Shown here one piece after another: positions 1 through 64,000 of a stretch of DNA of 64,000 nucleotides. How positions within the stretch are numbered: the first letter of the stretch is position 1; each line of letters starts with the position of its first letter. Source of the stretch: Winogradskyella ursingii (GTDB lineage: Bacteria > Bacteroidota > Bacteroidia > Flavobacteriales > Flavobacteriaceae); assembly GCF_013403975.1 (NCBI RefSeq), contig NZ_JABFDH010000003.1, positions 310,001 to 374,000 of the forward strand. The letters run 5' to 3'. The notes under the pieces were generated by a model that worked only from the letters and a program-made list of their open reading frames with translations, did no database searches and was not told the origin of the DNA. The position numbers and the translations under genes are program-made.

Positions 1-1670
1 GTGTTGCTTAATAATAAGGGCGTCTCCGTAATGGCTTCTGTTTTCTTGTTTTTTAAAGTTACGGTCAATGCAGCGTTAGGATCAAACTCAAAACTTTTGT
101 TGAAGTATTGCGCTGAAATCACCACATCGTCATTTCCGTTATAAAAAGATTTGTAATCGATATTAAGTCGCTTTCGCTTTTTATTGCTGCTTAAATATTG
201 AACTAATTTGCCCATGAAATTATCAAAATCCGTAAAACTCTCTGTGTCTAGAAAGCTTTGTGCTCGCCATCTCCAAATACCTTCACCACTTAGCAATGCA
301 TGCTTAGTGTTGTCGCTTTCAAACGTGGATAGAAGCGGTTCATTGGTCGTTATCCCATTGACCGTTTTAAATAGAAAAGTCGAGTTGGGCACTAGAAATT
401 CTGTTGAACCAAATTCCGATTTTAACGGTGGGTAATCATTAAAATTAATATTATCAATAATAAACGTGCTGTAATTTTTATTTATGGTCGGTTGATAATT
501 TTCAGATTGATTTGTAATTGTTTGATAAAAATAGGATTGTGAATTGTTCAACAAATTGAAATCAGTAGTTGTACCTGTAATAGAGAACGTATTGATGTTT
601 TGTGTTCTAATCACATCCAAAATCGACCTAAAGTTATTATTTGGTTGATACAAAATAACTAATTGAAAATCATTAATTTTTACCAAATATTCTTTTGGTT
701 TTAAAAATGAAACACTGCGCTGTTCATTACTTTCAATTGATTTTTTGAGAGCACCTAAATCTGGATGCAATCTGTCATATATGATAGCAATATTTGTTTT
801 TTGATCAATAACCTCTACCCCAAAATTTTTGGTGTTATTAACAGTATTTTTTTCATTCTCTAAGGGTACCAATTCCGCTCTATAAGTCTTAACGCCAACA
901 CTACTTGCTAATAGCGTTGTTGAAATAATTTCGGAATTTTTAGTTGAATTAAATTGAATAGGCTTTCTGTAGATCACAGAATTTCCTGACCAAATTTTGA
1001 GTTCGGTATTTACTGTTTCGCTACCACTGTAATTGGCTATAATTTCAATAGGAAATCTATTCTTTAAAAATACATATCTATTAACATTCAACTGTCTTAT
1101 ACTTAAATCTGAATACAATGTAGAATCCCCAAGTATGATTGGATATATAGGTTGTTTCACCGTTTTACCCAAATAGCTATAATCTGTTCCATATGTCTGA
1201 TTTCCATCGGAAATTACTACGATTGGAGCAATCTGATTGGCATAGACCTCTCCTAATTGCTTTAGGGCATTTGAAAGATTAGACTGTCGTTCGTTAAAAT
1301 TTAAACTATCAGAATTGTTTACTGCTTTACCGAATGTATAATTTTCAATGTTGAAGCGCTCATTTAATTCTGTATTATTTAAAAATGTTTCACGTATAGC
1401 TCTCGTATTGTCATCTTGATTTAAATAAGCAATTGATTCCGAATTGTCAGCTGCGATAACTAATGTTGGTTTCTCATTAAAATAGTTGTTTGATTCAAAC
1501 TTAGGGTTAATGAGCAACAACAATAAACATAATATTGAAACTGTGCGTAATGCTGTTAGCGCATATTTTAATTTAGACTTTATTTTAGATTTATACACAT
1601 ACTGAAACAGCGCTATTGAAAGCGCTGTTATTGCTGCGACTATAATGTATACAATAGTTTCTGTTTGCAT
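1..1670 (-). CDS. VWA-like membrane protein, partial (3' end beyond window)
   Basis: Open reading frame from an ATG at 1670 running off the left edge without a stop (about 556 codons visible). The N-terminus has two hydrophobic segments (about residues 5-20 and 38-53) separated by a Lys-rich stretch. A von Willebrand factor A-like fold follows, with a metal-site-like DNSES motif near residue 74 and a 'VVISDG' strand near residue 155. Later sequence resembles the Ig-like and glutamine-amidotransferase-like parts of large Bacteroidota membrane proteins related to BatA/aerotolerance proteins. The protein probably sits in the inner membrane with its bulk in the periplasm. The start lies 189 bp from the fabG start on the same strand, downstream of the fabG stop, so it could be co-transcribed with fabG. 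Function is unknown; the family assignment is by eye. Confidence 0.8.
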   Translation of the reverse strand, partial: MQTETIVYIIVAAITALSIALFQYVYKSKIKSKLKYALTALRTVSILCLLLLLINPKFESNNYFNEKPTLVIAADNSESIAYLNQDDNTRAIRETFLNNTELNERFNIENYTFGKAVNNSDSLNFNERQSNLSNALKQLGEVYANQIAPIVVISDGNQTYGTDYSYLGKTVKQPIYPIILGDSTLYSDLSIRQLNVNRYVFLKNRFPIEIIANYSGSETVNTELKIWSGNSVIYRKPIQFNSTKNSEIISTTLLASSVGVKTYRAELVPLENEKNTVNNTKNFGVEVIDQKTNIAIIYDRLHPDLGALKKSIESNEQRSVSFLKPKEYLVKINDFQLVILYQPNNNFRSILDVIRTQNINTFSITGTTTDFNLLNNSQSYFYQTITNQSENYQPTINKNYSTFIIDNINFNDYPPLKSEFGSTEFLVPNSTFLFKTVNGITTNEPLLSTFESDNTKHALLSGEGIWRWRAQSFLDTESFTDFDNFMGKLVQYLSSNKKRKRLNIDYKSFYNGNDDVVISAQYFNKSFEFDPNAALTVTLKNKKTEAITETPLLLSN

Positions 1671-1734
1671 TAATTGACTTTAGATTTATGAATTTAGATT
1701 TACGTGTTCGAAAATCTAAAATCTGCAATCGGAA

Positions 1735-2481
1735 TTATGTGAGCATTCCACCATCAACATTTAATGTTTGTCCTGTAACATAAGCACTTAAATCACTTGC
1801 CAAAAACACGCAAGCATTGGCAATATCTTCAGGTGTGCCACCTCTTTTTAATGGGATAGCGTTTCTCCAACCTTTTACAGTTTCTTCATCAAGCTTTTCC
1901 GTCATTTCAGTTTCGATGAAGCCTGGTGCAACAACGTTACTGCGAATATTACGCGAACCTAATTCTAATGCTACGGATTTTGAAAACCCTATGATTCCAG
2001 CTTTTGATGCTGCATAGTTTGTTTGCCCTGCATTGCCTTTTACGCCAACAACAGAGCTCATATTTATAATGGAGCCTTTACGTTGTTTTAACATTGTGCG
2101 CTGTACAGCTTTTGTCATGTTAAAAACTGATTTAAGATTCACTTCTATTACCTTATCAAAATCTTCTTCCGCCATTCGCATTAAGAGGTTATCTTTAGTT
2201 ATACCTGCATTGTTGACCAGAATATCAATAGATTCGAATTCAGATAAAACGTCTTCAGCCAATTTCTGTGATTCGTCAAAACTTGCTGCGTTACTTTTAT
2301 ATCCTTTGGCTTTAATGCCTTTATTATTCAATTCTTTTTCAAGCTCATTTGCTGCTTCTACTGAAGAACTGTATGTAAATGCCACATTAGCGCCATGTTC
2401 TGCAAATACTTGAGCAATTCCTCTACCAATGCCTCGACTGGCTCCTGTTATTATTGCGGTTTTTCCTTCTAAAAGTTTCAT
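1735..2481 (-). CDS. fabG: 3-oxoacyl-[acyl-carrier-protein] reductase FabG
   Basis: A 248-residue short-chain dehydrogenase/reductase of normal FabG length. It reduces 3-oxoacyl-ACP to 3-hydroxyacyl-ACP with NADPH in the cytosolic fatty-acid elongation cycle. The Rossmann motif GASRGIG is at residues 13-19, NNAGI near 90, the catalytic Ser in 'NMSSVVG', and the Tyr-x3-Lys pair in 'NYAASK' near 155-159. The C-terminal 'VTGQTLNVDGGM' is typical of FabG. It is the second half of a minus-strand run after sucD but has its own promoter-like element at 2505-2512 and a terminator-like hairpin between it and sucD, so it is probably a separate unit. Confidence 0.95.
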   Translation of the reverse strand: MKLLEGKTAIITGASRGIGRGIAQVFAEHGANVAFTYSSSVEAANELEKELNNKGIKAKGYKSNAASFDESQKLAEDVLSEFESIDILVNNAGITKDNLLMRMAEEDFDKVIEVNLKSVFNMTKAVQRTMLKQRKGSIINMSSVVGVKGNAGQTNYAASKAGIIGFSKSVALELGSRNIRSNVVAPGFIETEMTEKLDEETVKGWRNAIPLKRGGTPEDIANACVFLASDLSAYVTGQTLNVDGGMLT

Positions 2482-2504
2482 ATTTTATATGTTCGGTTAG
2501 TTGT

Positions 2505-2512
2505 CAAATATA
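2505..2512 (-). promoter_or_regulatory. Candidate -7 promoter element for fabG
   Basis: On the minus strand the sequence reads TATATTTG, an exact match to the Bacteroidota -7 consensus TAnnTTTG, 24 bp before the fabG ATG. A TTTG lies upstream but at shorter spacing (12 nt) than usual, so the -33 half is not convincing. Confidence 0.5.
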
Positions 2513-2600
2513 GGTAATCTGTTTCAAAAAAGCCATCCTTAATCATTCAGAGGAAGGGAATACTAAAGGCTAAATTTACTGATTACAAGTTGCAAGAAAT

Positions 2601-2632
2601 AAAAAAACCTCACAAGATTTTGTAAGGTTTTT
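2601..2632 (-). terminator. Hairpin terminator between sucD and fabG
   Basis: AAAAACCT (2603-2610) pairs with AGGTTTTT (2625-2632); inner bases CACAA and TTGT extend the stem. A/T runs flank both sides, so it could act in either direction. It lies about 90 bp past the sucD stop and is best read as the end of the sucD transcript. Confidence 0.65.
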
Positions 2633-2720
2633 AACAGTTTCATGTGAGATCCTGAAACGATTTTAAGACTACATGTAATTCAAATTTTGATGTTTGTCAC
2701 AACAAAAAACATGATTCAGA

Positions 2721-3593
2721 TTAGCCTAAAACTTCGGCTACTTTTTTGCCTATTTCAGCAGGCGAATCCACAACATGGATTCCACAGGCTCTCATTATTT
2801 TCTTTTTGGCTTGAGCCGTATCATCGCTGCCACCAACAATAGCTCCAGCATGACCCATTGTACGACCAGCAGGTGCAGTTTCACCCGCAATAAATCCTAC
2901 AACTGGTTTTTTACTTCCACTTTCTTTATACCAATTTGCTGCATCAGCTTCCAATTGTCCGCCAATTTCACCAATCATGACTACAGCTTCTGTTTCTGGG
3001 TCGTTGATCAAAAGCTCAACAGCTTCTTTAGTTGTAGTACCAATGATTGGGTCTCCACCAATACCAATGGCTGTTGTTATTCCCAGTCCTTGCTTTACAA
3101 CTTGGTCTGCTGCCTCATATGTTAACGTTCCTGATTTTGAAACGATTCCTACTTTTCCTTTTTTAAACACAAAACCTGGCATAATACCTACTTTTGCTTC
3201 ACCTGGAGTAATGACACCTGGGCAATTAGGACCAATTAAACGGCAATCTTTATCTTTAATATAGTCTGCAGCTTTAATCATATCACCAACAGGAATTCCT
3301 TCAGTAATTGTTATAATTACTTTAATACCTGCATCCGCAGCTTCCATTATGGCGTCAGCGGCAAACGCTGGTGGTACAAAAATGATGGTTGTATCTGCAC
3401 CTACTTTCTCCACAGCTTCAGATACAGTATTAAAAACGGGTTTGTCTAAATGGGTTTGCCCTCCTTTGCCAGGAGTAACACCACCAACAACATTGGTTCC
3501 GTATTCGATCATCTGTTCTGCATGAAATGTGCCTTCACTACCTGTAAAACCTTGTACAATAATATTAGAATCTTTATTGACTAAAACGCTCAT
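2721..3593 (-). CDS. sucD: Succinate-CoA ligase (ADP-forming) subunit alpha
   Basis: A 290-residue protein of standard SucD length. With SucB it interconverts succinyl-CoA and succinate with substrate-level phosphorylation in the citric acid cycle. The N-terminal CoA-binding part has '[15 protein letters not shown]' (residues 13-27) and '[20 protein letters not shown]' near 120. The active-site histidine that is phosphorylated lies in '[12 protein letters not shown]' near residue 247. sucB is not in the window, as is common in Flavobacteriaceae where sucD sits downstream of efp. A TAnnTTTG element lies 36 bp upstream and a hairpin downstream, suggesting a single-gene transcript. Confidence 0.97.
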
Positions 3594-3628
3594 TATAAAT
3601 TTCTGTTTTTAAGTTGTTTTATGTTGTG

Positions 3629-3636
3629 CAAAAATA
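3629..3636 (-). promoter_or_regulatory. Candidate -7 promoter element for sucD
   Basis: Minus-strand TATTTTTG matches TAnnTTTG and lies 36 bp before the sucD ATG. A TTG occurs 14 nt further upstream, shorter than the usual spacing. Confidence 0.45.
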
Positions 3637-3666
3637 AGTTTTTTGATACGCAATTGCGACCACTTT

Positions 3667-4080
3667 TTAAATTTTTCTTTCGGTGTAGGATTTCATGCTT
3701 GATTGATTGTTTTCGTTAGCCTGATGACTAATCTCATAACCTCTATAAAGTTTTCCATCCTTAACTTCCCAAATTGTAGCAAAATGAGCTAACGCAATTT
3801 CGCTATCAGGATTTTCTATCGTGTTAGCGAATAATGTATGCCTTGTTATGACCGTATTATTTACTTCGATAAAATGGGTAAATTCAAAACGTAAAGCAGT
3901 ATATGATTCTCTTGTACCTTTGAAAAACTTTTTAATATCGTTATACTTCAACAAGGTGAAACCCTGACTACTAGTCCAATGTAACTCGCTTTTCTCATGA
4001 AAAAATTCGGCTACCACATTAGCGTTGTTAGCCAAGTCGGAATTATAAAATGCTTTAACTAATTCTTTTGCTGACATCAT
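3667..4080 (-). CDS. SnoaL-like / NTF2-fold protein
   Basis: A 137-residue protein with the pattern of the nuclear-transport-factor-2 / SnoaL-like fold: N-terminal helices ('[24 protein letters not shown]'), a Trp in the cone ('[10 protein letters not shown]') and a four-strand sheet ending '[19 protein letters not shown]'. Members include small isomerases, hydrolases and non-catalytic binders, so no reaction can be assigned. Its ATG overlaps the stop of the upstream lpxD-like gene by 4 bp, which implies translational coupling. The same pairing occurs in other Flavobacteriaceae from general knowledge, so a link to acyl-sugar chemistry is possible but unproven. Confidence 0.75.
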
Positions 4081-5012
4081 TTGTTTTTTAGTTGTTCTAA
4101 TATTTCTGGTATTCTTTTAATTGAAGCAATTTCTTTGTATTTAGACCTAAAGTCTTCAGCTGGTGTACCGAAATAGCTCTTATTTCCTTCGAGAGATTTA
4201 CTCACACCCGATTGTGCCGATATTACCGCTTTTGAACCTATAGTTATACCGCTAGTAATACCTACTTGACCCCAAATAGTCACTCCATCTTCAATTACCA
4301 CGCAACCAGCTATACCTACTTGAGACGCAATTAAACAGTTTTTACCAATTATAGTATCATGACCTACTTGTATTTGGTTATCTAATTTAGATCCTTCGCC
4401 AATAGTCGTATCTCCTGTAACTCCTCGATCTATTGTACAAAGCGCACCTATATCGACATGGTTCTTAATGATAACACGTCCACCGGATTTGAGCTGGTCA
4501 TAACCACTTGGTCTATTTTTATAGTAAAATGCGCTAGCGCCCAAAACTGTGCCTGAATGAATGGTAACATTATCTCCAATAACAGCATCATCGTAAATGC
4601 TTACGTTAGAATGTATAATACAATTGTTACCAATCGTTACATTATTTCCTATAAAGCAATTAGGCTGTATAATGGTATCACTTCCTATTTTAGCTGAATC
4701 TGATATAGAAGCATTTGATGGTTTAAATGGATTGAAATGACTCGTTAGCTTATTGAAATCACGAAATGGGTCATCTGAAATCAATAAAGCTTTGGCTACT
4801 GGACAATCAACTTCTTTATTAATTAATATGATGGTAGCTTCAGAATTCAAAGCTTTATCATAATATTTTGGATGATCTACAAAAACGATATCTCCAGATT
4901 CTACGACATGGATTTCATTCATACCAAGAATCGGAAAATCATCTTGGCCAACGTATTTGCAACTTATTAAATTTGCAATTTCTTTTAAAGTATATGGTTT
5001 TGGAAATTTCAT
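4077..5012 (-). CDS. LpxD-like UDP-3-O-acylglucosamine N-acyltransferase paralogue
   Basis: A 311-residue left-handed beta-helix protein. Residues about 1-95 form an LpxD-like uridine-binding domain ('[14 protein letters not shown]', '[12 protein letters not shown]'). Residues about 100-270 are hexapeptide repeats, and '[18 protein letters not shown]' aligns with the LpxD active-site segment whose histidine is the catalytic base. It is shorter than and clearly different from the LpxD at 7912-8940, so it is a second, divergent copy. It sits between efp and a SnoaL-like gene, overlapping the latter by 4 bp. The acceptor is probably a UDP-amino sugar; whether it is lipid A or another glycolipid cannot be told from sequence. 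Confidence 0.85.
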
Positions 5013-5084
5013 AAATTCCTTAGTTACTGAAACAAGTCCAGTACAAGTCGCAGTAATTAATATCCTGGCTCGTTTTTAGTGATT

Positions 5085-5651
5085 TTATTCTTTTACACGT
5101 TCTTTATAAGTGCCCTTATCTGTTTCAATTTTAATTTTATCCCCTTCATTAATAAACAGAGGAACGTTAACCTCTGCACCTGTTTCGACGGTTGCCGGTT
5201 TCGTAGCATTGGTTGCTGTATTACCTTTTACCCCTGGCTCCGTGTGCGTCACTTCTAATTCTACATAAGCCGGCATATCTACCGAAAGAGGCATATTATC
5301 TTCTGTGTTGATTTGGATGGTAACGATTTCTCCTTCTTTTAATAAATCTGGCCTATCCAATGCAGACTCTAGTAAGCGAATTTGTGTATAGTCTGCTTCA
5401 TTCATAAAATGGTAGAACTCACCATCAGCATATAAATACTGAAATTTATGAGTTTCAACTCTCACATCCTCTATCTTATGTCCTGCTGAAAATGTGTTAT
5501 CTAAAACCTTACCTGTTGTTACACTTTTCATTTTTGTTCTTACAAATGCAGGTCCCTTCCCAGGCTTTACATGTAAGAATTCTATAATTTTATAAATGTC
5601 ATTATTGTATCTTATACAAAGTCCATTTCTTATATCTGAAGTTGTTGCCAT
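5085..5651 (-). CDS. efp: Translation elongation factor P
   Basis: A 188-residue EF-P of standard length with the three-domain beta-barrel layout. EF-P binds the ribosome between P and E sites and relieves stalling at polyproline stretches. The tip loop that carries the functional lysine is 'HVKPGKGPAFVRTK' (residues 28-41), with Lys in 'PGKGPA'. The C-terminal barrel has 'GDKIKIETDKGTYKERVKE'. It lies downstream of lpxA and upstream of the lpxD-like gene on the same strand, the usual flavobacterial order. No modification enzyme (epmA, ymfI, earP) lies nearby. Confidence 0.97.
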   Translation of the reverse strand: MATTSDIRNGLCIRYNNDIYKIIEFLHVKPGKGPAFVRTKMKSVTTGKVLDNTFSAGHKIEDVRVETHKFQYLYADGEFYHFMNEADYTQIRLLESALDRPDLLKEGEIVTIQINTEDNMPLSVDMPAYVELEVTHTEPGVKGNTATNATKPATVETGAEVNVPLFINEGDKIKIETDKGTYKERVKE

Positions 5652-5722
5652 TATTTTTTTTAGTTGTTAATTCTTAAAGTTGATACTTGTTTGCTCTTTT
5701 ATTAAGGCTTCTAACATTGAAT

Positions 5723-6508
5723 TTAGTTAGATTTGAAATAGCCCTTCATAATTCCTCGATGTGAGTTCTTTATAAATTGGAGTATTTCATCCCGTTCTGG
5801 TGTAGCTTCCATTTCGGCTTCTATTAAATCAGAAGCCTGCGTATTGTTATAATTTTTTTGATACAGAATTCTATAAATATCTTGAATTTCCCTGATTTTA
5901 TCTGAAGTATAACCTCTTCTTCTCAAACCAACAGAATTTATCCCAACGTAAGATAACGGTTCTCTTGCTGCTTTAACATACGGAGGAACGTCTTTACGAA
6001 CCAAAGAACCACCAGTGACAAAGGCATGATTGCCAATGGAACAGAATTGATGCACGGCTGTCATTCCAGCCAATACCACATAATCACCTACAGTAATATG
6101 ACCTGCTAATGTGCTATTATTGGAAAAAATACAGTTGTTACCCACAAAACAATCGTGGGCAATGTGACAATAGGCCATAATAAGGCAATTGTTACCAATT
6201 ACTGTTTTCATTTTGTCCGTTGTACCTCTATTAATGGTGACACATTCTCTAATAGTAACATTATCACCGATTTCTACAGTAGTATCTTCGTCGTTATATT
6301 TTAAATCCTGTGGTACAGCTGAAATCACAGCTCCAGGAAATATATTGCAATTTTTACCGATACGCGCACCTTCCATAATGGTTACATTACTTCCAATCCA
6401 TGTGCCTTCACCAATTATAACATTATTATGAATTGTGGTGAAAGGTTCTATAACAACATTCTTAGCGATTTTTGCTCCAGGATGTACGTATGCTAAAGGT
6501 TGGTTCAT
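5723..6508 (-). CDS. lpxA: Acyl-ACP--UDP-N-acetylglucosamine O-acyltransferase LpxA
   Basis: A 261-residue hexapeptide-repeat acyltransferase of standard LpxA length. It carries out the first step of lipid A synthesis, moving a 3-hydroxyacyl chain from ACP to the 3-OH of UDP-GlcNAc in the cytosol. Repeats fill residues about 1-185, with the catalytic histidine in 'MAYCHIAHDCFVGNNC' near residue 120-125. The C-terminal helical domain ('GINSVGLRRRGYTSDKIREI') is characteristic of LpxA rather than LpxD. Its start is 10 bp after the stop of lpxC/fabZ, so the two are co-transcribed. Confidence 0.96.
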   Translation of the reverse strand: MNQPLAYVHPGAKIAKNVVIEPFTTIHNNVIIGEGTWIGSNVTIMEGARIGKNCNIFPGAVISAVPQDLKYNDEDTTVEIGDNVTIRECVTINRGTTDKMKTVIGNNCLIMAYCHIAHDCFVGNNCIFSNNSTLAGHITVGDYVVLAGMTAVHQFCSIGNHAFVTGGSLVRKDVPPYVKAAREPLSYVGINSVGLRRRGYTSDKIREIQDIYRILYQKNYNNTQASDLIEAEMEATPERDEILQFIKNSHRGIMKGYFKSN

Positions 6509-6518
6509 TTTTTAAAAT

Positions 6519-7925
6519 TTATTTTACTTTTGATATTTGCGCCATCAATTCGGCTTCTGCACATAATTTTCCATTAGCATATGCGTAACCTTGCATATGG
6601 CAAATCCCTCTTCTGATTGGTGTAATTAAAGAACATTTAAATATAAGCGTATCTCCAGGCACCACTTTTTGTTTAAACTTTACATTGTCCATTTTCATAA
6701 AAAATGTCAAGTAATTTTCAGGATCTGGCACAGTGCTTAGAACTAAAATTCCGCCTGTCTGCGCCATAGCTTCTATTATTAAAACACCAGGCATTACAGG
6801 TGCTCCAGGAAAATGCCCTTTAAAGAATTCCTCGTTCATGGTTACATTTTTGAGGCCAATAACGTGATTGTCGGTAAGCTCAAAAACTTTATCCAATAAT
6901 AAAAAAGGCTGTCTGTGAGGTAACATGTTCATTATTTGATTCACATCCATTAAAGGCTCTGAATTCACATCTATATGAGGAACATTGTTACGTCTTTCGT
7001 TTTTAATGATTTTAGATAATTTCTTTGCAAATTGAGTGTTCACAAAGTGTCCGGGTTTATTGGCAATAACTTTTCCTTTAATTCTGGTACCCACCAAAGC
7101 CAAATCACCTACTACATCCAATAACTTATGCCTCGCAGCTTCATTAGGATGGTGTAATGTTAAGTTATCTAAAATCCCGTTTGGCTTAACTGCAATACTA
7201 TCTTTATTGAATGCCACGCGGAGTCTTTCCATTGTTTCTGGAGATAGTTCTTTATCTACATACACAATTGCGTTATTTAGATCGCCACCCTTAATGAGTC
7301 CATTTTCAAGAAGCATTTCAATTTCATGAAGAAAACTAAAAGTTCTAGAATCTGCGATGTCTTTTTTAAAGTCTGAAATTGAATTTAATGTAGCATTCTG
7401 TGTGCCCAATACTTTAGTTCCAAAATCTACCATGGTAGTAATCTGGTATGTATTGGATGGCATTAAGATAATTTCGCTTCCAGATTCTTCATCAGTATAG
7501 GATACGACTTCCGTTACTTCATATTCTTCTCTCAACGCATCTTGTTCAGAAATACCAGCTTTCTCCAAAGCCTCTACAAAGAATTTTGAAGAACCGTCCA
7601 TAATTGGTGGTTCTGATGCGTCCAATTCTATAATTACATTGTCCAAGTCTAAGCCTACCAGTGCTGCTAGCACGTGCTCGCAGGTTTTTATTGAGACTCC
7701 GTTCTTTTCAAGACATGTACCTCTTTGGGTATTAGTTACATAATTGGCGTCCGCTTCAATTTTTGGGCTGCCCTCTAAGTCCACTCGCTGAAAAATGAAT
7801 CCCGAGTTTTCTTCACCTGGCTTAAATACCAAATTTACATTAGCGCCTGTATGAAGTCCAACGCCTTTAAGTGTGACTTCTTTCTCAATGGTTTTTTGCT
7901 TGATTTCTGTTTTAATTATTCCCAT
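6519..7925 (-). CDS. lpxC/fabZ: Bifunctional LpxC deacetylase / FabZ dehydratase
   Basis: A 468-residue fusion typical of Bacteroidota. Residues about 1-310 are LpxC, the zinc UDP-3-O-acyl-GlcNAc deacetylase that commits to lipid A. Zinc ligands are visible as His in '[17 protein letters not shown]' and as His and Asp in '[16 protein letters not shown]'. Residues about 320-468 are FabZ, the 3-hydroxyacyl-ACP dehydratase, with '[14 protein letters not shown]' and the hot-dog helix '[20 protein letters not shown]' that holds His and Glu. The fusion joins two enzymes competing for the hydroxyacyl-ACP pool. Its start overlaps the lpxD stop by 14 bp. Confidence 0.97.
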
Positions 7926-8940
7926 CGACTTTCTTTTCTAAATCGTTTATTGTTTTTACAAGTTTTGGCAAGTTTTTGAAATAGACATAGGATTTATTCC
8001 AATCTGTATATCCAAATGACGGAGAACCTTGCAGGACTTCATTATCTTTTACATTTCTGCCTATTCCCGACTGCGCCTGAACTTTCACATTGCTACCAAT
8101 AGTTAAGTGCCCTGCTATACCTACTTGTCCACCAATTTGGCAATTTTCACCAATTTTAGTAGAACCTGCAACACCTGTTTGTGCTGCAATCACAGTATTT
8201 TTGCCAATCTCTACATTGTGTGCTATCTGTATTTGATTGTCTAACTTTACACCGCTTTTTATAACAGTAGAACCTAAAGTAGCTCTGTCTATTGTTGTTC
8301 CTGCACCAATATCTACAAAATCTTCTAAAATTACGTTACCTATCTGCGGCACCTTATTATATTCTCCTTTTTCATTTGGCATAAAACCAAATCCATCGGC
8401 ACCAATAATGGCACCAGAGTTAATAACACAATTTTTTCCGATAACACAATCCGAATATATCTTAGCACCAGAAAACACAATAGTGTTATCTCCAATAGTT
8501 ACATTATCGCCAATATATGAATTAGGAAAAATTTTTACATTTTCACCTAATTTTACACTGTCACCAACATAGGTAAATGCTCCTATATATATATTATCTC
8601 CAATCTCTGCAGTATCTGAAATAAAACTAGGTTGTTCTATTCCTGATTTGTTCAATTTAATTTGGTTGTAATATTCTAAGAGTTTAGTAAAAGCACCATA
8701 AGCATCATCTACCTTAATCAATGTGGTTTCTAGGTCTTCTTCTGCTGTAAAATCTGAATTTACTATTGTAATAGATGCTTTTGTACTATATATATATGAT
8801 TTGTATTTTGGGTTGGCCAAAAATGTTAATGATCCTGGAATGCCTTCTTCAATTTTTGCGAGTTTAGACACTTCTACATTTGGGTCGCCAACTACAGTTC
8901 CTTCTAATATACCTGCAATTTGTTCTGCTGTAAATTTCAT
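7912..8940 (-). CDS. lpxD: UDP-3-O-acylglucosamine N-acyltransferase LpxD
   Basis: A 342-residue protein of standard LpxD length that adds the second hydroxyacyl chain, to the 2-amino group, in lipid A synthesis. Residues 1-100 are the uridine-binding domain ('[20 protein letters not shown]', '[14 protein letters not shown]'). Residues about 105-300 are hexapeptide repeats with the active-site segment '[18 protein letters not shown]' including the catalytic His. It heads the lpxD-lpxC/fabZ-lpxA operon and overlaps the next gene by 14 bp. This copy is the canonical one; the shorter copy at 4077-5012 is a paralogue. Confidence 0.96.
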
Positions 8941-9062
8941 GTGTTTCTATATATTATTTTCAATGGTCACATGGAACATTTCGAACAACAAGTCTCTTTC
9001 AATTTTAATATTTAAGTACGAATGTTTCAATTATCTGATTTTATAGTATGGTTGGTCTTCCG

Positions 9063-9070
9063 CAAAAATA
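9063..9070 (-). promoter_or_regulatory. Candidate -7 promoter element for the lpx operon
   Basis: Minus-strand TATTTTTG matches TAnnTTTG in the gap between the HD-domain gene and lpxD. It would give an untranslated leader of roughly 115 nt before the lpxD ATG. No clear -33 TTTG is seen. Confidence 0.35.
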
Positions 9071-9081
9071 GAAAAAATGTA

Positions 9082-10311
9082 TCACATTCTCTTTTTAGGA
9101 TAGCAGATATAATATTTAGTTACTGGTTTACTGAGCGCTTTGAGATTTAATTGGTCTGTTGCCTTAACAATATCTTTTACTTTTCCTGATTTAAGCAAAA
9201 TATTTATGTTCTGTTTGTTATTTTGATAGGCTTGATTGGTGATCTTACCCATAAATACAAAATAGTCTGCTTCATGCTTAGAGATGTTGTACTTAGTTTT
9301 TAACGCTTCGGAATGCGTTAATAGTGCCTTTGCGGCAATAGGTTTGTTTTTTAATTTTATTTTAAGCAAATCTCTATTAATAATCATTTCGCAAAGATTA
9401 CTAAGTACAAAATCCTCGTTATATTGCCAATCTTTCATTGCTGAAACGATATCATAATCGTCTAGATTTGCAAATGTTTTTAAGGTTTCGAGATTGAAAT
9501 TCTCTGAGGTGATTTCAGATTTTAAAAAAAACATTAATGATTCACTACATTTTAAATCGGTGCCTTGGACAACTAGTTCTTTGGCGCGTTGTAAAATTCG
9601 CATTAATAATTGTTCTGCCACAACTCCGGTTTTGTGTAAATACACTTGCCAGTACATAAAACGTCTCGCGATTAGGAATTTTTCGACACTGTAAATACCT
9701 TTCTCCTCAACTACCAACCCGTCATCCACTACGTTAAGCATTGTAATTAACCGTTCGCTATTTACGTTACCTTCAGCTACACCAGTATAAAAACTATCCC
9801 TTTTAAGATAATCAGCCCTATCCATGTCTAATTGACTGGAAATTAACTGACACATAAATTTTCTGCCGTATTCACCTTTAAAAATTGAAATAGCCAACGT
9901 TAAACTTCCGTTAAACTCTTCATTTAGGGTTTGCATAAAACGCAGCGATATTTCTTCGTGAGATACATTATTTACGATGCTATTTTCCATAGCATGCGAA
10001 AATGGCCCATGGCCAATATCGTGTAATAAAATAGCGATGAAAAGTGCGTTTTCTTCATCTTTAGAAATCTCAACACCCTTAAAGCGTAGTACGTTCACCG
10101 CTTTTTGCATTAGATGCATACTTCCCAATGCATGATGAAAACGTGTGTGATGCGCACCAGGATATACTAAATAAGATAATCCCATTTGGCTGATACGACG
10201 TAATCTCTGAAAGTATTTATGCTGAATTAAATCGAAAATGACCGAATTCGGAATCGTAATAAAACCGTAAATTGGATCGTTAAATATTTTGAGTTTGTTA
10301 TTAGACTTCAA
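9082..10311 (-). CDS. HD-domain phosphohydrolase (dGTPase/SAMHD1-like)
   Basis: A 409-residue protein. The N-terminal two thirds carry the HD metal site: 'HTRFHHALGSMHLMQKAV' supplies the first His near 55-60 and 'LLHDIGHGPFSHAMEN' the HD pair near 95. 'SSQLDMDRADYLKRD' further on supplies the last Asp. This layout matches the dNTP triphosphohydrolase-like HD proteins conserved next to lpxD in Flavobacteriaceae. The likely reaction is metal-dependent hydrolysis of a nucleoside triphosphate, but the substrate is not known. The gene is divergent from porX with 35 bp between the starts. Confidence 0.85.
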   Translation of the reverse strand: MKSNNKLKIFNDPIYGFITIPNSVIFDLIQHKYFQRLRRISQMGLSYLVYPGAHHTRFHHALGSMHLMQKAVNVLRFKGVEISKDEENALFIAILLHDIGHGPFSHAMENSIVNNVSHEEISLRFMQTLNEEFNGSLTLAISIFKGEYGRKFMCQLISSQLDMDRADYLKRDSFYTGVAEGNVNSERLITMLNVVDDGLVVEEKGIYSVEKFLIARRFMYWQVYLHKTGVVAEQLLMRILQRAKELVVQGTDLKCSESLMFFLKSEITSENFNLETLKTFANLDDYDIVSAMKDWQYNEDFVLSNLCEMIINRDLLKIKLKNKPIAAKALLTHSEALKTKYNISKHEADYFVFMGKITNQAYQNNKQNINILLKSGKVKDIVKATDQLNLKALSKPVTKYYICYPKKRM

Positions 10312-10337
10312 AAGCTTTACATTCTATAAATTATAAA

Positions 10338-10345
10338 CAAATATA
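10338..10345 (-). promoter_or_regulatory. Candidate -7 promoter element for the HD-domain gene
   Basis: Minus-strand TATATTTG matches TAnnTTTG, 27 bp before the HD gene ATG. It lies in the 35-bp gap to the porX start, so its -33 region would fall inside the porX coding sequence. Confidence 0.5.
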
Positions 10346-10346
10346 C

Positions 10347-11900
10347 ATGAACACTATAAATATTCTTTGGGTTGACGACGAAATTGATTTGCTAAAACCC
10401 CATATCCTCTTTTTAGAACAAAAACAATATAAAGTCACCAAATGCCAAAGCGGTACTGAAGCCTTGGAAATACTGGATGACACCAATTTTGATATCGTGT
10501 TTTTGGATGAAAACATGCCAGGTCTTACAGGCTTGGAAACATTGACAGAAATTAAAGAGCGTCGCGCTAATCTTCCTGTGGTTATGATTACCAAAAGTGA
10601 GGAAGAATATATTATGGAAGAAGCTATAGGTAGTAAAATTGCGGATTACTTGATAAAACCAGTAAATCCAAACCAAATTTTATTGAGCCTTAAAAAGAAT
10701 TTGGATCATTCGCGTTTGATTTCAGAAAAAACTACTTCTAATTACCAGCAAGAATTTAGAAAAATTGCTATGGATCTGTCTATGGTAAATTCTTATGAAG
10801 AATGGGTAGAGCTCTATCAAAAACTCATTTACTGGGAGCTTCAACTAGAAGGCATAGAAGACGTTGGGATGACCGATATTCTTGAATCCCAAAAAACTGA
10901 AGCCAATATGCAGTTTGGTAAGTTTATAGAAAAAAATTATGAAGACTGGTTCGAGCCAAAAGCAGATGCTCCAGTAATGTCGCACACTCTATTTAAGGAA
11001 AAAATTGTTCCAGAATTGAGTGACAAACAGCCTACGCTTCTCATCGTTATTGATAATTTAAGATACGATCAATGGAAAGCTTTTGAACCTATTGTAAATA
11101 ATTACTACAAAAAAACTTCAGAACATTCCTTTTTTAGCATTTTGCCAACAGCGACACAATATGCACGTAATGCTATATTTTCTGGATTAATGCCAGCCGA
11201 TATGGAACAATTGTTTCCAGAGTATTGGAAAAACGATACTGATGATGGAGGAAAAAACATGCACGAAGATGACTTTTTAAAATCACAGCTTAAACGTTTA
11301 GGATTAAATCATATAAAACACGAATACCACAAAATCACCAATCTTAAATCCGGTAAAAAATTAGTTGAAAACTTCAGGTCTTTAAAAGAAAATGATCTCA
11401 ACGTGGTAGTCTATAATTTTGTAGATATGCTTTCACATTCCAAAACGGAAATGGAAGTAGTTAAGGAACTCGCCTCTAATGACAAAGCGTATCGCTCACT
11501 TACAGTAAGTTGGTTCAAAAATTCTCCGTTATTAGAAATGATTCAATTATCACAACAACTAGGATTCAAACTGATATTAACCACAGACCATGGGACCATC
11601 AACGTTAAAGCACCATCAAAAGTTATTGGAGATCGAGACACAAGTTTAAATCTAAGGTACAAAACAGGACGAAGTCTTACCTACCAAGATAAAGATGTGC
11701 TTGCCATTAAAGATCCTAAAACTGTCCATTTACCTGCCCTTACCATGAGCAGCTCTTTTATTTTTGCCAAGGGTGATTTGTTTTTGGCGTATCCAAATAA
11801 TTTTAATCATTATGTAAGTTATTACAGAAATACGTACCAACATGGAGGTGTCTCTTTAGAGGAAATGATTATCCCATTTGTGGTATTAGACCCCAAATAA
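10347..11900 (+). CDS. porX: PorX-type response regulator with PglZ domain (T9SS regulator)
   Basis: A 517-residue two-domain protein. Residues 1-120 are a CheY-like receiver with Asp10-Asp11, the phosphoacceptor Asp54 in 'FLDENMPG', and Lys in 'LIKPVNP'. Residues about 150-517 are a PglZ/alkaline-phosphatase-superfamily domain with metal-site motifs 'LLIVIDNLRYDQW' and 'ILTTDHGT'. This is the architecture of PorX, which in Porphyromonas and Flavobacterium works with the kinase PorY to control type IX secretion. porY is not in the window, as usual for this orphan arrangement. The T9SS cargo encoded at 17708-20413 shows the system is likely used here. Confidence 0.95.
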   Translation: MNTINILWVDDEIDLLKPHILFLEQKQYKVTKCQSGTEALEILDDTNFDIVFLDENMPGLTGLETLTEIKERRANLPVVMITKSEEEYIMEEAIGSKIADYLIKPVNPNQILLSLKKNLDHSRLISEKTTSNYQQEFRKIAMDLSMVNSYEEWVELYQKLIYWELQLEGIEDVGMTDILESQKTEANMQFGKFIEKNYEDWFEPKADAPVMSHTLFKEKIVPELSDKQPTLLIVIDNLRYDQWKAFEPIVNNYYKKTSEHSFFSILPTATQYARNAIFSGLMPADMEQLFPEYWKNDTDDGGKNMHEDDFLKSQLKRLGLNHIKHEYHKITNLKSGKKLVENFRSLKENDLNVVVYNFVDMLSHSKTEMEVVKELASNDKAYRSLTVSWFKNSPLLEMIQLSQQLGFKLILTTDHGTINVKAPSKVIGDRDTSLNLRYKTGRSLTYQDKDVLAIKDPKTVHLPALTMSSSFIFAKGDLFLAYPNNFNHYVSYYRNTYQHGGVSLEEMIIPFVVLDPK

Positions 11901-11997
11901 ATCCCTTAAAGGCATAAAAATCCGACGAAACGCAATTTTTCTTAGGTTATCTGATTAATTATTGCTAACATTGTAAACCCTAAAGACAAAATTTTAG

Positions 11998-12462
11998 TTG
12001 AAAACAATTGAGTTTACATATCATCTAAGTGAAATTGACGAAGTTGCATTGCGCATTCTGGAAAATCTGAACTCAAAAACCATCTTATTTAATGGTGAAA
12101 TGGGTGCGGGCAAAACGACTTTAATTAAGTCATTGCTAAAAGTTATGGGTAGTGATGATATTGCTACGAGTCCAACATTTTCTATTGTAAACGAATATAA
12201 TATTTCAGGCGACAAGGTTTTTCATTTTGATTTTTACAGAATTGAAAATTTAGAAGAAGCCTATAATTTTGGTTTAGAAGAATATTTAGACAATGGACAT
12301 TGGCAATTTATGGAATGGGCAGAAAATATTGAGCCATTATTACCTGAAGATGCTCAAAACATTGATATCACTAAGATAGACGACAATACAAGATCCCTCA
12401 AATTAACTATAGAAACTAATAATATAACTGAAGATAAAGCTATGACAGCACCAAAATTTTAA
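11998..12462 (+). CDS. tsaE: tRNA threonylcarbamoyladenosine biosynthesis protein TsaE
   Basis: A 154-residue P-loop ATPase. TsaE works with TsaB and TsaD to form t6A37 in ANN-decoding tRNAs. The Walker A is 'FNGEMGAGKTTLIKSL' near residue 31-46, and 'SPTFSIVNEY' and 'HFDFYRIE' are family signatures; 'FMEWAENIE' is the conserved Trp motif. The start is a TTG at 11998; the first internal ATG (12100) lies inside the Walker A region, so TTG is the only sensible start. The gene sits between porX and ald, the usual flavobacterial order. Confidence 0.93.
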   Translation: MKTIEFTYHLSEIDEVALRILENLNSKTILFNGEMGAGKTTLIKSLLKVMGSDDIATSPTFSIVNEYNISGDKVFHFDFYRIENLEEAYNFGLEEYLDNGHWQFMEWAENIEPLLPEDAQNIDITKIDDNTRSLKLTIETNNITEDKAMTAPKF

Positions 12463-12500
12463 TTAAAATTTTGATCACATTCCGACTAGATAGATTGCCG

Positions 12501-12519
12501 ATTACGGAAAAACCGTAAT
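12501..12519. promoter_or_regulatory. Perfect inverted repeat, candidate regulator site
   Basis: ATTACGG (12501-12507) and CCGTAAT (12513-12519) form a perfect 7-bp inverted repeat around five A residues. No T-run follows, so it does not look like a terminator. Its centre lies about 85 bp upstream of the predicted start point of the small peptide gene at 12620, a position fitting an activator site. Confidence 0.5.
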
Positions 12520-12557
12520 TGAAAGGCCATAATTTTTTGGATTTTAACATTATTGCA

Positions 12558-12589
12558 TTTGCGAAAGGCTCTTAAGCCCTTTAGATTTG
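12558..12589 (+). promoter_or_regulatory. Bacteroidota-type promoter for the small peptide gene
   Basis: TTTG at 12558-12561 and TAGATTTG at 12582-12589 are separated by 20 nt. Both halves match the -33 TTTG / -7 TAnnTTTG consensus at normal spacing. This is the most complete promoter in the window. Transcription would start near 12596, about 24 nt before the ATG at 12620. Confidence 0.7.
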
Positions 12590-12619
12590 TAGTATTAATT
12601 AATTAAAATCCCTTATATT

Positions 12620-12763
12620 ATGAAAACTAAAAAACTAGTACTAGCAATTGCAATCTTTGGAGGAATGTTATTTACTGCTCAAGCAACTAACATTATTGAC
12701 CTCGATGGACAAACTACAACACAAATTGAAAAGGGCAAAAGAAAGCTCATCAAAAACGGATAA
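12620..12763 (+). CDS. Small secreted peptide precursor (47 aa)
   Basis: A short ORF of 47 codons: a Lys-rich start (MKTKK), a hydrophobic core 'LVLAIAIFGGMLFTAQA' ending in an Ala-x-Ala-like cleavage site near residue 22, then a polar mature part of about 25 residues ending 'KGKRKLIKNG'. A full Bacteroidota promoter and a perfect inverted repeat lie upstream, which supports a real gene despite its length. It is not recognised as a named family; similar tiny secreted peptides with basic C-termini are common in Flavobacteriaceae. Its last 59 bp overlap, in another frame, the start of the membrane-protein gene that follows. A role as an exported signal or small envelope peptide is conjecture. 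Confidence 0.65.
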   Translation: MKTKKLVLAIAIFGGMLFTAQATNIIDLDGQTTTQIEKGKRKLIKNG

Positions 12764-13259
12764 ACAAAAGTTAAGTAGAAGTGCTATTGTTGGAACTATA
12801 CTTGGTACAATAATCGCTGCTTCTCCACTATTTTATTCTTTACATGAAAGTGTTCCGACTGGAAAAGTCTGGAGCACTTTTTTGTTTACTTACGAAAGTG
12901 GTGCTTGGGAAGATGCTCAGTACGCAATGTGGGTTTATACGGGTAAATTTTTACCACTTATTTTATTAACAATATGGTTCTTTACATGTAAACAATGGTG
13001 GTACCACGCAATTTTGGTTCCTATTATAATGTATGTGTTTCAAATAGTAACCACTTTTAATGCCGAAGCTCAGAGAATCGACGAAGGACAAATAGTTGTT
13101 TTATTGCCCATCTTAGTTATAATTGTTCCATCGATATATTTAATTCGAGCCAAAATGTTTAATAAAATTAATGATTCAGATAAAACCCTTGAAGAACTTG
13201 AAGAAGAGTTTATGCTAAAGCCTAAGACGCTTTGGGGAAAAATAACCCAGTATTTTTAG
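12705..13259 (+). CDS. Conserved flavobacterial membrane protein, function unknown
   Basis: A 184-residue protein when started at the ATG at 12705. The frame stays open upstream to an ATG at 12648, but those 19 residues lie antiphase over the secreted-peptide gene and look non-coding. The N-terminus is basic and cytosolic-looking ('MDKLQHKLKRAKESSSKTDK'). Four hydrophobic segments follow (about residues 28-47, 84-101, 106-124 and 133-154), then an acidic tail with 'KTLEELEEEF'. It has no motif that points to an activity. The 59-bp overlap with the upstream peptide gene suggests coupled translation. The start is the least certain part of this call. Confidence 0.7.
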   Translation: MDKLQHKLKRAKESSSKTDKQKLSRSAIVGTILGTIIAASPLFYSLHESVPTGKVWSTFLFTYESGAWEDAQYAMWVYTGKFLPLILLTIWFFTCKQWWYHAILVPIIMYVFQIVTTFNAEAQRIDEGQIVVLLPILVIIVPSIYLIRAKMFNKINDSDKTLEELEEEFMLKPKTLWGKITQYF

Positions 13260-13345
13260 AATCTTATTTTATACTTAAAAATTCTATTCATTTAAGTAAT
13301 TAGTAATGCTTATCTTGCAGTTACTAATTTAAAGAAATAGCTTAA

Positions 13346-14545
13346 ATGAGTAAATCCTTATCACCATTTACCAAAGCCCAATTACTTCCACAAGAGGAAA
13401 CTTTAGAGATTACAAAGCAAAAAGGTGACCTTTTCATCGGCATCCCTAAAGAGACCCATTTTCAAGAAAAACGAGTTTGCCTAACACCAGATGCTGTTTC
13501 TGCATTAACTGCCAACGGTCACCGAGTGTTATTTGAGTCTGGTGCTGGTACTGGTTCAAATTTTAAGGATAAAGATTACAGTGAGGCTGGCGCAGAAGTT
13601 ACTAAAGATACGGCGAAAGTTTACTCCTGCCCTATGATTCTTAAAGTTGAGCCTCCTTCATTGGATGAAATTTCGATGATAAATCCGCAGACCATTTTAA
13701 TTTCTGCACTCCAGATTAAGACTCAAGACAAATCATATTTTGAAGCACTAGCCAAAAAACGTATTACTGCTTTAGCTTTTGAATATATTAAAGACGAAGA
13801 TGGTGCCTATCCTGCTGTACGCTCATTGAGCGAAATTGCAGGTACTGCATCAATATTGATAGCATCAGAGCTTTTATCTAACGTAAATGGTGGCAATGGC
13901 TTAATGATGGGAAACATTAACGGTGTACCACCTACAGAAGTTGTAATTCTTGGTGCTGGTACGGTTGGTGAATTTGCAGCTAGATCGGCCATAGGATTGG
14001 GCGCTAGGGTAAAAGTTTTTGATAGCTCTATCACAAAGCTACGTTGTTTACAAAACAATTTGGGTCGTAACATCTATACATCCACCATGCAGCCAAAGAA
14101 TATTCTCAAAGCTTTAAAACGTTGTGACGTGGCTATTGGTGCGGTTAGAGGCACCAACCGTTCTCCGATTGTAGTGACCGAAAGTATGGTGGCGCATATG
14201 AAATCTGGATCTGTAATAATTGATGTAAGTATCGATATGGGAGGTTGTTTTGAGACAAGCGAAGTAACAACTCATAACCACCCAACATTTGAACATAATG
14301 GTGTCATTCATTATGGTGTTCCTAATATACCGGCAAGATATTCCAGAACTGCCTCTGTATCCATAAGTAATATTTTCACTCCTTACCTTTTGGAAATCGC
14401 AGAATATGGCGGAATAGAAAATGCGCTTCGTTTTGATAGAGGATTAAAAAATGGATTGTATTTTTACCACGGAATTTTAACTAATAAATCCGTAGCAGAG
14501 TGGTTTGGTTTAAAATATAGTGACGTAAATCTTTTAATATTTTAA
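13346..14545 (+). CDS. ald: Alanine dehydrogenase
   Basis: A 399-residue AlaDH/PNT-family protein. It interconverts L-alanine and pyruvate plus ammonia with NAD. The N-terminal substrate domain begins with 'IGIPKETHFQEKRVCLTPDAV' split over residues 31-51. The NAD-binding domain has 'VVILGAGTVGEFAARSA' near 200, and the signature 'GSVIIDVSIDMGGCFETS' near 290. The Lys and Arg of the pyruvate site are in 'KETHFQEKR'. The protein has an N-terminal extension of about 30 residues compared with Bacillus Ald, common in Flavobacteriaceae. A PntA subunit is less likely because the C-terminal membrane part is absent. Confidence 0.9.
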   Translation: MSKSLSPFTKAQLLPQEETLEITKQKGDLFIGIPKETHFQEKRVCLTPDAVSALTANGHRVLFESGAGTGSNFKDKDYSEAGAEVTKDTAKVYSCPMILKVEPPSLDEISMINPQTILISALQIKTQDKSYFEALAKKRITALAFEYIKDEDGAYPAVRSLSEIAGTASILIASELLSNVNGGNGLMMGNINGVPPTEVVILGAGTVGEFAARSAIGLGARVKVFDSSITKLRCLQNNLGRNIYTSTMQPKNILKALKRCDVAIGAVRGTNRSPIVVTESMVAHMKSGSVIIDVSIDMGGCFETSEVTTHNHPTFEHNGVIHYGVPNIPARYSRTASVSISNIFTPYLLEIAEYGGIENALRFDRGLKNGLYFYHGILTNKSVAEWFGLKYSDVNLLIF

Positions 14546-14596
14546 CTCTGAACTGGTATCAGTAAATTTTCACTTTACAACTAAACTGAATTTTCT

Positions 14597-14977
14597 ATGA
14601 AATTTATTCATCGATTAGGTTTTTACCTAGGTGGTTTTGCCATTGGCCTTATTATACTTATGTTTTTTTTAAATGGTAAAGATGCATCGTGCGATTACGG
14701 ACCAAATGCCAGAACTGTAAAAAACATAACTTCCAAGCCAATTGCTTATTCCTCAAATGCTGAAGAATTTATCAATTTACAAAATTTGGACACGCTGACT
14801 ATTAGTAATTTAGTGAAATATGGACGTGTCGATTTTTCAAAGAGCAATACAGAACCAGACACCTGCAAAGTATATCACATTGATAATACTTATAAGGATA
14901 GAGATTTAGAACTCTCCATTAAAAATTGTGATTCCCTAGCCACACTTTTGGATATAAAATACATCACAAACGAATAA
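14597..14977 (+). CDS. Small membrane-anchored protein, possibly DUF4258-like
   Basis: A 126-residue protein with one N-terminal membrane segment (about residues 8-25, 'LGGFAIGLIILMFFL') and a soluble periplasmic domain. Three cysteines are present, in 'ASCDYGPN', 'PDTCKVY' and 'IKNCDS'. The gene follows ald by 51 bp on the same strand, a pairing I recall from other Flavobacteriaceae, where this protein is listed under DUF4258. I cannot verify that family here. No function can be assigned. Confidence 0.7.
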   Translation: MKFIHRLGFYLGGFAIGLIILMFFLNGKDASCDYGPNARTVKNITSKPIAYSSNAEEFINLQNLDTLTISNLVKYGRVDFSKSNTEPDTCKVYHIDNTYKDRDLELSIKNCDSLATLLDIKYITNE

Positions 14978-15060
14978 ATTGAAGTTTGTCCGATTAATTT
15001 CAAGAAATTGGATAGTTATGGGCATCTTTGAAATCCAAATCTTAATAATAAATATTAAAA

Positions 15061-16083
15061 ATGAAAATATTAGTTACCGGAGCAGCTGGTTTTATTGGCT
15101 TTCACGTTTCTCAAGTTTTATTGGATAAAGGACATGAAGTCATTGGATTGGATAATATAAATGATTATTATGATGTTAATCTCAAGTATTCCAGACTAGA
15201 GGAATTGGGTATAAATCGAGACCAAGCTTCAAGGTTTAATGAAATTTGTAACAGTGAAAGTCATTCTAAGTTTTCATTTATAAGAATGAATCTAGAGGAT
15301 CGTGAAGGCTTACCTAATCTATTCAAAAATCAAAATTTTGATATTGTATGTAATTTAGCGGCACAAGCCGGAGTTAGATACAGTTTAGAAAATCCTGAAA
15401 CCTATATCGACTCTAATCTAGTAGGGTTTTTGAATATTTTGGAATGTTGTAGACATAATGACATAAAGCATTTGGTCTACGCAAGTAGTTCTAGTGTTTA
15501 TGGTCTGAACAAAAAAATACCTTTTGCAACAGATGACAATGTAGATCATCCCATAAGTCTTTATGCAGCCACGAAAAAAAGCAATGAGCTTATGGCTCAT
15601 ACCTATAGCCACTTGTTTAAAACTCCTACAACAGGTTTACGATTTTTTACTGTTTACGGTCCTTGGGGAAGACCCGATATGGCTATGTTTCTTTTTGTTG
15701 ATGCCATAGAAAACGATAGAACGATTAAAGTCTTTAACCATGGTAATATGGAAAGGGACTTTACTTATATAGATGATATTGTAGAAGGTGTAGTTAGAAT
15801 AATAGAAAAGCCGACCAATGATCGTGTTGATGCAAAAGAACTTTATAAGGTATATAATATTGGAAATAATAATTCCGTGCGATTAATGGATTTTATTGAA
15901 GAAATAGAAACAAACCTTAATAAAACAGCCGAAAAAAATATGATGCCAATGCAGCCAGGTGATGTAGAACGGACCTGGGCAGATGTTGATGAATTAATTA
16001 AGGATTACGATTATAGACCAAACACTTCTATAAAAGAAGGAGTTAAATCTTTTATCGACTGGTTTAAAGCTTATTATAAATAA
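15061..16083 (+). CDS. UDP-glucuronate 4-epimerase-like NAD-dependent epimerase
   Basis: A 340-residue extended short-chain dehydrogenase. The NAD motif is 'GAAGFIGFHVSQ' (residues 7-18), the catalytic Ser lies in 'ASSSSVYG' and the Tyr-x3-Lys in 'SLYAATKKSNELMAHTYSHL' split near 175-190. 'GLRFFTVYGPWGRPDMA' is typical of the UDP-glucuronate 4-epimerases, which make UDP-galacturonate from UDP-glucuronate in the cytosol. It lies directly before ugd, which supplies UDP-glucuronate, so the pair forms a UDP-uronate module at the left end of the polysaccharide locus. A UDP-GlcNAc 4-epimerase role is the main alternative. Confidence 0.88.
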   Translation: MKILVTGAAGFIGFHVSQVLLDKGHEVIGLDNINDYYDVNLKYSRLEELGINRDQASRFNEICNSESHSKFSFIRMNLEDREGLPNLFKNQNFDIVCNLAAQAGVRYSLENPETYIDSNLVGFLNILECCRHNDIKHLVYASSSSVYGLNKKIPFATDDNVDHPISLYAATKKSNELMAHTYSHLFKTPTTGLRFFTVYGPWGRPDMAMFLFVDAIENDRTIKVFNHGNMERDFTYIDDIVEGVVRIIEKPTNDRVDAKELYKVYNIGNNNSVRLMDFIEEIETNLNKTAEKNMMPMQPGDVERTWADVDELIKDYDYRPNTSIKEGVKSFIDWFKAYYK

Positions 16084-16224
16084 TTCAAAAATCAAATTTT
16101 GCCCACAAAGGGCTTTTATCGTTAAAAAATGTAGTTGGCATAAAAATTTACCTTTATGTTAATATTTCGTACAAATTTGCAGTTGTATTAAAATTTTAAC
16201 CCGAATCTAGTAAACTTAAAAATT

Positions 16225-17604
16225 ATGAAAATCACTAAGATATGTTGTATTGGCGCTGGTTATGTTGGCGGACCTACAATGGCAGTTATCGCAAAGAAAA
16301 ATCCACATATACAAGTTACAATTGTAGATATTAATGCTGAGCGCATTGCAGCTTGGAATGATAAAGATGTTTCCAAACTACCAATATATGAACCAGGTCT
16401 GGCTGAAATTGTTGAAGAAACAAGAGGTAAAAACTTGTTCTTTTCAACAGAAATAGACAAAAGCATTGATGAAGCCGAGATGGTATTTATTTCAGTGAAC
16501 ACTCCTACCAAAACCTACGGAAAAGGTAAAGGTATGGCCGCAGATTTAAAGTATGTAGAACTTTGCGCACGTAACATTGCAAAAGTAGCTACTACAGATA
16601 AGATTGTTGTAGAAAAATCTACCTTACCTGTAAGAACAGCTCAAGCCATAAAAAGTATTTTGCATAACACTGGAAGCGACGTGAATTTTAGCATTCTATC
16701 AAATCCTGAATTTTTAGCTGAAGGTACAGCCATACAAGATTTGTTGAATCCAGACCGTGTATTAATTGGTGGAGAGTCCGAAGAGGCAATAGAAAGCTTA
16801 GCTCAAGTTTATGGTAGTTGGGTTTCTGATGATAGAATTTTGAGAACCAACGTTTGGTCTTCCGAATTGTCTAAATTAACAGCTAATGCATTTTTAGCAC
16901 AACGTATATCTTCGATAAATGCTATTTCAGAATTATGTGAGCATACAGAAGCAGACGTTAATGAAGTGGCCAAAGCTATTGGTATGGATTCAAGAATTGG
17001 TCCTAAGTTCTTAAATGCTTCAATTGGATTTGGCGGATCATGCTTTCAAAAAGATATACTTAACCTAGTTTATATCGCAAGAAGTTACGGGCTAAATGAA
17101 GTTGCAGATTACTGGGAACAGGTTATCATTCTTAATGACCACCAAAAAAGAAGATTCTCAGATAATTTAATTAGCACTTTATATAACACTGTTTCAGGAA
17201 AAAAAATTGCTATGTTAGGTTGGGCTTTTAAGAAAGACACCAATGATACTAGAGAGTCTGCTGCCATATATGTTGCAGATCATCTGTTAAATGAACAAGC
17301 TGAAATCGCAGTTTACGATCCTAAGGTAAACCAACAAAGAATACAGGCAGATTTGAACTATCTAAATACAAGAACCGAGAAAGAAAACGAAGAACTTGTG
17401 ACAACTTTTGATGATCCTTATAAAGCAATTGAAGATGCGCATGCTATTGCCATAATGACAGAGTGGGACGAGTTTAAAACCTATGACTGGAAAAAAATAT
17501 ATGGTATAATGAAAAAACCTGCATTTATTTTTGATGGAAGAAACATCTTGGACAAAACCGAAATGGAAAACATTGGCTTTGAATATTCCTCTATCGGAAA
17601 ATAG
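16225..17604 (+). CDS. ugd: UDP-glucose 6-dehydrogenase
   Basis: A 459-residue UDP-glucose dehydrogenase that oxidises UDP-glucose to UDP-glucuronate using two NAD. The NAD motif is '[18 protein letters not shown]' (residues 6-23), 'SVNTPTK' lies near 90, and the catalytic Cys is in '[14 protein letters not shown]' near residue 275. The form with the 'GGPTMAVIA' N-terminus resembles the animal and plant enzymes more than the shorter enterobacterial Ugd. It follows the UDP-glucuronate epimerase gene by 141 bp and ends before a strong bidirectional hairpin. Confidence 0.96.
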
Positions 17605-17644
17605 ATTAAAAGTTTCTATAGACTAAACAGTTAAATTAAAACTG

Positions 17645-17680
17645 AAAAGGCGCTATCAAAAATTGATAGCGCCTTTTTTT
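17645..17680. terminator. Strong bidirectional terminator between ugd and the lyase-like gene
   Basis: A perfect 15-bp stem: AAAAGGCGCTATCAA (17645-17659) pairs with TTGATAGCGCCTTTT (17663-17677) around an AAA loop, followed by T residues to 17680. It can end ugd on the plus strand and the opposing gene (stop at 17708) on the minus strand. Confidence 0.9.
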
Positions 17681-17707
17681 AGTATAATTTCAGGTTTAAG
17701 TGTCCTC

Positions 17708-20413
17708 TTAATAACCTCTAATAATTAATTTTTTGATTTTCTCGCTTTCAGAACCGACCAACTTAATGTAATACATCCCGTTTTGGAGAATGCTCAAGTC
17801 AATTTGAGTAGTTAATACGTTGAGATTAGCATTTTCATTAATTATCTCGTTATGCATTACTAATTCACCTGTGAAATTATAGATATAATATTCTGATAAC
17901 TCCTCTGGGTTTGAAATTTTTAAATTTACAAAATCATCTGCCGGATTAGGATACAGCATAAGATCAAAGTCAAGATCGTCCAATTCAGGGTCTGCATTTT
18001 CTATTCCACAATTATTATCAACTTCAACCCATACTGATGCTTCATCAAAATGAACTTCATTAAATACAGTTACTGTATATTCTGTTGTTTCTGATGGTTC
18101 TACTTCTATAGTTGCAGTGGTGTCACCGGTACTCCACAAATATTCATCTCCTCCAGTTGCAGTTAGAGCTACAGTTTCTTCAGGACAAATTGAAACGTTT
18201 TCCCCAGCATTAGCATCAACTGGTTCAAAAACATTGACCGTGACTCCTTTTTCTTCGTAGCAATCATTTATATAACCTTTAACCTCGTATGTTGTGGTTT
18301 GGGTTGGACTTACCGCTATATTTGGTTGTGTAGCGCCATTGTTCCATTCGTAATTATTGGCACCAGATGCCGATAATGTAACAAAATCACCATATAAAAC
18401 ATTCACACTATCACCGTTATCAATAATTACATTCGGCGTAGGACTAACTACAACTTCAACACTTACAGTATCCTCCTGACCCGAACTATTAGAAACTGTT
18501 ACACTATATGTAGTTGTTTCGTTTGGGCTCACCTCGATTGAAGCAGTTGTTTCGCCAGTACTCCATAGATAGCTCGATCCGCCTGAGGCAGTAAGGGTGG
18601 CAAAATCCCCTTGACAAATCGATTGGTCACTACCTGCGCTCGCTTGGAGCGCTTCAATAAAAACCGTTATTTGGGAGGTATCTGTAAATCCACCGTCTAG
18701 TGAGGTAAATGTAATAATTACTGGAGTGTCAGACGCAGCAATTGCCGTTACCAATCCGTTACTGTTTACCGTTGCTATAGCAGTATCGCTAGAAGCCCAC
18801 TCACCTGATTGGTTTGTAGTATTAGACGGAGTGAAATTTTTATTCAGTTGAAGAGTAAGACCTTCTGCCAAATCATAAGATTCGGGTGAGATGTTAACGC
18901 CCTCAGCTGCCACAGCTTCAGTATTATTATTGTCAACTTGATTTAAATACTCTTCCAACCAGGTATATCCGCTTGGTGCAATATCATCATGATCTTGACC
19001 GTTAGGCACATTTGTACTGAACCATACTTCTGGAATGTGGTCGTTACTTATATAAAAATCACTTGGTCTGGTATTCGAAATTGAAATTACCGGTAATTCA
19101 ATGTTTCTTTCACTACTGTAAAATACATCCTGCTCGGCTATACCATTAACTTGAAATGTATCGTATTGGTCTCTATAAAAACCAACCGTTCCATCATCTT
19201 TAATATATTTTGAAGCTCCAACAAACTCCAAGACATCATCAAAAATTTCGTCCGAACCTAAAATTGGCAGTGGGCGACCTTGAATTGGCAGCTGATTGTC
19301 TATAAACCAATCTGGATTAGGAATTTCATCATCATCTCCTTGAAAAACACTCCATTGGTTGGAATGGTTATAGTCATTATTCCTAACGTCTTCTGAATAA
19401 TAATTATCGTCTTGATAAATTTGAGGTGACATATTGTTATACCCCGTCCATGTTTTGTGCAAATTTGGATAGCTTCTTGTTCTACTTTGTCCACCACTCT
19501 GATAATGGTTACCTATATGGTTTAACTTGTAATTATAAGGATCAAATCGCATTAGTCGGGATTTCCAATTGTGTGCTACATTGTTTATAACATCAAAATT
19601 ACCAGATCCGCCAAATTTACCAGGCACTCTCCAACTGACACTATAAAATGCATTTCTCAAAACTGAAACACTTCCATATGGTAAAGATGTTGCACCTTGT
19701 GCAAAATCACTATTACCTATTATTAATCCATTTTTGGAATTTCCCATTAAACAATTCTGAATGGTATGATCTGTCGCTGATGCACCTTCCCCATTTGCTG
19801 TAACTGAAAAAACTATATCACCTGTATGAGAACCTGACAAATGATCTAATATATAATTATCTGCTAAACTAAGACTTAAACATCCATCGTAGCTTGCGGT
19901 TTCTCTGAACTTTAAATATCTAATAATAACTTGACCGATTGCAACAATTTTAATTTTCCCACCTGTAATAGTAATACCACCTTCTGGTGCGGTTTGCCCC
20001 GCTATAGTAATTCCGTCTGCATAACCACCTTCATCACCAGGTCCATTACTAATATACATGTCAGATTGTAGGTCAATAATACCACTCACATCAAAAACAA
20101 TCGTTCTAGGAACACCTTTATTTTCCGCGCCTTTTAAGGCCCATCGCAAGGTGCCTACATAATTGGGATCATTCTGATCCAAAATATCAAGTAAGCTTGT
20201 AACATGAACCACCTTTCCTCCTCGCCCACCTGTAGTGTAAGCTCCTGCTCCGTAAGCAGACGGAAAAGCTAATTGCTGCGCATTGAGAAAGCTATTAAAG
20301 CTAGTTATGAATAAAACAATAAAAAAAAGGCTCAGGTTATTTCTGAGATTTGGTGCAATAAGTAGGGTTTTCAAAATAATTTTATTTTTAGTATTAATTT
20401 GGGGTATGTGCAA
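17708..20413 (-). CDS. T9SS-exported pectate-lyase-like protein with Ig-like repeats
   Basis: A 901-residue secreted protein. A long N-terminus ends in a signal peptide (about residues 28-46, '...NAQQ'); a TTG at codon 14 is an alternative start. Residues about 47-430 form a pectate-lyase-type parallel beta-helix ('YTTGGRGGKVVHVTSL', 'RTIVFDVSG', 'ITIAGQTAPEGG', 'IIRYLKFRE'). A BIG2-like Ig domain follows (about 505-585, 'ASSDTAIATVNSNGLVTAI'), then three PKD-like repeats with 'YLWSTGETT' or 'YEWNNGATQ' signatures. The final 75 residues are a type A T9SS sorting domain ('LYPNPADDFVNLKI', 'LQNGMYYIKLVGS'). The usual pectate-lyase calcium/catalytic segment is altered ('LDHLSGSHTGDIVF'), so activity is uncertain. 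It lies inside the polysaccharide locus beside UDP-uronate genes. Confidence 0.88.
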   Translation of the reverse strand: MHIPQINTKNKIILKTLLIAPNLRNNLSLFFIVLFITSFNSFLNAQQLAFPSAYGAGAYTTGGRGGKVVHVTSLLDILDQNDPNYVGTLRWALKGAENKGVPRTIVFDVSGIIDLQSDMYISNGPGDEGGYADGITIAGQTAPEGGITITGGKIKIVAIGQVIIRYLKFRETASYDGCLSLSLADNYILDHLSGSHTGDIVFSVTANGEGASATDHTIQNCLMGNSKNGLIIGNSDFAQGATSLPYGSVSVLRNAFYSVSWRVPGKFGGSGNFDVINNVAHNWKSRLMRFDPYNYKLNHIGNHYQSGGQSRTRSYPNLHKTWTGYNNMSPQIYQDDNYYSEDVRNNDYNHSNQWSVFQGDDDEIPNPDWFIDNQLPIQGRPLPILGSDEIFDDVLEFVGASKYIKDDGTVGFYRDQYDTFQVNGIAEQDVFYSSERNIELPVISISNTRPSDFYISNDHIPEVWFSTNVPNGQDHDDIAPSGYTWLEEYLNQVDNNNTEAVAAEGVNISPESYDLAEGLTLQLNKNFTPSNTTNQSGEWASSDTAIATVNSNGLVTAIAASDTPVIITFTSLDGGFTDTSQITVFIEALQASAGSDQSICQGDFATLTASGGSSYLWSTGETTASIEVSPNETTTYSVTVSNSSGQEDTVSVEVVVSPTPNVIIDNGDSVNVLYGDFVTLSASGANNYEWNNGATQPNIAVSPTQTTTYEVKGYINDCYEEKGVTVNVFEPVDANAGENVSICPEETVALTATGGDEYLWSTGDTTATIEVEPSETTEYTVTVFNEVHFDEASVWVEVDNNCGIENADPELDDLDFDLMLYPNPADDFVNLKISNPEELSEYYIYNFTGELVMHNEIINENANLNVLTTQIDLSILQNGMYYIKLVGSESEKIKKLIIRGY

Positions 20414-20889
20414 TTAAAGAAATAATCAAATATAAACAGTCTAAATACTTTATTATTCGATAAAGCGTATCTTTTTTGTAAGAATTTTAGTTATAAAATT
20501 TATTAAATCGTCGTACTGCATTTATTTACGACTAAAAACCATTTTTGGATCATAAAAATTTATTTTTAACATTACAGAGAAATTGCCTACTTAATTCACA
20601 CAAACAAGAATCATATTCAAGTTATACTTAATTACTAAAGAATGAAAAACCTACTATTTTTAAACTTTATGGAATTGAAACGATTTACCTAGCATTTTGT
20701 CCTATTATTTGTTTAGTTCAGTCGTTAATTTCTATTAATTACATTTATTATTCACATATTTGCTCTCTTAATTTTTACAATTTAAATTTTGAAATAATTT
20801 TAGAAATTTTTAATTATTAAAAATATGATTTTCTAACATAAAGTTCTAAGCTTTGACCTAATCTATATTTACAAAAACTTAACCAAATC
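20414..20889. other. Intergenic region between divergent lyase-like and flippase genes
   Basis: 476 bp, very AT-rich, holding the divergent promoters of the lyase-like gene (minus) and the wzx-like gene (plus). The only clear element is a minus-strand TATATTTG at 20427-20434. I see no ORF remnant, repeat array or RNA-like structure. Confidence 0.6.
20427..20434 (-). promoter_or_regulatory. Candidate -7 promoter element for the lyase-like gene
   Basis: Minus-strand TATATTTG matches TAnnTTTG, 14 bp before the ATG at 20413. The very short leader it implies would fit better with the alternative TTG start at 20374. No -33 TTTG at normal spacing. Confidence 0.35.
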
Positions 20890-22443
20890 ATGTCTAGAGT
20901 TTCCAAATCATTAAAAAATGCTAAAGTCGGTGTGTTTTTCTTCATCGTCTCCATTTTTGTACAGTTTTTCACTAGGAAGTTATTCTTAGACAATTTAGGT
21001 AATGAGTTCATCGGGCTTGAGACAACTCTAAGAAGTATATTAAGTTTTCTTAATCTGGCTGAACTAGGAATAGGTACTGCTATTGGTTTTACGCTTTACA
21101 AACCAATTTTTGATAAAAATTACCTTGAAATTAACAAAATAATTGCGCTATTGGGTATTCTCTATAGAAAGATAGGATATGCCATTTTTGGTGTGGGTTT
21201 TATAATTTCTCTATTTTTTCCTATGATGTTTGATGATACATCATTTCAGTTGGTACTGGTATACTTTGTTTTTTATGCTCTATTGTTTTCTACATTATTA
21301 AGTTATTTCGTTAACTATCATATCAGTTTATTAGGCGCAGATCAAAAAGGATATATTGTTCAGCAATACTTCCAAACTTTTACCATTATAAGAGTTGTAT
21401 TACAAGCTTTGGTGGCAGTTTATTTAAAGGATTTCTATATCTATATCACACTAGAATTGGTGTTTAGTATTTTATACAGCATTGTAGTGAGATATAAAAT
21501 AAAAAAAGAATATCCATGGCTAAAAATCAACTCTTCACAAAAAGCAGAGATAATTAGAGAATACCCAACGATAATTAAAAAAATAAAACAAGTCTTTTTT
21601 CACAAAATGAGTTCATTTGTGAAAAATGGTACAGATAATCTTCTCATTGCATTCTTAATTAGCATAGAAAGCGTTGCATTCTTTGGTAATTACCAACTCA
21701 TTTTTACCAAATTAGGAGGTTTGGTTAAAATGGCGTTTGCAGGAACTGGTTCGGCAGTCGGTAATCTCATAGCTGAAAATGATCAAAAAAACATCAAAAA
21801 AGTATTTTGGGAATTAGTGGCCATTCAATTTTTTATCGCAGGATTTTTTAGCATTATAATATATAATGTTATGGACTCTTTTATTTTACTATGGTTAGAA
21901 AAAGAAGAATATGTACTTTCAAATACCATTTTATTATTAATGATTGCCAACTTTTTTATGTATCAGATAAGCTCACCCATTGAGCGATTCAAAAATGCCT
22001 ATGGTTTATATTCCGATACTTGGGCTGCAGTTGCAGAAGCTTTAATTAATCTAGGAATTTCATTTTTCTTTGGGAGAATTTATGGCATCGCTGGTATTAT
22101 GCTCGGTACATTAGTGAGTATGTTATTGATCATGGTGATCTGGAAGCCTTATTTTTTGTATAAAAATGGCTTTAAAAAAAATGTCTGGTTATATTGGAGA
22201 GGTTTGTTGCCAATAATTTTGGTGTTTTGCGCTTCAGCTCTAATTGTAAACTATCTGATAGACTTTTTTGTTTATGACGAACAAAATTCTAGCTTTATCA
22301 ATTGGGTGATGTATGCCACCAAAACAACGGTATCAGTTATTATTATTTATGGTTCGTTAATGTTTATTTTTATACCTGGATTTAAAATTTTCTGTCTAAG
22401 AATTAAAAATTTAATATTTAAAAAACTAATAAAAAAACCTTAA
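20890..22443 (+). CDS. Wzx-like polysaccharide flippase (MATE/MOP superfamily)
   Basis: A 517-residue integral membrane protein with about twelve to fourteen hydrophobic segments, the pattern of polysaccharide-biosynthesis flippases. 'LFLDNLGNEFIGLETTLRSI' near residue 35 and 'LAELGIGTAIGFTLYKPI' near 60 are typical of the PST/Wzx-type family seen in capsule loci. It would move undecaprenyl-linked repeat units from the cytosolic to the periplasmic face of the inner membrane. It is the first gene of a plus-strand run through 32539, with an 11-bp gap to the next gene. The basic C-terminus ('RIKNLIFKKLIKKP') is cytosolic. Confidence 0.88.
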   Translation: MSRVSKSLKNAKVGVFFFIVSIFVQFFTRKLFLDNLGNEFIGLETTLRSILSFLNLAELGIGTAIGFTLYKPIFDKNYLEINKIIALLGILYRKIGYAIFGVGFIISLFFPMMFDDTSFQLVLVYFVFYALLFSTLLSYFVNYHISLLGADQKGYIVQQYFQTFTIIRVVLQALVAVYLKDFYIYITLELVFSILYSIVVRYKIKKEYPWLKINSSQKAEIIREYPTIIKKIKQVFFHKMSSFVKNGTDNLLIAFLISIESVAFFGNYQLIFTKLGGLVKMAFAGTGSAVGNLIAENDQKNIKKVFWELVAIQFFIAGFFSIIIYNVMDSFILLWLEKEEYVLSNTILLLMIANFFMYQISSPIERFKNAYGLYSDTWAAVAEALINLGISFFFGRIYGIAGIMLGTLVSMLLIMVIWKPYFLYKNGFKKNVWLYWRGLLPIILVFCASALIVNYLIDFFVYDEQNSSFINWVMYATKTTVSVIIIYGSLMFIFIPGFKIFCLRIKNLIFKKLIKKP

Positions 22444-22454
22444 TCAACTTCAAA

Positions 22455-23555
22455 GTGAAAGACAAAAAAAATAAAATAGGTTTTGTAATAGGTGCTCTGT
22501 CCTCAGGAGGTGCCGAACGAGTGATATCCACCTTAAGTAATGAGTTGATAGAACATTTTGATGTTGTTATTATTACTTTTTTAACAGCCGAACCCTTTTA
22601 TCCTCTTGATGAAAGGGTTGAAGTGATACCATGCACTAGTGGTAACAAAAAACCATCCTCAGGATTACAGTCTTTACAACTCAATTATAGCCTTGTGAAA
22701 AAAGTGTCGAATATTGTCAAAATAGAAAAGATTGACTTACTTATAGGTTTCATTACATCTGCAAATATTATTGCTGTAATTGCAGCAAAACTCAACGGTA
22801 TACCTAGTATAATTAGTGAAAGAAATAATCCGCAGGTAGAAAATGTTCCAAAATTTTGGGTTTTCTTAAGAAAACATTTTTATCATAGAGCTGATCGTCT
22901 TGTATTACAGACCCAAGGCGTAAAAAACATTTATAAAGAAAGTGTAAATGCTGAAAAACTGCTTATTCTTCCCAATCCAATTTCATCTGATTTATCAAAT
23001 AAAAGAGATATCAGTGTTAAAAAGGACAAATTGATTTTGACCGTTGGCCGTTTGATAAAAAATAAATGTCACGATGATTTAATAAATGCCTTCAAAACTA
23101 TAAATCCCCAAGGATGGAAACTTGTAATCATTGGTACCGGAAGTGAAAAGAAAAAACTCAACCAACTCATTATTGACCTCGACCTATCGGATAGGGTTAC
23201 TATTATGTCCAAGGTCAAAGATATCCATAACTATTATAATAAAGCATCAATTTTTGTGTTCACCTCCAAAACCGAAGGTTTCCCGAATGCGCTTTTAGAG
23301 GCCATGCATTTTGGACTTCCAGCAATTTCTAGTGATTGTAATTTTGGGCCTTCTGACTTAATAGTTGATGGAGAGAATGGATTTTTAATCAAGGTCAACG
23401 ACAAGAATGATTTAGTTGAAAAACTAATGATTCTGTTAAAAGACAAACAATTACAACAGCAATTTTCCGAAAACGCAAAAAAAACCACTGAAGATTATGT
23501 AAGCGAGAAAGTAGTGTTGAAATGGCGAAATTTAATAAATTCACTTCTTAAATAA
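22455..23555 (+). CDS. GT4-family glycosyltransferase
   Basis: A 366-residue GT-B protein starting with GTG 11 bp after the flippase stop. The N-terminal domain opens with 'KIGFVIGALSSGGAERVIST' (nearly the family's GGAER loop). The C-terminal domain has 'ILTVGRLIKNKCHDDLI' and the nucleotide-sugar motif 'TEGFPNALLEAMHFGLPAIS', whose two Glu residues define GT4 retaining enzymes. It acts in the cytosol on lipid-linked intermediates. Donor and acceptor cannot be read from sequence. Confidence 0.9.
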   Translation: MKDKKNKIGFVIGALSSGGAERVISTLSNELIEHFDVVIITFLTAEPFYPLDERVEVIPCTSGNKKPSSGLQSLQLNYSLVKKVSNIVKIEKIDLLIGFITSANIIAVIAAKLNGIPSIISERNNPQVENVPKFWVFLRKHFYHRADRLVLQTQGVKNIYKESVNAEKLLILPNPISSDLSNKRDISVKKDKLILTVGRLIKNKCHDDLINAFKTINPQGWKLVIIGTGSEKKKLNQLIIDLDLSDRVTIMSKVKDIHNYYNKASIFVFTSKTEGFPNALLEAMHFGLPAISSDCNFGPSDLIVDGENGFLIKVNDKNDLVEKLMILLKDKQLQQQFSENAKKTTEDYVSEKVVLKWRNLINSLLK

Positions 23556-23565
23556 TGGTAGCGTT

Positions 23566-24687
23566 ATGATGAAAATTTTGAGATACATCTGCTTAGCATT
23601 AATCATGCTCAACCTACCAGCAACAGCTCTTGTTGCCTTTGGAGGAACTGCTGGGAGTGTACTTAGTTATCTTACAATATTGCTTTTGGCATTTTATTAT
23701 TTTTTGGAGAAGAAAACAGAACCCAATTGGTGGTTGCTTGCCATAGCTATATTGTACTTCACCATTTCTAGTTTGCAGTATTCTGGTTCTTTTACTTTTT
23801 ATGGGCTAGATTTTATAAAATATCTCATATTCGTAATCTGTGGATATGAACTAGCCAAAAGAGTAACTGCAAACGAACTTTATGTTTTCTTATTTATTGG
23901 GGCGTTAAGCATAGGTTTAGAGGCACTACTTTTAACAAATGATTTTGGAAGGTATTCTGGGTTTTATCTTAACCCAAATGTTGCCGGTTTTATTTGTATT
24001 TATGGCTATTCGTTTATTTACGGTCTTAAGAGTACTACTTTAAAACTCATTGGGCAATTTCTTTTTACACTAATGGGACTCCTTACATTTTCGAGAACTT
24101 TTATAGTCATATGGATTTTAATTAATCTTATTTCTCTAAAGATAAGTGTTAAGAATATAAGGATATTCGGAATAGGTTTTTTGATATTCAGTACACTATT
24201 AGTAATAGATGAAACCGTAGGTCTCAACAATCCGCGTTTTGAACAATTAAAAAACATTGTAAATAATGAGAATGTATCGACACAGGAAATCAGCGAAGAC
24301 TCAAGGACAGCCACTTGGGCTAAGTTTTATGACCAAGTCTTGGAATCTCCATTTTTTGGGAATGGTTACGGCACATTTTCTGGAAAATTAGGGGTACTAG
24401 GTGCCCATAACACCTATCTGATGATTCTTGGCGAGGCTGGCATCATTCCGTTTGCCTTATTTCTTGGATATATTGGTTTTCTGTTTTATTGGAGTTATCA
24501 TTTCTTTAAACAGTCTCCAAACTTAATAATGCAGACTATTTCTCTGTCCGTATTCTTATTGGCTAACCATAATTTCTTTACTTTTTATTACATGTCTTTC
24601 TCAGCCATATGGATCCAATACCAAATTATCAAATTAAAAAAAGAAACCGCAAATGAAACTAAATATCTAAAATATGATAGCGTCTAA
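23566..24687 (+). CDS. Wzy/WaaL-type O-antigen polymerase or ligase
   Basis: A 373-residue membrane protein with about ten hydrophobic segments and one long periplasmic loop. The loop carries 'SRTATWAKFYDQVLESPFFG' and 'GNGYGTFSG', then 'GAHNTYLMILGEAGIIPF', which matches the His-containing signature of the Wzy_C family. Such proteins either polymerise repeat units or ligate glycan to an acceptor in the periplasm. With a Wzx-like flippase, Wza and Wzc in the locus, the polymerase role is more likely. It overlaps the next gene by 14 bp. Confidence 0.85.
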   Translation: MMKILRYICLALIMLNLPATALVAFGGTAGSVLSYLTILLLAFYYFLEKKTEPNWWLLAIAILYFTISSLQYSGSFTFYGLDFIKYLIFVICGYELAKRVTANELYVFLFIGALSIGLEALLLTNDFGRYSGFYLNPNVAGFICIYGYSFIYGLKSTTLKLIGQFLFTLMGLLTFSRTFIVIWILINLISLKISVKNIRIFGIGFLIFSTLLVIDETVGLNNPRFEQLKNIVNNENVSTQEISEDSRTATWAKFYDQVLESPFFGNGYGTFSGKLGVLGAHNTYLMILGEAGIIPFALFLGYIGFLFYWSYHFFKQSPNLIMQTISLSVFLLANHNFFTFYYMSFSAIWIQYQIIKLKKETANETKYLKYDSV

Positions 24688-25255
24688 AGCAGAATACAAA
24701 ACATATTTGGAAAAGGATAAAATCGCCCTTAAAATCAATACAGATTCTTTTATGGCGAAACTCATCAATAAATTGTTTCCAAATCCAATTTGGAAATTTC
24801 AAAAGACCATGCGCCAACTAGAATATTATACTAATTGTAAAAGTGGTGCATTAAACAAAGTTTATTTCTTTTATCTAAAGTATAAGTTTAGAAAAATATC
24901 CCTAAAACTTGGATTCTCTATACCCATAAATGTTTTTGGACCTGGCTTATCAATTGTGCATTACGGTACCATCGTGATCAACAGAAATTCAAAAATAGGA
25001 GCGAATTGTAGAATGCACGCATGTGTAAACATTGGCGCTTCTGGAGGTGAAAGAGAAGCACCACAAATTGGAGACAATGTTTATATCGCACCAGGAGCCA
25101 AAATTTATGGCAATATATCCATAGCCAATAATACAGCAATAGGTGCCAACGCAGTGGTGAATAAATCTTTTACTGAAGAACACACTGCAATAGCAGGTGT
25201 GCCTGCAAAAGTGATAGGAACTGTTGATATTAACAAAATAATTAAGCACATCTAA
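24674..25255 (+). CDS. Serine acetyltransferase-like hexapeptide O-acetyltransferase
   Basis: A 193-residue left-handed beta-helix acyltransferase of the CysE-like branch. The helix runs from about residue 85 to 180, with 'GPGLSIVHYGTIVINRNSKI' and 'HACVNIGASGGEREAPQIGD', and ends in 'AIAGVPAKVIG'. The N-terminal helices are much shorter than in true CysE and the gene sits among glycosyltransferases, so acetylation of a sugar hydroxyl is more likely than serine acetylation. The start overlaps the polymerase gene by 14 bp. Confidence 0.85.
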   Translation: MIASKAEYKTYLEKDKIALKINTDSFMAKLINKLFPNPIWKFQKTMRQLEYYTNCKSGALNKVYFFYLKYKFRKISLKLGFSIPINVFGPGLSIVHYGTIVINRNSKIGANCRMHACVNIGASGGEREAPQIGDNVYIAPGAKIYGNISIANNTAIGANAVVNKSFTEEHTAIAGVPAKVIGTVDINKIIKHI

Positions 25256-25261
25256 CGTAAT

Positions 25262-26215
25262 ATGAGCACAGATTTACGAAAAAGAGATTTTAGAAAACGA
25301 TTGTCCAATGTCTACAGAAAATCAGATTTAGGTTACTATTTGGTACGCCCTTTTTATTTAATCTATGAATTTATATTAAAAATGATTCCTGATGAGGCTG
25401 TTGTAAGATCAAGCTTTAAAAAACATATGGGTTATTCTTTGGACCTAGAGAATCCAACGACCTTAAACGAAAAAATCAATTGGCTAAAACTGTACCATAG
25501 AAAAAAAATACATACAACAATAGCAGATAAATTTAAAGTAAGAGCTTATATAAAGGAAAAAATTGGCGAGCAATATTTAATACCGTTGCTTTACGAGACT
25601 AAAAACCCAGACGATATCCGTCCGGAAAACCTACCAGACATTAACCATATTATTAAGTGTAATCATGACAGTACTGGTGGTGTGATCGTAATAGATAAAT
25701 CCAATATAGATTGGAAACGAACCAGAAGACGCTTTAGAAGACTATTAAAACTAAATCACTATGTCAAAACCCGTGAATGGCAATACAAAAATATAGAACC
25801 CAGAATTATAGTCGAGAAATTAATAACCAATGCAGATGGTAGCATACCAGACGATTATAAAATTCATTGTTTTCACGGTAAAGTTGTATTTTTTGGCGTA
25901 GACGTCGATAGGCACCTAGAAACAAGAGGACGTAATCTTTACGATACCAATTGGAATCTGCTACCTTGTAACTGGGGAAGGCCCAATGGAAGGGATTTAC
26001 CAAAACCAGAAAATTTAGATGAAATGATAACCCTTGCAGAAAAATTAGCAAAAGACTTTATTTATCTGCGTGTAGATTTTTATTCCGTTGAAGGTAGAAC
26101 CTATTTTGGAGAATTGACCTTGCATCAATCATCTGGTTTTAGAAAATTCTGGCAAAAAGAATGCGACGAAAAATTCGGTAAGCTTTTAAATCTCAAATCA
26201 ATTAAAAAACCCTGA
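25262..26215 (+). CDS. TupA-like ATP-grasp protein, copy 1
   Basis: A 317-residue protein of the TupA-like ATP-grasp family, named after a Bacillus teichuronopeptide gene. Visible family blocks are 'FKKHMGYSLDLENP', 'TLNEKINWLKLYHRK', 'IADKFKVRAYIKEKIGE', 'IIKCNHDSTGGVIV', 'PRIIVEKLITNADGSIPDD' and the C-terminal 'FYSVEGRTYFGELTLHQSSG' region with acidic metal ligands. Family logic predicts ATP-dependent ligation of an amine to a carboxylate, for example an amino acid to a uronic acid in a polysaccharide. It is followed 98 bp later by a close paralogue, so a recent tandem duplication is likely. Some databases label this family as glycosyltransferase; I see no GT motif. Confidence 0.85.
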   Translation: MSTDLRKRDFRKRLSNVYRKSDLGYYLVRPFYLIYEFILKMIPDEAVVRSSFKKHMGYSLDLENPTTLNEKINWLKLYHRKKIHTTIADKFKVRAYIKEKIGEQYLIPLLYETKNPDDIRPENLPDINHIIKCNHDSTGGVIVIDKSNIDWKRTRRRFRRLLKLNHYVKTREWQYKNIEPRIIVEKLITNADGSIPDDYKIHCFHGKVVFFGVDVDRHLETRGRNLYDTNWNLLPCNWGRPNGRDLPKPENLDEMITLAEKLAKDFIYLRVDFYSVEGRTYFGELTLHQSSGFRKFWQKECDEKFGKLLNLKSIKKP

Positions 26216-26313
26216 CAAACTTTATTGTTATCGAAATATTAAAGTTTAAATAACATTGCCCCTTTAACTTTATTCTAATTTCGAATTTAAAAAACAATAA
26301 ATAACTACCTACA

Positions 26314-27246
26314 ATGAAAACCTTAAGGAACACTATTACCAAAGTTACAAAACAATCAGAATTGGGTTATTATCTTTTGAGGCCAGTATATATGGCCTAT
26401 GACTTCTCTCTTAGGTTAATACCTGACGAAGTAATAGTTAAAAACAGCTTTAAAAAACATATGGGTTATAAGTTAGACCTTAACAACCCAAAAACCTTAA
26501 ATGAAAAGATAAACTGGCTCAAACTCTACGAGCGAAAAGAACACCATACAATCATTGCAGATAAGTATGCTGTAAGAGAATATATTAAAGAGAAAATTGG
26601 CGAGCAATATCTGGTTCCTCTTTATTTTCACACTAAAAACCATAAAGAACTTCGATCAAAAAATTTACCAGATAAAAATTTTATTATAAAAACCAACCAC
26701 GATAGTTCTGGCGGAGTAATAGTAACGGACAAATCTGAGATTAAATGGAAAAAAGTACGAAAAAGATTCAAAAGGCTTTTAAAGGAAAATCACTATTTTC
26801 GCACACGTGAATGGCAATATAAAAACATAAAGCCTAGAATTATAGTAGAAAAACTATTGACTAACAAAGACGGTAGTATTCCAAATGATTTTAAATTTCA
26901 CTGCTTCAACGGGAAATTAGCTTTTGTTATGGTAGATCTCAATAGGCATATTGGTAAAAGAACTAGAAACCTTTACGACAAGGATTGGAACTTATTACCG
27001 TGCGAATGGGGAAGACCAAACGACAGAGACATGGAAAAACCTTCTAATCTCGAAGAAATGATTAAATTGTCCGAAATTTTAGCCAAAGATTTTCCATATT
27101 TAAGAGTGGATTTTTATTCTGTTAAGGGAAAAACCTATTTTGGTGAATTAACCCTGCACCACGCATCCGGTTTTCAAAAATTTACACAAGAAGAATATGA
27201 TTATAAATTTGGAAAAGAATTAAAACTGGATATTCATAATGAGTAA
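26314..27246 (+). CDS. TupA-like ATP-grasp protein, copy 2
   Basis: A 310-residue paralogue of the preceding gene, matching it along its full length with well over half of residues identical by eye ('TLNEKINWLKLYERK', 'EYIKEKIGEQYLVPLYF', 'TREWQYKNIKPRIIVEK', 'YFGELTLHHASGF'). The N-terminus and last 20 residues differ most. It presumably does the same type of ATP-dependent amide formation with a different amine or carboxylate. The 8-bp overlap with the next glycosyltransferase gene shows it is in the operon. Confidence 0.85.
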   Translation: MKTLRNTITKVTKQSELGYYLLRPVYMAYDFSLRLIPDEVIVKNSFKKHMGYKLDLNNPKTLNEKINWLKLYERKEHHTIIADKYAVREYIKEKIGEQYLVPLYFHTKNHKELRSKNLPDKNFIIKTNHDSSGGVIVTDKSEIKWKKVRKRFKRLLKENHYFRTREWQYKNIKPRIIVEKLLTNKDGSIPNDFKFHCFNGKLAFVMVDLNRHIGKRTRNLYDKDWNLLPCEWGRPNDRDMEKPSNLEEMIKLSEILAKDFPYLRVDFYSVKGKTYFGELTLHHASGFQKFTQEEYDYKFGKELKLDIHNE

Positions 27247-28330
27247 TAAAATAAAAGTCTTTTTTGTTATACCAACACTTTTTGCTGGAGGTGCTGAGCG
27301 CGTTATGTCATTTGTATCACAAAATTTGGACAAAGAGAAATTCGATGTAACTCTTGTTGTCATTGGTTTTGAGAAAGATAGCAGATATGCAATTTCTGGT
27401 ATAACAGTGAGATACTTAAATAAAGATAGAGTACTTCATTCTGTTTTTACATTAGCTAAAATATTTAGAAAACAAAAACCTCAAATTGTAATAAGTGCTA
27501 TATCTCATCTTAATGTAGTGATGGGTTTTATGTCCGTATTTTTTCCAAAGATTAAATTTATTGGGAGACATACAATTGTTAGAATTCAGGACAAAGAGTT
27601 TAAAGCCAAATACAAAAAAAACACATTTAAGAAAAGAATTAAACAACCCCTTGGAAAAGGTTATAAACTACTGGATATTATCCTTTGTCAATCCATGGAC
27701 ATGTTCGTTGATATGAGAGACGAATCTCATATACCTGAACATAAACTCAGAATTATAAATAATCCAATTACCGATAATTTTGATATTAAGTTAAGAGATT
27801 CTAATAATGGAGAAATAACTAAACTTATAACAGTTGCAAGAATATCTAAAAACAAGGGGCATAAAAGAATTTTGAACGCATTATCCAAAGTGGATTTTCC
27901 TTACCAATATACTATTATCGGAAAGGGTGTTGAAAAAGACAATGTATTCGATCAAATAAAAAAATTGGGTATTGAAGGGAGAATAAAATATATTCCATTT
28001 ACCACAGAAGTTCCTAAACATCTAGCTAGTAGTGATTTTTATCTTATGGGCTCTTATTCAGAAGGATTACCCAACAGTTTAATTGAGAGTTGCTCGGTTG
28101 GTACACCTGTATTAGCTTACAGAGCACCAGGAGGATTAAATGAAGTAATTGAGCCAGGAATTAATGGATATTTAGTTGATAGTGAGGAAGAATTTATTGA
28201 AAAGCTAAATGAATCAGTAAAAAAAGAATGGAGCCCTGAGATAATTAGGAATTCAGTATATAAAAAATTCAACAAAAAGAAAATTATAAGCGATTACGAA
28301 CATCTTTTTTTTGATGTCCTAAATAAGTAG
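27239..28330 (+). CDS. GT4-family glycosyltransferase
   Basis: A 363-residue GT-B protein. The N-terminal signature is 'KVFFVIPTLFAGGAERVMSF' (residues 5-24) and the donor-site motif is 'SYSEGLPNSLIESCSVGTPV' with the two conserved Glu residues, followed by 'APGGLNEVIEPGINGYLV'. The start overlaps the second TupA-like gene by 8 bp. A long basic insert ('KEFKAKYKKNTFKKRIKQPL') between the two domains may contact the membrane or the lipid-linked acceptor. Sugar specificity is unknown. Confidence 0.9.
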   Translation: MSNKIKVFFVIPTLFAGGAERVMSFVSQNLDKEKFDVTLVVIGFEKDSRYAISGITVRYLNKDRVLHSVFTLAKIFRKQKPQIVISAISHLNVVMGFMSVFFPKIKFIGRHTIVRIQDKEFKAKYKKNTFKKRIKQPLGKGYKLLDIILCQSMDMFVDMRDESHIPEHKLRIINNPITDNFDIKLRDSNNGEITKLITVARISKNKGHKRILNALSKVDFPYQYTIIGKGVEKDNVFDQIKKLGIEGRIKYIPFTTEVPKHLASSDFYLMGSYSEGLPNSLIESCSVGTPVLAYRAPGGLNEVIEPGINGYLVDSEEEFIEKLNESVKKEWSPEIIRNSVYKKFNKKKIISDYEHLFFDVLNK

Positions 28331-28331
28331 A

Positions 28332-29480
28332 TTGAGTACCTCAAAACCAAACATAAGTATACTCTGTACATCGCTTGCCAGTGGTGGCGCAGAAAAAGTT
28401 ATAAGCCTGTTGCTAAAAGAACTTAAAAATGATTTCAATGTTTTTTTAGTGCTCTTTTATGATGATATCCACTTCCCTATTCCTGATGAAGTGAATGTTA
28501 TTTTTCTTAACAATAAAAAATCAAATTCATCTTTTTTCCAAAGAGCAATTGATCCTTTGTTGTTTCTGAAGCGCTATCGTAAACTGATTAAAAAAGAAAA
28601 GATTGAAATTTCAGTATCCTTTTTAGCATTTCCGAATCTTATAAACGGAATTGTCGCAATGTTTAACAATAATATTAAGACTATTATTAGTGAGCGTGGT
28701 TTTCCTTCGGATAACACATCCAGTAAATCGTCGTTCTATATTTCAAAGGTCTTCTACCCTATTCTTTATAATAAATGTGATAAATTGTTTTCAAATTCGG
28801 TTCATATCAATCAAGATTTAAAAGAAAATTTTGGAGTTAAAATTCCGATGGAAGTAATTTACAACCCTATTGAAATACCAGAAAAAACAATAGTTCCAGA
28901 AAATTTAAACCAACCAACCAAACCCTTAAAACTTATAACCGCAGGAACGCTCAACAAGCGTAAAAACCAGATTATGGTAATTAGAGCCTTAAAAGAAAGT
29001 AACCTAAATTATTTATTTACCATATTGGGTGGTGGCGAACTTGAAAACTATTTATCACAAGAAATAGTGAATCACAAATTAGAAGAAAGCGTTATATTAA
29101 AAGGAAGAGTAAAAAATGTGAACGAGCACCTTTTAGATAACGATTGCTTTGTACTTTCGTCTTTTACCGAAGGTTTTCCAAATGCATTGTTGGAAGCGAT
29201 GGCTATTGGTCTGCCATCCGTTTCAACCAATTGTTTATCTGGCCCTTTGGAGCTTTTGAACAAAAATGAAGAGATTAGTCTGAAAAATGGTGAATTTTAC
29301 ATCGGCAAATACGGATTGCTCGTTAATAACGATGACCACGTTGGGCTGAGCAAAGCACTCGATTATTTTAACAATAATCCTGAAGAACGCCAAAAATACA
29401 GTGCATTGAGTTTGCTGCGCGCAAAAGAATACCATTTGGATACCATTTATTCAAAATTTAAAACGTTTATTACAACATAA
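28332..29480 (+). CDS. GT4-family glycosyltransferase
   Basis: A 382-residue GT-B protein starting at a TTG one base after the stop of the preceding gene; the first in-frame ATG is too far inside the conserved N-terminal strand. 'ISILCTSLASGGAEKVISLL' opens the N-terminal domain. 'KLITAGTLNKRKNQIMVIRA' and 'FTEGFPNALLEAMAIGLPSV' mark the donor-binding domain. It resembles the enzyme at 22455-23555 ('EGFPNALLEAM' is shared), suggesting related donors. Confidence 0.9.
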   Translation: MSTSKPNISILCTSLASGGAEKVISLLLKELKNDFNVFLVLFYDDIHFPIPDEVNVIFLNNKKSNSSFFQRAIDPLLFLKRYRKLIKKEKIEISVSFLAFPNLINGIVAMFNNNIKTIISERGFPSDNTSSKSSFYISKVFYPILYNKCDKLFSNSVHINQDLKENFGVKIPMEVIYNPIEIPEKTIVPENLNQPTKPLKLITAGTLNKRKNQIMVIRALKESNLNYLFTILGGGELENYLSQEIVNHKLEESVILKGRVKNVNEHLLDNDCFVLSSFTEGFPNALLEAMAIGLPSVSTNCLSGPLELLNKNEEISLKNGEFYIGKYGLLVNNDDHVGLSKALDYFNNNPEERQKYSALSLLRAKEYHLDTIYSKFKTFITT

Positions 29481-29491
29481 TTAGCTTAGAA

Positions 29492-31390
29492 ATGTGCGGA
29501 ATTAATGGCATTATAACAAAATACAACCAAAGTGAAGTAGACATTAAAAACACACTTCACAAGATGAATAATCTCATTATTCACAGAGGTCCGGACGAAG
29601 ATGGTTTTGTGACAAAACAAAACGAAGATTTTTCGGTTGGTATGGCAATGCGACGTTTGTCTATTATAGATTTATCCTCTGGAAGGCAGCCTATTTATTC
29701 AGAAGACAAAAAAATAGTAATCGTTTTTAATGGTGAAATTTATAATTTCAAAATATTGAAAGCTGAGCTGGAAGCTTCCGGTGTAAAATTCAAAACCACA
29801 AGTGATACGGAAGTTATCTTGAAACTCTACGAACAACAAGGTGTTGAAGCATTTAAAAAACTTGATGGTATGTACGGTTTTAGTATTTACGATCAAAATA
29901 TAAACAAGCTCTTTATTGCACGAGATTTCTTTGGTGAAAAACCGTTGTATTACACTAATTCTGGCAATCAATTTCTTTGGGCTTCGGAATTAAAATCGAT
30001 TGTAAACGTTTTAGATGAAAAACCAAAAATTTCAAAAAAAGGATTGAATCTATTTTTGCGATTGACTTACATTCCTGCACCATACAGTATATACGAAAAC
30101 GTTTCAAAGCTTGAAGCGAATCATTATATCGAATATAATTTTGAAAATCACAATTTCAAAATACATAAGATTCAGCAAGAAATTACACCAAAACCACAGA
30201 ACATCTCATTTAAAGATGCTAAAAAAGATGTTCGCGATTTAGTTTACGAAAGTGTGGAAAGCCGATCTATAGCAGACGTACCTTTGGGTACGTTTCTTTC
30301 TGGCGGTGTGGATTCTTCAATTGTATCATTGATACTATCGCAATTAAATGATAAAAAAATTGAAACGTTCTCCATAGGTTTTCACGATTCTTCTGACGAA
30401 TCAAACAAAGCCAGAACCGTTGCAGATCTAATAAAAAGTAACCACCACGAATTCAAGATTGGGGAAGACGATCTAAAAGATAACATCCACGAAATATTAA
30501 TGAATTTTGATGAGCCTTTCTCCGATACGGCTGCCCTACCCACCTATTTCGTTTCCAATAAAACAAAGGATTATGTAAAAGTGGCATTGACTGGAGATGG
30601 TGGTGATGAGATATTTGGCGGCTATAATAAATATTACGTGGGTAAAATGAATACACGCTACACGAGCGTTATCCCAAAACCATTGCACAAAGTTCTGTTG
30701 AAATCTTCCGAAACGCTTTTAGCAACAAACCGAGATAGACGTGGCAAACGCTTTAAAATAAAGAAAATGCTCAAAGCCGTAGATTACGATGGTAATTACT
30801 ATTGGGACATTATTTCTTTGGCAAATACCGAAAGTGAACTTGAAGAAATCTTATCTTCAAACTATTACGAAAACAATCTTTTTAGTGAGTACAAAGACAT
30901 TCTCGGTAATGACAAGATTGACACGCTTACCGATTTTAGGCACGTTGATAAAATTTTAAGTCTCGAAGGTGGTATGCTCGCAAAAGTTGATAGAACTAGT
31001 ATGCAAAACTCTCTGGAATGCAGAGCGCCATTTTTGAACAAGAAACTTTGGGACTACACCAACACACTGCCAGAAGACTATTTAATGAAAGGTTGGAATA
31101 AAAAGCACATTTTAAAAGAAGCATTTAAGGACCAGTTTCCGGAACAGTTTTTGGAAATTAGTAAGCAAGGTTTTGGCTCTCCAGTTGGTAATTGGCTCAA
31201 ATCCAGCTTACAAAATGAACTCGAAAGTTACATTGAACCAAAATACCTTGAGGAACAAGACATATTTAATTCAGATAAAATCATATCTTTAGTCCGAAAT
31301 CATTTGGACAGTAAACGCGACAGCACTTTTAGGGTTTGGGCATTCTATTGTTTCCAAAAATGGTACTCAAATATTTATCTCAATCAGTAA
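29492..31390 (+). CDS. AsnB-type glutamine-dependent amidotransferase
   Basis: A 632-residue asparagine-synthase family protein. The nucleophile Cys2 of the glutaminase half is in 'MCGINGIITK', with 'IHRGPDEDGF' and 'FNGEIYNFK' following. The synthetase half has the ATP-binding 'FLSGGVDSSIVSLI' near 270 and 'ALTGDGGDEIFGGYNKYY' near 365. It transfers glutamine-derived ammonia to an adenylated carboxylate. Members inside polysaccharide loci are linked to making sugar uronamides; free asparagine synthesis is the alternative. The position between glycosyltransferase genes (11- and 9-bp gaps) favours the former. Confidence 0.9.
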   Translation: MCGINGIITKYNQSEVDIKNTLHKMNNLIIHRGPDEDGFVTKQNEDFSVGMAMRRLSIIDLSSGRQPIYSEDKKIVIVFNGEIYNFKILKAELEASGVKFKTTSDTEVILKLYEQQGVEAFKKLDGMYGFSIYDQNINKLFIARDFFGEKPLYYTNSGNQFLWASELKSIVNVLDEKPKISKKGLNLFLRLTYIPAPYSIYENVSKLEANHYIEYNFENHNFKIHKIQQEITPKPQNISFKDAKKDVRDLVYESVESRSIADVPLGTFLSGGVDSSIVSLILSQLNDKKIETFSIGFHDSSDESNKARTVADLIKSNHHEFKIGEDDLKDNIHEILMNFDEPFSDTAALPTYFVSNKTKDYVKVALTGDGGDEIFGGYNKYYVGKMNTRYTSVIPKPLHKVLLKSSETLLATNRDRRGKRFKIKKMLKAVDYDGNYYWDIISLANTESELEEILSSNYYENNLFSEYKDILGNDKIDTLTDFRHVDKILSLEGGMLAKVDRTSMQNSLECRAPFLNKKLWDYTNTLPEDYLMKGWNKKHILKEAFKDQFPEQFLEISKQGFGSPVGNWLKSSLQNELESYIEPKYLEEQDIFNSDKIISLVRNHLDSKRDSTFRVWAFYCFQKWYSNIYLNQ

Positions 31391-31399
31391 AACCGCTAC

Positions 31400-32539
31400 A
31401 TGAGTAAAAAAAGGATTTTAGTCGTAGGTTCGACGTCAACATCATTAATAAATTTTAGAGGGGATTTTATACAGAATCTCATTGATAATAATTATGAAGT
31501 TTTTACTGCTGCTGGACATTTTAAGGAAGAGACACTTACAACATTAAAGGAAGATTATGGTGTAACTCCTCTAACATACAGATTACAAAGAACGGGACTA
31601 AACCCATTTGACGATTTAAAAACTATTAGTGATCTCAAAAAAATAATAAAAAAGAACAAAATAGACCTTGTATTCCCTTACACGGTTAAGCCAGTTATTT
31701 ATAGCTCAATGGCCGCAAATTCTTGTGGTGTACCAGTAATTTCGCTTATTACGGGTTTAGGTTTTACCTTTACCGGTCTAACTTTAAAAGCAAAAATACT
31801 ACAACGTGTTAATGAATTATTGTACAAAAGATCTATTAGAAAAAATAAGGCTGTAGTCTTTCAGAATAAAGATGATAGGGATTTATTTTTAAGACGAAAT
31901 ATTTTAAAGGATAGGTCAAAAATTGAAGTCGTTAGCGGTTCTGGTGTTAACCTTGAAAGATTCAAATTCAAAGAGAAATATAATAAGGATAACAAAGTAA
32001 GTTTTCTTTTAACCGCAAGACTTATAAAAGAAAAAGGAATCGCACTTTACATCAATGCCGCAAAGGTGCTAAAGAAACAATATCCAGATGCTGAATTCCA
32101 TGTTATTGGCCCTGCACAGACTTCACCTTCCGCGATAAAATTGGAAGAGCTCGAAAAGCATAATGAGGAAGGTACATTAATTTGGCATGGCCATCAATCA
32201 AATATCGTAGAGCATCTTACAAATCGTGATGTATTTGTGCTGCCGTCTTACTATAGAGAAGGTGTGCCACGCTCAATTTTGGAGGCACTTTCCGTTGGCT
32301 TGCCAATAATCACAACAGATTCTCCAGGTTGTAGAGAAACTGTCATTGAAGGTGAAAACGGATTTTTAATTCCTCCGCAACGTTTGGAAGAATTGGTAAA
32401 ATCGATGAAATTCTTCCTCGAACATCCACAAAAAATTGAGGAAATGGGCAGAAACAGCCGTAAATATGCAGAAGAACGTTTTGATGTAAATATTATTAAT
32501 GCAGATTTACTTCGGATCATTGATAGTGTGTTGAAATAA
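31400..32539 (+). CDS. GT4-family glycosyltransferase, PglA/WbpX-like
   Basis: A 379-residue GT-B protein. The N-terminal part ('VGSTSTSLINFRGDFIQNL') and 'YRLQRTGLNPFDDLKTISDL' resemble the PglA/CapJ-type enzymes that add a second sugar to an undecaprenyl-diphosphate-linked amino sugar. The donor motif is 'YYREGVPRSILEALSVGLPI', followed by 'TTDSPGCRETVIEGENGFLI'. With PglC-F homologues to the right, it is the best candidate for the second glycosyl step. It is the last gene of the plus-strand run; the following gene converges 9 bp away. Confidence 0.88.
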   Translation: MSKKRILVVGSTSTSLINFRGDFIQNLIDNNYEVFTAAGHFKEETLTTLKEDYGVTPLTYRLQRTGLNPFDDLKTISDLKKIIKKNKIDLVFPYTVKPVIYSSMAANSCGVPVISLITGLGFTFTGLTLKAKILQRVNELLYKRSIRKNKAVVFQNKDDRDLFLRRNILKDRSKIEVVSGSGVNLERFKFKEKYNKDNKVSFLLTARLIKEKGIALYINAAKVLKKQYPDAEFHVIGPAQTSPSAIKLEELEKHNEEGTLIWHGHQSNIVEHLTNRDVFVLPSYYREGVPRSILEALSVGLPIITTDSPGCRETVIEGENGFLIPPQRLEELVKSMKFFLEHPQKIEEMGRNSRKYAEERFDVNIINADLLRIIDSVLK

Positions 32540-32547
32540 ACTAAATC

Positions 32548-34611
32548 CTATCTGAAATAATTATATTTCAATAACGAAATTCGCCTCAAAACCTTATAAC
32601 GCATATATTTATTGAATTTATAATATTCATAAATTAGAAATGATGGAAATAGATATGCAGCCACTTTGTTGGATTTGTATATGCGATGCTTAACCTTTAC
32701 GATATATCGGAAGAATTCCTCAGGTTTTAAAATGAATTTAATCATGGATTTTACACTCATTAAATTCTTTGGAATTTCATAATCTATTCCGGTTTTCTTG
32801 TTGCTTATGTTTTGGTAGTAACCAGCTGTTAATGTTTCCAAGAATTTAATCTTTTTCATACTCTGCCGCGTTCCTACTCGCAATGCAAAATCAACTAATG
32901 TATTCTGCACCATGTGGTCGTTGTAACAAACCGTCTCAAGTTCCTCCGTTAGTTTTAAGTGAATGGCGAACATTTCATCCTGATGTTGACCGATAAAATT
33001 ATCATATAACCATTTCTCGTTTTCCTCGTGATGCTCTATGGTGTAACCGTTTTCGGATTTGGCATATTCTATGCAGCAACCGTGTCCTGCTCCAGCAAAT
33101 TGCTCATACAATTGTGTGTTGGCGTGCAATATGTGAAAACTATATGTCTCGTAAGGCAATATTGAAAAAACAAACCCGTGACGTTTGGTGTCTTTATTCG
33201 GACTGTAAATTAGATTTAGTCCTAAATAGAAACCATTGACTTTTATTTTCTGGTTGAAAAAATTGTAAATTGCTTCCTGCATTGTTCCTCCCCAACCAAT
33301 ATCTACGACGTTAATACCATCGTTTTCAATATCTTCATTAAAAGAATTCAAATATTCCGTAAAAACAGATTTGTTAGATAGTCTGTGTGTTTCATAGGCT
33401 TCTCTAAAGTTTTCTTCCTCTTTTAAGTTTTTAAAAATTTCAGAATCGAGAAAATTTTCAACTAAACTATCCCCATCAACATTTAAAGCATTAATAATAG
33501 TTTGTTTAGTTACAGTCTTAAAGTTTAAAAACGACAGAAATTCCATAACGCTCATAGCTTTATACTTGCGCGTTAAATAACTGAACCTCTCCTCTTCGAT
33601 TGGTTTTAAAGATATTTGAAGTGATGCTTGGCGTGACACTTTGAGGTAGTGCGTTCTAATTGTGTTTGCCGAATCAATTTCGGTATGTTTTAAATACGAA
33701 TCGAAAAGTCGCTTAATAAATAGACCTTCTCGCGATAAAAAGAACAGGCTTTTTATATCATTTTTTTTACAATGTCGGTATAGTCGCTCAACAAAAAAAT
33801 GATAAAACACCACATATTCTGTGTATGGAATTGTAACCTTTTTATTGCAGTGCGAATAGGTTTCGCCAATGATCTGCCGCAAATTGTATTCATCGTCACC
33901 AAAACCATTTAACTTATTTTGTCTCAGGTATTTTTTGTGTGGCAAAACATAGGAATGCAAACCAACTTTTTCAGCATTTTTGGAATCGCTGCGCTCGTTG
34001 TCGCCAATCATTATTGCATTTGATGGGTCAATACCTAATTCTGAAAGCACATGTTGGTAAACTGTACCTGTGTGTTTGCTTTTGCCAACGGTTGACGAAC
34101 TGTAAACACCATCAAACAATTCAGAAATCCCATGATGCTCAAGCAAATTCACAAATAAGGATTTGGGACAATAAAAGTCGGAAAGCAAATACACCTTTCC
34201 TCCTTTTGCTTTAAAATCCTTAATAATTTGAAGTGTATTAGGGTTTAATCGTTGTACGCTCTTTTCAGCTTTTAAGTGTGCTTTTTCAAAATAGCTAAGA
34301 AAATCTTTTTCTTTCTCATCGGAGATTAAACCGATTGTATTTATCCTTTTAAATACATCATTTTTTATGTCATCGTAAGGTAATTCGTTTCGATCTGTAT
34401 TTAATTTTTCAACTAGATACAAAACGGATTCCTTAAACGCGAAATATAAAGTATCAATTGAAATATTTAAGCCTAACTCATTGATTATGATTTTAGACCA
34501 AATTCTCAATACTTGATTAGGATGTACGCTTCTGTGTACCAACGTATCGTAATAATCCGTGAATAGGACTTTTATGCTAGGATTTTCGAGTTTTTTTCTT
34601 AGTTGGTTCAT
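32548..34611 (-). CDS. Large HAD-like protein (COG5610-type) of polysaccharide loci
   Basis: A 687-residue protein. Residues about 10-235 are a HAD-like domain: motif I 'VLFTDYYDTLVHR' (nucleophile Asp, Tyr at +2 instead of the second Asp), 'KVYLLSDFYC' as motif II and 'AIMIGDNERSDSKNAEKVG' as motif IV. About 450 further residues are of unknown fold, with 'LFFLSREGLFIKRLFDSYL' and 'VNVVDIGWGGTMQEAIYNFF', features I associate with large predicted hydrolases found in capsule clusters. Phosphatase or dehalogenase-type chemistry is possible, but the substrate is unknown. It is the last gene of an inverted three-gene cassette (ACP, adenylating enzyme, this gene). Confidence 0.75.
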   Translation of the reverse strand: MNQLRKKLENPSIKVLFTDYYDTLVHRSVHPNQVLRIWSKIIINELGLNISIDTLYFAFKESVLYLVEKLNTDRNELPYDDIKNDVFKRINTIGLISDEKEKDFLSYFEKAHLKAEKSVQRLNPNTLQIIKDFKAKGGKVYLLSDFYCPKSLFVNLLEHHGISELFDGVYSSSTVGKSKHTGTVYQHVLSELGIDPSNAIMIGDNERSDSKNAEKVGLHSYVLPHKKYLRQNKLNGFGDDEYNLRQIIGETYSHCNKKVTIPYTEYVVFYHFFVERLYRHCKKNDIKSLFFLSREGLFIKRLFDSYLKHTEIDSANTIRTHYLKVSRQASLQISLKPIEEERFSYLTRKYKAMSVMEFLSFLNFKTVTKQTIINALNVDGDSLVENFLDSEIFKNLKEEENFREAYETHRLSNKSVFTEYLNSFNEDIENDGINVVDIGWGGTMQEAIYNFFNQKIKVNGFYLGLNLIYSPNKDTKRHGFVFSILPYETYSFHILHANTQLYEQFAGAGHGCCIEYAKSENGYTIEHHEENEKWLYDNFIGQHQDEMFAIHLKLTEELETVCYNDHMVQNTLVDFALRVGTRQSMKKIKFLETLTAGYYQNISNKKTGIDYEIPKNLMSVKSMIKFILKPEEFFRYIVKVKHRIYKSNKVAAYLFPSFLIYEYYKFNKYMRYKVLRRISLLKYNYFR

Positions 34612-34674
34612 CTTACCAATTTGATTAAATCAAAATCTTAAGATTTGCACAGATTAGGGTCTAGTGTCTTAATT

Positions 34675-36084
34675 TTATTTTTCTAAATATATAGAAGTAA
34701 TTGTTTTATAATCAATCTTCTCATTTTTGGTTTTTGGCAATGTGTCAAAATAATGGAACTTAATTGCCGAGCCTTGAATTTTAAATGTTCCAAACATTGC
34801 CTTTTTCAACTCGGCTTCTTCTAAATTTTTATGGCTGTGAGCAATTAGGATAAACTTGTCATTTATACCAGTACAAGCTAGCAAACTCAAGTTTAAGTTG
34901 GATTTTACGAACGCTTCAATTTCGTCCAAATTAACTCTGTTACCAAATACTTTTGCAATTCGTTTTAGTCGTCCACTTATATAGAAATAACCGTCCTCAT
35001 CCTGCTTTGCCAAATCACCTGTTCTCAACATTTCAATATTTTCCCAAGTTGCGAGATCTTCTTTTTGTTTGGCATAACCTCCAAAAACATTCGGACCAGA
35101 ATATAAAAGTTCATCTGTATCAATATCTATTGTAATATTTCCGTTTTTAATGGGCTTACCAATGGAAGTAATTTTATCTTCTAACATTGAAGGTGGCACA
35201 AAAGAAATTCTCGCCGTTGCTTCGGTTTGTCCATACATAACGAAAAATTCAATACCGTTTTCTATACAATAGTTATTGAATTCACTTTTAATATTTTGAC
35301 TCAAATTACCTCCTGCTTGTGTTATATATTTTAAAGATGGATGAGGTTTTTTCAAAAAACCTATACGTTGAAACATCTCATAAATAAATGGCACACCTGC
35401 GATTGAAGTGAATTCATATTCATTTAAATGCTTCCAAAAATCCTTGCTCAAAATATCTGGAAGCCCACAAACAATTGTCGCTCCGTTTATGGCGTTGGAA
35501 TGTAAAACAGATAAGCCATAAGAGTAATGCAACGGCAAATTTAACGGAGTTACGTCTGTTGATTCAATTGGCAGATAATCACTTATGGATATTGCGTTTT
35601 GCTTAATGTTCTCTTCGGAAAGCTTTACGAATTTAGGTGAACCTGTAGTCCCTGAAGTTGAAAGCATAAGACGTAAATTATCGTCTAAAACTGACTTAAA
35701 TTCTTTATTTATATGAAGTTTAATTTCAATGTTTTCGTTACTTAATTCCCTGGCTTCATATTTATCAATGTATGAACGTTCGTCATCAAAAATAATTGAT
35801 GGCTCATAATCATTTTCAAGATTCTCTTTGAGCTTAGTTTCAATGGTGTTACTTAACAATACCAATACATGTTTGGTTTTAAGTAAATTGAGGTAAGTGA
35901 CTAAAGAATTTAAACTATTATCAGTATATAAAAAAATTAAGCTTCTAGCCAGCTCAATATTATTTATAGGCAAATCAATTTGCTCAAGCGTATATCTGGT
36001 GTCATTTGATGCATCTATAAAGTTTACATTTTCTGAAGCAGCAATTAAATTATATAAGGTACTGTTATCCCTAGCAAGATTCAT
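34675..36084 (-). CDS. AMP-forming adenylating enzyme (acyl/amino-acid ligase)
   Basis: A 469-residue ANL-superfamily enzyme, shorter than typical acyl-CoA synthetases. The P-loop is 'LMLSTSGTTGSPKFVKLSEE' near residue 133, the A5 motif is 'MYGQTEATARIS', and the A7-A8 motifs are 'YFYISGRLKRIAKVFGNRVN'. A C-terminal lysine is present in 'NEKIDYK'. The enzyme should adenylate a carboxylic or amino acid and load it onto the ACP encoded 15 bp upstream. It lacks condensation or thioesterase domains, so a partner must take the acyl group off the ACP. Confidence 0.88.
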   Translation of the reverse strand: MNLARDNSTLYNLIAASENVNFIDASNDTRYTLEQIDLPINNIELARSLIFLYTDNSLNSLVTYLNLLKTKHVLVLLSNTIETKLKENLENDYEPSIIFDDERSYIDKYEARELSNENIEIKLHINKEFKSVLDDNLRLMLSTSGTTGSPKFVKLSEENIKQNAISISDYLPIESTDVTPLNLPLHYSYGLSVLHSNAINGATIVCGLPDILSKDFWKHLNEYEFTSIAGVPFIYEMFQRIGFLKKPHPSLKYITQAGGNLSQNIKSEFNNYCIENGIEFFVMYGQTEATARISFVPPSMLEDKITSIGKPIKNGNITIDIDTDELLYSGPNVFGGYAKQKEDLATWENIEMLRTGDLAKQDEDGYFYISGRLKRIAKVFGNRVNLDEIEAFVKSNLNLSLLACTGINDKFILIAHSHKNLEEAELKKAMFGTFKIQGSAIKFHYFDTLPKTKNEKIDYKTITSIYLEK

Positions 36085-36099
36085 TTATAGAAATGTTAT

Positions 36100-36342
36100 T
36101 TATTCAAAATCAACACCATAACGTCCCAATACATTTTTGGCATCATTATAACTCTTTACCTCTAAGATGTCATCAGAATCAATTTCAACGTTAAAAACAT
36201 CTTCAATTTCACCTATTAAAAACATGTGGTTAATGGAGTCCCACTCTGGGATACTTTGATACTTTAATTCTTCGTTTATTTGCGAGGCATCTATTTCTAA
36301 GATAGTAGTAAATGCATTCTCGAGAATTTTATTATTGCTCAT
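36100..36342 (-). CDS. Acyl (peptidyl) carrier protein
   Basis: An 80-residue acidic four-helix carrier protein. The phosphopantetheine serine lies in 'PEWDSINHMFLIGEIEDVFN' near residue 36, as DSI where fatty-acid ACP has DSL. It differs clearly from housekeeping AcpP and is paired with an adenylating enzyme, so it is a dedicated carrier for a modification pathway. Start ATG at 36342; a TAnnTTTG element lies 76 bp upstream. Confidence 0.9.
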   Translation of the reverse strand: MSNNKILENAFTTILEIDASQINEELKYQSIPEWDSINHMFLIGEIEDVFNVEIDSDDILEVKSYNDAKNVLGRYGVDFE

Positions 36343-36673
36343 TCAGGTTTTTTATTTGCTTTTTCTACTTAACTAAAGCGCTATTAATTTATAATAAAAT
36401 TAATATTGTGGTTAAAGCAAATATAAAAAACTTAATCATTTCAATTTGTTTTATATCAACCCGATTATTTAAAATATGTGTAAATTAGATTAACGCATAG
36501 TTTTTACGACCAAATCCTATTATATTTAGTTTGGCGTTTACTGTTTACGGTGAAAGATTTAACGTTTAAATTGAATTATTAGGTTTTTAACGATTATTTT
36601 TAAGTATCGTGTGTTTAACACATATTTTAGTCGCTTAAATAGGTACTGTATTAACCTAAATCCCAAATCAGTG
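36343..36673. other. Divergent intergenic region between the ACP cassette and pglC-like gene
   Basis: 331 bp of AT-rich DNA. It holds a minus-strand -7 element for the ACP cassette (36418-36425) and a 13-bp perfect inverted repeat, TGTGTTTAACACA, at 36610-36622 near the plus-strand gene. The plus frame is open from an ATG at 36611 but those 21 residues lack the look of a PglC N-terminus. Confidence 0.55.
36418..36425 (-). promoter_or_regulatory. Candidate promoter for the ACP-adenylating-HAD cassette
   Basis: Minus-strand TATATTTG matches TAnnTTTG; a TTG lies 16 nt upstream (36442-36444). This would start the inverted three-gene cassette with a leader of about 68 nt. Confidence 0.5.
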
Positions 36674-37279
36674 ATGTACAGAAATTTTTTTAAACGTATT
36701 ATTGACATTATAGTTTCAGCTTTAGGCTTGGTGATATTATCGCCTATAATACTAGTACTAATTGTACTGTTAACAATTAGCAATAAAGGTAAGGCGTTCT
36801 TTGTTCATGAAAGACCAGGAAAAGACGGCAAAGTGTTTAAATTATTAAAATTTAAATCCATGACAGATGAAAAAGATGAAAATGGTGAGCTTTTAGATCA
36901 CCATCTCAGAGTGACACATGTTGGTGATTTTATTAGAAAATTGTCACTTGATGAGATTCCGCAATTGATTAATGTATTGAAAGGTGACATGAGCCTTATT
37001 GGACCAAGGCCGTTATTGATAGATTATTTGCCTTTGTACAATGATCATCAGAGACAAAGACATAATGTGCGACCGGGAATTTCAGGTTGGGCTCAAGTTA
37101 ATGGACGTAACTCTATTTCTTGGGACGAAAAGTTTGATTTAGATGTTTGGTATGTAAACAACATTTCATTTAAAACGGATTTTAAAATTTTTGTAATGAC
37201 ACTTGGTAAAGTTCTTTTGAAAGAAGGCGTAAATGTAACCTCAGATTTAAGTATGACTAGATTTGAAGGTAATAATTAA
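36674..37279 (+). CDS. PglC-like undecaprenyl-phosphate sugar-1-phosphate transferase
   Basis: A 201-residue bacterial sugar transferase (initiating phosphoglycosyltransferase). One N-terminal membrane helix ('RIIDIIVSALGLVILSPIIL') is followed by the cytosolic catalytic domain: 'FVHERPGKDGKVFKLLKFKS', the Asp-Glu pair in 'LSLDEIPQLINVLKGDMSLI', 'GPRPLL' and 'RPGISGWAQVNGRN'. This monotopic small form matches PglC, which starts repeat-unit synthesis on undecaprenyl phosphate. I chose the ATG at 36674 because it starts right at the helix; an upstream ATG at 36611 adds 21 residues. The pglD-like gene follows by 19 bp. Confidence 0.9.
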   Translation: MYRNFFKRIIDIIVSALGLVILSPIILVLIVLLTISNKGKAFFVHERPGKDGKVFKLLKFKSMTDEKDENGELLDHHLRVTHVGDFIRKLSLDEIPQLINVLKGDMSLIGPRPLLIDYLPLYNDHQRQRHNVRPGISGWAQVNGRNSISWDEKFDLDVWYVNNISFKTDFKIFVMTLGKVLLKEGVNVTSDLSMTRFEGNN

Positions 37280-37298
37280 TTCAGCTAACAACCAAAAT

Positions 37299-37964
37299 AT
37301 GAATAAAGCAGTAATAATCGGTGCAGGAACGCACGGACAAATATATGCCTCATACCTTAAAGAGGCTGGGGTTGAAATTATTGGTTTTATTGATGATTCT
37401 GATGCTTTCTATGGGCAAAAGGTGGTTGGTTTAGATGTTTTAGGAAAGTATGAAGATTTGTTTGACAAAAAGTTAAAAGAGAAGGTAACAGATGTTTATT
37501 GCCCAATCGGTGATAATTTAATTAGACAAAGGTATCTTTCAAGTTTAAAAAATGAAGGATATAATGCGCCAAGTTTTAAACATCATACTGTCTGTATAGG
37601 TCCAGACGTAATTCTTGGAGAAACTCATTACATGCTGCCTGGAAACTATATAATGCCTCATACCAAAATAGGTGATTATTTTATGGTAAATATGGCTACA
37701 ACTATTGGTCACCATGTTACTATTAATAATGGTGTTTTCATGTCATCAGGAATAAACATTGGCGCTAGTATGGAAATAAATGACATGGCTTATTTTGGCA
37801 TAGGATCAACTGTTATGACCGGAGTAAAACGTATTGGACAAGAATCTCTTATTGGTGCTGGTTCCGTTATATTTAAAGATGTTCCTGATTATGCAGTGAT
37901 GGCAGGAAATCCAGCGAGAGTTATTAAATTGAACGAAACACAAGCAAAAGTTTTTGAGAAATAA
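37299..37964 (+). CDS. PglD/NeuD-like sugar N- or O-acetyltransferase
   Basis: A 221-residue protein started at the ATG at 37299, where the Rossmann-like strand 'KAVIIGAGTHGQIYASYL' begins; an upstream frame extension looks non-coding. Residues 1-95 are the PglD N-terminal nucleotide-sugar domain with 'VEIIGFIDDSD'. Residues about 95-215 are hexapeptide repeats including 'GHHVTINNGVFMSSGINIGA', and the end is 'AVMAGNPARVIKL'. PglD acetylates the 4-amino group of a UDP-diamino-sugar. The neighbouring PglC-, PglE- and PglF-like genes support that role. Confidence 0.88.
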   Translation: MNKAVIIGAGTHGQIYASYLKEAGVEIIGFIDDSDAFYGQKVVGLDVLGKYEDLFDKKLKEKVTDVYCPIGDNLIRQRYLSSLKNEGYNAPSFKHHTVCIGPDVILGETHYMLPGNYIMPHTKIGDYFMVNMATTIGHHVTINNGVFMSSGINIGASMEINDMAYFGIGSTVMTGVKRIGQESLIGAGSVIFKDVPDYAVMAGNPARVIKLNETQAKVFEK

Positions 37965-37991
37965 TTGTATTAAAAACTATACTTCTTTATT

Positions 37992-38648
37992 TTATATTAT
38001 CGTAATTTCATCAATAGACATTATTAGATGTTTTGAAGCCAATTTGTTTTCTAAATACTTATAGGATTCATAATGAATATTCTTACCATTATCTATAAGT
38101 CCAATAGTTTCCCAACCTATTTGATTTGCTGTAACAAAATCTTTCTTAAAATTATCTGCTATGTAATAATAGATGTTTCCTGAAAGCGCTTTTTCGATGG
38201 ACTTATAATTTGAAAGATGCGGTTTTTCAGTACCTATTTCTTCAGAAATAACTATACTGTCCAAAATTTCTAAAATCCCTAAAGCCTTTATTTTGGTCAT
38301 TTGAGTCTCTACTCGACCATCTGTAATCAAACCTATTTGACCGCCATGTTTTTTAATGGAGTTCATTAAATCCATAGCACCATAAAACAGTTTTATTTCA
38401 GGATTATGATAGCGATAAATTGAAATTAGTTCCGATAATTCGATATTATAAGTATCATTTAAATATTTAAAAGTATTCTTTTTACTTCTATACAGAGACA
38501 ACATTTTAAGGTACAAGAGTTTCCATTTTTTCGGCTCAAGACTTTTGGAAATTTCTTTATAAGCAGATTTCAAATAATCCAACTCGTTATACAGCGTATC
38601 GTCTAAATCAAAAACAATTATCGTACCTTTATCAACCTTTATATTCAT
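37992..38648 (-). CDS. HAD-family hydrolase
   Basis: A 218-residue HAD-superfamily protein with motif I 'IVFDLDDTLYNELDYL' (both Asp present), motif II Thr in 'GLITDGRV', Lys in 'EEIGTEKPH' and the acidic motif near 'YYIADNFKKDF'. This is a complete phosphatase-type site. The start overlaps the ATP-grasp gene stop by 17 bp, so the two are translationally coupled. It may act on a phosphorylated sugar or on the acyl-phosphate by-product of its partner; the substrate is unknown. Confidence 0.85.
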   Translation of the reverse strand: MNIKVDKGTIIVFDLDDTLYNELDYLKSAYKEISKSLEPKKWKLLYLKMLSLYRSKKNTFKYLNDTYNIELSELISIYRYHNPEIKLFYGAMDLMNSIKKHGGQIGLITDGRVETQMTKIKALGILEILDSIVISEEIGTEKPHLSNYKSIEKALSGNIYYYIADNFKKDFVTANQIGWETIGLIDNGKNIHYESYKYLENKLASKHLIMSIDEITII

Positions 38649-39603
38649 GTACTAGAATTTCGTCATCGTATCTAATCATTAGTAAATTACGCTCCCACAC
38701 GTCAAACTTATTTTCAATGGTTTCATTGGCAATATATTCATCAATTATCCATTTGGTATAATTGGCACCACATAAATAAGTTAAAGGATAGCCACCTCCA
38801 AAGCGTGGATTTATTTCTATGCCGTATATTTTTTTGTCATCGTTCTTATGCTTGAAAAATTGCGCAGTTAAACATCCTATTGCACCCTCAATAAAACCTA
38901 ATTTATTCTTTATATAGGGTATTAGAGCATTATCCTTTGTTAGTGATTTATAAACTTCACCATCCCTTACTTCTAGTCGTTTTCTGGGAACTACACATTG
39001 TAATTTATGTTCTTTATTATAATATAGGTCACAAGTAAATTCTTCATATTCATCATGATCTAAATATTCCAGAAACATCAGTTTTTTATTGTTAAAATGA
39101 TACTTTGTTAGATCTTTTCTATCCTTTATAATGTAATTATCCACACTTCTACTGCCATCATATGGTTTTATATAAATTGGTAATTCAAAGTTTTCTTTTG
39201 TGTATTCTTTTGCGATGGATACACCTTTCTCACTAAAAAAATTGTGCATCTCTCTCTTGTCCCTACACTTAATTACCAAATCTAAAGATGAAATAACAAT
39301 TGTAACACCTTTTTCTTCAAAGATAGATTTGTGCCTAGCTAGTTCAAGTAACTCGGTATCAATTGTTGGAATAATCAACTTTATAGAATGCTCGATGCAT
39401 AATTCCAATAAATTTTGAATATATGATGGATTGTCCAATCGAGGCACCTTGAAATAATCATCTGCAACAATGCAAGCCGCAGAAAGCAATGGCTCTGAAT
39501 CTATTGCAATGACTTTAGCCTCTGGATATATATTTTTAAGTTCTCGCTGAAACGATTTTACAAGCGAAACCCTTCTTCCAGCTGAAGTAACCAATATATT
39601 CAT
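38632..39603 (-). CDS. ATP-grasp ligase of the carbamoyl-phosphate-synthase-like type
   Basis: A 323-residue ATP-grasp enzyme. The N-terminal pre-ATP-grasp part is 'ILVTSAGRRVSLVKSFQREL' (residues 3-22). The ATP-grasp core has 'LPIYIKPYDGSRSVDNYIIK' near 146, 'MFLEYLDHDEYEEFTCDLYY' and the metal-binding 'YGIEINPRFGGGYPLTYLCG' near 265. It should join a carboxylate to an amine or thiol with ATP hydrolysis. With the downstream HAD gene it forms an inverted pair lying between the pglD- and pglE-like genes. It is unrelated in detail to the TupA-like proteins, so the locus has two ATP-grasp families. Confidence 0.85.
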   Translation of the reverse strand: MNILVTSAGRRVSLVKSFQRELKNIYPEAKVIAIDSEPLLSAACIVADDYFKVPRLDNPSYIQNLLELCIEHSIKLIIPTIDTELLELARHKSIFEEKGVTIVISSLDLVIKCRDKREMHNFFSEKGVSIAKEYTKENFELPIYIKPYDGSRSVDNYIIKDRKDLTKYHFNNKKLMFLEYLDHDEYEEFTCDLYYNKEHKLQCVVPRKRLEVRDGEVYKSLTKDNALIPYIKNKLGFIEGAIGCLTAQFFKHKNDDKKIYGIEINPRFGGGYPLTYLCGANYTKWIIDEYIANETIENKFDVWERNLLMIRYDDEILVHEYKG

Positions 39604-39972
39604 ATTTTAATCAAACAATTCTTTATTATTAATCGTTTTCAAATATAATGGACATAACATAATCGACACAACACTTCCGTTACAGAACCAATAATATAGA
39701 TTAATATAACCGATTCATTTGGATTTGAATCTAAATATTGGTTTGAAATCTTGCAAAAAACTACATAAAAAATTCATTATCAATTATTTAAAAATTTACT
39801 AATATTACAAATAGATTAATAGCTTTTAACAACGTAAATATTTGCTTTTTGTCGTGTTTATTTGTGGAGTATCATTTATTTAATGGATATTTAACCGATA
39901 TTTATATTGTGTCCCAAAACCCTCTATCAGACACAAAATTGATAGTAATCCTATTACTTAACAATTTTGCCT
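39604..39972. other. Divergent intergenic region between ATP-grasp and pglE-like genes
   Basis: 369 bp of AT-rich DNA with no coding remnant that I can see. It must hold the promoters of the minus-strand ATP-grasp/HAD pair (clear -7 element at 39640-39647) and of the plus-strand pglE-pglF-wza-wzc run, for which no clear TAnnTTTG is visible. Confidence 0.55.
39640..39647 (-). promoter_or_regulatory. Candidate -7 promoter element for the ATP-grasp/HAD pair
   Basis: Minus-strand TATATTTG matches TAnnTTTG, 37 bp before the ATG at 39603, giving a leader of about 29 nt. The -33 half is not clear. Confidence 0.5.
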
Positions 39973-41097
39973 ATGAAACCTAAAATATGGTTATCATCAC
40001 CACACATGAGTGGTAATGAACAATCTTATATACAAGAAGCTTTCAATGCTAATTGGGTGGCGCCATTGGGACCTAACGTCAATGGTTTTGAAAATGATAT
40101 ACAATCATATCTCAAGGAAGACATCCATGTTGCTGCTTTGGCTTCAGGAACATCCGCACTCCATTTAAGTCTAATACTTCTTGGTATAACCTATGGTGAC
40201 GAAGTTATTTGCCAAAGCAAAACTTTTTCTGCTTCTGCAAATCCGATTATCTATCAAGGAGCTCAGCCTATTTTTGTTGATAGTGAAAATGACACTTGGG
40301 CCATATGTCCCAACCTACTTGAAACCGCCATTAAAGACAGAATTAAGAAAGGTAAAAAACCAAAAGCGATCATTGCAGTTCATTTATATGGTATGCCCTA
40401 TAAAGTTGATGAAATCCGAGAAGTTGCCAACATTTATGAAATACCTATTATAGAAGATAGCGCTGAGGCATTTGGAAGTAAATATAAGAATCAATGCTGT
40501 GGTACATTTGGTGATTTTTCTATTCTATCGTTTAACGGCAACAAAATTATAACAACTTCAGGCGGTGGTGCACTTATAACTAAAACATTAAGTCAAAAAC
40601 ATAAAGCAGTTTTTCTTGCCACTCAGGCAAAGGATCCTTCACCGGCATATTTACATTCAGAAATCGGATACAATTATAGAATGTCAAACATTATTGCTGG
40701 AATTGGTAGAGGTCAAATGACCATATTGGATAGTCATGTTACAAAAAGACGAGCTAACTATAATCGTTACAAAACATCGCTTGAACATATTGATAAAATA
40801 TCCTTTATAGCTGAACCTGAAAATTGCTTTTCTAACCGTTGGTTATCATGTATATTACTTGACTCTGAAGCCACTAGAGAAGGTTTAAGATTGGCACTCG
40901 AAAAAGAAAATATTGAATCAAGACACTTCTGGAAACCAATGCACCAGCAACCCGTTTTTAAGGAGGCGCCTAGCTATCTTAATGGTGTTTCTGATAATTT
41001 ATTTGAAAAAGGTTTATGTCTACCAAGTGGTTCTAATTTAACCGAAGAGGAATTAAATCGAGTAATTTCTGCCATAAATGTGTATTTTGTAGGATGA
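39973..41097 (+). CDS. PglE-like DegT/DnrJ/EryC1/StrS aminotransferase
   Basis: A 374-residue PLP-dependent sugar aminotransferase. 'IWLSSPHMSGNEQSYIQEAF' opens the protein. The substrate/PLP motifs are 'ALASGTSALHLSLILL' near 55, 'EDSAEAFGSKYKNQCCGTFG' near 160, and the Schiff-base Lys in 'SFNGNKIITTSGGGAL' near 190. PglE-type enzymes convert UDP-4-keto-6-deoxy-GlcNAc to the 4-amino sugar. I start at the ATG (39973); the frame is open two codons upstream at a TTG. It overlaps the pglF-like gene by 4 bp. Confidence 0.92.
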   Translation: MKPKIWLSSPHMSGNEQSYIQEAFNANWVAPLGPNVNGFENDIQSYLKEDIHVAALASGTSALHLSLILLGITYGDEVICQSKTFSASANPIIYQGAQPIFVDSENDTWAICPNLLETAIKDRIKKGKKPKAIIAVHLYGMPYKVDEIREVANIYEIPIIEDSAEAFGSKYKNQCCGTFGDFSILSFNGNKIITTSGGGALITKTLSQKHKAVFLATQAKDPSPAYLHSEIGYNYRMSNIIAGIGRGQMTILDSHVTKRRANYNRYKTSLEHIDKISFIAEPENCFSNRWLSCILLDSEATREGLRLALEKENIESRHFWKPMHQQPVFKEAPSYLNGVSDNLFEKGLCLPSGSNLTEEELNRVISAINVYFVG

Positions 41098-42986
41098 TAT
41101 TGAAATTTTTACATAAAATCTCTAGAAGATATGCCTCTAAATGGCTAGTTATGCTTTTTGACCTTTGCATTACTATAGGAACATTTTTTATTGCATATTT
41201 AATTCGTTTTAATTTTCAGTTTGATTTTGAGGTTTTATCGGTAATAAAACAAACACCTTATGTAATTGTTGTTGCTATAGCCAGTTTTGTAGCTGTAGGC
41301 TCATATAAAGGTGTTGTTCGATTCACTGGATTTAAAGATATCATAAATATTATTATTGGCGTCAACATCATGGCTACAATTTTAATTGTCATGACCTTCA
41401 TCAGTAGACGATTTTTTGAAAGCTCATTCTTCGATATTTCAGGCTCTATAATCTACATACATCTTCTACTCAATATTCTTTTCTTGATTGGATTTAAATT
41501 ATTTATTAAATCCCTTTATAATTATATTACTCAAGATTTTCATACTGTTACCAAAGTATTAATTTTTGGTGCAGGAAATTCTGGCATGCTTACTTACGAT
41601 GCCATAAATAATGATACCAAAAATGGCTTAGAAATTGTTGGTTTTATTGATGATGATGAGCGTAAGGTTGGAAAGAAAATAAACTTACTGCCAGTATTAC
41701 CACTTGAACAAATCTCACCTGAGTTTATTTCTAAAAATAAAATAGAGGAAGTTATAATTTCCGTTCAAAACATTGATCCTGCAAGATTGCTTCAAATTAC
41801 CGGGACACTTTTTGCTTTAAACCTTAAAGTAAAAATTGTACCACCAGTACAAAATTGGATTGATGGAGATTTAAGTGCTGGACAAATTAAAGAAGTAAAA
41901 ATTGAAGATTTGTTGGGTCGAGACCCTATCAATATCAAAAACCCAGACCTGATTGAACAATATGATAATAAAGTGATTCTAATCACTGGTGCTGCAGGAT
42001 CTATTGGGAGCGAGATATGTCGCAAAGCGAGTTTATATAACTATAAAAAATTGATTCTAATCGATAATGCGGAATCTGCGTTATATGAAATTCAGCAAGA
42101 ATTTATACAACGTGGCTTACAAAATATAGAAGCCATTGTAGCAGACGTCAGAAACAAATCTAGATTAGATCAAATATTTGATATTTATAAGCCAAAAATG
42201 GTTTTTCACGCTGCAGCGTATAAACATGTCCCTTTAATGGAGAACAACCCTTATGAAGCGGTAAGCGTAAATATTGGAGGTACAAAAAATGTTGCGGATT
42301 TAGCTGTAAAGCATGGAGTATATAAATTTGTTTTAATATCTACAGACAAGGCTGTAAACCCTACTAATGTGATGGGTGCGACTAAAAGAATAGCTGAACT
42401 TTATGTCTCTTGCTTAAAAGGAAAAGGACAAACAAAATTTATTACAACTAGATTTGGAAACGTTTTAGGGTCTAACGGGTCTGTAATTCCTTTGTTTAAA
42501 AAACAAATTGAAAAAGGTGGCCCACTTACAGTAACTCACAAGGATATTACGCGCTACTTCATGACTATTCCGGAGGCATGTCAATTAGTATTAGAAGCAG
42601 CAGCTATGGGTAACGGTGGTGAAATATTTGTTTTTGATATGGGTGAACCAATCAAAATTTTCAACCTAGCCACCAATATGATTATTCTATCTGGTTTGCG
42701 TTATCCAGAGGATATCGATATTAAAATTACTGGTTTAAGACCAGGTGAGAAAATTTACGAAGAACTTTTAGCTGATGGTGAAAACACCAAAAAAACCTAC
42801 CACGAAAAAATTATGATTGCAAAATCTAGGCACTTGGATATTGAAAATACAGAAAAGCAAATAATTAAGTTAACACAAGTTAAATCACTAACGCAACCTC
42901 TTGATATTGTTGCCTTAATCAAGGCTTTAATACCCGAATACATATCCAATAACTCAACTTACGAAGTATTGGATATTAAAAAATAA
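41094..42986 (+). CDS. PglF/CapD-like UDP-GlcNAc 4,6-dehydratase, membrane-bound
   Basis: A 630-residue protein. Four or five membrane segments fill residues about 15-145. A CoA-binding-type Rossmann domain follows ('VLIFGAGNSGMLTYDAI' near 160), then the catalytic SDR domain from about 285 with 'LITGAAGSIGSEICRKA', 'AAAYKHVPLMENNPYEAV' and 'NVMGATKRIAEL'. The Met in place of Tyr in the usual YxxxK position ('NPTNVMGATKR') is normal for inverting and large 4,6-dehydratases of this family. It makes the 4-keto-6-deoxy sugar for the PglE-like aminotransferase upstream. Confidence 0.92.
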   Translation: MILKFLHKISRRYASKWLVMLFDLCITIGTFFIAYLIRFNFQFDFEVLSVIKQTPYVIVVAIASFVAVGSYKGVVRFTGFKDIINIIIGVNIMATILIVMTFISRRFFESSFFDISGSIIYIHLLLNILFLIGFKLFIKSLYNYITQDFHTVTKVLIFGAGNSGMLTYDAINNDTKNGLEIVGFIDDDERKVGKKINLLPVLPLEQISPEFISKNKIEEVIISVQNIDPARLLQITGTLFALNLKVKIVPPVQNWIDGDLSAGQIKEVKIEDLLGRDPINIKNPDLIEQYDNKVILITGAAGSIGSEICRKASLYNYKKLILIDNAESALYEIQQEFIQRGLQNIEAIVADVRNKSRLDQIFDIYKPKMVFHAAAYKHVPLMENNPYEAVSVNIGGTKNVADLAVKHGVYKFVLISTDKAVNPTNVMGATKRIAELYVSCLKGKGQTKFITTRFGNVLGSNGSVIPLFKKQIEKGGPLTVTHKDITRYFMTIPEACQLVLEAAAMGNGGEIFVFDMGEPIKIFNLATNMIILSGLRYPEDIDIKITGLRPGEKIYEELLADGENTKKTYHEKIMIAKSRHLDIENTEKQIIKLTQVKSLTQPLDIVALIKALIPEYISNNSTYEVLDIKK

Positions 42987-43020
42987 AATTTATTAAATCA
43001 ACCTATATAATAATAGCACA

Positions 43021-43797
43021 ATGAAAACCAAAACTTTCCTAATCGTAATCTTAGTATTATTTGTAGCATCATCGTGTGCATCACGCAAAAGTTTAGTCTA
43101 TTTCCAAGACGAACATATAAAAGAAGGTATTCCAGCAACAGAACCAAAACAGCTTATCTATAAACCAGACGATATCTTAACTATCAATGTTTCTGCATAT
43201 GACGCTGAAACAGTTGTACCGTTTAATATGTATACTATTTCTAATAACCTTGATCAAGAACGTACTAATAATACCAGACAAGTACAAACTTATTTAGTCG
43301 ATTACGACGGAAATATTGATTTTCCTGTTTTAGGCAAAATAAAGGTTGAAGGTTTAACAAGGACCGAAGTCACTTCACTATTAACAGAACGCATTAGTGA
43401 ATATGCTACTGAACCAATTGTGAATGTAAGGTTGGTAAACTTCACAGTAACTGTATTGGGAGAAGTATCAAACCCTGGAACCTTCACAATTCAGGATGAA
43501 CGAATTACCCTTTTGGAAGCTTTGGGTCTCGCTGATGATTTAACGATTTTTGGTAAACGTGACAATTTGTTACTAATTAGAGAGGTTGAAGGAGAAAAAA
43601 GATTTGCAACTATAGATCTTACTACAATTAATGCAGTTAATTCTCCGTTATATTATCTTCAACAAAATGATGTTATTTATGTCGAACCAAATAATGCAAG
43701 AGTAAGGGCATCTACATACAATCAAAACAATTCGGTCCTAATTTCAGCAATTGGTACATTGACAACTATTATAACTGTATTTTTAATTAATAATTAA
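43021..43797 (+). CDS. Wza-like polysaccharide export lipoprotein
   Basis: A 258-residue outer-membrane polysaccharide export protein. The signal peptide ends in a lipobox-like 'FVASSCAS' with Cys near residue 19. The polysaccharide-export domain is seen in 'YKPDDILTINVSAYDAETV' near 47, and SLBB-like repeats in 'FPVLGKIKVEGLTRTEV' and 'VTVLGEVSNPGTFTIQDERI'. The C-terminus has a hydrophobic stretch ('ISAIGTLTTIITVFLI') that may form the outer-membrane helix. It lies 24 bp upstream of the wzc-like gene. Confidence 0.92.
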   Translation: MKTKTFLIVILVLFVASSCASRKSLVYFQDEHIKEGIPATEPKQLIYKPDDILTINVSAYDAETVVPFNMYTISNNLDQERTNNTRQVQTYLVDYDGNIDFPVLGKIKVEGLTRTEVTSLLTERISEYATEPIVNVRLVNFTVTVLGEVSNPGTFTIQDERITLLEALGLADDLTIFGKRDNLLLIREVEGEKRFATIDLTTINAVNSPLYYLQQNDVIYVEPNNARVRASTYNQNNSVLISAIGTLTTIITVFLINN

Positions 43798-43821
43798 TTT
43801 AAAAATCGCTCATAAATTTTT

Positions 43822-46200
43822 ATGGAAAACAGACCTACTACAAGCACAGATTTATTAAAAAAAATCCAGCCGTTTCTAGTTAAATGGAAGGTTATATTAT
43901 TGTGTGTTCTTATTGCCCTTTTTATAGGATATATGCATCTGCGATATGCCGATAGTGAATATAAGGCAACGGCAACAATTAAATTAAAAGATGATAAGCA
44001 GGCAACAAAGCTACCAAGTATAGAACAGGTATCGAGCGAAGGATTATTTTCTAATGGAGCAGACAAAATTGGTGACGAAATAGAAATTATTAAATCGCGT
44101 ACACTTATAGAAAATGTGGTAAAAAAACTTAAACTTAATATACGCTTTTTCCAAGAAGGCAGTATTAAAGTAAACGAGCTTTATAAGAACCCTCCATTAA
44201 CGCTTAGTTTTTTTGCAAATGACTCTATTATTCATAAAGTTGATACAACATTGTATTTAAAGGTAAAATCAAAAACTAAATTTTTACTTTTTAGAAATGA
44301 TGGAACAACTTTAATAGATAGAGATGAATCAGAAGGCAAGCCTCATACCTTTGGAGAACGATTAAAAACTGGATTTGGTGATATGGTAATCACTCCAAAC
44401 ATTGATCATTTTGAATCTAAAATAGGTAGTAACATAAAGATATCCATTAACCCAGTAATCAAAGTATCAAACAGTTATCAAAAGAAGCTTACCGTATCTT
44501 CAGATAAGGGCTCTAGTATCATTAATTTAGAAGTACAGGAAACTGTTGCACAAAAAGCAATAGATGTTTTGAACCAGCTCATTTCCGAATACAATGCTGA
44601 TGTAGTAAGAGACAAAGAAAAGGTAGTTGAGGTTACTTCAGCGTTTATTAATAATAGACTACAGGCGATAACTGAAGAGCTGGAACAGGTGGAATTGAGC
44701 GCTGAAGAACTGCAAAAAAGAAACAAGCTAACTGCACTAGGTTCTCAAGCAAATATTTATCTTGAAAGTGAAAAACAAAACGAAGCTCAAATTTCGAATA
44801 CTACTAACCAATTAAAATTAATTGATTTTTTGCAAGAAGAAGTGAATGACGACTCTAAGGCTAGTGATCTATTGCCTCTAAATGTAATTGGCGACCCTAA
44901 TGTGTCTCAAATAACTAAAACATATAATGAGTTGGTTGCTCAACGAGATAAACTACTCAAAAATTCTACTGAAAAAAACCCAATCGTTGTTAATCTTAAC
45001 AATCAAATTGCCGCTCAGAAAAACAATCTTCAAAATACGTTGAATAACATGAAGAAATCGAGCGAAATAACTTTAAATACACTTAACAGAGAAAGTGCGA
45101 GAATTGGTGGTAGGCTATATGCAGCACCAACAAAAGAGAAAGAACTAAGAGGTATTGAAAGAAAACAAGGAATTAAAGAGTCTCTTTACCTTTATCTATT
45201 AGAGAAAAGAGAGGAATCTTCTATTAGATTGGGCATGTATTCTCCAAGTGCAAAGATAATTGATAGTGCCTACTCCTCTTTTAAACCAGTAGCACCTAAC
45301 CCGATAATAATATATTTGGCATCTGTTATTTTTGGTCTAATGATTCCAATCGGTCTTATTTACGGTTTTGAACTCATAGATACCAAAATACATAATAAAG
45401 AGGACCTGACAGATCTATTGGATATACCATATTTAGGAGATGTGCCAAGATCGCCAAAAAATAAAACTTTAATTCAAAAAATCGATTATTCCCCTAAAGC
45501 AGAGGCTTTCAGGATTATAAGATCAAATATAGATTTTATGTTAAAAAGCATAACTGGGAGATCCAAAAAACTTTTTATAACTTCTACCAGGGCGCAGGAG
45601 GGTAAATCTCATACAAGTACAAATCTGGCTACTTCTATCTCGCACTCGGGAAAATCGGTTTTATTGATTGAAACTGATATTAGAGTCCCTAAAATAATGG
45701 ACTATTTGGGATTAGAAAATAATTCGGTAAAAGGTCTTTCTGATTTTATAGTAGATAATTCTATGAAACCACAAGACATTGTCATTAAACATAAAAAGAA
45801 TGAATTTTTAGACATTATCGCTTCTGGAACCGTACCACCAAACCCAGCAGAATTACTAATGAGTCCAAGAGTTAATCAACTGTTTGAATATTTTGAAGAC
45901 AAATATGATTATATCATTGTTGATACCTCAGCTGTAGGTTTAGTAAGCGACACCTTACTTCTTGCAGATCATGCGGATATGTTTATATATGTAGTCAGTG
46001 CAGATAACATAGATAAAAGACACGTTAAACACGTAGCAAAACCACTATATGAAGACAAAAGGTTACCGCACATGACATTATTGCTAAACGGTGTAAATGT
46101 TAATGGCAGTGGATATGGCTATGGTTACGGCTATGGCTACGGGAATAATCCTGAGGATCAAAAGAAATGGTATAATTTCTTCTCAAAAAAGAAGAACTAA
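43822..46200 (+). CDS. Wzc-like chain-length regulator and tyrosine autokinase
   Basis: A 792-residue inner-membrane protein. A Wzz-type domain with flanking membrane helices (about 23-42 and 493-512) encloses a coiled-coil periplasmic region ('LEQVELSAEELQKRNKLT'). The C-terminal BY-kinase has Walker A 'TSTRAQEGKSHTSTNLA', an A' motif 'LLIETDIRVPK' with Glu where Asp is usual, and Walker B 'YIIVDTSAVGLVSD'. Instead of a spaced Tyr cluster, the tail has a tight Gly-Tyr repeat (46111-46143) followed by a basic end. It works with Wza to export and set the length of the polymer. A strong terminator follows. Confidence 0.93.
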   Translation: MENRPTTSTDLLKKIQPFLVKWKVILLCVLIALFIGYMHLRYADSEYKATATIKLKDDKQATKLPSIEQVSSEGLFSNGADKIGDEIEIIKSRTLIENVVKKLKLNIRFFQEGSIKVNELYKNPPLTLSFFANDSIIHKVDTTLYLKVKSKTKFLLFRNDGTTLIDRDESEGKPHTFGERLKTGFGDMVITPNIDHFESKIGSNIKISINPVIKVSNSYQKKLTVSSDKGSSIINLEVQETVAQKAIDVLNQLISEYNADVVRDKEKVVEVTSAFINNRLQAITEELEQVELSAEELQKRNKLTALGSQANIYLESEKQNEAQISNTTNQLKLIDFLQEEVNDDSKASDLLPLNVIGDPNVSQITKTYNELVAQRDKLLKNSTEKNPIVVNLNNQIAAQKNNLQNTLNNMKKSSEITLNTLNRESARIGGRLYAAPTKEKELRGIERKQGIKESLYLYLLEKREESSIRLGMYSPSAKIIDSAYSSFKPVAPNPIIIYLASVIFGLMIPIGLIYGFELIDTKIHNKEDLTDLLDIPYLGDVPRSPKNKTLIQKIDYSPKAEAFRIIRSNIDFMLKSITGRSKKLFITSTRAQEGKSHTSTNLATSISHSGKSVLLIETDIRVPKIMDYLGLENNSVKGLSDFIVDNSMKPQDIVIKHKKNEFLDIIASGTVPPNPAELLMSPRVNQLFEYFEDKYDYIIVDTSAVGLVSDTLLLADHADMFIYVVSADNIDKRHVKHVAKPLYEDKRLPHMTLLLNGVNVNGSGYGYGYGYGYGNNPEDQKKWYNFFSKKKN

Positions 46201-46216
46201 TTTTACTAGTTAAATG

Positions 46217-46244
46217 AAAGCCTTATCTCAATGATAGGGCTTTT
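46217..46244 (+). terminator. Terminator of the polysaccharide locus after wzc
   Basis: An 11-bp stem with one G-U pair: AAAGCCTTATC (46217-46227) pairs with GATAGGGCTTT (46233-46243) around a 5-nt loop, followed by TTTTATAATTTT. It closes the pglE-wzc transcript and overlaps the end of the converging gene. Confidence 0.85.
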
Positions 46245-47415
46245 ATAATTTTCGCCGTTTCCTTTCCTTTTTTATTAGTGATAATTCTCTGCTGGTCTGT
46301 CCTGCTACAGATGTATTTTCCTCCGCCCTTCTTATCAAATAAGGCATCACATCTTTTACTGGTCCAAATGGGATATATTTAGCCACATTATAACCGTCGG
46401 AAGCTAGATTGAAACTGATATGATCACTCATACCGTACAACTGACCAAACCAAACGTTATTATCATCCTTTTTAATTCCATAAGCTTCCATAAGCTCCAT
46501 AGCGAGATAGCAGCTTTCTTCATTATGGGTACCTATAAAAATCGAAATGTCATTAATATGGTCTAATATATACCTCAAACTGGCATTGAAATTATCGTCA
46601 GTGGCTTTTTTGTTTTCGCAAATTGGGGATTCATAATTCTTTTCTAAAGCTCTTTCCCGTTCTTTCTCCATATAGGCACCGCGCACTATTTTCATCCCTA
46701 TTTTAAAATTTTCTTGTTTAGCCCGTTCATGAAGTTGTTTTAGATAATCCAATCGGTCCCAACGGTAAGTTTGTAAGGTATTATAAACAATAGTCACCTC
46801 TTTATTGTAACGACGCATCATTTCCTCTACCAAATTATCTGCCGCATCCTGCATCCAACTTTCCTCACCATCGATAAGGACTTCAACATCCTTTTCTTTT
46901 GCTAAACGACACACCGCATCAAAACGTCCCACTATTCTATTCCATTCCTCTTCTTCGCTTTTCGTTAAGGCTTTACCTTCCGTTTTTTTTTGATAAAGAT
47001 AAAACCTACCAAACCCGGTTGGTTTAAAAACCACAATAGGCATAGCTTCTCTTTCGTCACAGAAATTGATGATTTTTAAAATCTTTTCAACTGCATCGTC
47101 AAATTGATTTTCAACTTCCTTACCTTCCACCGAATAATCCAATACTGAACTTACTTTTTCCGTGTAAAGTTTGTCTATTACAGACAAGCAGTCTTCTTCA
47201 TTAACACCGCCACAAAAATGATCGAATACCGTTGACCGTATTAATCCTTCTACAGGTAAATGTGCTTTGAGAGCAAAATTAGTCGCAGCAGTACCAATAC
47301 GAACCAATGGCTGATGTGATATCATTTTAAAAAGAAAATAAGCACGTTCTAATTCAGAATCAGACTTAAGGGTAAAAGCCGTAGCGGTATCTTCAAAAAG
47401 GGAGCGGTTAATCAT
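46243..47415 (-). CDS. Proline dehydrogenase
   Basis: A 390-residue stand-alone proline dehydrogenase (PutA N-terminal-type barrel without the P5C dehydrogenase part). It oxidises proline to pyrroline-5-carboxylate with FAD. Barrel motifs are 'EVLIDGEESWMQDAADNLV', 'IVYNTLQTYRWDRLDYL', 'IGMKIVRGAYMEKERERA' and 'IFIGTHNEESCYLAMELM', ending in the substrate-site 'PYLIRRAEENTS'. It is divergent from aroB, with overlapping promoters, and its stop overlaps the wzc terminator. Confidence 0.93.
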   Translation of the reverse strand: MINRSLFEDTATAFTLKSDSELERAYFLFKMISHQPLVRIGTAATNFALKAHLPVEGLIRSTVFDHFCGGVNEEDCLSVIDKLYTEKVSSVLDYSVEGKEVENQFDDAVEKILKIINFCDEREAMPIVVFKPTGFGRFYLYQKKTEGKALTKSEEEEWNRIVGRFDAVCRLAKEKDVEVLIDGEESWMQDAADNLVEEMMRRYNKEVTIVYNTLQTYRWDRLDYLKQLHERAKQENFKIGMKIVRGAYMEKERERALEKNYESPICENKKATDDNFNASLRYILDHINDISIFIGTHNEESCYLAMELMEAYGIKKDDNNVWFGQLYGMSDHISFNLASDGYNVAKYIPFGPVKDVMPYLIRRAEENTSVAGQTSRELSLIKKERKRRKL

Positions 47416-47432
47416 GGAATTTAATCTATATG

Positions 47433-47440
47433 CAAATATA
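47433..47440 (-). promoter_or_regulatory. Candidate -7 element for proline dehydrogenase
   Basis: Minus-strand TATATTTG, exact to TAnnTTTG, 18 bp before the ATG at 47415. A TTTG lies 24 nt further upstream, slightly longer than usual spacing. Confidence 0.5.
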
Positions 47441-47456
47441 TTTATTCTATGTCTTA

Positions 47457-47464
47457 TATTTTTG
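47457..47464 (+). promoter_or_regulatory. Candidate -7 element for aroB
   Basis: Plus-strand TATTTTTG matches TAnnTTTG, 46 bp before the aroB ATG. It lies 17 bp from the opposing element for proline dehydrogenase, so the two promoters would compete. Confidence 0.45.
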
Positions 47465-47509
47465 CAAAAAAACTAAGTATTTTCACACCTCAAATAACAT
47501 TTATTTTCA

Positions 47510-48583
47510 ATGCAGTCTATTAGCACCAAAAATTCAGTTGTGTATTTTAATGGCAACCTTTATACACAAGTCAATTCTTATATAAATTCTATAAAACCGT
47601 CTATAATATTCATATTGGTAGATACCAATACGCATGAGTATTGTTTACCATATTTTTTACAACAGTTAGAATCAGGTGAAATAGTCGTTGAAGTCATGGA
47701 AATGCCAGAAGGCGAGGAACATAAAACAATAGATATCTGCATGGGAGTCTGGGAGGCCTTATCTGAATATGGCGCAGACCGCAATAGTTTACTTATAAAT
47801 CTTGGTGGTGGTGTTGTTACGGATTTAGGCGGCTTCGTAGCTTCTACCTATATGAGAGGTATTGATTATATCAATATACCAACATCTCTACTGGCTATGG
47901 TAGACGCATCTATTGGAGGAAAAACAGGAGTGGATTTGGGTGGCTTAAAAAATCAAGTGGGTGTTATTAATGAAGGCAAAATGGTGGGTATTGATACGTC
48001 ATTTTTAGATACTCTTCCTCAAAATCATATGATTTCAGGTTTTGCTGAAATGCTAAAACACGGTTTAATCTTTGACGAAAACTATTGGGACACACTTACT
48101 CATCTTGAAGCATTGGATATATCTCATTTAGACAAGTTGATTTATGATTCTGTCGTTATAAAAAACAGTGTGGTTACAGAAGATCCAACTGAAAAAGGAT
48201 TGAGAAAAATTCTCAATTTTGGACATACACTTGGGCACGCTATAGAAAGCTATTTCTTGGAACATGCAGATAGACAACCTTTGCTTCATGGCGAAGCTAT
48301 TGCTGCAGGTATGATCTTAGAAAGCTACCTTTCAGTTAAAGTTTGCGGGCTGAATGAGCAAACATTAAAAAAAATTACTGAAGGTATTTCTAAAACGTTT
48401 TCAAAAGTTGAAATTTCAAAAGAAGATCAAAAAGTAATTATTGAATTACTAAAACACGACAAAAAAAACAGTCACGGCAAAATATACTTTGTTTTATTAG
48501 AAGCTATTGCCCAGCCAAAAATAAATTGCACCGCAAACAACGAACTCATTGTCGAAGCTTTTAATTACTACTCTAACTTCTAA
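47510..48583 (+). CDS. aroB: 3-dehydroquinate synthase
   Basis: A 357-residue AroB of standard length. It cyclises DAHP to 3-dehydroquinate with NAD and a divalent metal, the second shikimate step. Motifs are 'NLGGGVVTDLGGFVASTYMR' near 100, 'VDASIGGKTGVDLGGLKNQV' near 140, 'GFAEMLKHGLI' near 180, and metal-ligand histidines in 'NFGHTLGHAIES' and 'LLHGEAIAAGM'. It converges with the DinB-like gene with a 4-bp stop overlap. Confidence 0.96.
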   Translation: MQSISTKNSVVYFNGNLYTQVNSYINSIKPSIIFILVDTNTHEYCLPYFLQQLESGEIVVEVMEMPEGEEHKTIDICMGVWEALSEYGADRNSLLINLGGGVVTDLGGFVASTYMRGIDYINIPTSLLAMVDASIGGKTGVDLGGLKNQVGVINEGKMVGIDTSFLDTLPQNHMISGFAEMLKHGLIFDENYWDTLTHLEALDISHLDKLIYDSVVIKNSVVTEDPTEKGLRKILNFGHTLGHAIESYFLEHADRQPLLHGEAIAAGMILESYLSVKVCGLNEQTLKKITEGISKTFSKVEISKEDQKVIIELLKHDKKNSHGKIYFVLLEAIAQPKINCTANNELIVEAFNYYSNF

Positions 48584-49095
48584 AGATAACGCTCCCTAAT
48601 CACATCATTATGGTGATTTTCGTGCCCCGTAATAATATAGCCAATCGCTCTTGGAGAAATTGGTGAACCACTCGCCTCACCTATCAGCTTCAATCTACTT
48701 TCGCTTATATGGCTAAATAAAGCAATTGTAGCTTGTCTTACAGCCTTATATTCCTTCAATAAATCTTCCATTGTCCTCCTTTTAATCTCATAATGATCTA
48801 CATAACTATCTTGATTAAAGCCTGGCATTGGTGTTGTATCTCCTCTTGCAATGCGTAACGCCCTATATGAAAATATACGTTCGGTATCTATTATGTGAAG
48901 TAAAATTTCCTTTACTGTCCATTTTCCAGCAGCATACGAAAATTCATGTTTTGCAACAGGGATATTAGAATAGAAAGACATAACCGATTCTAAATTTTTC
49001 TGTAAACCAACAATTATATCTTTGTTTGATGCTTTATCAATGTACATTTTATAGTACTGATTGTATTCATCGTTGCTCAACTGTTCTGAAATCAT
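48580..49095 (-). CDS. DinB-like four-helix metal-binding protein
   Basis: A 171-residue DinB/YfiT-like protein. The metal-site histidines are visible in 'AKHEFSYAAGKWTVKEILLH' (first and second) and in 'YIITGHENHHNDVIRERYL' near the C-terminus, the spacing of the DinB_2 family. Members include thiol transferases using bacillithiol and uncharacterised damage-induced proteins; the reaction here is unknown. It lies after the Lrp-family gene, separated by a terminator-like hairpin. Confidence 0.88.
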   Translation of the reverse strand: MISEQLSNDEYNQYYKMYIDKASNKDIIVGLQKNLESVMSFYSNIPVAKHEFSYAAGKWTVKEILLHIIDTERIFSYRALRIARGDTTPMPGFNQDSYVDHYEIKRRTMEDLLKEYKAVRQATIALFSHISESRLKLIGEASGSPISPRAIGYIITGHENHHNDVIRERYL

Positions 49096-49113
49096 AACCT
49101 AATAGATTTTAAA

Positions 49114-49149
49114 TTAAAAAAGCCCTCAGTAAAGATTACTGAAGGCTTA
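49114..49149 (-). terminator. Hairpin terminator after the Lrp/AsnC-family gene
   Basis: A 13-bp stem with one mismatch: AAGCCCTCAGTAA (49120-49132) pairs with TTACTGAAGGCTT (49136-49148) around a 3-nt loop. On the minus strand it is followed by TTTTTT, fitting termination of the upstream regulator gene. Confidence 0.75.
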
Positions 49150-49167
49150 AATTATAACTTAACACCT

Positions 49168-49647
49168 TTATAGTTCGTTAAAAATGGTGTGCATCAAACG
49201 CTTTTTATCGTTAAGGCTTTCCTCCAGCGAAATCATAGTTTCTGTTCTGTAAACACCTTCAATGTCGTCTAACATAAATATAATGTCTTTGGCATGCATA
49301 GTGTTTTTTGCCCTAATTTTACAAAACACATTAAATTTACCCGTTGTAATATGCGCCACAGTAACATAAGGTATTTCATTAATACGCTCCAAAACAAACT
49401 TAGTCTGTGATGTATTCTGAAGAAAGACACCAACATAAGCAATAAAGGAATAACCCAATTTCTTGTAATCCAATGTTAAGGAAGAACCCTTTATTATTCC
49501 TGCCTCTTCCATCTTCTTCACTCTTACGTGAACTGTTCCTGCAGAAATCAACAATTTTTTCGCTATATCCGTAAATGGGATTCGCGTATTGTCAATCAAC
49601 ATATCAAGTATTTGGTGATCGATTTCGTCTAATTTGAATTTTGCCAT
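49168..49647 (-). CDS. Lrp/AsnC-family transcriptional regulator
   Basis: A 159-residue regulator of standard Lrp length. The N-terminal winged HTH is 'DEIDHQILDMLIDNTRIPFT' and 'AKKLLISAGTVHVRVKKMEE' (residues 7-47). The C-terminal RAM ligand-binding domain spans about 68-150 ('YVGVFLQNTSQTKFVLERIN', 'HITTGKFNVFCKIRAKN'). Lrp-family proteins form octamers and respond to amino acids. Neighbouring proline dehydrogenase and the peptidase gene make amino-acid metabolism a plausible target, but this is inference. It has its own terminator. Confidence 0.93.
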   Translation of the reverse strand: MAKFKLDEIDHQILDMLIDNTRIPFTDIAKKLLISAGTVHVRVKKMEEAGIIKGSSLTLDYKKLGYSFIAYVGVFLQNTSQTKFVLERINEIPYVTVAHITTGKFNVFCKIRAKNTMHAKDIIFMLDDIEGVYRTETMISLEESLNDKKRLMHTIFNEL

Positions 49648-49712
49648 AATCGTATAAACTTTAAACTATATGCAAAAATAGAACATTTTTATTAACGAAT
49701 AATCATCAAAGG

Positions 49713-50858
49713 TTAAGAATAATCAGGTTTTAATGCGATTTTTTCATCGTTTATTAAAACGAAATCGATTTCGTTAGCAACTTTTAATTCAGAATTTTTG
49801 AAAGATTTGATTTTTAATCCATTTGCATCGATTTCTCTATGACCAAAAAAACCATCTAAATCTGAAATGACTTCCACTTTCGGAACAAAATCAATTTTAC
49901 CATCCACCAATCGTTCTTCGTACTGAAATGCCACATCATTTTTTTTAGAATCAACCACTGCATTTCTCACAATGATATCGTAAAAACACTTTTCATTTGA
50001 TGGAATTTTGAAATAGTCTTCATATTTTTCAACATCATAACCTTCCGAAATCACCAATAAACCTTTTAGAAGAGCTACAAAAATGAATCTCCTCACTTCT
50101 TCCCTATCGTAATCATTTTTATAATGGCCGGCTTCGTATAATAAAGTCGGTACACCGAAACTCTGAAATGTATCTCCAACACAGTTAAGATTAAAACTAT
50201 CGTCATACCTTCCTAAACCAATCGATGTTTGGGTCTGCAAAGTTTTATTGATTTCCGCAATTATAGCCATTGCCTGTTTTCTATTAATCGTCAGTGAGCG
50301 CTTTTCATCTTGCGAAGGAGACAAAAATGAAAGTGTTGCAGGAATACCCGTATCTCCAGCACCAAATATAGTGCGTTGGCCATGTAGATTAAAACAATAA
50401 TTAGGTTGAAAATTGCTATAAACTTCTCGAAGAACCCTACTTTCTGGTTGCGATAAGTCTTGGGCGTCCCTATTTAAATCTACATTATTGGCGTTTAACC
50501 TCGTATAACGAGCGGCACCATCTGGGTTCAATATAGGAACTACCAATAATGTACATGATTTTAAAATGGAATTAGCATACTCATTTTGTGTCTCGAAAAA
50601 ATTAAAACAGTCAAATAACGCCTTGGTAGTTGTAGATTCATTGCCATGCATTTGCGACCATAATAACACCTTTATTTTTCCAGTACCAATTTTCAAACTA
50701 TAAATTGGTCTGTTTTCAACTGAATATCCAAAAGTAGAAACTCCTAATTCAGGATATTTTTTTATACAGTTTTCAATCGACTCATTAGTGATATAACGAC
50801 TATGCAATCGCGGCTCTTTTATACTATTGTAAATCGTATTAATATAATTTAAATCCAT
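49713..50858 (-). CDS. M14-family zinc carboxypeptidase
   Basis: A 381-residue peptidase M14 domain protein. The zinc ligands are His and Glu in 'SQMHGNESTTTKALFD' near residue 70 and His in 'YCFNLHGQRTIFGAGD' near 160; the substrate Arg is in 'NANNVDLNRDAQDL', and the general-base Glu is in 'TLLYEAGHYKND' near 240. All catalytic residues are present. No signal peptide is seen, so it is probably cytosolic, unlike most large M14 enzymes, and could trim peptides or amino-acid conjugates. It is divergent from an XRE regulator across a 304-bp control region. Confidence 0.88.
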   Translation of the reverse strand: MDLNYINTIYNSIKEPRLHSRYITNESIENCIKKYPELGVSTFGYSVENRPIYSLKIGTGKIKVLLWSQMHGNESTTTKALFDCFNFFETQNEYANSILKSCTLLVVPILNPDGAARYTRLNANNVDLNRDAQDLSQPESRVLREVYSNFQPNYCFNLHGQRTIFGAGDTGIPATLSFLSPSQDEKRSLTINRKQAMAIIAEINKTLQTQTSIGLGRYDDSFNLNCVGDTFQSFGVPTLLYEAGHYKNDYDREEVRRFIFVALLKGLLVISEGYDVEKYEDYFKIPSNEKCFYDIIVRNAVVDSKKNDVAFQYEERLVDGKIDFVPKVEVISDLDGFFGHREIDANGLKIKSFKNSELKVANEIDFVLINDEKIALKPDYS

Positions 50859-50875
50859 TTCAAAAATTTAATCTG

Positions 50876-50911
50876 TTACAAATGTAATCATTTGGGTTTT
50901 TACATTTGTAA
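50876..50911. promoter_or_regulatory. Back-to-back promoter/operator dyads
   Basis: Two 12-bp near-palindromes, TTACAAATGTAA (50876-50887) and TTACATTTGTAA (50900-50911), are exact reverse complements separated by 12 bp. Read outward, each contains TACATTTG: the minus one lies 20 bp from the M14 start, the plus one points towards the XRE gene. A regulator binding the dyad would cover both -7 elements. Confidence 0.5.
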
Positions 50912-51123
50912 AAACAAATTGTATGTAAATTTGTTACAAAATTATACAAAACCCCAAACGAAAGTATTGGTCGAAAATGATTCTGTTGAAGAATTTTTAT
51001 TACAAAACCTATATTTAATTTTAAAAACTGTCTATCAGTCTTTTATACTTTATTTAAAAAGTATTACTTTAAGTATTAAATGAAAATGTAAAGAATTATT
51101 TAGTTTGTAAATATACTAATGTT

Positions 51124-51131
51124 TACATTTG
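51124..51131 (+). promoter_or_regulatory. Candidate promoter for the XRE regulator
   Basis: TACATTTG matches TAnnTTTG, with a TTTG at 51104-51107 (16-nt spacing). It lies 31 bp before the ATG at 51163 and shares the TTACATTTGTA sequence of the upstream dyads, which fits autoregulation. Confidence 0.55.
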
Positions 51132-51162
51132 TAGCACTATTATTTATTAATACAAGTTTACA

Positions 51163-51537
51163 ATGATAAACTCTTCGGAATTCACAAAAAGACTACAAAA
51201 AGTCATAGATTTTTACGATGAAACAGCCTCAAGTTTTGCTGAAAAAATAGGTGTTCAGCGCTCTAGTATTTCTCATATTTTATCCGGCAGAAATAAGCCT
51301 AGTTTAGATTTTGTAATGAAGGTACTCCACGCCTATCCGGAAGTCGAATTGTATTGGCTACTTAACGGTAAAGGAAATTTTCCGTCTCAACCAAAAAATT
51401 CAGAATCACATAAACAAGATTCACAGGCTCATCAGGTTCCTCAAATTAAAACTGATCAAGTCCACGGACCCGATTCCGACATAGAACACATTATTATTTT
51501 TTATAAAAACGGTAGTTTTAAACGTTATAAGCCTTAA
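51163..51537 (+). CDS. XRE-family HTH regulator
   Basis: A 124-residue DNA-binding protein. The helix-turn-helix is 'TASSFAEKIGVQRSSISHIL' with 'SGRNKPSLDFVMKVLHAYPE' (residues 21-60). A polar linker follows (about 75-105), then a conserved-looking hydrophobic tail 'EHIIIFYKNGSFKRYKP' that may mediate dimerisation. The type occurs widely in Flavobacteriaceae. Repeated TTACATTTGTA sequences in its upstream region are candidates for its own binding site. Target genes are unknown; the divergent M14 peptidase is the nearest. Confidence 0.88.
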   Translation: MINSSEFTKRLQKVIDFYDETASSFAEKIGVQRSSISHILSGRNKPSLDFVMKVLHAYPEVELYWLLNGKGNFPSQPKNSESHKQDSQAHQVPQIKTDQVHGPDSDIEHIIIFYKNGSFKRYKP

Positions 51538-51574
51538 TTATAATTGGCGTATTTATTATCTTCGCCAAAAATTA

Positions 51575-51964
51575 ATGATGAGAATTAGCGCTGGCATTTC
51601 ACTTCTTTTTTTGTGCTTAAGCTGTTATAACGTTGAGCGTAATTGCAATGACTTTAAAAACGGCACGTTTGAATTTGACTACACTATTGATGGGCAGGAA
51701 AAAACTGGTCGTTTCACGCGTGAAGGCGATTTGAATATTGATTATTACGAAGGCAAGGTAGATTCTTCATCGGTTCGTTGGATAAATGATTGTGAGTTCA
51801 TTTTAAAAAAGATCAACCCAAAAACAATGTCGGAAAAAGAGGCTATCCACATGAAAATACTTTCTACATCCAACGACTCCTATACCTTTGAATATCAATT
51901 AGCCGTTAAAAAAGCTAATAAACCTCTACAAGTTGAAAGAGGTGTAGCCCGAAAAATTAACTAA
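51575..51964 (+). CDS. Small exported protein, probable lipoprotein
   Basis: A 129-residue protein with a signal peptide ('ISAGISLLFLCLSC') ending in a Cys at residue 17 that could be lipidated, although the -3 residue is Cys rather than the usual Leu. The mature part is beta-rich and charged: 'FKNGTFEFDYTIDGQEKTGR', 'EGKVDSSSVRWINDCEFILK' and 'TYEFQL'-like strands. It is conserved beside terC in related genomes as far as I recall. No function can be given; the nearby parC gene should not lead to a topoisomerase label. Confidence 0.8.
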   Translation: MMRISAGISLLFLCLSCYNVERNCNDFKNGTFEFDYTIDGQEKTGRFTREGDLNIDYYEGKVDSSSVRWINDCEFILKKINPKTMSEKEAIHMKILSTSNDSYTFEYQLAVKKANKPLQVERGVARKIN

Positions 51965-51969
51965 ACATT

Positions 51970-52770
51970 ATGTTGGACTTTTTATTAACGTCAGACGCCT
52001 TAATGGCTTTGGTTACCCTAACCTTACTGGAGATAATTTTGGGCATTGATAATATTGTGTTCATATCAATAGCTGCAAACAAATTACCAGAACATCAACG
52101 CACCAAGGCGACAAATATTGGTCTCTTGTTTGCCATGCTACAGCGTGTAATTTTATTGTTTTTCGTTTCCTTTCTCGTTGGACTAAGCGAGCCATTCTAT
52201 ACAGTTGATAATGATTGGCTCACCATTGGCATTAGTTGGCAGGCCATAATTCTATTGGCTGGCGGACTGTTTTTAATTTACAAAAGCACGTCTGAAATAA
52301 GAGAGAAGGTAGAAACTCCAGCGCATGACAAAAATAATGTTAAAGCTAAAGTTATTAAATCCTTAGGCCAAGCCATTACTCAAATCTTAATAATCGATTT
52401 TATATTCTCCATCGATTCGATACTAACTGCAGTTGGTATGACCAACGGGCTACACCCCAACCATAACTACACTTTGGTATTAATGATTATTGCTGTAGTT
52501 ATTTCAATCATTATAATGATTAGTTTCGCTAATAAAATAAGAACGTTTATAGATCGCAATCCAAGTATGCAGGTTTTAGGCCTGGCCTTTTTGATCCTAA
52601 TTGGATTTATGCTCATTACTGAAGCAGCTCATTTGGCTGAAACCGAGTTTTTTGGCAAAAGTGTTGGCGCAATACCAAAGGGGTACCTATATTTTGCTAT
52701 TGCTTTTTCTCTATTCGTTGAATTTTTGAATACGAGAACAAAAAAAAATAATCAGAATAAAGTCACCTGA
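51970..52770 (+). CDS. TerC-family membrane protein
   Basis: A 266-residue integral membrane protein with seven or eight hydrophobic segments. The family signature 'TLTLLEIILGIDNIVFISIA' is at residues 17-36, and a second acidic repeat 'ILIIDFIFSIDSILTAVGM' near 140; the paired Asp residues are thought to bind metal. TerC relatives (Alx, MeeF-type) export manganese or help metal loading of exported proteins. The gene starts 6 bp after the lipoprotein stop. Its 3' end overlaps the parC stop on the opposite strand by 19 bp. Confidence 0.92.
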   Translation: MLDFLLTSDALMALVTLTLLEIILGIDNIVFISIAANKLPEHQRTKATNIGLLFAMLQRVILLFFVSFLVGLSEPFYTVDNDWLTIGISWQAIILLAGGLFLIYKSTSEIREKVETPAHDKNNVKAKVIKSLGQAITQILIIDFIFSIDSILTAVGMTNGLHPNHNYTLVLMIIAVVISIIIMISFANKIRTFIDRNPSMQVLGLAFLILIGFMLITEAAHLAETEFFGKSVGAIPKGYLYFAIAFSLFVEFLNTRTKKNNQNKVT

Positions 52771-55448
52771 CCCTTATCATCAATATCTGAATCTTCATCC
52801 AAGTCATTCTTTTCATTCGATGGATTTGATTTTGATGCATCAGAATTAACGGCTTTAGTCTCTTTTGAAATCGTCTCCTCACCAACCACCTCAATTTCAT
52901 CTGCTGGGGTTTCCTCTGGTGCTTCATACGGCAAAGGAGATAACAAACTAACCTGATTTATTTTATCTTTAGTTAACTGATTTCCAAGTGCTGTAATTCC
53001 TTTTATCGCAATAAAATCTTCAAGGTCAACTTCCATGTTTTCTTTACGGTCTTTCCCTCTTTCTTTAGTAAATTCCACCTCTGCTCTTGGCCTCCAATCG
53101 GTTGAAACTATCTCTAACTGGGAGTCGGAATGATCTGATATAAACAACTCTTCCTTACCCTCTTGTTCAATTAAAAATCGTTTAACATAATAACGCTCTT
53201 TTTCCCCATCATAATAAATTGCTGAAATCGGTTTTTTAGGAATCCACTTTTCAAGAATAATCATATCTTCATCAAAACGGGTGGTTAATTCTGGAATTAT
53301 AGTCTTAGCTATTCCTGACTGGGTAATTATCAGCAATCGATCCTCTCCTCTAAACTCTCCAATAAGTTCGCCTCTGTCGTCAACATTTAAGCGTTGTACA
53401 GCATCATCAAACCAAATTTTTCTAGGCTTTAAAGTGGACACTCCTTTTTCTTTTAGTTCAACGCGTTTAACCGAATGCTTTGTAACCAAGTTTCCTTTGG
53501 ATTTTCTGCCCTTTATTATAACATCGGCAAAATCCAAGTCCCATTTAAGCTTTTTAACACTACCAACTTGTCTCAACATTACAGTAACCACTTCGGCTTC
53601 ACCATTGGGGTTTGCAGAAAAATACCAAACCACAGAACCCTTATTACCGTTCGTAAGATCGTATTCCCTATCACGCGTCATACTTGTCACCGCAAAACGT
53701 TTCACATAAGATGGTCCTTTTTTACCATCCCTGTAAATCATATTATAAATGGTGCGTTTATCCTTTTTCTTAAAAACTGCCACGTGAATAATATTCTTAC
53801 CGATAAATGTTTTGGAATCCACTTTTGTGACCATCATTTTACCTTCTTGCGTAAAACAAATGATGTCGTCAATGTCACTACAATCACAAACATACTCGTC
53901 ACGTCTTAATGCCGTGCCCACAAACCCTTCTTCTCTATTGACATAGAGCTTGGTATTTCTAATGACCACTTTTGTAGCGTCAACGTCATCAAAAATTCGG
54001 ATTTCGGTTTTACGTTCTTTGCCTTCACCATAATCTTTTTTCAAACGCTCAAAATAAGCTATGGCATAATCAATAAGATTGTTTAGATGATGTTTTACTT
54101 CAGCAATTTGATCTTCTAAGGCCTCTATCTTTTGTTGCGCCTTGTCAATATCAAATTTCGAAATTCTCTTGATACGGATTTCTGTTAATCGTGTAATATC
54201 TTCAACTGTAATAGCACGTTTAAGATGTTTTATATGTGGTTGAAGACCTTTATCTATGGCATTGATAACGCCATCCCAAGTCTCTTCTTCCTCTATATCA
54301 CGATAGATTCTGTTTTCAATAAAAATACGCTCCAATGATGCAAAATGCCATTGTTCTTCGTATTCACCCAACCGTATTTCTAATTCACTTTTAAGTAATT
54401 GAACTGTATTATCCGTGGATCTGCGTAACATTTCTGATACACCCACAAAAAGCGGTTTATTATCTTCAATGACACAACCTAATGGCGAAATAGAAGTTTC
54501 ACAATTAGTAAAAGCGTATAAGGCATCAATTGTCTTGTCTGGAGACAATCCCGAAGGTAAGTGAATCAGTATCTCAACCTTAGCAGCTGTATTGTCCTCA
54601 ATTTTCTTTATTTTAATTTTACCTTTATCGTTAGCTTTTAAAATCGAATCAATTAACGATGAAGTCGTTGTCGTAAAAGGAATTTCTGTAATTGCAAGGG
54701 TTGACTTATCATGCTGTGCAATTTTGGCACGCACTCTGACTTTTCCACCTCGCAAACCATCATTATAATTGGTAAAATCTGCAATACCTGCTGTTGGAAA
54801 ATCTGGTAGAATGGTAAAACGCTTACCTTTTAGATGCTTAACAGAAGCATCAATCAATTCAATAAAATTATGTGGTAATATTTTGGTCGAAAGTCCGACT
54901 GCGATTCCCTCACCTCCTTGCGCCAAAAGTAATGGAAACATGACTGGTAAGTTGATTGGCTCTTTACGCCTGCCGTCATAAGAGGCTTGCCATTCAGTAA
55001 TTTTTGGATTATAAACTACATCTAGAGCAAATTTAGAAAGTCTTGCCTCAATATACCTTGACGCTGCTGCGCTGTCTCCTGTTAAAATATTTCCCCAGTT
55101 TCCTTGGGTATCTATTAATAAATCTTTTTGCCCGATTTGCACCATAGCATCAGCAATACTAGCATCTCCATGTGGATGGTACTGCATCGTGTGTCCAACA
55201 ATATTGGCTACTTTATTGTAGCGACCATCATCTAAATCCTTCATGGAGTGCATGATGCGTCGTTGTACTGGCTTAAAGCCATCCTCAATTGCAGGGACCG
55301 CTCGCTCTAAAATTACGTAAGAGGCATAGTCCAAAAACCAATCTTTGTACATACCAGTAACCTTGGTTATGGTTTCCTGGGGTTCTTGGGATTCTTGGTG
55401 AGATTCGTTGTTTGTATTTTCTAACTCTTCGTTTTCTTCTTCTGTCAT
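52752..55448 (-). CDS. parC: DNA topoisomerase IV subunit A
   Basis: An 898-residue GyrA/ParC-family protein. The breakage-reunion domain begins with 'GMYKDWFLDYASYVILERAV' and has 'RRIMHSMKDLDDGRYNKVAN' and the catalytic Tyr in 'GDSAAASRYIEARLSKFA' near residue 125. A coiled coil ('AQQKIEALEDQIAEVKHHLN') precedes a C-terminal beta-pinwheel. The GyrA-box is absent, which supports ParC over GyrA. The last 60 residues are an acidic low-complexity tail ('NEKNDLDEDSDIDDKG'). It follows parE on the same strand with a 115-bp gap. Confidence 0.94.
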   Translation of the reverse strand: MTEEENEELENTNNESHQESQEPQETITKVTGMYKDWFLDYASYVILERAVPAIEDGFKPVQRRIMHSMKDLDDGRYNKVANIVGHTMQYHPHGDASIADAMVQIGQKDLLIDTQGNWGNILTGDSAAASRYIEARLSKFALDVVYNPKITEWQASYDGRRKEPINLPVMFPLLLAQGGEGIAVGLSTKILPHNFIELIDASVKHLKGKRFTILPDFPTAGIADFTNYNDGLRGGKVRVRAKIAQHDKSTLAITEIPFTTTTSSLIDSILKANDKGKIKIKKIEDNTAAKVEILIHLPSGLSPDKTIDALYAFTNCETSISPLGCVIEDNKPLFVGVSEMLRRSTDNTVQLLKSELEIRLGEYEEQWHFASLERIFIENRIYRDIEEEETWDGVINAIDKGLQPHIKHLKRAITVEDITRLTEIRIKRISKFDIDKAQQKIEALEDQIAEVKHHLNNLIDYAIAYFERLKKDYGEGKERKTEIRIFDDVDATKVVIRNTKLYVNREEGFVGTALRRDEYVCDCSDIDDIICFTQEGKMMVTKVDSKTFIGKNIIHVAVFKKKDKRTIYNMIYRDGKKGPSYVKRFAVTSMTRDREYDLTNGNKGSVVWYFSANPNGEAEVVTVMLRQVGSVKKLKWDLDFADVIIKGRKSKGNLVTKHSVKRVELKEKGVSTLKPRKIWFDDAVQRLNVDDRGELIGEFRGEDRLLIITQSGIAKTIIPELTTRFDEDMIILEKWIPKKPISAIYYDGEKERYYVKRFLIEQEGKEELFISDHSDSQLEIVSTDWRPRAEVEFTKERGKDRKENMEVDLEDFIAIKGITALGNQLTKDKINQVSLLSPLPYEAPEETPADEIEVVGEETISKETKAVNSDASKSNPSNEKNDLDEDSDIDDKGQVTLF

Positions 55449-55563
55449 GTTTATTTAATCATTCCTGCATTAGCAGAAATCTATTCTATTATATAAAAAA
55501 ACTTAAAATGACACTTTGGCTGTGCTTAGTGTGCTATCCTAATTATAATGATATGAAATTATC

Positions 55564-57423
55564 TTAACTCGCTTCTTCGATCACATCCAACTCCACCTTC
55601 AAATTGTTGATAATGAATTTTTGTCGCGTTGGTGTATTTTTTCCCATATAGAAAGAAAGTAATTCTTCGATGGACATATCCCGATCTAACATCACGGGAT
55701 CTAAACGAATATCTTCACCAATAAAATGCACAAATTCATCTGGCGAAATTTCACCCAAACCTTTAAATCTCGTGATTTCTGGTTTTGGCTTTAGTTTTTC
55801 AATGGCATTTCTGCGTTCTTCTTCAGAATAACAGTAAATGGTTTCCTTTTTATTGCGCACTCTAAATAGTGGTGTTTGTAAAATATATAAATGTCCTTCC
55901 TTTATAACTTCTGGGAAAAATTGCAAAAAGAAAGTAATTAACAATAACCTAATGTGCATGCCGTCAACGTCGGCATCTGTAGCGATTACCACATTATTGT
56001 ATCTTAAATCTTCTAAGGATTCCTCGATGTTTAAAGCAGCTTGAAGCAAGTTGAACTCTTCATTTTCATAAACAATTTTTTTGCTTAACCCATAACAATT
56101 CAAAGGTTTTCCTTTTAGGCTAAAAACCGCTTGTGTATTGACATCTCGTGATTTTGTGATACTACCTGATGCCGAATCTCCCTCAGTGATAAAAAGAGTA
56201 GTTTCTAGATTTCTTTCATTTTTGGTATCACCAAAATGTACGCGACAATCACGCAGCTTTTTATTATGAAGACTGGCCTTTTTAGCTCTATCTTTTGCCA
56301 GTTTTCTAATCCCAGACAATTCTTTACGTTCACGTTCTGCCTGCAAAATTTTACGCTGAATTTTTTCAGCAGTATCAGGATTTTTGTGAAGATAATTATC
56401 TAGGTAGGTTTTTACAAAGTCATTAATGTATGTACGAACCGTTGGCAAGCCACCACCCATATCCGTAGAGCCCAATTTAGTTTTGGTCTGACTTTCAAAA
56501 ACGGGTTCCATAACTTTTATAGCAATGGCTGACACCACGGACTTTCTAACGTCTGAAGCGTCATAGTTTTTTCCAAAAAATTCTCTAATCGTTTTAACCA
56601 AAGCCTCTCTAAAGGCAGATAAATGCGTTCCACCTTGTGTAGTATTCTGTCCATTTACAAAAGAATGGTATTCTTCGCTATATTGTGTTTTACTATGCGT
56701 TAATGCAACTTCAATATCATCTCCTCTAAGATGGATGATTGGGTAAAGCAAATCAGACTCATTGATATTTTCGGATAATAAATCCTTCAAGCCATTTTCA
56801 CTATAATATTTTTCACCATTAAAAACTATTGTCAACCCTGGATTAAGATAGACATAGTTTTTGAGCATTTTTACAACATATTCACTTCGATATTTATAAT
56901 TTTTAAAAATAACATCATCCGGAACAAATGACACTTTTGTTCCTTTTCTACGCGACGTATCATCCAACATTTCTTGGTCCGTGAGGTTACCTTGCTCAAA
57001 TTCTGCTGAAGCCGATTTTCCATCTCGGGTCGATTCAACTCTAAAGTAAGACGATAACGCATTCACCGCTTTAGTACCTACACCATTTAAACCTACCGAT
57101 TTCTTAAAGGCTTTAGAATCGTACTTTCCACCAGTATTCATTTTAGAAACGACATCGACTACTTTACCCAAAGGAATTCCACGACCGTAATCCCTAACAA
57201 TAACACGTTCGCCATGGATAGAAATTTCAATGGTCTTTCCCGCTCCCATGACATACTCGTCAATAGAATTGTCCAGTACTTCCTTAAGCAAAATATAGAT
57301 ACCATCATCTGGAGAAGAACCATCACCCAGCTTACCAATATACATACCTGGCCTCATACGGATATGTTCTTTCCAGTCAAGTGAGCGTATGTTGTCTTCA
57401 GTATAATTGGACTGTTCTGCCAT
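55564..57423 (-). CDS. parE: DNA topoisomerase IV subunit B
   Basis: A 619-residue GyrB/ParE-family ATPase. The GHKL fold has '[20 protein letters not shown]' (residues 19-38), the ATP-binding '[16 protein letters not shown]', '[11 protein letters not shown]' and '[17 protein letters not shown]'. The transducer Lys is in '[14 protein letters not shown]'. The TOPRIM domain has '[19 protein letters not shown]' and '[20 protein letters not shown]'. It pairs with the downstream parC to decatenate chromosomes. Confidence 0.95.
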
Positions 57424-57602
57424 AGAAAATATAAATAAGTAAAAAATAATGATGAAGGGCTAATATAAGACTATACCACAAAAAATGAAATACGGAGCGT
57501 ACAAAGTAATTAACAATACATATTGATAACTGTGAGCAGTCATAGAATGTTAAATGAGTTATAAAACTATGTGTTAAGATTAATTTGTTTTGGAGTTATT
57601 TA

Positions 57603-57610
57603 TAATTTTG
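57603..57610 (+). promoter_or_regulatory. Candidate -7 element for the PAP2 gene
   Basis: TAATTTTG matches TAnnTTTG and lies 18 bp before the ATG at 57628. A TTTG is 15 nt upstream (57584-57587), shorter than usual. It lies inside the open frame upstream of 57628, supporting that later start. Confidence 0.45.
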
Positions 57611-57627
57611 AACAAAACTTTTTTTAT

Positions 57628-58464
57628 ATGAAAATTCTGAATTTTGCACTTATATTTTCGATTATAGCGTCTATAAATTTTTCTTCATATGCACAGCAGA
57701 AATCTGTATCACCTTACGAATGGAAATGGGCGAAAGATGGCATCTGGACGACAGCAGCTTTAGCCGGTAGCGCAGGTGGACTTTTATTGATTCAGAAAAA
57801 AGATGGTCTCACTATGGACGAATTTGAACGTGAACTCGAAAATAAAGACAATATAAATTTCTTGGACCGTTGGGCCGTAGGTAACGACTCCGAAAGTGCA
57901 AGTAAAATAAGCGACATCCCTTTTGCAATTTCTTTTGCTGCTCCTTTTCTATTGTTGTTAGATGATGAAGTGAATGACCACACTGCACAGGTATTAGGTA
58001 TTTACTTAGAAAGTATGGCCACGACTGGTGCTATGTATGCCATAACTGTAGGTCTGGTGAATCGAAGCCGTCCCTATGTATACAGTGACGACTTATCAAT
58101 TGATCGAAGAACTTCCAATAATGGTCAACGATCATTTTATTCAGGTCACGTTGCGGCAACTGCTACAGCTACCTTTTTTGCTGCAAAAGCCTTCCAGAAT
58201 TTTAATCCAGATTCTGCGGGAATTCCTTACGTATGGGCAGGTGCAGCTATTTTACCTGCCGCAGTTGGTTATTTTAGAATCCAAGCTGGTCAGCATTTTT
58301 TAACTGACGTGCTTTTAGGATATGGACTGGGTGCCCTTGCTGGTTACTATATTCCAGAACTTCACAAAAGAAAAGACGAAAGCAACTTTGGTCTTTCACC
58401 AGTTATGGGAAGAACTAGCTTTGGAGATACCTATCAAGCGTTAAGTTTAAATTATGAGTTTTGA
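57628..58464 (+). CDS. PAP2-family phosphatase, exported
   Basis: A 278-residue protein started at the ATG at 57628, which gives a clean signal peptide ('KILNFALIFSIIASINFSSYAQQ' split at the AQQ site); the frame is open 19 codons further upstream but that stretch covers the promoter. PAP2 motifs are 'VGLVNRSRPYVY' (C1), 'FYSGHVAATATATFFAAKAF' (C2, with Tyr for the usual Pro) and 'RIQAGQHFLTDVLLGYGLG' (C3, His and Asp). Such enzymes dephosphorylate lipid phosphates such as undecaprenyl diphosphate or phosphatidic acid on the periplasmic side. The C-terminus ends in Phe, as outer-membrane proteins often do. Confidence 0.88.
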   Translation: MKILNFALIFSIIASINFSSYAQQKSVSPYEWKWAKDGIWTTAALAGSAGGLLLIQKKDGLTMDEFERELENKDNINFLDRWAVGNDSESASKISDIPFAISFAAPFLLLLDDEVNDHTAQVLGIYLESMATTGAMYAITVGLVNRSRPYVYSDDLSIDRRTSNNGQRSFYSGHVAATATATFFAAKAFQNFNPDSAGIPYVWAGAAILPAAVGYFRIQAGQHFLTDVLLGYGLGALAGYYIPELHKRKDESNFGLSPVMGRTSFGDTYQALSLNYEF

Positions 58465-58531
58465 TCCTATTGGAAAGAATTTACACTAATTAAATGTGAC
58501 TAAAAAAAACAAAGCCGTTAAGCATTTTATA

Positions 58532-59626
58532 TTAAACGTTGAATAAAAAGTGCATCACATCACCATCCTTAACGATGTAATTTTTACCTTCAACTCGCAT
58601 TTTACCAGCTTCTTTAACTTTTGACTCACTACCAAAGCTCACGTAATCGTCATAGGCAATTACTTCAGCTCTAATAAAGCCTTTTTCAAAATCAGTATGA
58701 ATAACTCCAGCAGCTTGAGGTGCAGTTGCACCAATATCCACCGTCCAAGCTCGGACTTCTTTAACACCAGCTGTAAAATAGGTCTGTTGATTTAGAAGTT
58801 GGTATGCGGAACGAATCAGTTTTGCAGAACCTGGTTCTTCCAAACCAATATCTGACAAAAACATTTGGCGCTCTTCGTAATCGTCCAATTCATTAATATC
58901 AGCTTCTGTACCAACTGCTAAGACCAAAACTTCGGCATTTTCATCTTTAACTGCTGCTCTAACTTTTTCTACATAAGCGTTACCAGTAGTTGCTGCACCT
59001 TCATCTACATTACAAACATACATTACTGGTTTGTCCGTAATAAACTGTGTTGGCTTCACGTAATCATTGTAATCATCATCAGAAAATTCCAAAGCTCTTA
59101 CCGAAGTTCCTGCTTCTAAGCCAGACTTGATTTTTAATAAAACCGCTTCTTCTTTCTGCGCTTCTTTATTTCCTGTTTTGGCAGCACGTTTAACTTTGTC
59201 AAGTTTTTTTTCTGCAGTTTCCAAATCTTTCAATTGCAGCTCCATATCGATAGTTTCCTTATCTCTAATTGGATTAATGTTCCCATCTACATGGACGATA
59301 TTATCATTATCAAAACAACGAAGTACATGCAAAATGGCATCGGTTTCTCTAATGTTGGCCAAAAATTGATTACCCAACCCCTCTCCTTTGCTCGCTCCCT
59401 TTACAAGACCTGCAATATCAACGATTTCGACAGTTGCCGGTACCACCTTTTCAGGATTAACCAACTCTTCTAATTTTGCCAATCTTGGATCTGGCACATT
59501 AACCACTCCAATATTAGGTTCTATGGTGCAAAACGGAAAATTAGCACTTTGCGCTTTTGCATTGGATAGACAGTTAAATAAAGTCGATTTTCCTACATTT
59601 GGTAATCCTACAATTCCTGCTTTCAT
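58532..59626 (-). CDS. ychF: Redox-regulated ATPase YchF
   Basis: A 364-residue Obg-family P-loop protein of standard YchF length. The G1 motif is 'GIVGLPNVGKSTLFNCLSNA' (residues 4-23), G3 is 'DIAGLVKGASKGEGLGNQFL', and the altered G4 'YVCNVDEG' explains ATP preference. A TGS domain forms the C-terminus ('GKNYIVKDGDVMHFLFNV'). YchF binds ribosomes and takes part in stress responses. It is a single-gene unit with a TAnnTTTG element 66 bp upstream. Confidence 0.96.
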   Translation of the reverse strand: MKAGIVGLPNVGKSTLFNCLSNAKAQSANFPFCTIEPNIGVVNVPDPRLAKLEELVNPEKVVPATVEIVDIAGLVKGASKGEGLGNQFLANIRETDAILHVLRCFDNDNIVHVDGNINPIRDKETIDMELQLKDLETAEKKLDKVKRAAKTGNKEAQKEEAVLLKIKSGLEAGTSVRALEFSDDDYNDYVKPTQFITDKPVMYVCNVDEGAATTGNAYVEKVRAAVKDENAEVLVLAVGTEADINELDDYEERQMFLSDIGLEEPGSAKLIRSAYQLLNQQTYFTAGVKEVRAWTVDIGATAPQAAGVIHTDFEKGFIRAEVIAYDDYVSFGSESKVKEAGKMRVEGKNYIVKDGDVMHFLFNV

Positions 59627-59691
59627 AACTATTTCCCGTGACAGAGGGAATATCTTTAAATTAAACTAAATTCTTCTTTTTTAAAAGAATG

Positions 59692-59699
59692 CAAATGTA
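59692..59699 (-). promoter_or_regulatory. Candidate -7 element for ychF
   Basis: Minus-strand TACATTTG matches TAnnTTTG, 66 bp before the ychF ATG. No -33 TTTG at normal spacing. Confidence 0.4.
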
Positions 59700-59788
59700 A
59701 CTAAATAGTGGAATAGTTGAATTATAATTTATTCAAAATGATTTTGATAAGAGTGAATTAAAAGATTGTAAAATAGTACGATTACTAT

Positions 59789-60499
59789 TCAGTCCCTCAA
59801 AGTCCAAATCTCATGAATTGGGTCACCTTTACTAGATAAACCTGAGTGATGCCAATTGCCATCAATCAATTCGTAATTAAACTCCAAACTCGCACCTACC
59901 TTAGAGTCATCTCTAGAAAAGAATTCGATATTCTCAATATATTCACCATTATCGGTGGTGTAAGTGCCTCCTCCAGTTCCCATGAACTGTTTTGTTTCAG
60001 TATTATACGCGATCCATTGAAAGCGCGTACCAGATAAAATTTTCATTGTTTTTCTTGGACGGTCTATATCTCGATTTTGAATTTCTCCATTTCTTATTCT
60101 ACCAGACATAAGCCATGCTCCTTGCAATGCACCTGGCTCCCCTTTATCAATTCTATTGAATTTTAGGTCTTCACCTTCTATTTCTAATACATTTTCTTTG
60201 ACAGAAACTTTAAAACTAGACGCACTACCAACCAGTTCAGAATTGTCACTATTAAATTCAACTTTTTGATTTATCGTATCGTCCATTAAATTCCAGGAAC
60301 CACCTTTAGTTTTTAAAAATTTTCCAGTGGTAATATTATAAGTACTAATTGCGTAGTAATCATTAGCATAAATGGCTACTTGCTTTATCCGGTCTCCATT
60401 TTCAGACTTAGAGATGGTTTCCCATGCACCAATTGCACTTTGTGCATTAACAAAAAATGATACAGAAATGAATACGAGTAAAATAAACAATCTTGTCAT
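59789..60499 (-). CDS. Secreted two-domain lipocalin-like protein
   Basis: A 236-residue exported protein with signal peptide 'LFILLVFISVSFFVNAQ' cleaved near residue 19. The mature protein has two similar halves: the first begins 'GAWETISKSENGDRIKQVAI' with 'GGSWNLMDDTINQKVEF', and the second 'GAWLMSGRIRNGEIQNRDID' with 'GGTYTTDNGEYIENIEFF'. Each half reads as a small beta-barrel of the lipocalin-like type, so it looks like an internal duplication. It is probably periplasmic; a ligand cannot be inferred. There is no close same-strand partner (136 bp separate it from the STAS gene). Confidence 0.78.
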   Translation of the reverse strand: MTRLFILLVFISVSFFVNAQSAIGAWETISKSENGDRIKQVAIYANDYYAISTYNITTGKFLKTKGGSWNLMDDTINQKVEFNSDNSELVGSASSFKVSVKENVLEIEGEDLKFNRIDKGEPGALQGAWLMSGRIRNGEIQNRDIDRPRKTMKILSGTRFQWIAYNTETKQFMGTGGGTYTTDNGEYIENIEFFSRDDSKVGASLEFNYELIDGNWHHSGLSSKGDPIHEIWTLRD

Positions 60500-60634
60500 G
60501 ATTCCAATTTTTTAATTAGTAACAATTTATTACACACCTAATTAAGTGTATTTCAAATTTAAAAAACAATTAAGTAAAAAATCACATCTTCCTAGATTGT
60601 TTGATTTTTATTTTCTTTTTATTCATTTAAAATA

Positions 60635-60991
60635 TCACTGCCTAATCCAAAGCATTGCTTTCTCTTTTTCCTCCAAATCAAAATATTTGACTTCGGAACT
60701 TGTGAAAAAATCGGTTGCTTTAGTAACAAATTCTTGCCATTTCTTTTCGCCTACAAATGCTATTTTTCCATAATCTGAAATATGTGCACTATCTACTTTT
60801 ATATCTTCCCAAAATCCTTTTAGTGTAAAGCCGTCAAAATCTTCTATTTTAAATAAGAAATCTACTTTATCATTTTCCATTAAAATTTTGTGAATGCGCT
60901 TGTGGACTTTTTCAACTTCAGTTTTTGAAATTTTACCGCTGATTTTTGCTGAAATCAAATTATCTTTTTCTGAATTTAATAGTTGTATCAT
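60635..60991 (-). CDS. SpoIIAA-like STAS/SEC14-type protein
   Basis: A 118-residue protein of the SpoIIAA-like (DUF3478) family. Visible features are the N-terminal strand-helix 'AKISGKISKTEVEKVHKRIH', 'FLFKIEDFDGFTLKGFWEDI' near 45-65 and 'HISDYGKIAFVGEKKWQEFV', followed by 'FTSSEVKYFDLEEKEKAMLW', the usual end of the family. Members are cytosolic and of unknown activity, some of them lipid-binding. It lies 51 bp past the permease stop on the same strand and may be co-transcribed with it. Confidence 0.87.
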   Translation of the reverse strand: MIQLLNSEKDNLISAKISGKISKTEVEKVHKRIHKILMENDKVDFLFKIEDFDGFTLKGFWEDIKVDSAHISDYGKIAFVGEKKWQEFVTKATDFFTSSEVKYFDLEEKEKAMLWIRQ

Positions 60992-61042
60992 AATTTTGCT
61001 TTTTATAATTAATACTTAATTTAATGCACATATCGTGCAATG

Positions 61043-62269
61043 TTAAAGCATAAACTTTATTACTAAACCACCTGTAAGCCATACATAACAGATGAATGCA
61101 GCGTACTTTAAAATCTTTTCAAGTAATGGGCTTTTTGGCGCCATTTCGCTCATTGAATGCGCTATGTTCTTCCTTTTAAAAAAACCCAAGTATATAAGAT
61201 ATCCTGAAATGGCGAGGAAAACTATATTGAGATAGAACGTATAATCCAATTTGAAATGGTCTTTATCTTGAATCTTGACCTGGGAAGGGTCCGGCAATAT
61301 ATTTAACAAGTCAAAAGAGTAATGCAATGCCAAAGATGTTCCGATTAACGCTGTGAAGAGTAGAAATAGAATAAATAGCGACATCTTCCATCCATAATAT
61401 TTTGCATTGATACGCAAAACGGGAAAAACGACTAAATCACTAAAAATAAAAGCCATTACTCCTGCAAAACTTACACCCTTTCCAAAAAGCAATGCCGCCA
61501 AAGGAATGTTGCCCATAGAACCAATAAATGTCAAAAAAGCAGCAATTGGCCCTACAACGATATGTTCCAAAACTTCAAGAATACTAAAATCCGTTTTTCC
61601 TTGACCACTGTTAATGAATAGTGTTTGAAAAAATGAATCTGGCACAAAGGCCGCTACGATTCCGGCAATGGTAAAACCTACGGTCACATCTTTCCAGACC
61701 ATTTGCCATTCCATCTTATATTTTTTCGCAACCCTTGCCCAACTTTCTTCTTTCTGTATTTGCTTTTTCCAGTCCTTGGAATCGTCTATTTCATCAGAAT
61801 CCTGTCCTTCAAGATTTTTCCGTGCCTTTTCAATCAGTTTTTTGGGATTTATAACACGAATGAGGATCCAGCAAATGAGAACGAGTAAGAGACCTCCAAT
61901 ATATTCGCCAACAACAAACTGCCATCCCAAGAAGATTGAAATGATGATTCCAAGCTCAATTACCAGATTGGTTGATGCCAATAAAAAAGCTATTGAAGAA
62001 ACAAAACTTGCTCCTTTTTTGAATAGAGATTTAGCACTTGCAAGTGCAGCGAAGCTGCACGAACTGCTTATAAACCCGAAAAACGTACCCAACAGCACAC
62101 TTTTAGATTCATTCTTACCCATCGTTTTTTGCATCCGTTGTTCGGTTACAAATATCTGTATCATACTACTGATAATGTAGCCCAATATGAATGCCCAAAG
62201 AGCCATCCAGAAAAACCCTGTTGTGGTATAAGCAGCTTCGCCCCATTGTTCCAAAAAATCATCCATCAC
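61043..62269 (-). CDS. ArsP/YraQ-type permease
   Basis: A 408-residue integral membrane protein with about ten hydrophobic segments. 'GFISSSCSFAALASAKSLFK' near residue 60 carries a conserved-type Cys in a membrane helix, and 'LLASTNLVIELGIII' and 'TFIGSMGNIPLAALLFGKGV' are typical of the DUF318/ArsP_1 permeases. Family members export trivalent organoarsenicals or act on other metals; the substrate is not established here. A basic cytosolic loop (about 145-190) separates the two halves. Directly upstream, 9 bp from its ATG, lies the end of a decayed Fur-family gene that probably once regulated it. Confidence 0.87.
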   Translation of the reverse strand: MMDDFLEQWGEAAYTTTGFFWMALWAFILGYIISSMIQIFVTEQRMQKTMGKNESKSVLLGTFFGFISSSCSFAALASAKSLFKKGASFVSSIAFLLASTNLVIELGIIISIFLGWQFVVGEYIGGLLLVLICWILIRVINPKKLIEKARKNLEGQDSDEIDDSKDWKKQIQKEESWARVAKKYKMEWQMVWKDVTVGFTIAGIVAAFVPDSFFQTLFINSGQGKTDFSILEVLEHIVVGPIAAFLTFIGSMGNIPLAALLFGKGVSFAGVMAFIFSDLVVFPVLRINAKYYGWKMSLFILFLLFTALIGTSLALHYSFDLLNILPDPSQVKIQDKDHFKLDYTFYLNIVFLAISGYLIYLGFFKRKNIAHSMSEMAPKSPLLEKILKYAAFICYVWLTGGLVIKFML

Positions 62270-62277
62270 AATTTTGT

Positions 62278-62655
62278 TTATTGTCCGCTACAGTTATGGC
62301 AAAACCTTTTACTATAAGGTTTACATTTATATGGAGAATTACTGTTCTGTCAAGCAAACAGTTTTTCCATAAATAGCGCAATGAAAATGCAAGTCGGTTT
62401 CAGTTTCACAATTACACCCCTTTTTTCTGAAAGGGTATATTTCATAATTACAGCGGCATTCAATATTTGGTAGATGATAGACATATCATTTAACGTTTAC
62501 AGCTTTACAAAAGATAAATGTTTAAGTCTTTTCAAAATCTATGAATATCTGTAAATTGCTAAAACCTCTATTTCTGCAAGAAATTTATAAATTAACGATA
62601 ATATTGCCGTAACCCGAATATCTTTTAACTCTAAAAATTGTGCTAGTCTTTACAT
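62278..62655 (-). pseudogene. Decayed Fur-family regulator gene
   Basis: A 378-bp remnant close to the full length of flavobacterial Fur-like regulators. After ATG at 62655 the next codon is TAA, then 'LELKDIRVTAILSLIYKFLA' reads as the Fur N-terminal helices. Another stop and frame changes follow through the DNA-binding part (62490-62545). The zinc-binding part is readable from 62485 to 62342 with 'IECRCNYEIYPFRKKGCNCE' and 'DLHFHCAIYGKTVCLTEQ'; a stop and frame change then lead into 'PYKCKPYSKRFCHNCSGQ', whose CHNC is the C-terminal zinc CxxC. The Cys expected after HC is Tyr. At least two stops and two frame changes rule out a working gene. Confidence 0.82.
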
Positions 62656-62805
62656 ATTAGTGGAAGTGTTAAACACCAAAAGATTTTCTGATAATTCGGA
62701 AATTAATATAATCAGAAAGCAATTGCGGCACTGCAACTCAAAATCATTTACGCTACTTTGAGTATAAAAATGACATGTTCAAATCGCAAAACCAGCTTAT
62801 TAGAT

Positions 62806-62840
62806 AAAAAAAAAAATCCCAAGCCAACGACTCAGGATTT
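62806..62840 (-). terminator. Terminator of the ferredoxin gene
   Basis: On the minus strand AAATCCTGAG and CTTGGGATTT pair over 10 bp (two G-U pairs) around a 7-nt loop, followed by a run of T residues. It lies 29 bp past the ferredoxin stop and is a good intrinsic terminator. Confidence 0.85.
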
Positions 62841-62868
62841 AATTATTCATTTTAAATGTCACTTATAC

Positions 62869-63222
62869 CTATCCTTCAGGATGCATAAATTTTTGTTTAG
62901 CCAATAATTCTTCTTCAGTTTCAACTATATCTTCATCTGGCACACAGCAATCCACAGGGCAAACCGCAGCACATTGAGGCTCCTCGTGGAAACCAACACA
63001 TTCTGTGCATTTGTCTGGTGCAATATAATACACCTCATCGCTTATAGGCTCTTGAGGCTCTTCCGCATCTACTTCCTTTCCACTCGGTAAAACCACATTG
63101 CCTTCTAAACTGGTTCCATCTTTATAGCGCCAGTCATCCGCACCTTCATAGATAGCAGTATTTGGACATTCTGGTTCACATGCTCCGCAGTTTATACATT
63201 CGTCCGTTATTATAATTGCCAT
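62869..63222 (-). CDS. 4Fe-4S dicluster ferredoxin
   Basis: A 117-residue ferredoxin started at the ATG at 63222, where '[20 protein letters not shown]' begins; the frame is open 34 codons upstream but that stretch covers the promoter region. Cluster motifs are C-x2-C-x2-C-x3-C in '[11 protein letters not shown]' and a second set in '[17 protein letters not shown]', which has the longer spacing seen in YfhL-like ferredoxins. The insert between the motifs (about residues 35-75) is acidic. It is an electron carrier in the cytosol with unknown partner. A strong terminator follows, and it is divergent from the acyl-CoA reductase gene. Confidence 0.93.
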
Positions 63223-63289
63223 AGTATTTTTTTCTCTTTTTGTTTGTGTAAATTTGCACTCACTTTTATCCGAATTGATGGACAAAGTG

Positions 63290-63297
63290 CAAAAATA
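63290..63297 (-). promoter_or_regulatory. Candidate -7 element for the ferredoxin gene
   Basis: Minus-strand TATTTTTG matches TAnnTTTG, 68 bp before the ATG at 63222. It supports the later start because the upstream extension of the frame would overlap the promoter. Confidence 0.5.
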
Positions 63298-63327
63298 AAG
63301 CCAAAATAGTGCATAACCAAACACAAC

Positions 63328-64000
63328 ATGGATTTACAACAAAGAATTAACGCTTTCGCAAAACTTGGAGCATTTCTGGCTCAATTTATACAAGAAGGCA
63401 TAAATAAAAATGAATCTATAGCACATAACGATTTGTTTTTTGAGGGTTTTAAACATCAAATAAAATTAGCTAATGAACATAATGGCTGGTTTACTAAAAC
63501 CAATATTATTTTTGCTTTAGAATCCTGGTCTAATGCACTGACAGAAAGTAATATTAACCAGTGGACAAACAAGTATAGCTTTAATATAAAAGAACCAAAA
63601 ACAGTAGCCATTATTATGGCAGGAAATATACCTTTGGTTGGCTTTCATGATTTTTTGAGCGTGCTTATTTCTGGACATAATGTATTGGTTAAACTATCTT
63701 CTAACGACAAACATTTATTGCCATTTTTGGCTAAGTACCTAGAAACAATTGAACCTGAATTTAAAGGAAAAATCACATTTACGGACAACAAACTAGAACA
63801 TTTTGATGCCGTAATCGCCACAGGAAGTGACAATACAGCTCGTTATTTTGAATATTATTTTAAAGACAAGCCGTCTATAATAAGAAAGAACAGAAACTCG
63901 GTTGCGGTTTTATCAGGAAAGGAATCGCCTGAACAGTTAAAAGAACTATCCGAAGACATATTTAGATATTATGGTTTAGGTTGCCGCAACGTTTCCAAAC
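63328..64000 (+). CDS. LuxC-like acyl-CoA reductase, partial (3' end beyond window)
   Basis: An ORF from an ATG at 63328 to the right edge (224 codons visible) with no stop. The sequence reads as the N-terminal part of the LuxC-type acyl-CoA reductase family: '[20 protein letters not shown]', '[20 protein letters not shown]', '[20 protein letters not shown]' and the segment '[13 protein letters not shown]' that holds the active-site Cys. The enzyme reduces an acyl-CoA to aldehyde with NADPH. The pairing with a divergent ferredoxin gene is known in Flavobacteriaceae. A TAAATTTG at 63249-63256 may be its -7 element. Confidence 0.9.

Follow-up and report, generated by a model that had tools for sequence, protein, structure and literature searches.

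Does the apparent blank between a ferredoxin gene and a permease gene of the marine bacterium Winogradskyella ursingii hold a former regulator, and was that regulator ever the partner of the permease? The window analyzed here is a stretch of 64,000 nucleotides (64 kb) of one contig, and coordinates refer to it. An initial annotation had read the blank as the broken pieces of a Fur-like gene and the permease as a transporter that may have lost its repressor; our data bear out the first part and speak against the second.

A dead Fur-family gene upstream of the permease

The minus strand of 62278-62655 is a dead Fur-family gene (Table 1). The three pieces quoted in the initial annotation are all present and were found in order by tblastn: the N-terminal piece M*RLAQFLELKDIRVTAILSLIYKFLAEIEV lies in the minus-strand frame starting at 62739, the histidine/cysteine piece KKGCNCETETDLHFHCAIYGKTVCLTEQ in the frame starting at 62740, and the terminal CHNCSGQ again in the frame of the N-terminal piece. 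A further piece, VNLIVKGF, occupies the third minus-strand frame. The span given for the gene fits its whole former extent, with the ATG at 62655 and the stop codon at 62280-62278 (378 bp, compared to 414-417 bp in most intact relatives), and its place directly upstream of a PF03773 permease was also correct. As had been noticed, codon 2 is a stop; further stops occur, and the alignment shows several changes of length of up to about 28 bp, so that no open reading frame for a whole repressor is left.

The homology to the Fur family (PF01475) runs in ordered pieces along the whole protein. A translated comparison by tblastn, with intact Fur proteins as queries, yielded two matches in order (best joined E value, 1.2e-16; 2.6-kb subject, search space of 3 kb), and in a second run of intact Fur proteins against upstream stretches the best joined E value at the pseudogene was 5.3e-15. 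With 20 Fur proteins as queries, the best single match reached 46.2 bits, compared to a maximum of 25.4 bits in 500 dinucleotide shuffles. The intact paralogue of the same genome (L003), compared to the whole window, matched the pseudogene more weakly (E = 3e-6). At the DNA level, 33 of the 68 genomes of the genus, own genome included, have matches to the pseudogene, with 66-88% identity over the matched pieces. The short open reading frames inside or overlapping it (62350-62484 and 62259-62381) had no Pfam match, and a tRNA scan of the 64-kb window found none.

Table 1. Features at the ferredoxin/permease locus (window coordinates)
Feature	Position	Strand	Basis or remark
SpoIIAA-like gene (PF11964)	60635..60991	-	Pfam; directly 3' of fur in several intact clusters
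TGCACATATCGTGCA, 15-bp TGCA-N7-TGCA palindrome, likely Fur-type operator	61025..61039		Recurrence at fur and czcA genes
Intact ArsP_1-type permease (PF03773)	61043..62269	-	189.5 bits; Pfam cut-off, 32.3
Fur-family pseudogene, ATG to stop, broken by stops and length changes	62278..62655	-	tblastn, shuffles, codon-position counts
Terminator-like hairpin between the pseudogene and the 3' end of the ferredoxin gene	62814..62840	-	Match to the consensus only; the region holds 3 such sites (1.9 expected)

Intact relatives in czc metal-efflux clusters

Where does such a gene belong? Of 17 stretches fetched around the fur matches of congeners (L042-L058), 16 carry an intact fur; the 17th is the pseudogene site of genome G034 discussed below. 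A gene for a CzcB-like membrane-fusion protein precedes fur in 13 of the 16, with a cation-efflux gene in between in two (L056 and L058), a 728-residue gene does so in three (L047, L052, and L055), and a gene for a P-type-ATPase-like protein lies downstream of fur in all 16; these families were tested with profiles for L056 and judged by eye elsewhere. In L056, fur is followed directly by a SpoIIAA-like gene; loci of other genera, including L193-L196 and L207, have the same arrangement. The intact kin of the dead gene are therefore found in clusters of the order czcA-czcB-fur-(SpoIIAA-like)-P-type ATPase, which agrees with the earlier statement that Fur-like genes of related bacteria sit beside metal genes. 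The Fur protein of L056 scores 42.4 bits with PF01475 and matches the PerR-type structure 2fe3 of B. subtilis at 9.3e-6.

Some side observations were made on these clusters. In genome G261, a fur fragment at about 1177-1440 of L213 precedes a SpoIIAA-like gene; its C-terminal half is open and no N-terminal half was seen, which makes it a further broken fur copy in the family. SpoIIAA-like genes with an in-frame stop stand beside intact fur genes in L206, L214, and L215, so that this gene decays elsewhere too. Long open reading frames starting with MTTK (595-598 amino acids where complete) occur near czc clusters (L224, L225, L226, L045, L049, and L050) and resemble, by eye, partition-type proteins, which suggests carriage on conjugative elements.

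TGCA-N7-TGCA as a candidate operator

The spacer that follows intact fur genes reads TGCACTTCC(A/G)TTGCA or a close variant of it. An exact TGCA-N7-TGCA starts 1-4 bp after the stop codon for 21 of 31 distinct Fur proteins (letter-shuffled spacers, 3 of 6200). Seven of the other ten resemble, by eye, other Fur types, including L002 and L003 of the own genome; the remaining three (L058, one of L209, and L206) do not. For czcA, the count covered 21 distinct genes that fit the start pattern and were preceded by 300 bp of sequence; all 21 have the motif upstream, within 700 bp (0.25 expected). In L225 and L226, its position is internal to an open reading frame that we took as called too long. The loci with the motif after fur or upstream of czcA include L042-L056 and L222-L231.

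The −7 element of Bacteroidetes promoters is TAnnTTTG. A perfect copy of this box starts 12 bp after the motif at all 21 czcA genes, and the best similar box after the fur-linked motifs has 0-2 mismatches and stands mostly at 13 bp. This arrangement is consistent with a repressor site overlying a promoter. The recurrence at promoters of fur-linked genes (21/31 fur and 21/21 czcA, at loci that came from fur searches and are related to each other, so that the counts are not independent trials) argues for an operator, and TGCA-N7-TGCA looks like the candidate operator of this czc-linked Fur group.

The copy in the window has the arms TGCAC and GTGCA, lies inside the 51-bp gap between the end of the permease gene and the SpoIIAA-like gene, and is followed by a −7-like sequence with two mismatches. 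The motif is not overrepresented in the window (two copies, the other inside the permease gene, compared to 1.12 expected; 31 of 100 shuffles reach at least two), and therefore, only the place of the copy at 61025-61039 speaks for it. Genome-wide, the motif occurs at 58 places in 3.48 Mb, compared to 26 for the pattern read backwards; from this count, the probability of a chance hit in the 51-bp gap is about 0.0006. At the corresponding place, G034 carries a version with two mismatches. From the start of the pseudogene to 62900, we found no copy with up to one mismatch and, hence, have no reason to place the permease under the operator; since the site at 61025-61039 lies behind the permease gene, the permease is probably not under its control.

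The Fur paralogue L003 of the own genome is encoded in a czc cluster on contig C11 (L222), and the first gene of that cluster is preceded by TGCACAACCTGTGCA, which has the same arms as the palindrome of the window. From these shared arms, we infer that the L003 Fur could act on the site in the window. As a separate observation, a metal-gene island of contig C11 is nearly or fully identical to DNA of other genomes: 12,292 bp in L059 (G000:C11:283000-300000) show 100.000% identity to Marinirhabdus gelatinilytica (L066), and 15,805 bp in L060 (G000:C11:358000-375000) show 99.84% identity to G163 (L232). We attribute this identity to a recent intergeneric transfer; contamination is the less likely alternative.

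The permease and its neighbors

In the window, the order is dead fur, permease, SpoIIAA-like gene, and the permease starts at a GTG (62269) or an ATG (62266), 8 or 11 bp 3' of the former fur stop. Genes for the ferredoxin and YchF flank this cassette. Matches to the ferredoxin are present in 64 of the 68 genomes of the genus, matches to the SpoIIAA-like gene in five, own genome included. Ferredoxin and YchF genes lie on the same fetched stretch in 7 of 20 congeners, and in the ferredoxin neighborhood of these 20 there was no match to the permease, the SpoIIAA-like gene, or fur (19 inform, as L173 ends just after the ferredoxin gene), so that the cassette looks like an addition at this site. 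A search for remnants of other czc-cluster genes beside the permease (60601-63230) found none; only fur and the SpoIIAA-like gene stood out, and the remaining matches (E = 6e-5 and weaker) we attribute to chance or low complexity. The loci compared include no intact fur-permease-SpoIIAA cassette; that one formerly existed we infer from the layout.

The designation ArsP type holds as the Pfam name but not beyond it. The permease belongs to the same superfamily as the SO_0444 Cu/Zn efflux transporter, SaoE, and the PF03773 ArsP_1 permeases, but differs from the first two: its scores with the nearest NCBIfam models are 57.8 bits for the SO_0444 Cu/Zn exporter (NF033936) and 52.8 bits for SaoE, far below the curated cut-offs of 300 and 325. 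Compared to four other copies, dN is 0.04-0.08 and dS above 1.6, which points to purifying selection; as dS is saturated or undefined, we relied on codon-position counts. Of the differences from these copies, a share of 0.75-0.81 falls on codon position 3, and hence, the permease is not decaying along with fur. In a plasmid collection, the single match was to a permease and covered 40% of the query (65.7%).

Was the permease robbed of a long-standing repressor? Of 82 permease loci, only one (L139) has a fur open reading frame, at a distance of 4.6 kb (flanks of up to 6 kb, some shorter); in G343, the permease and a czc-fur cluster are about 10 kb apart within one island (L231). The usual neighbors are proteins with HMA-like metal-binding starts, found in 77 of 83 loci (a single-linkage group, named by eye). 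The SpoIIAA-like gene is a direct neighbor in 3 of the 83, namely, in the window, G034, and L139, and in family samples of 397 genomes each, it comes within 1 kb of the permease only in the window. Among 87 stretches upstream of permeases (82 distinct sequences, 7 of them shorter than 2 kb), a fur remnant was found only before the permease of the window and one of those of G034. From the rarity of fur and the HMA-like neighbors, the permease looks as if it was inserted into a fur-SpoIIAA pair. The initial idea of a lost partner repressor would require an old, conserved transporter-repressor pair, with the permease of this strain now constitutive and its own repressor dead. We regard this as improbable: the remnant does precede the permease start by a few base pairs in operon order, and does so in two genomes, but 1 fur in 82 loci, neighbors that are other metal genes, and a likely operator that lies after the permease instead of before it all speak against such a pair.

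Decay of fur in two genomes

Besides stops and length changes, the pseudogene has lost the codon-position constraint of its living relatives. Compared to each of 10 intact fur genes, a share of 0.42-0.47 of its differences falls on position 3; in pairs of these intact genes, the share is 0.58-0.86, with a median of 0.68.

The congener G034 (L057) has the same layout of fur remnant, permease, and SpoIIAA-like gene, with fur decayed differently. At the protein level, the significant match of its remnant is limited to 25 N-terminal residues (E = 4.7e-5); a DNA match covers 58 bp (E = 4.9e-7), and, judging from the alignment, a large part of the middle seems to have been lost. The two remnants have no length change in common (one alignment, by eye), so that decay was probably separate in the two genomes. 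One residue change is common to both, VTAI in place of the VTAM of the intact genes shown. The permeases of the two cassettes are sisters (100/92; bootstrap not fully settled). Their SpoIIAA-like genes are not: that of the window groups with L193 (93/90), that of G034 with czc-cluster copies (97/92). A single assembly of the cassette is therefore not clean, and exchange or two assemblies are possible. In the same tree, the end branches of the two SpoIIAA-like copies are 0.22 (window, 60635-60991) and 0.16 (G034, L057 6840-7196), and those of their nearest relatives are shorter (0.044 and 0.022-0.093, respectively), a hint of relaxed selection.

Could the stretch be kept as regulatory DNA or as a leader of the permease, and not be neutral debris? 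The N-terminal part is the sole significant match in the G034 remnant and has the highest DNA identities in the pseudogene of the window, but it is well conserved, by eye, in living fur genes too, and most of the middle is gone in G034. Furthermore, Rfam gave no match at gathering thresholds in 60000-64000, sigma-70-like sites in the region are at chance level (10, compared to 11.2 expected), and no TAnnTTTG was found upstream of the permease (62266-62868), although this absence means little because 26 of 42 long open reading frames of the window also have none within 200 bp. Retention of this kind is very improbable, and decay of fur remains our reading. That the frame is intact in the real genome is scarcely credible, since sequencing or assembly errors would have to account for several stops, several length changes, and the lost codon-position bias together, and a second broken copy exists in another genome.

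Discussion

In sum, the minus strand of 62278-62655 is very probably the dead fur of a fur-permease-SpoIIAA-like cassette that was derived from the type of czc metal-efflux cluster present in relatives. In our model, the permease would have come to lie downstream of the fur stop codon and upstream of the operator-promoter of the SpoIIAA-like gene, and the flanking efflux genes would have been lost or left behind. With its efflux targets gone and further Fur paralogues encoded elsewhere in the genome, the local gene would have become dispensable and then decayed, apparently separately in the window genome and in G034. The permease gene, which precedes the operator still present, would be expressed from another promoter and not be under this Fur, and the SpoIIAA-like gene may still be controlled at 61025-61039 by the intact Fur paralogue of contig C11.

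A wider reading is conceivable but doubtful: an efflux-island Fur regulon of Flavobacteriaceae, with TGCA-N7-TGCA at both promoters, may have been invaded by a permease, its repressor may have died twice separately, and a Fur paralogue encoded on a recently acquired island may now act in trans at the operator that survives. Among the matches listed in a literature search, we found no description of such a Fur-type regulon in metal-efflux islands of Flavobacteriaceae.

The pseudogene resembles the Fur/PerR/Zur family (PF01475) of the czc clusters of Flavobacteriaceae in its ordered pieces over the whole length and its terminal CxxC; it differs by stops and frame changes and by replacement of the second cysteine of the inner CxxC. 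The CxxC cysteines of this family presumably bind metal. As for the DNA site, the Nur box of Streptomyces, a binding site of the Fur family, reads tTGCaa-N5-ttGCAA (PMC3919588). It is like the candidate operator in having two TGCA cores seven bases apart; the candidate operator differs in adjoining czc-type efflux genes in Flavobacteriaceae, where it is a putative binding site of the local Fur.

Biologically, the dead gene is a case of ordinary decay, and its setting is unusual; what deserves to be followed is the candidate operator TGCA-N7-TGCA, which is the new part of this finding. A blank between two genes hides the origin of the cassette and led to a candidate operator common to the Fur regulators of czc clusters in Flavobacteriaceae. 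As a rule, Fur proteins repress their targets at high metal levels. Such a shut-off would be odd beside exporters, and a defined operator makes the mode of action of these regulators directly testable.
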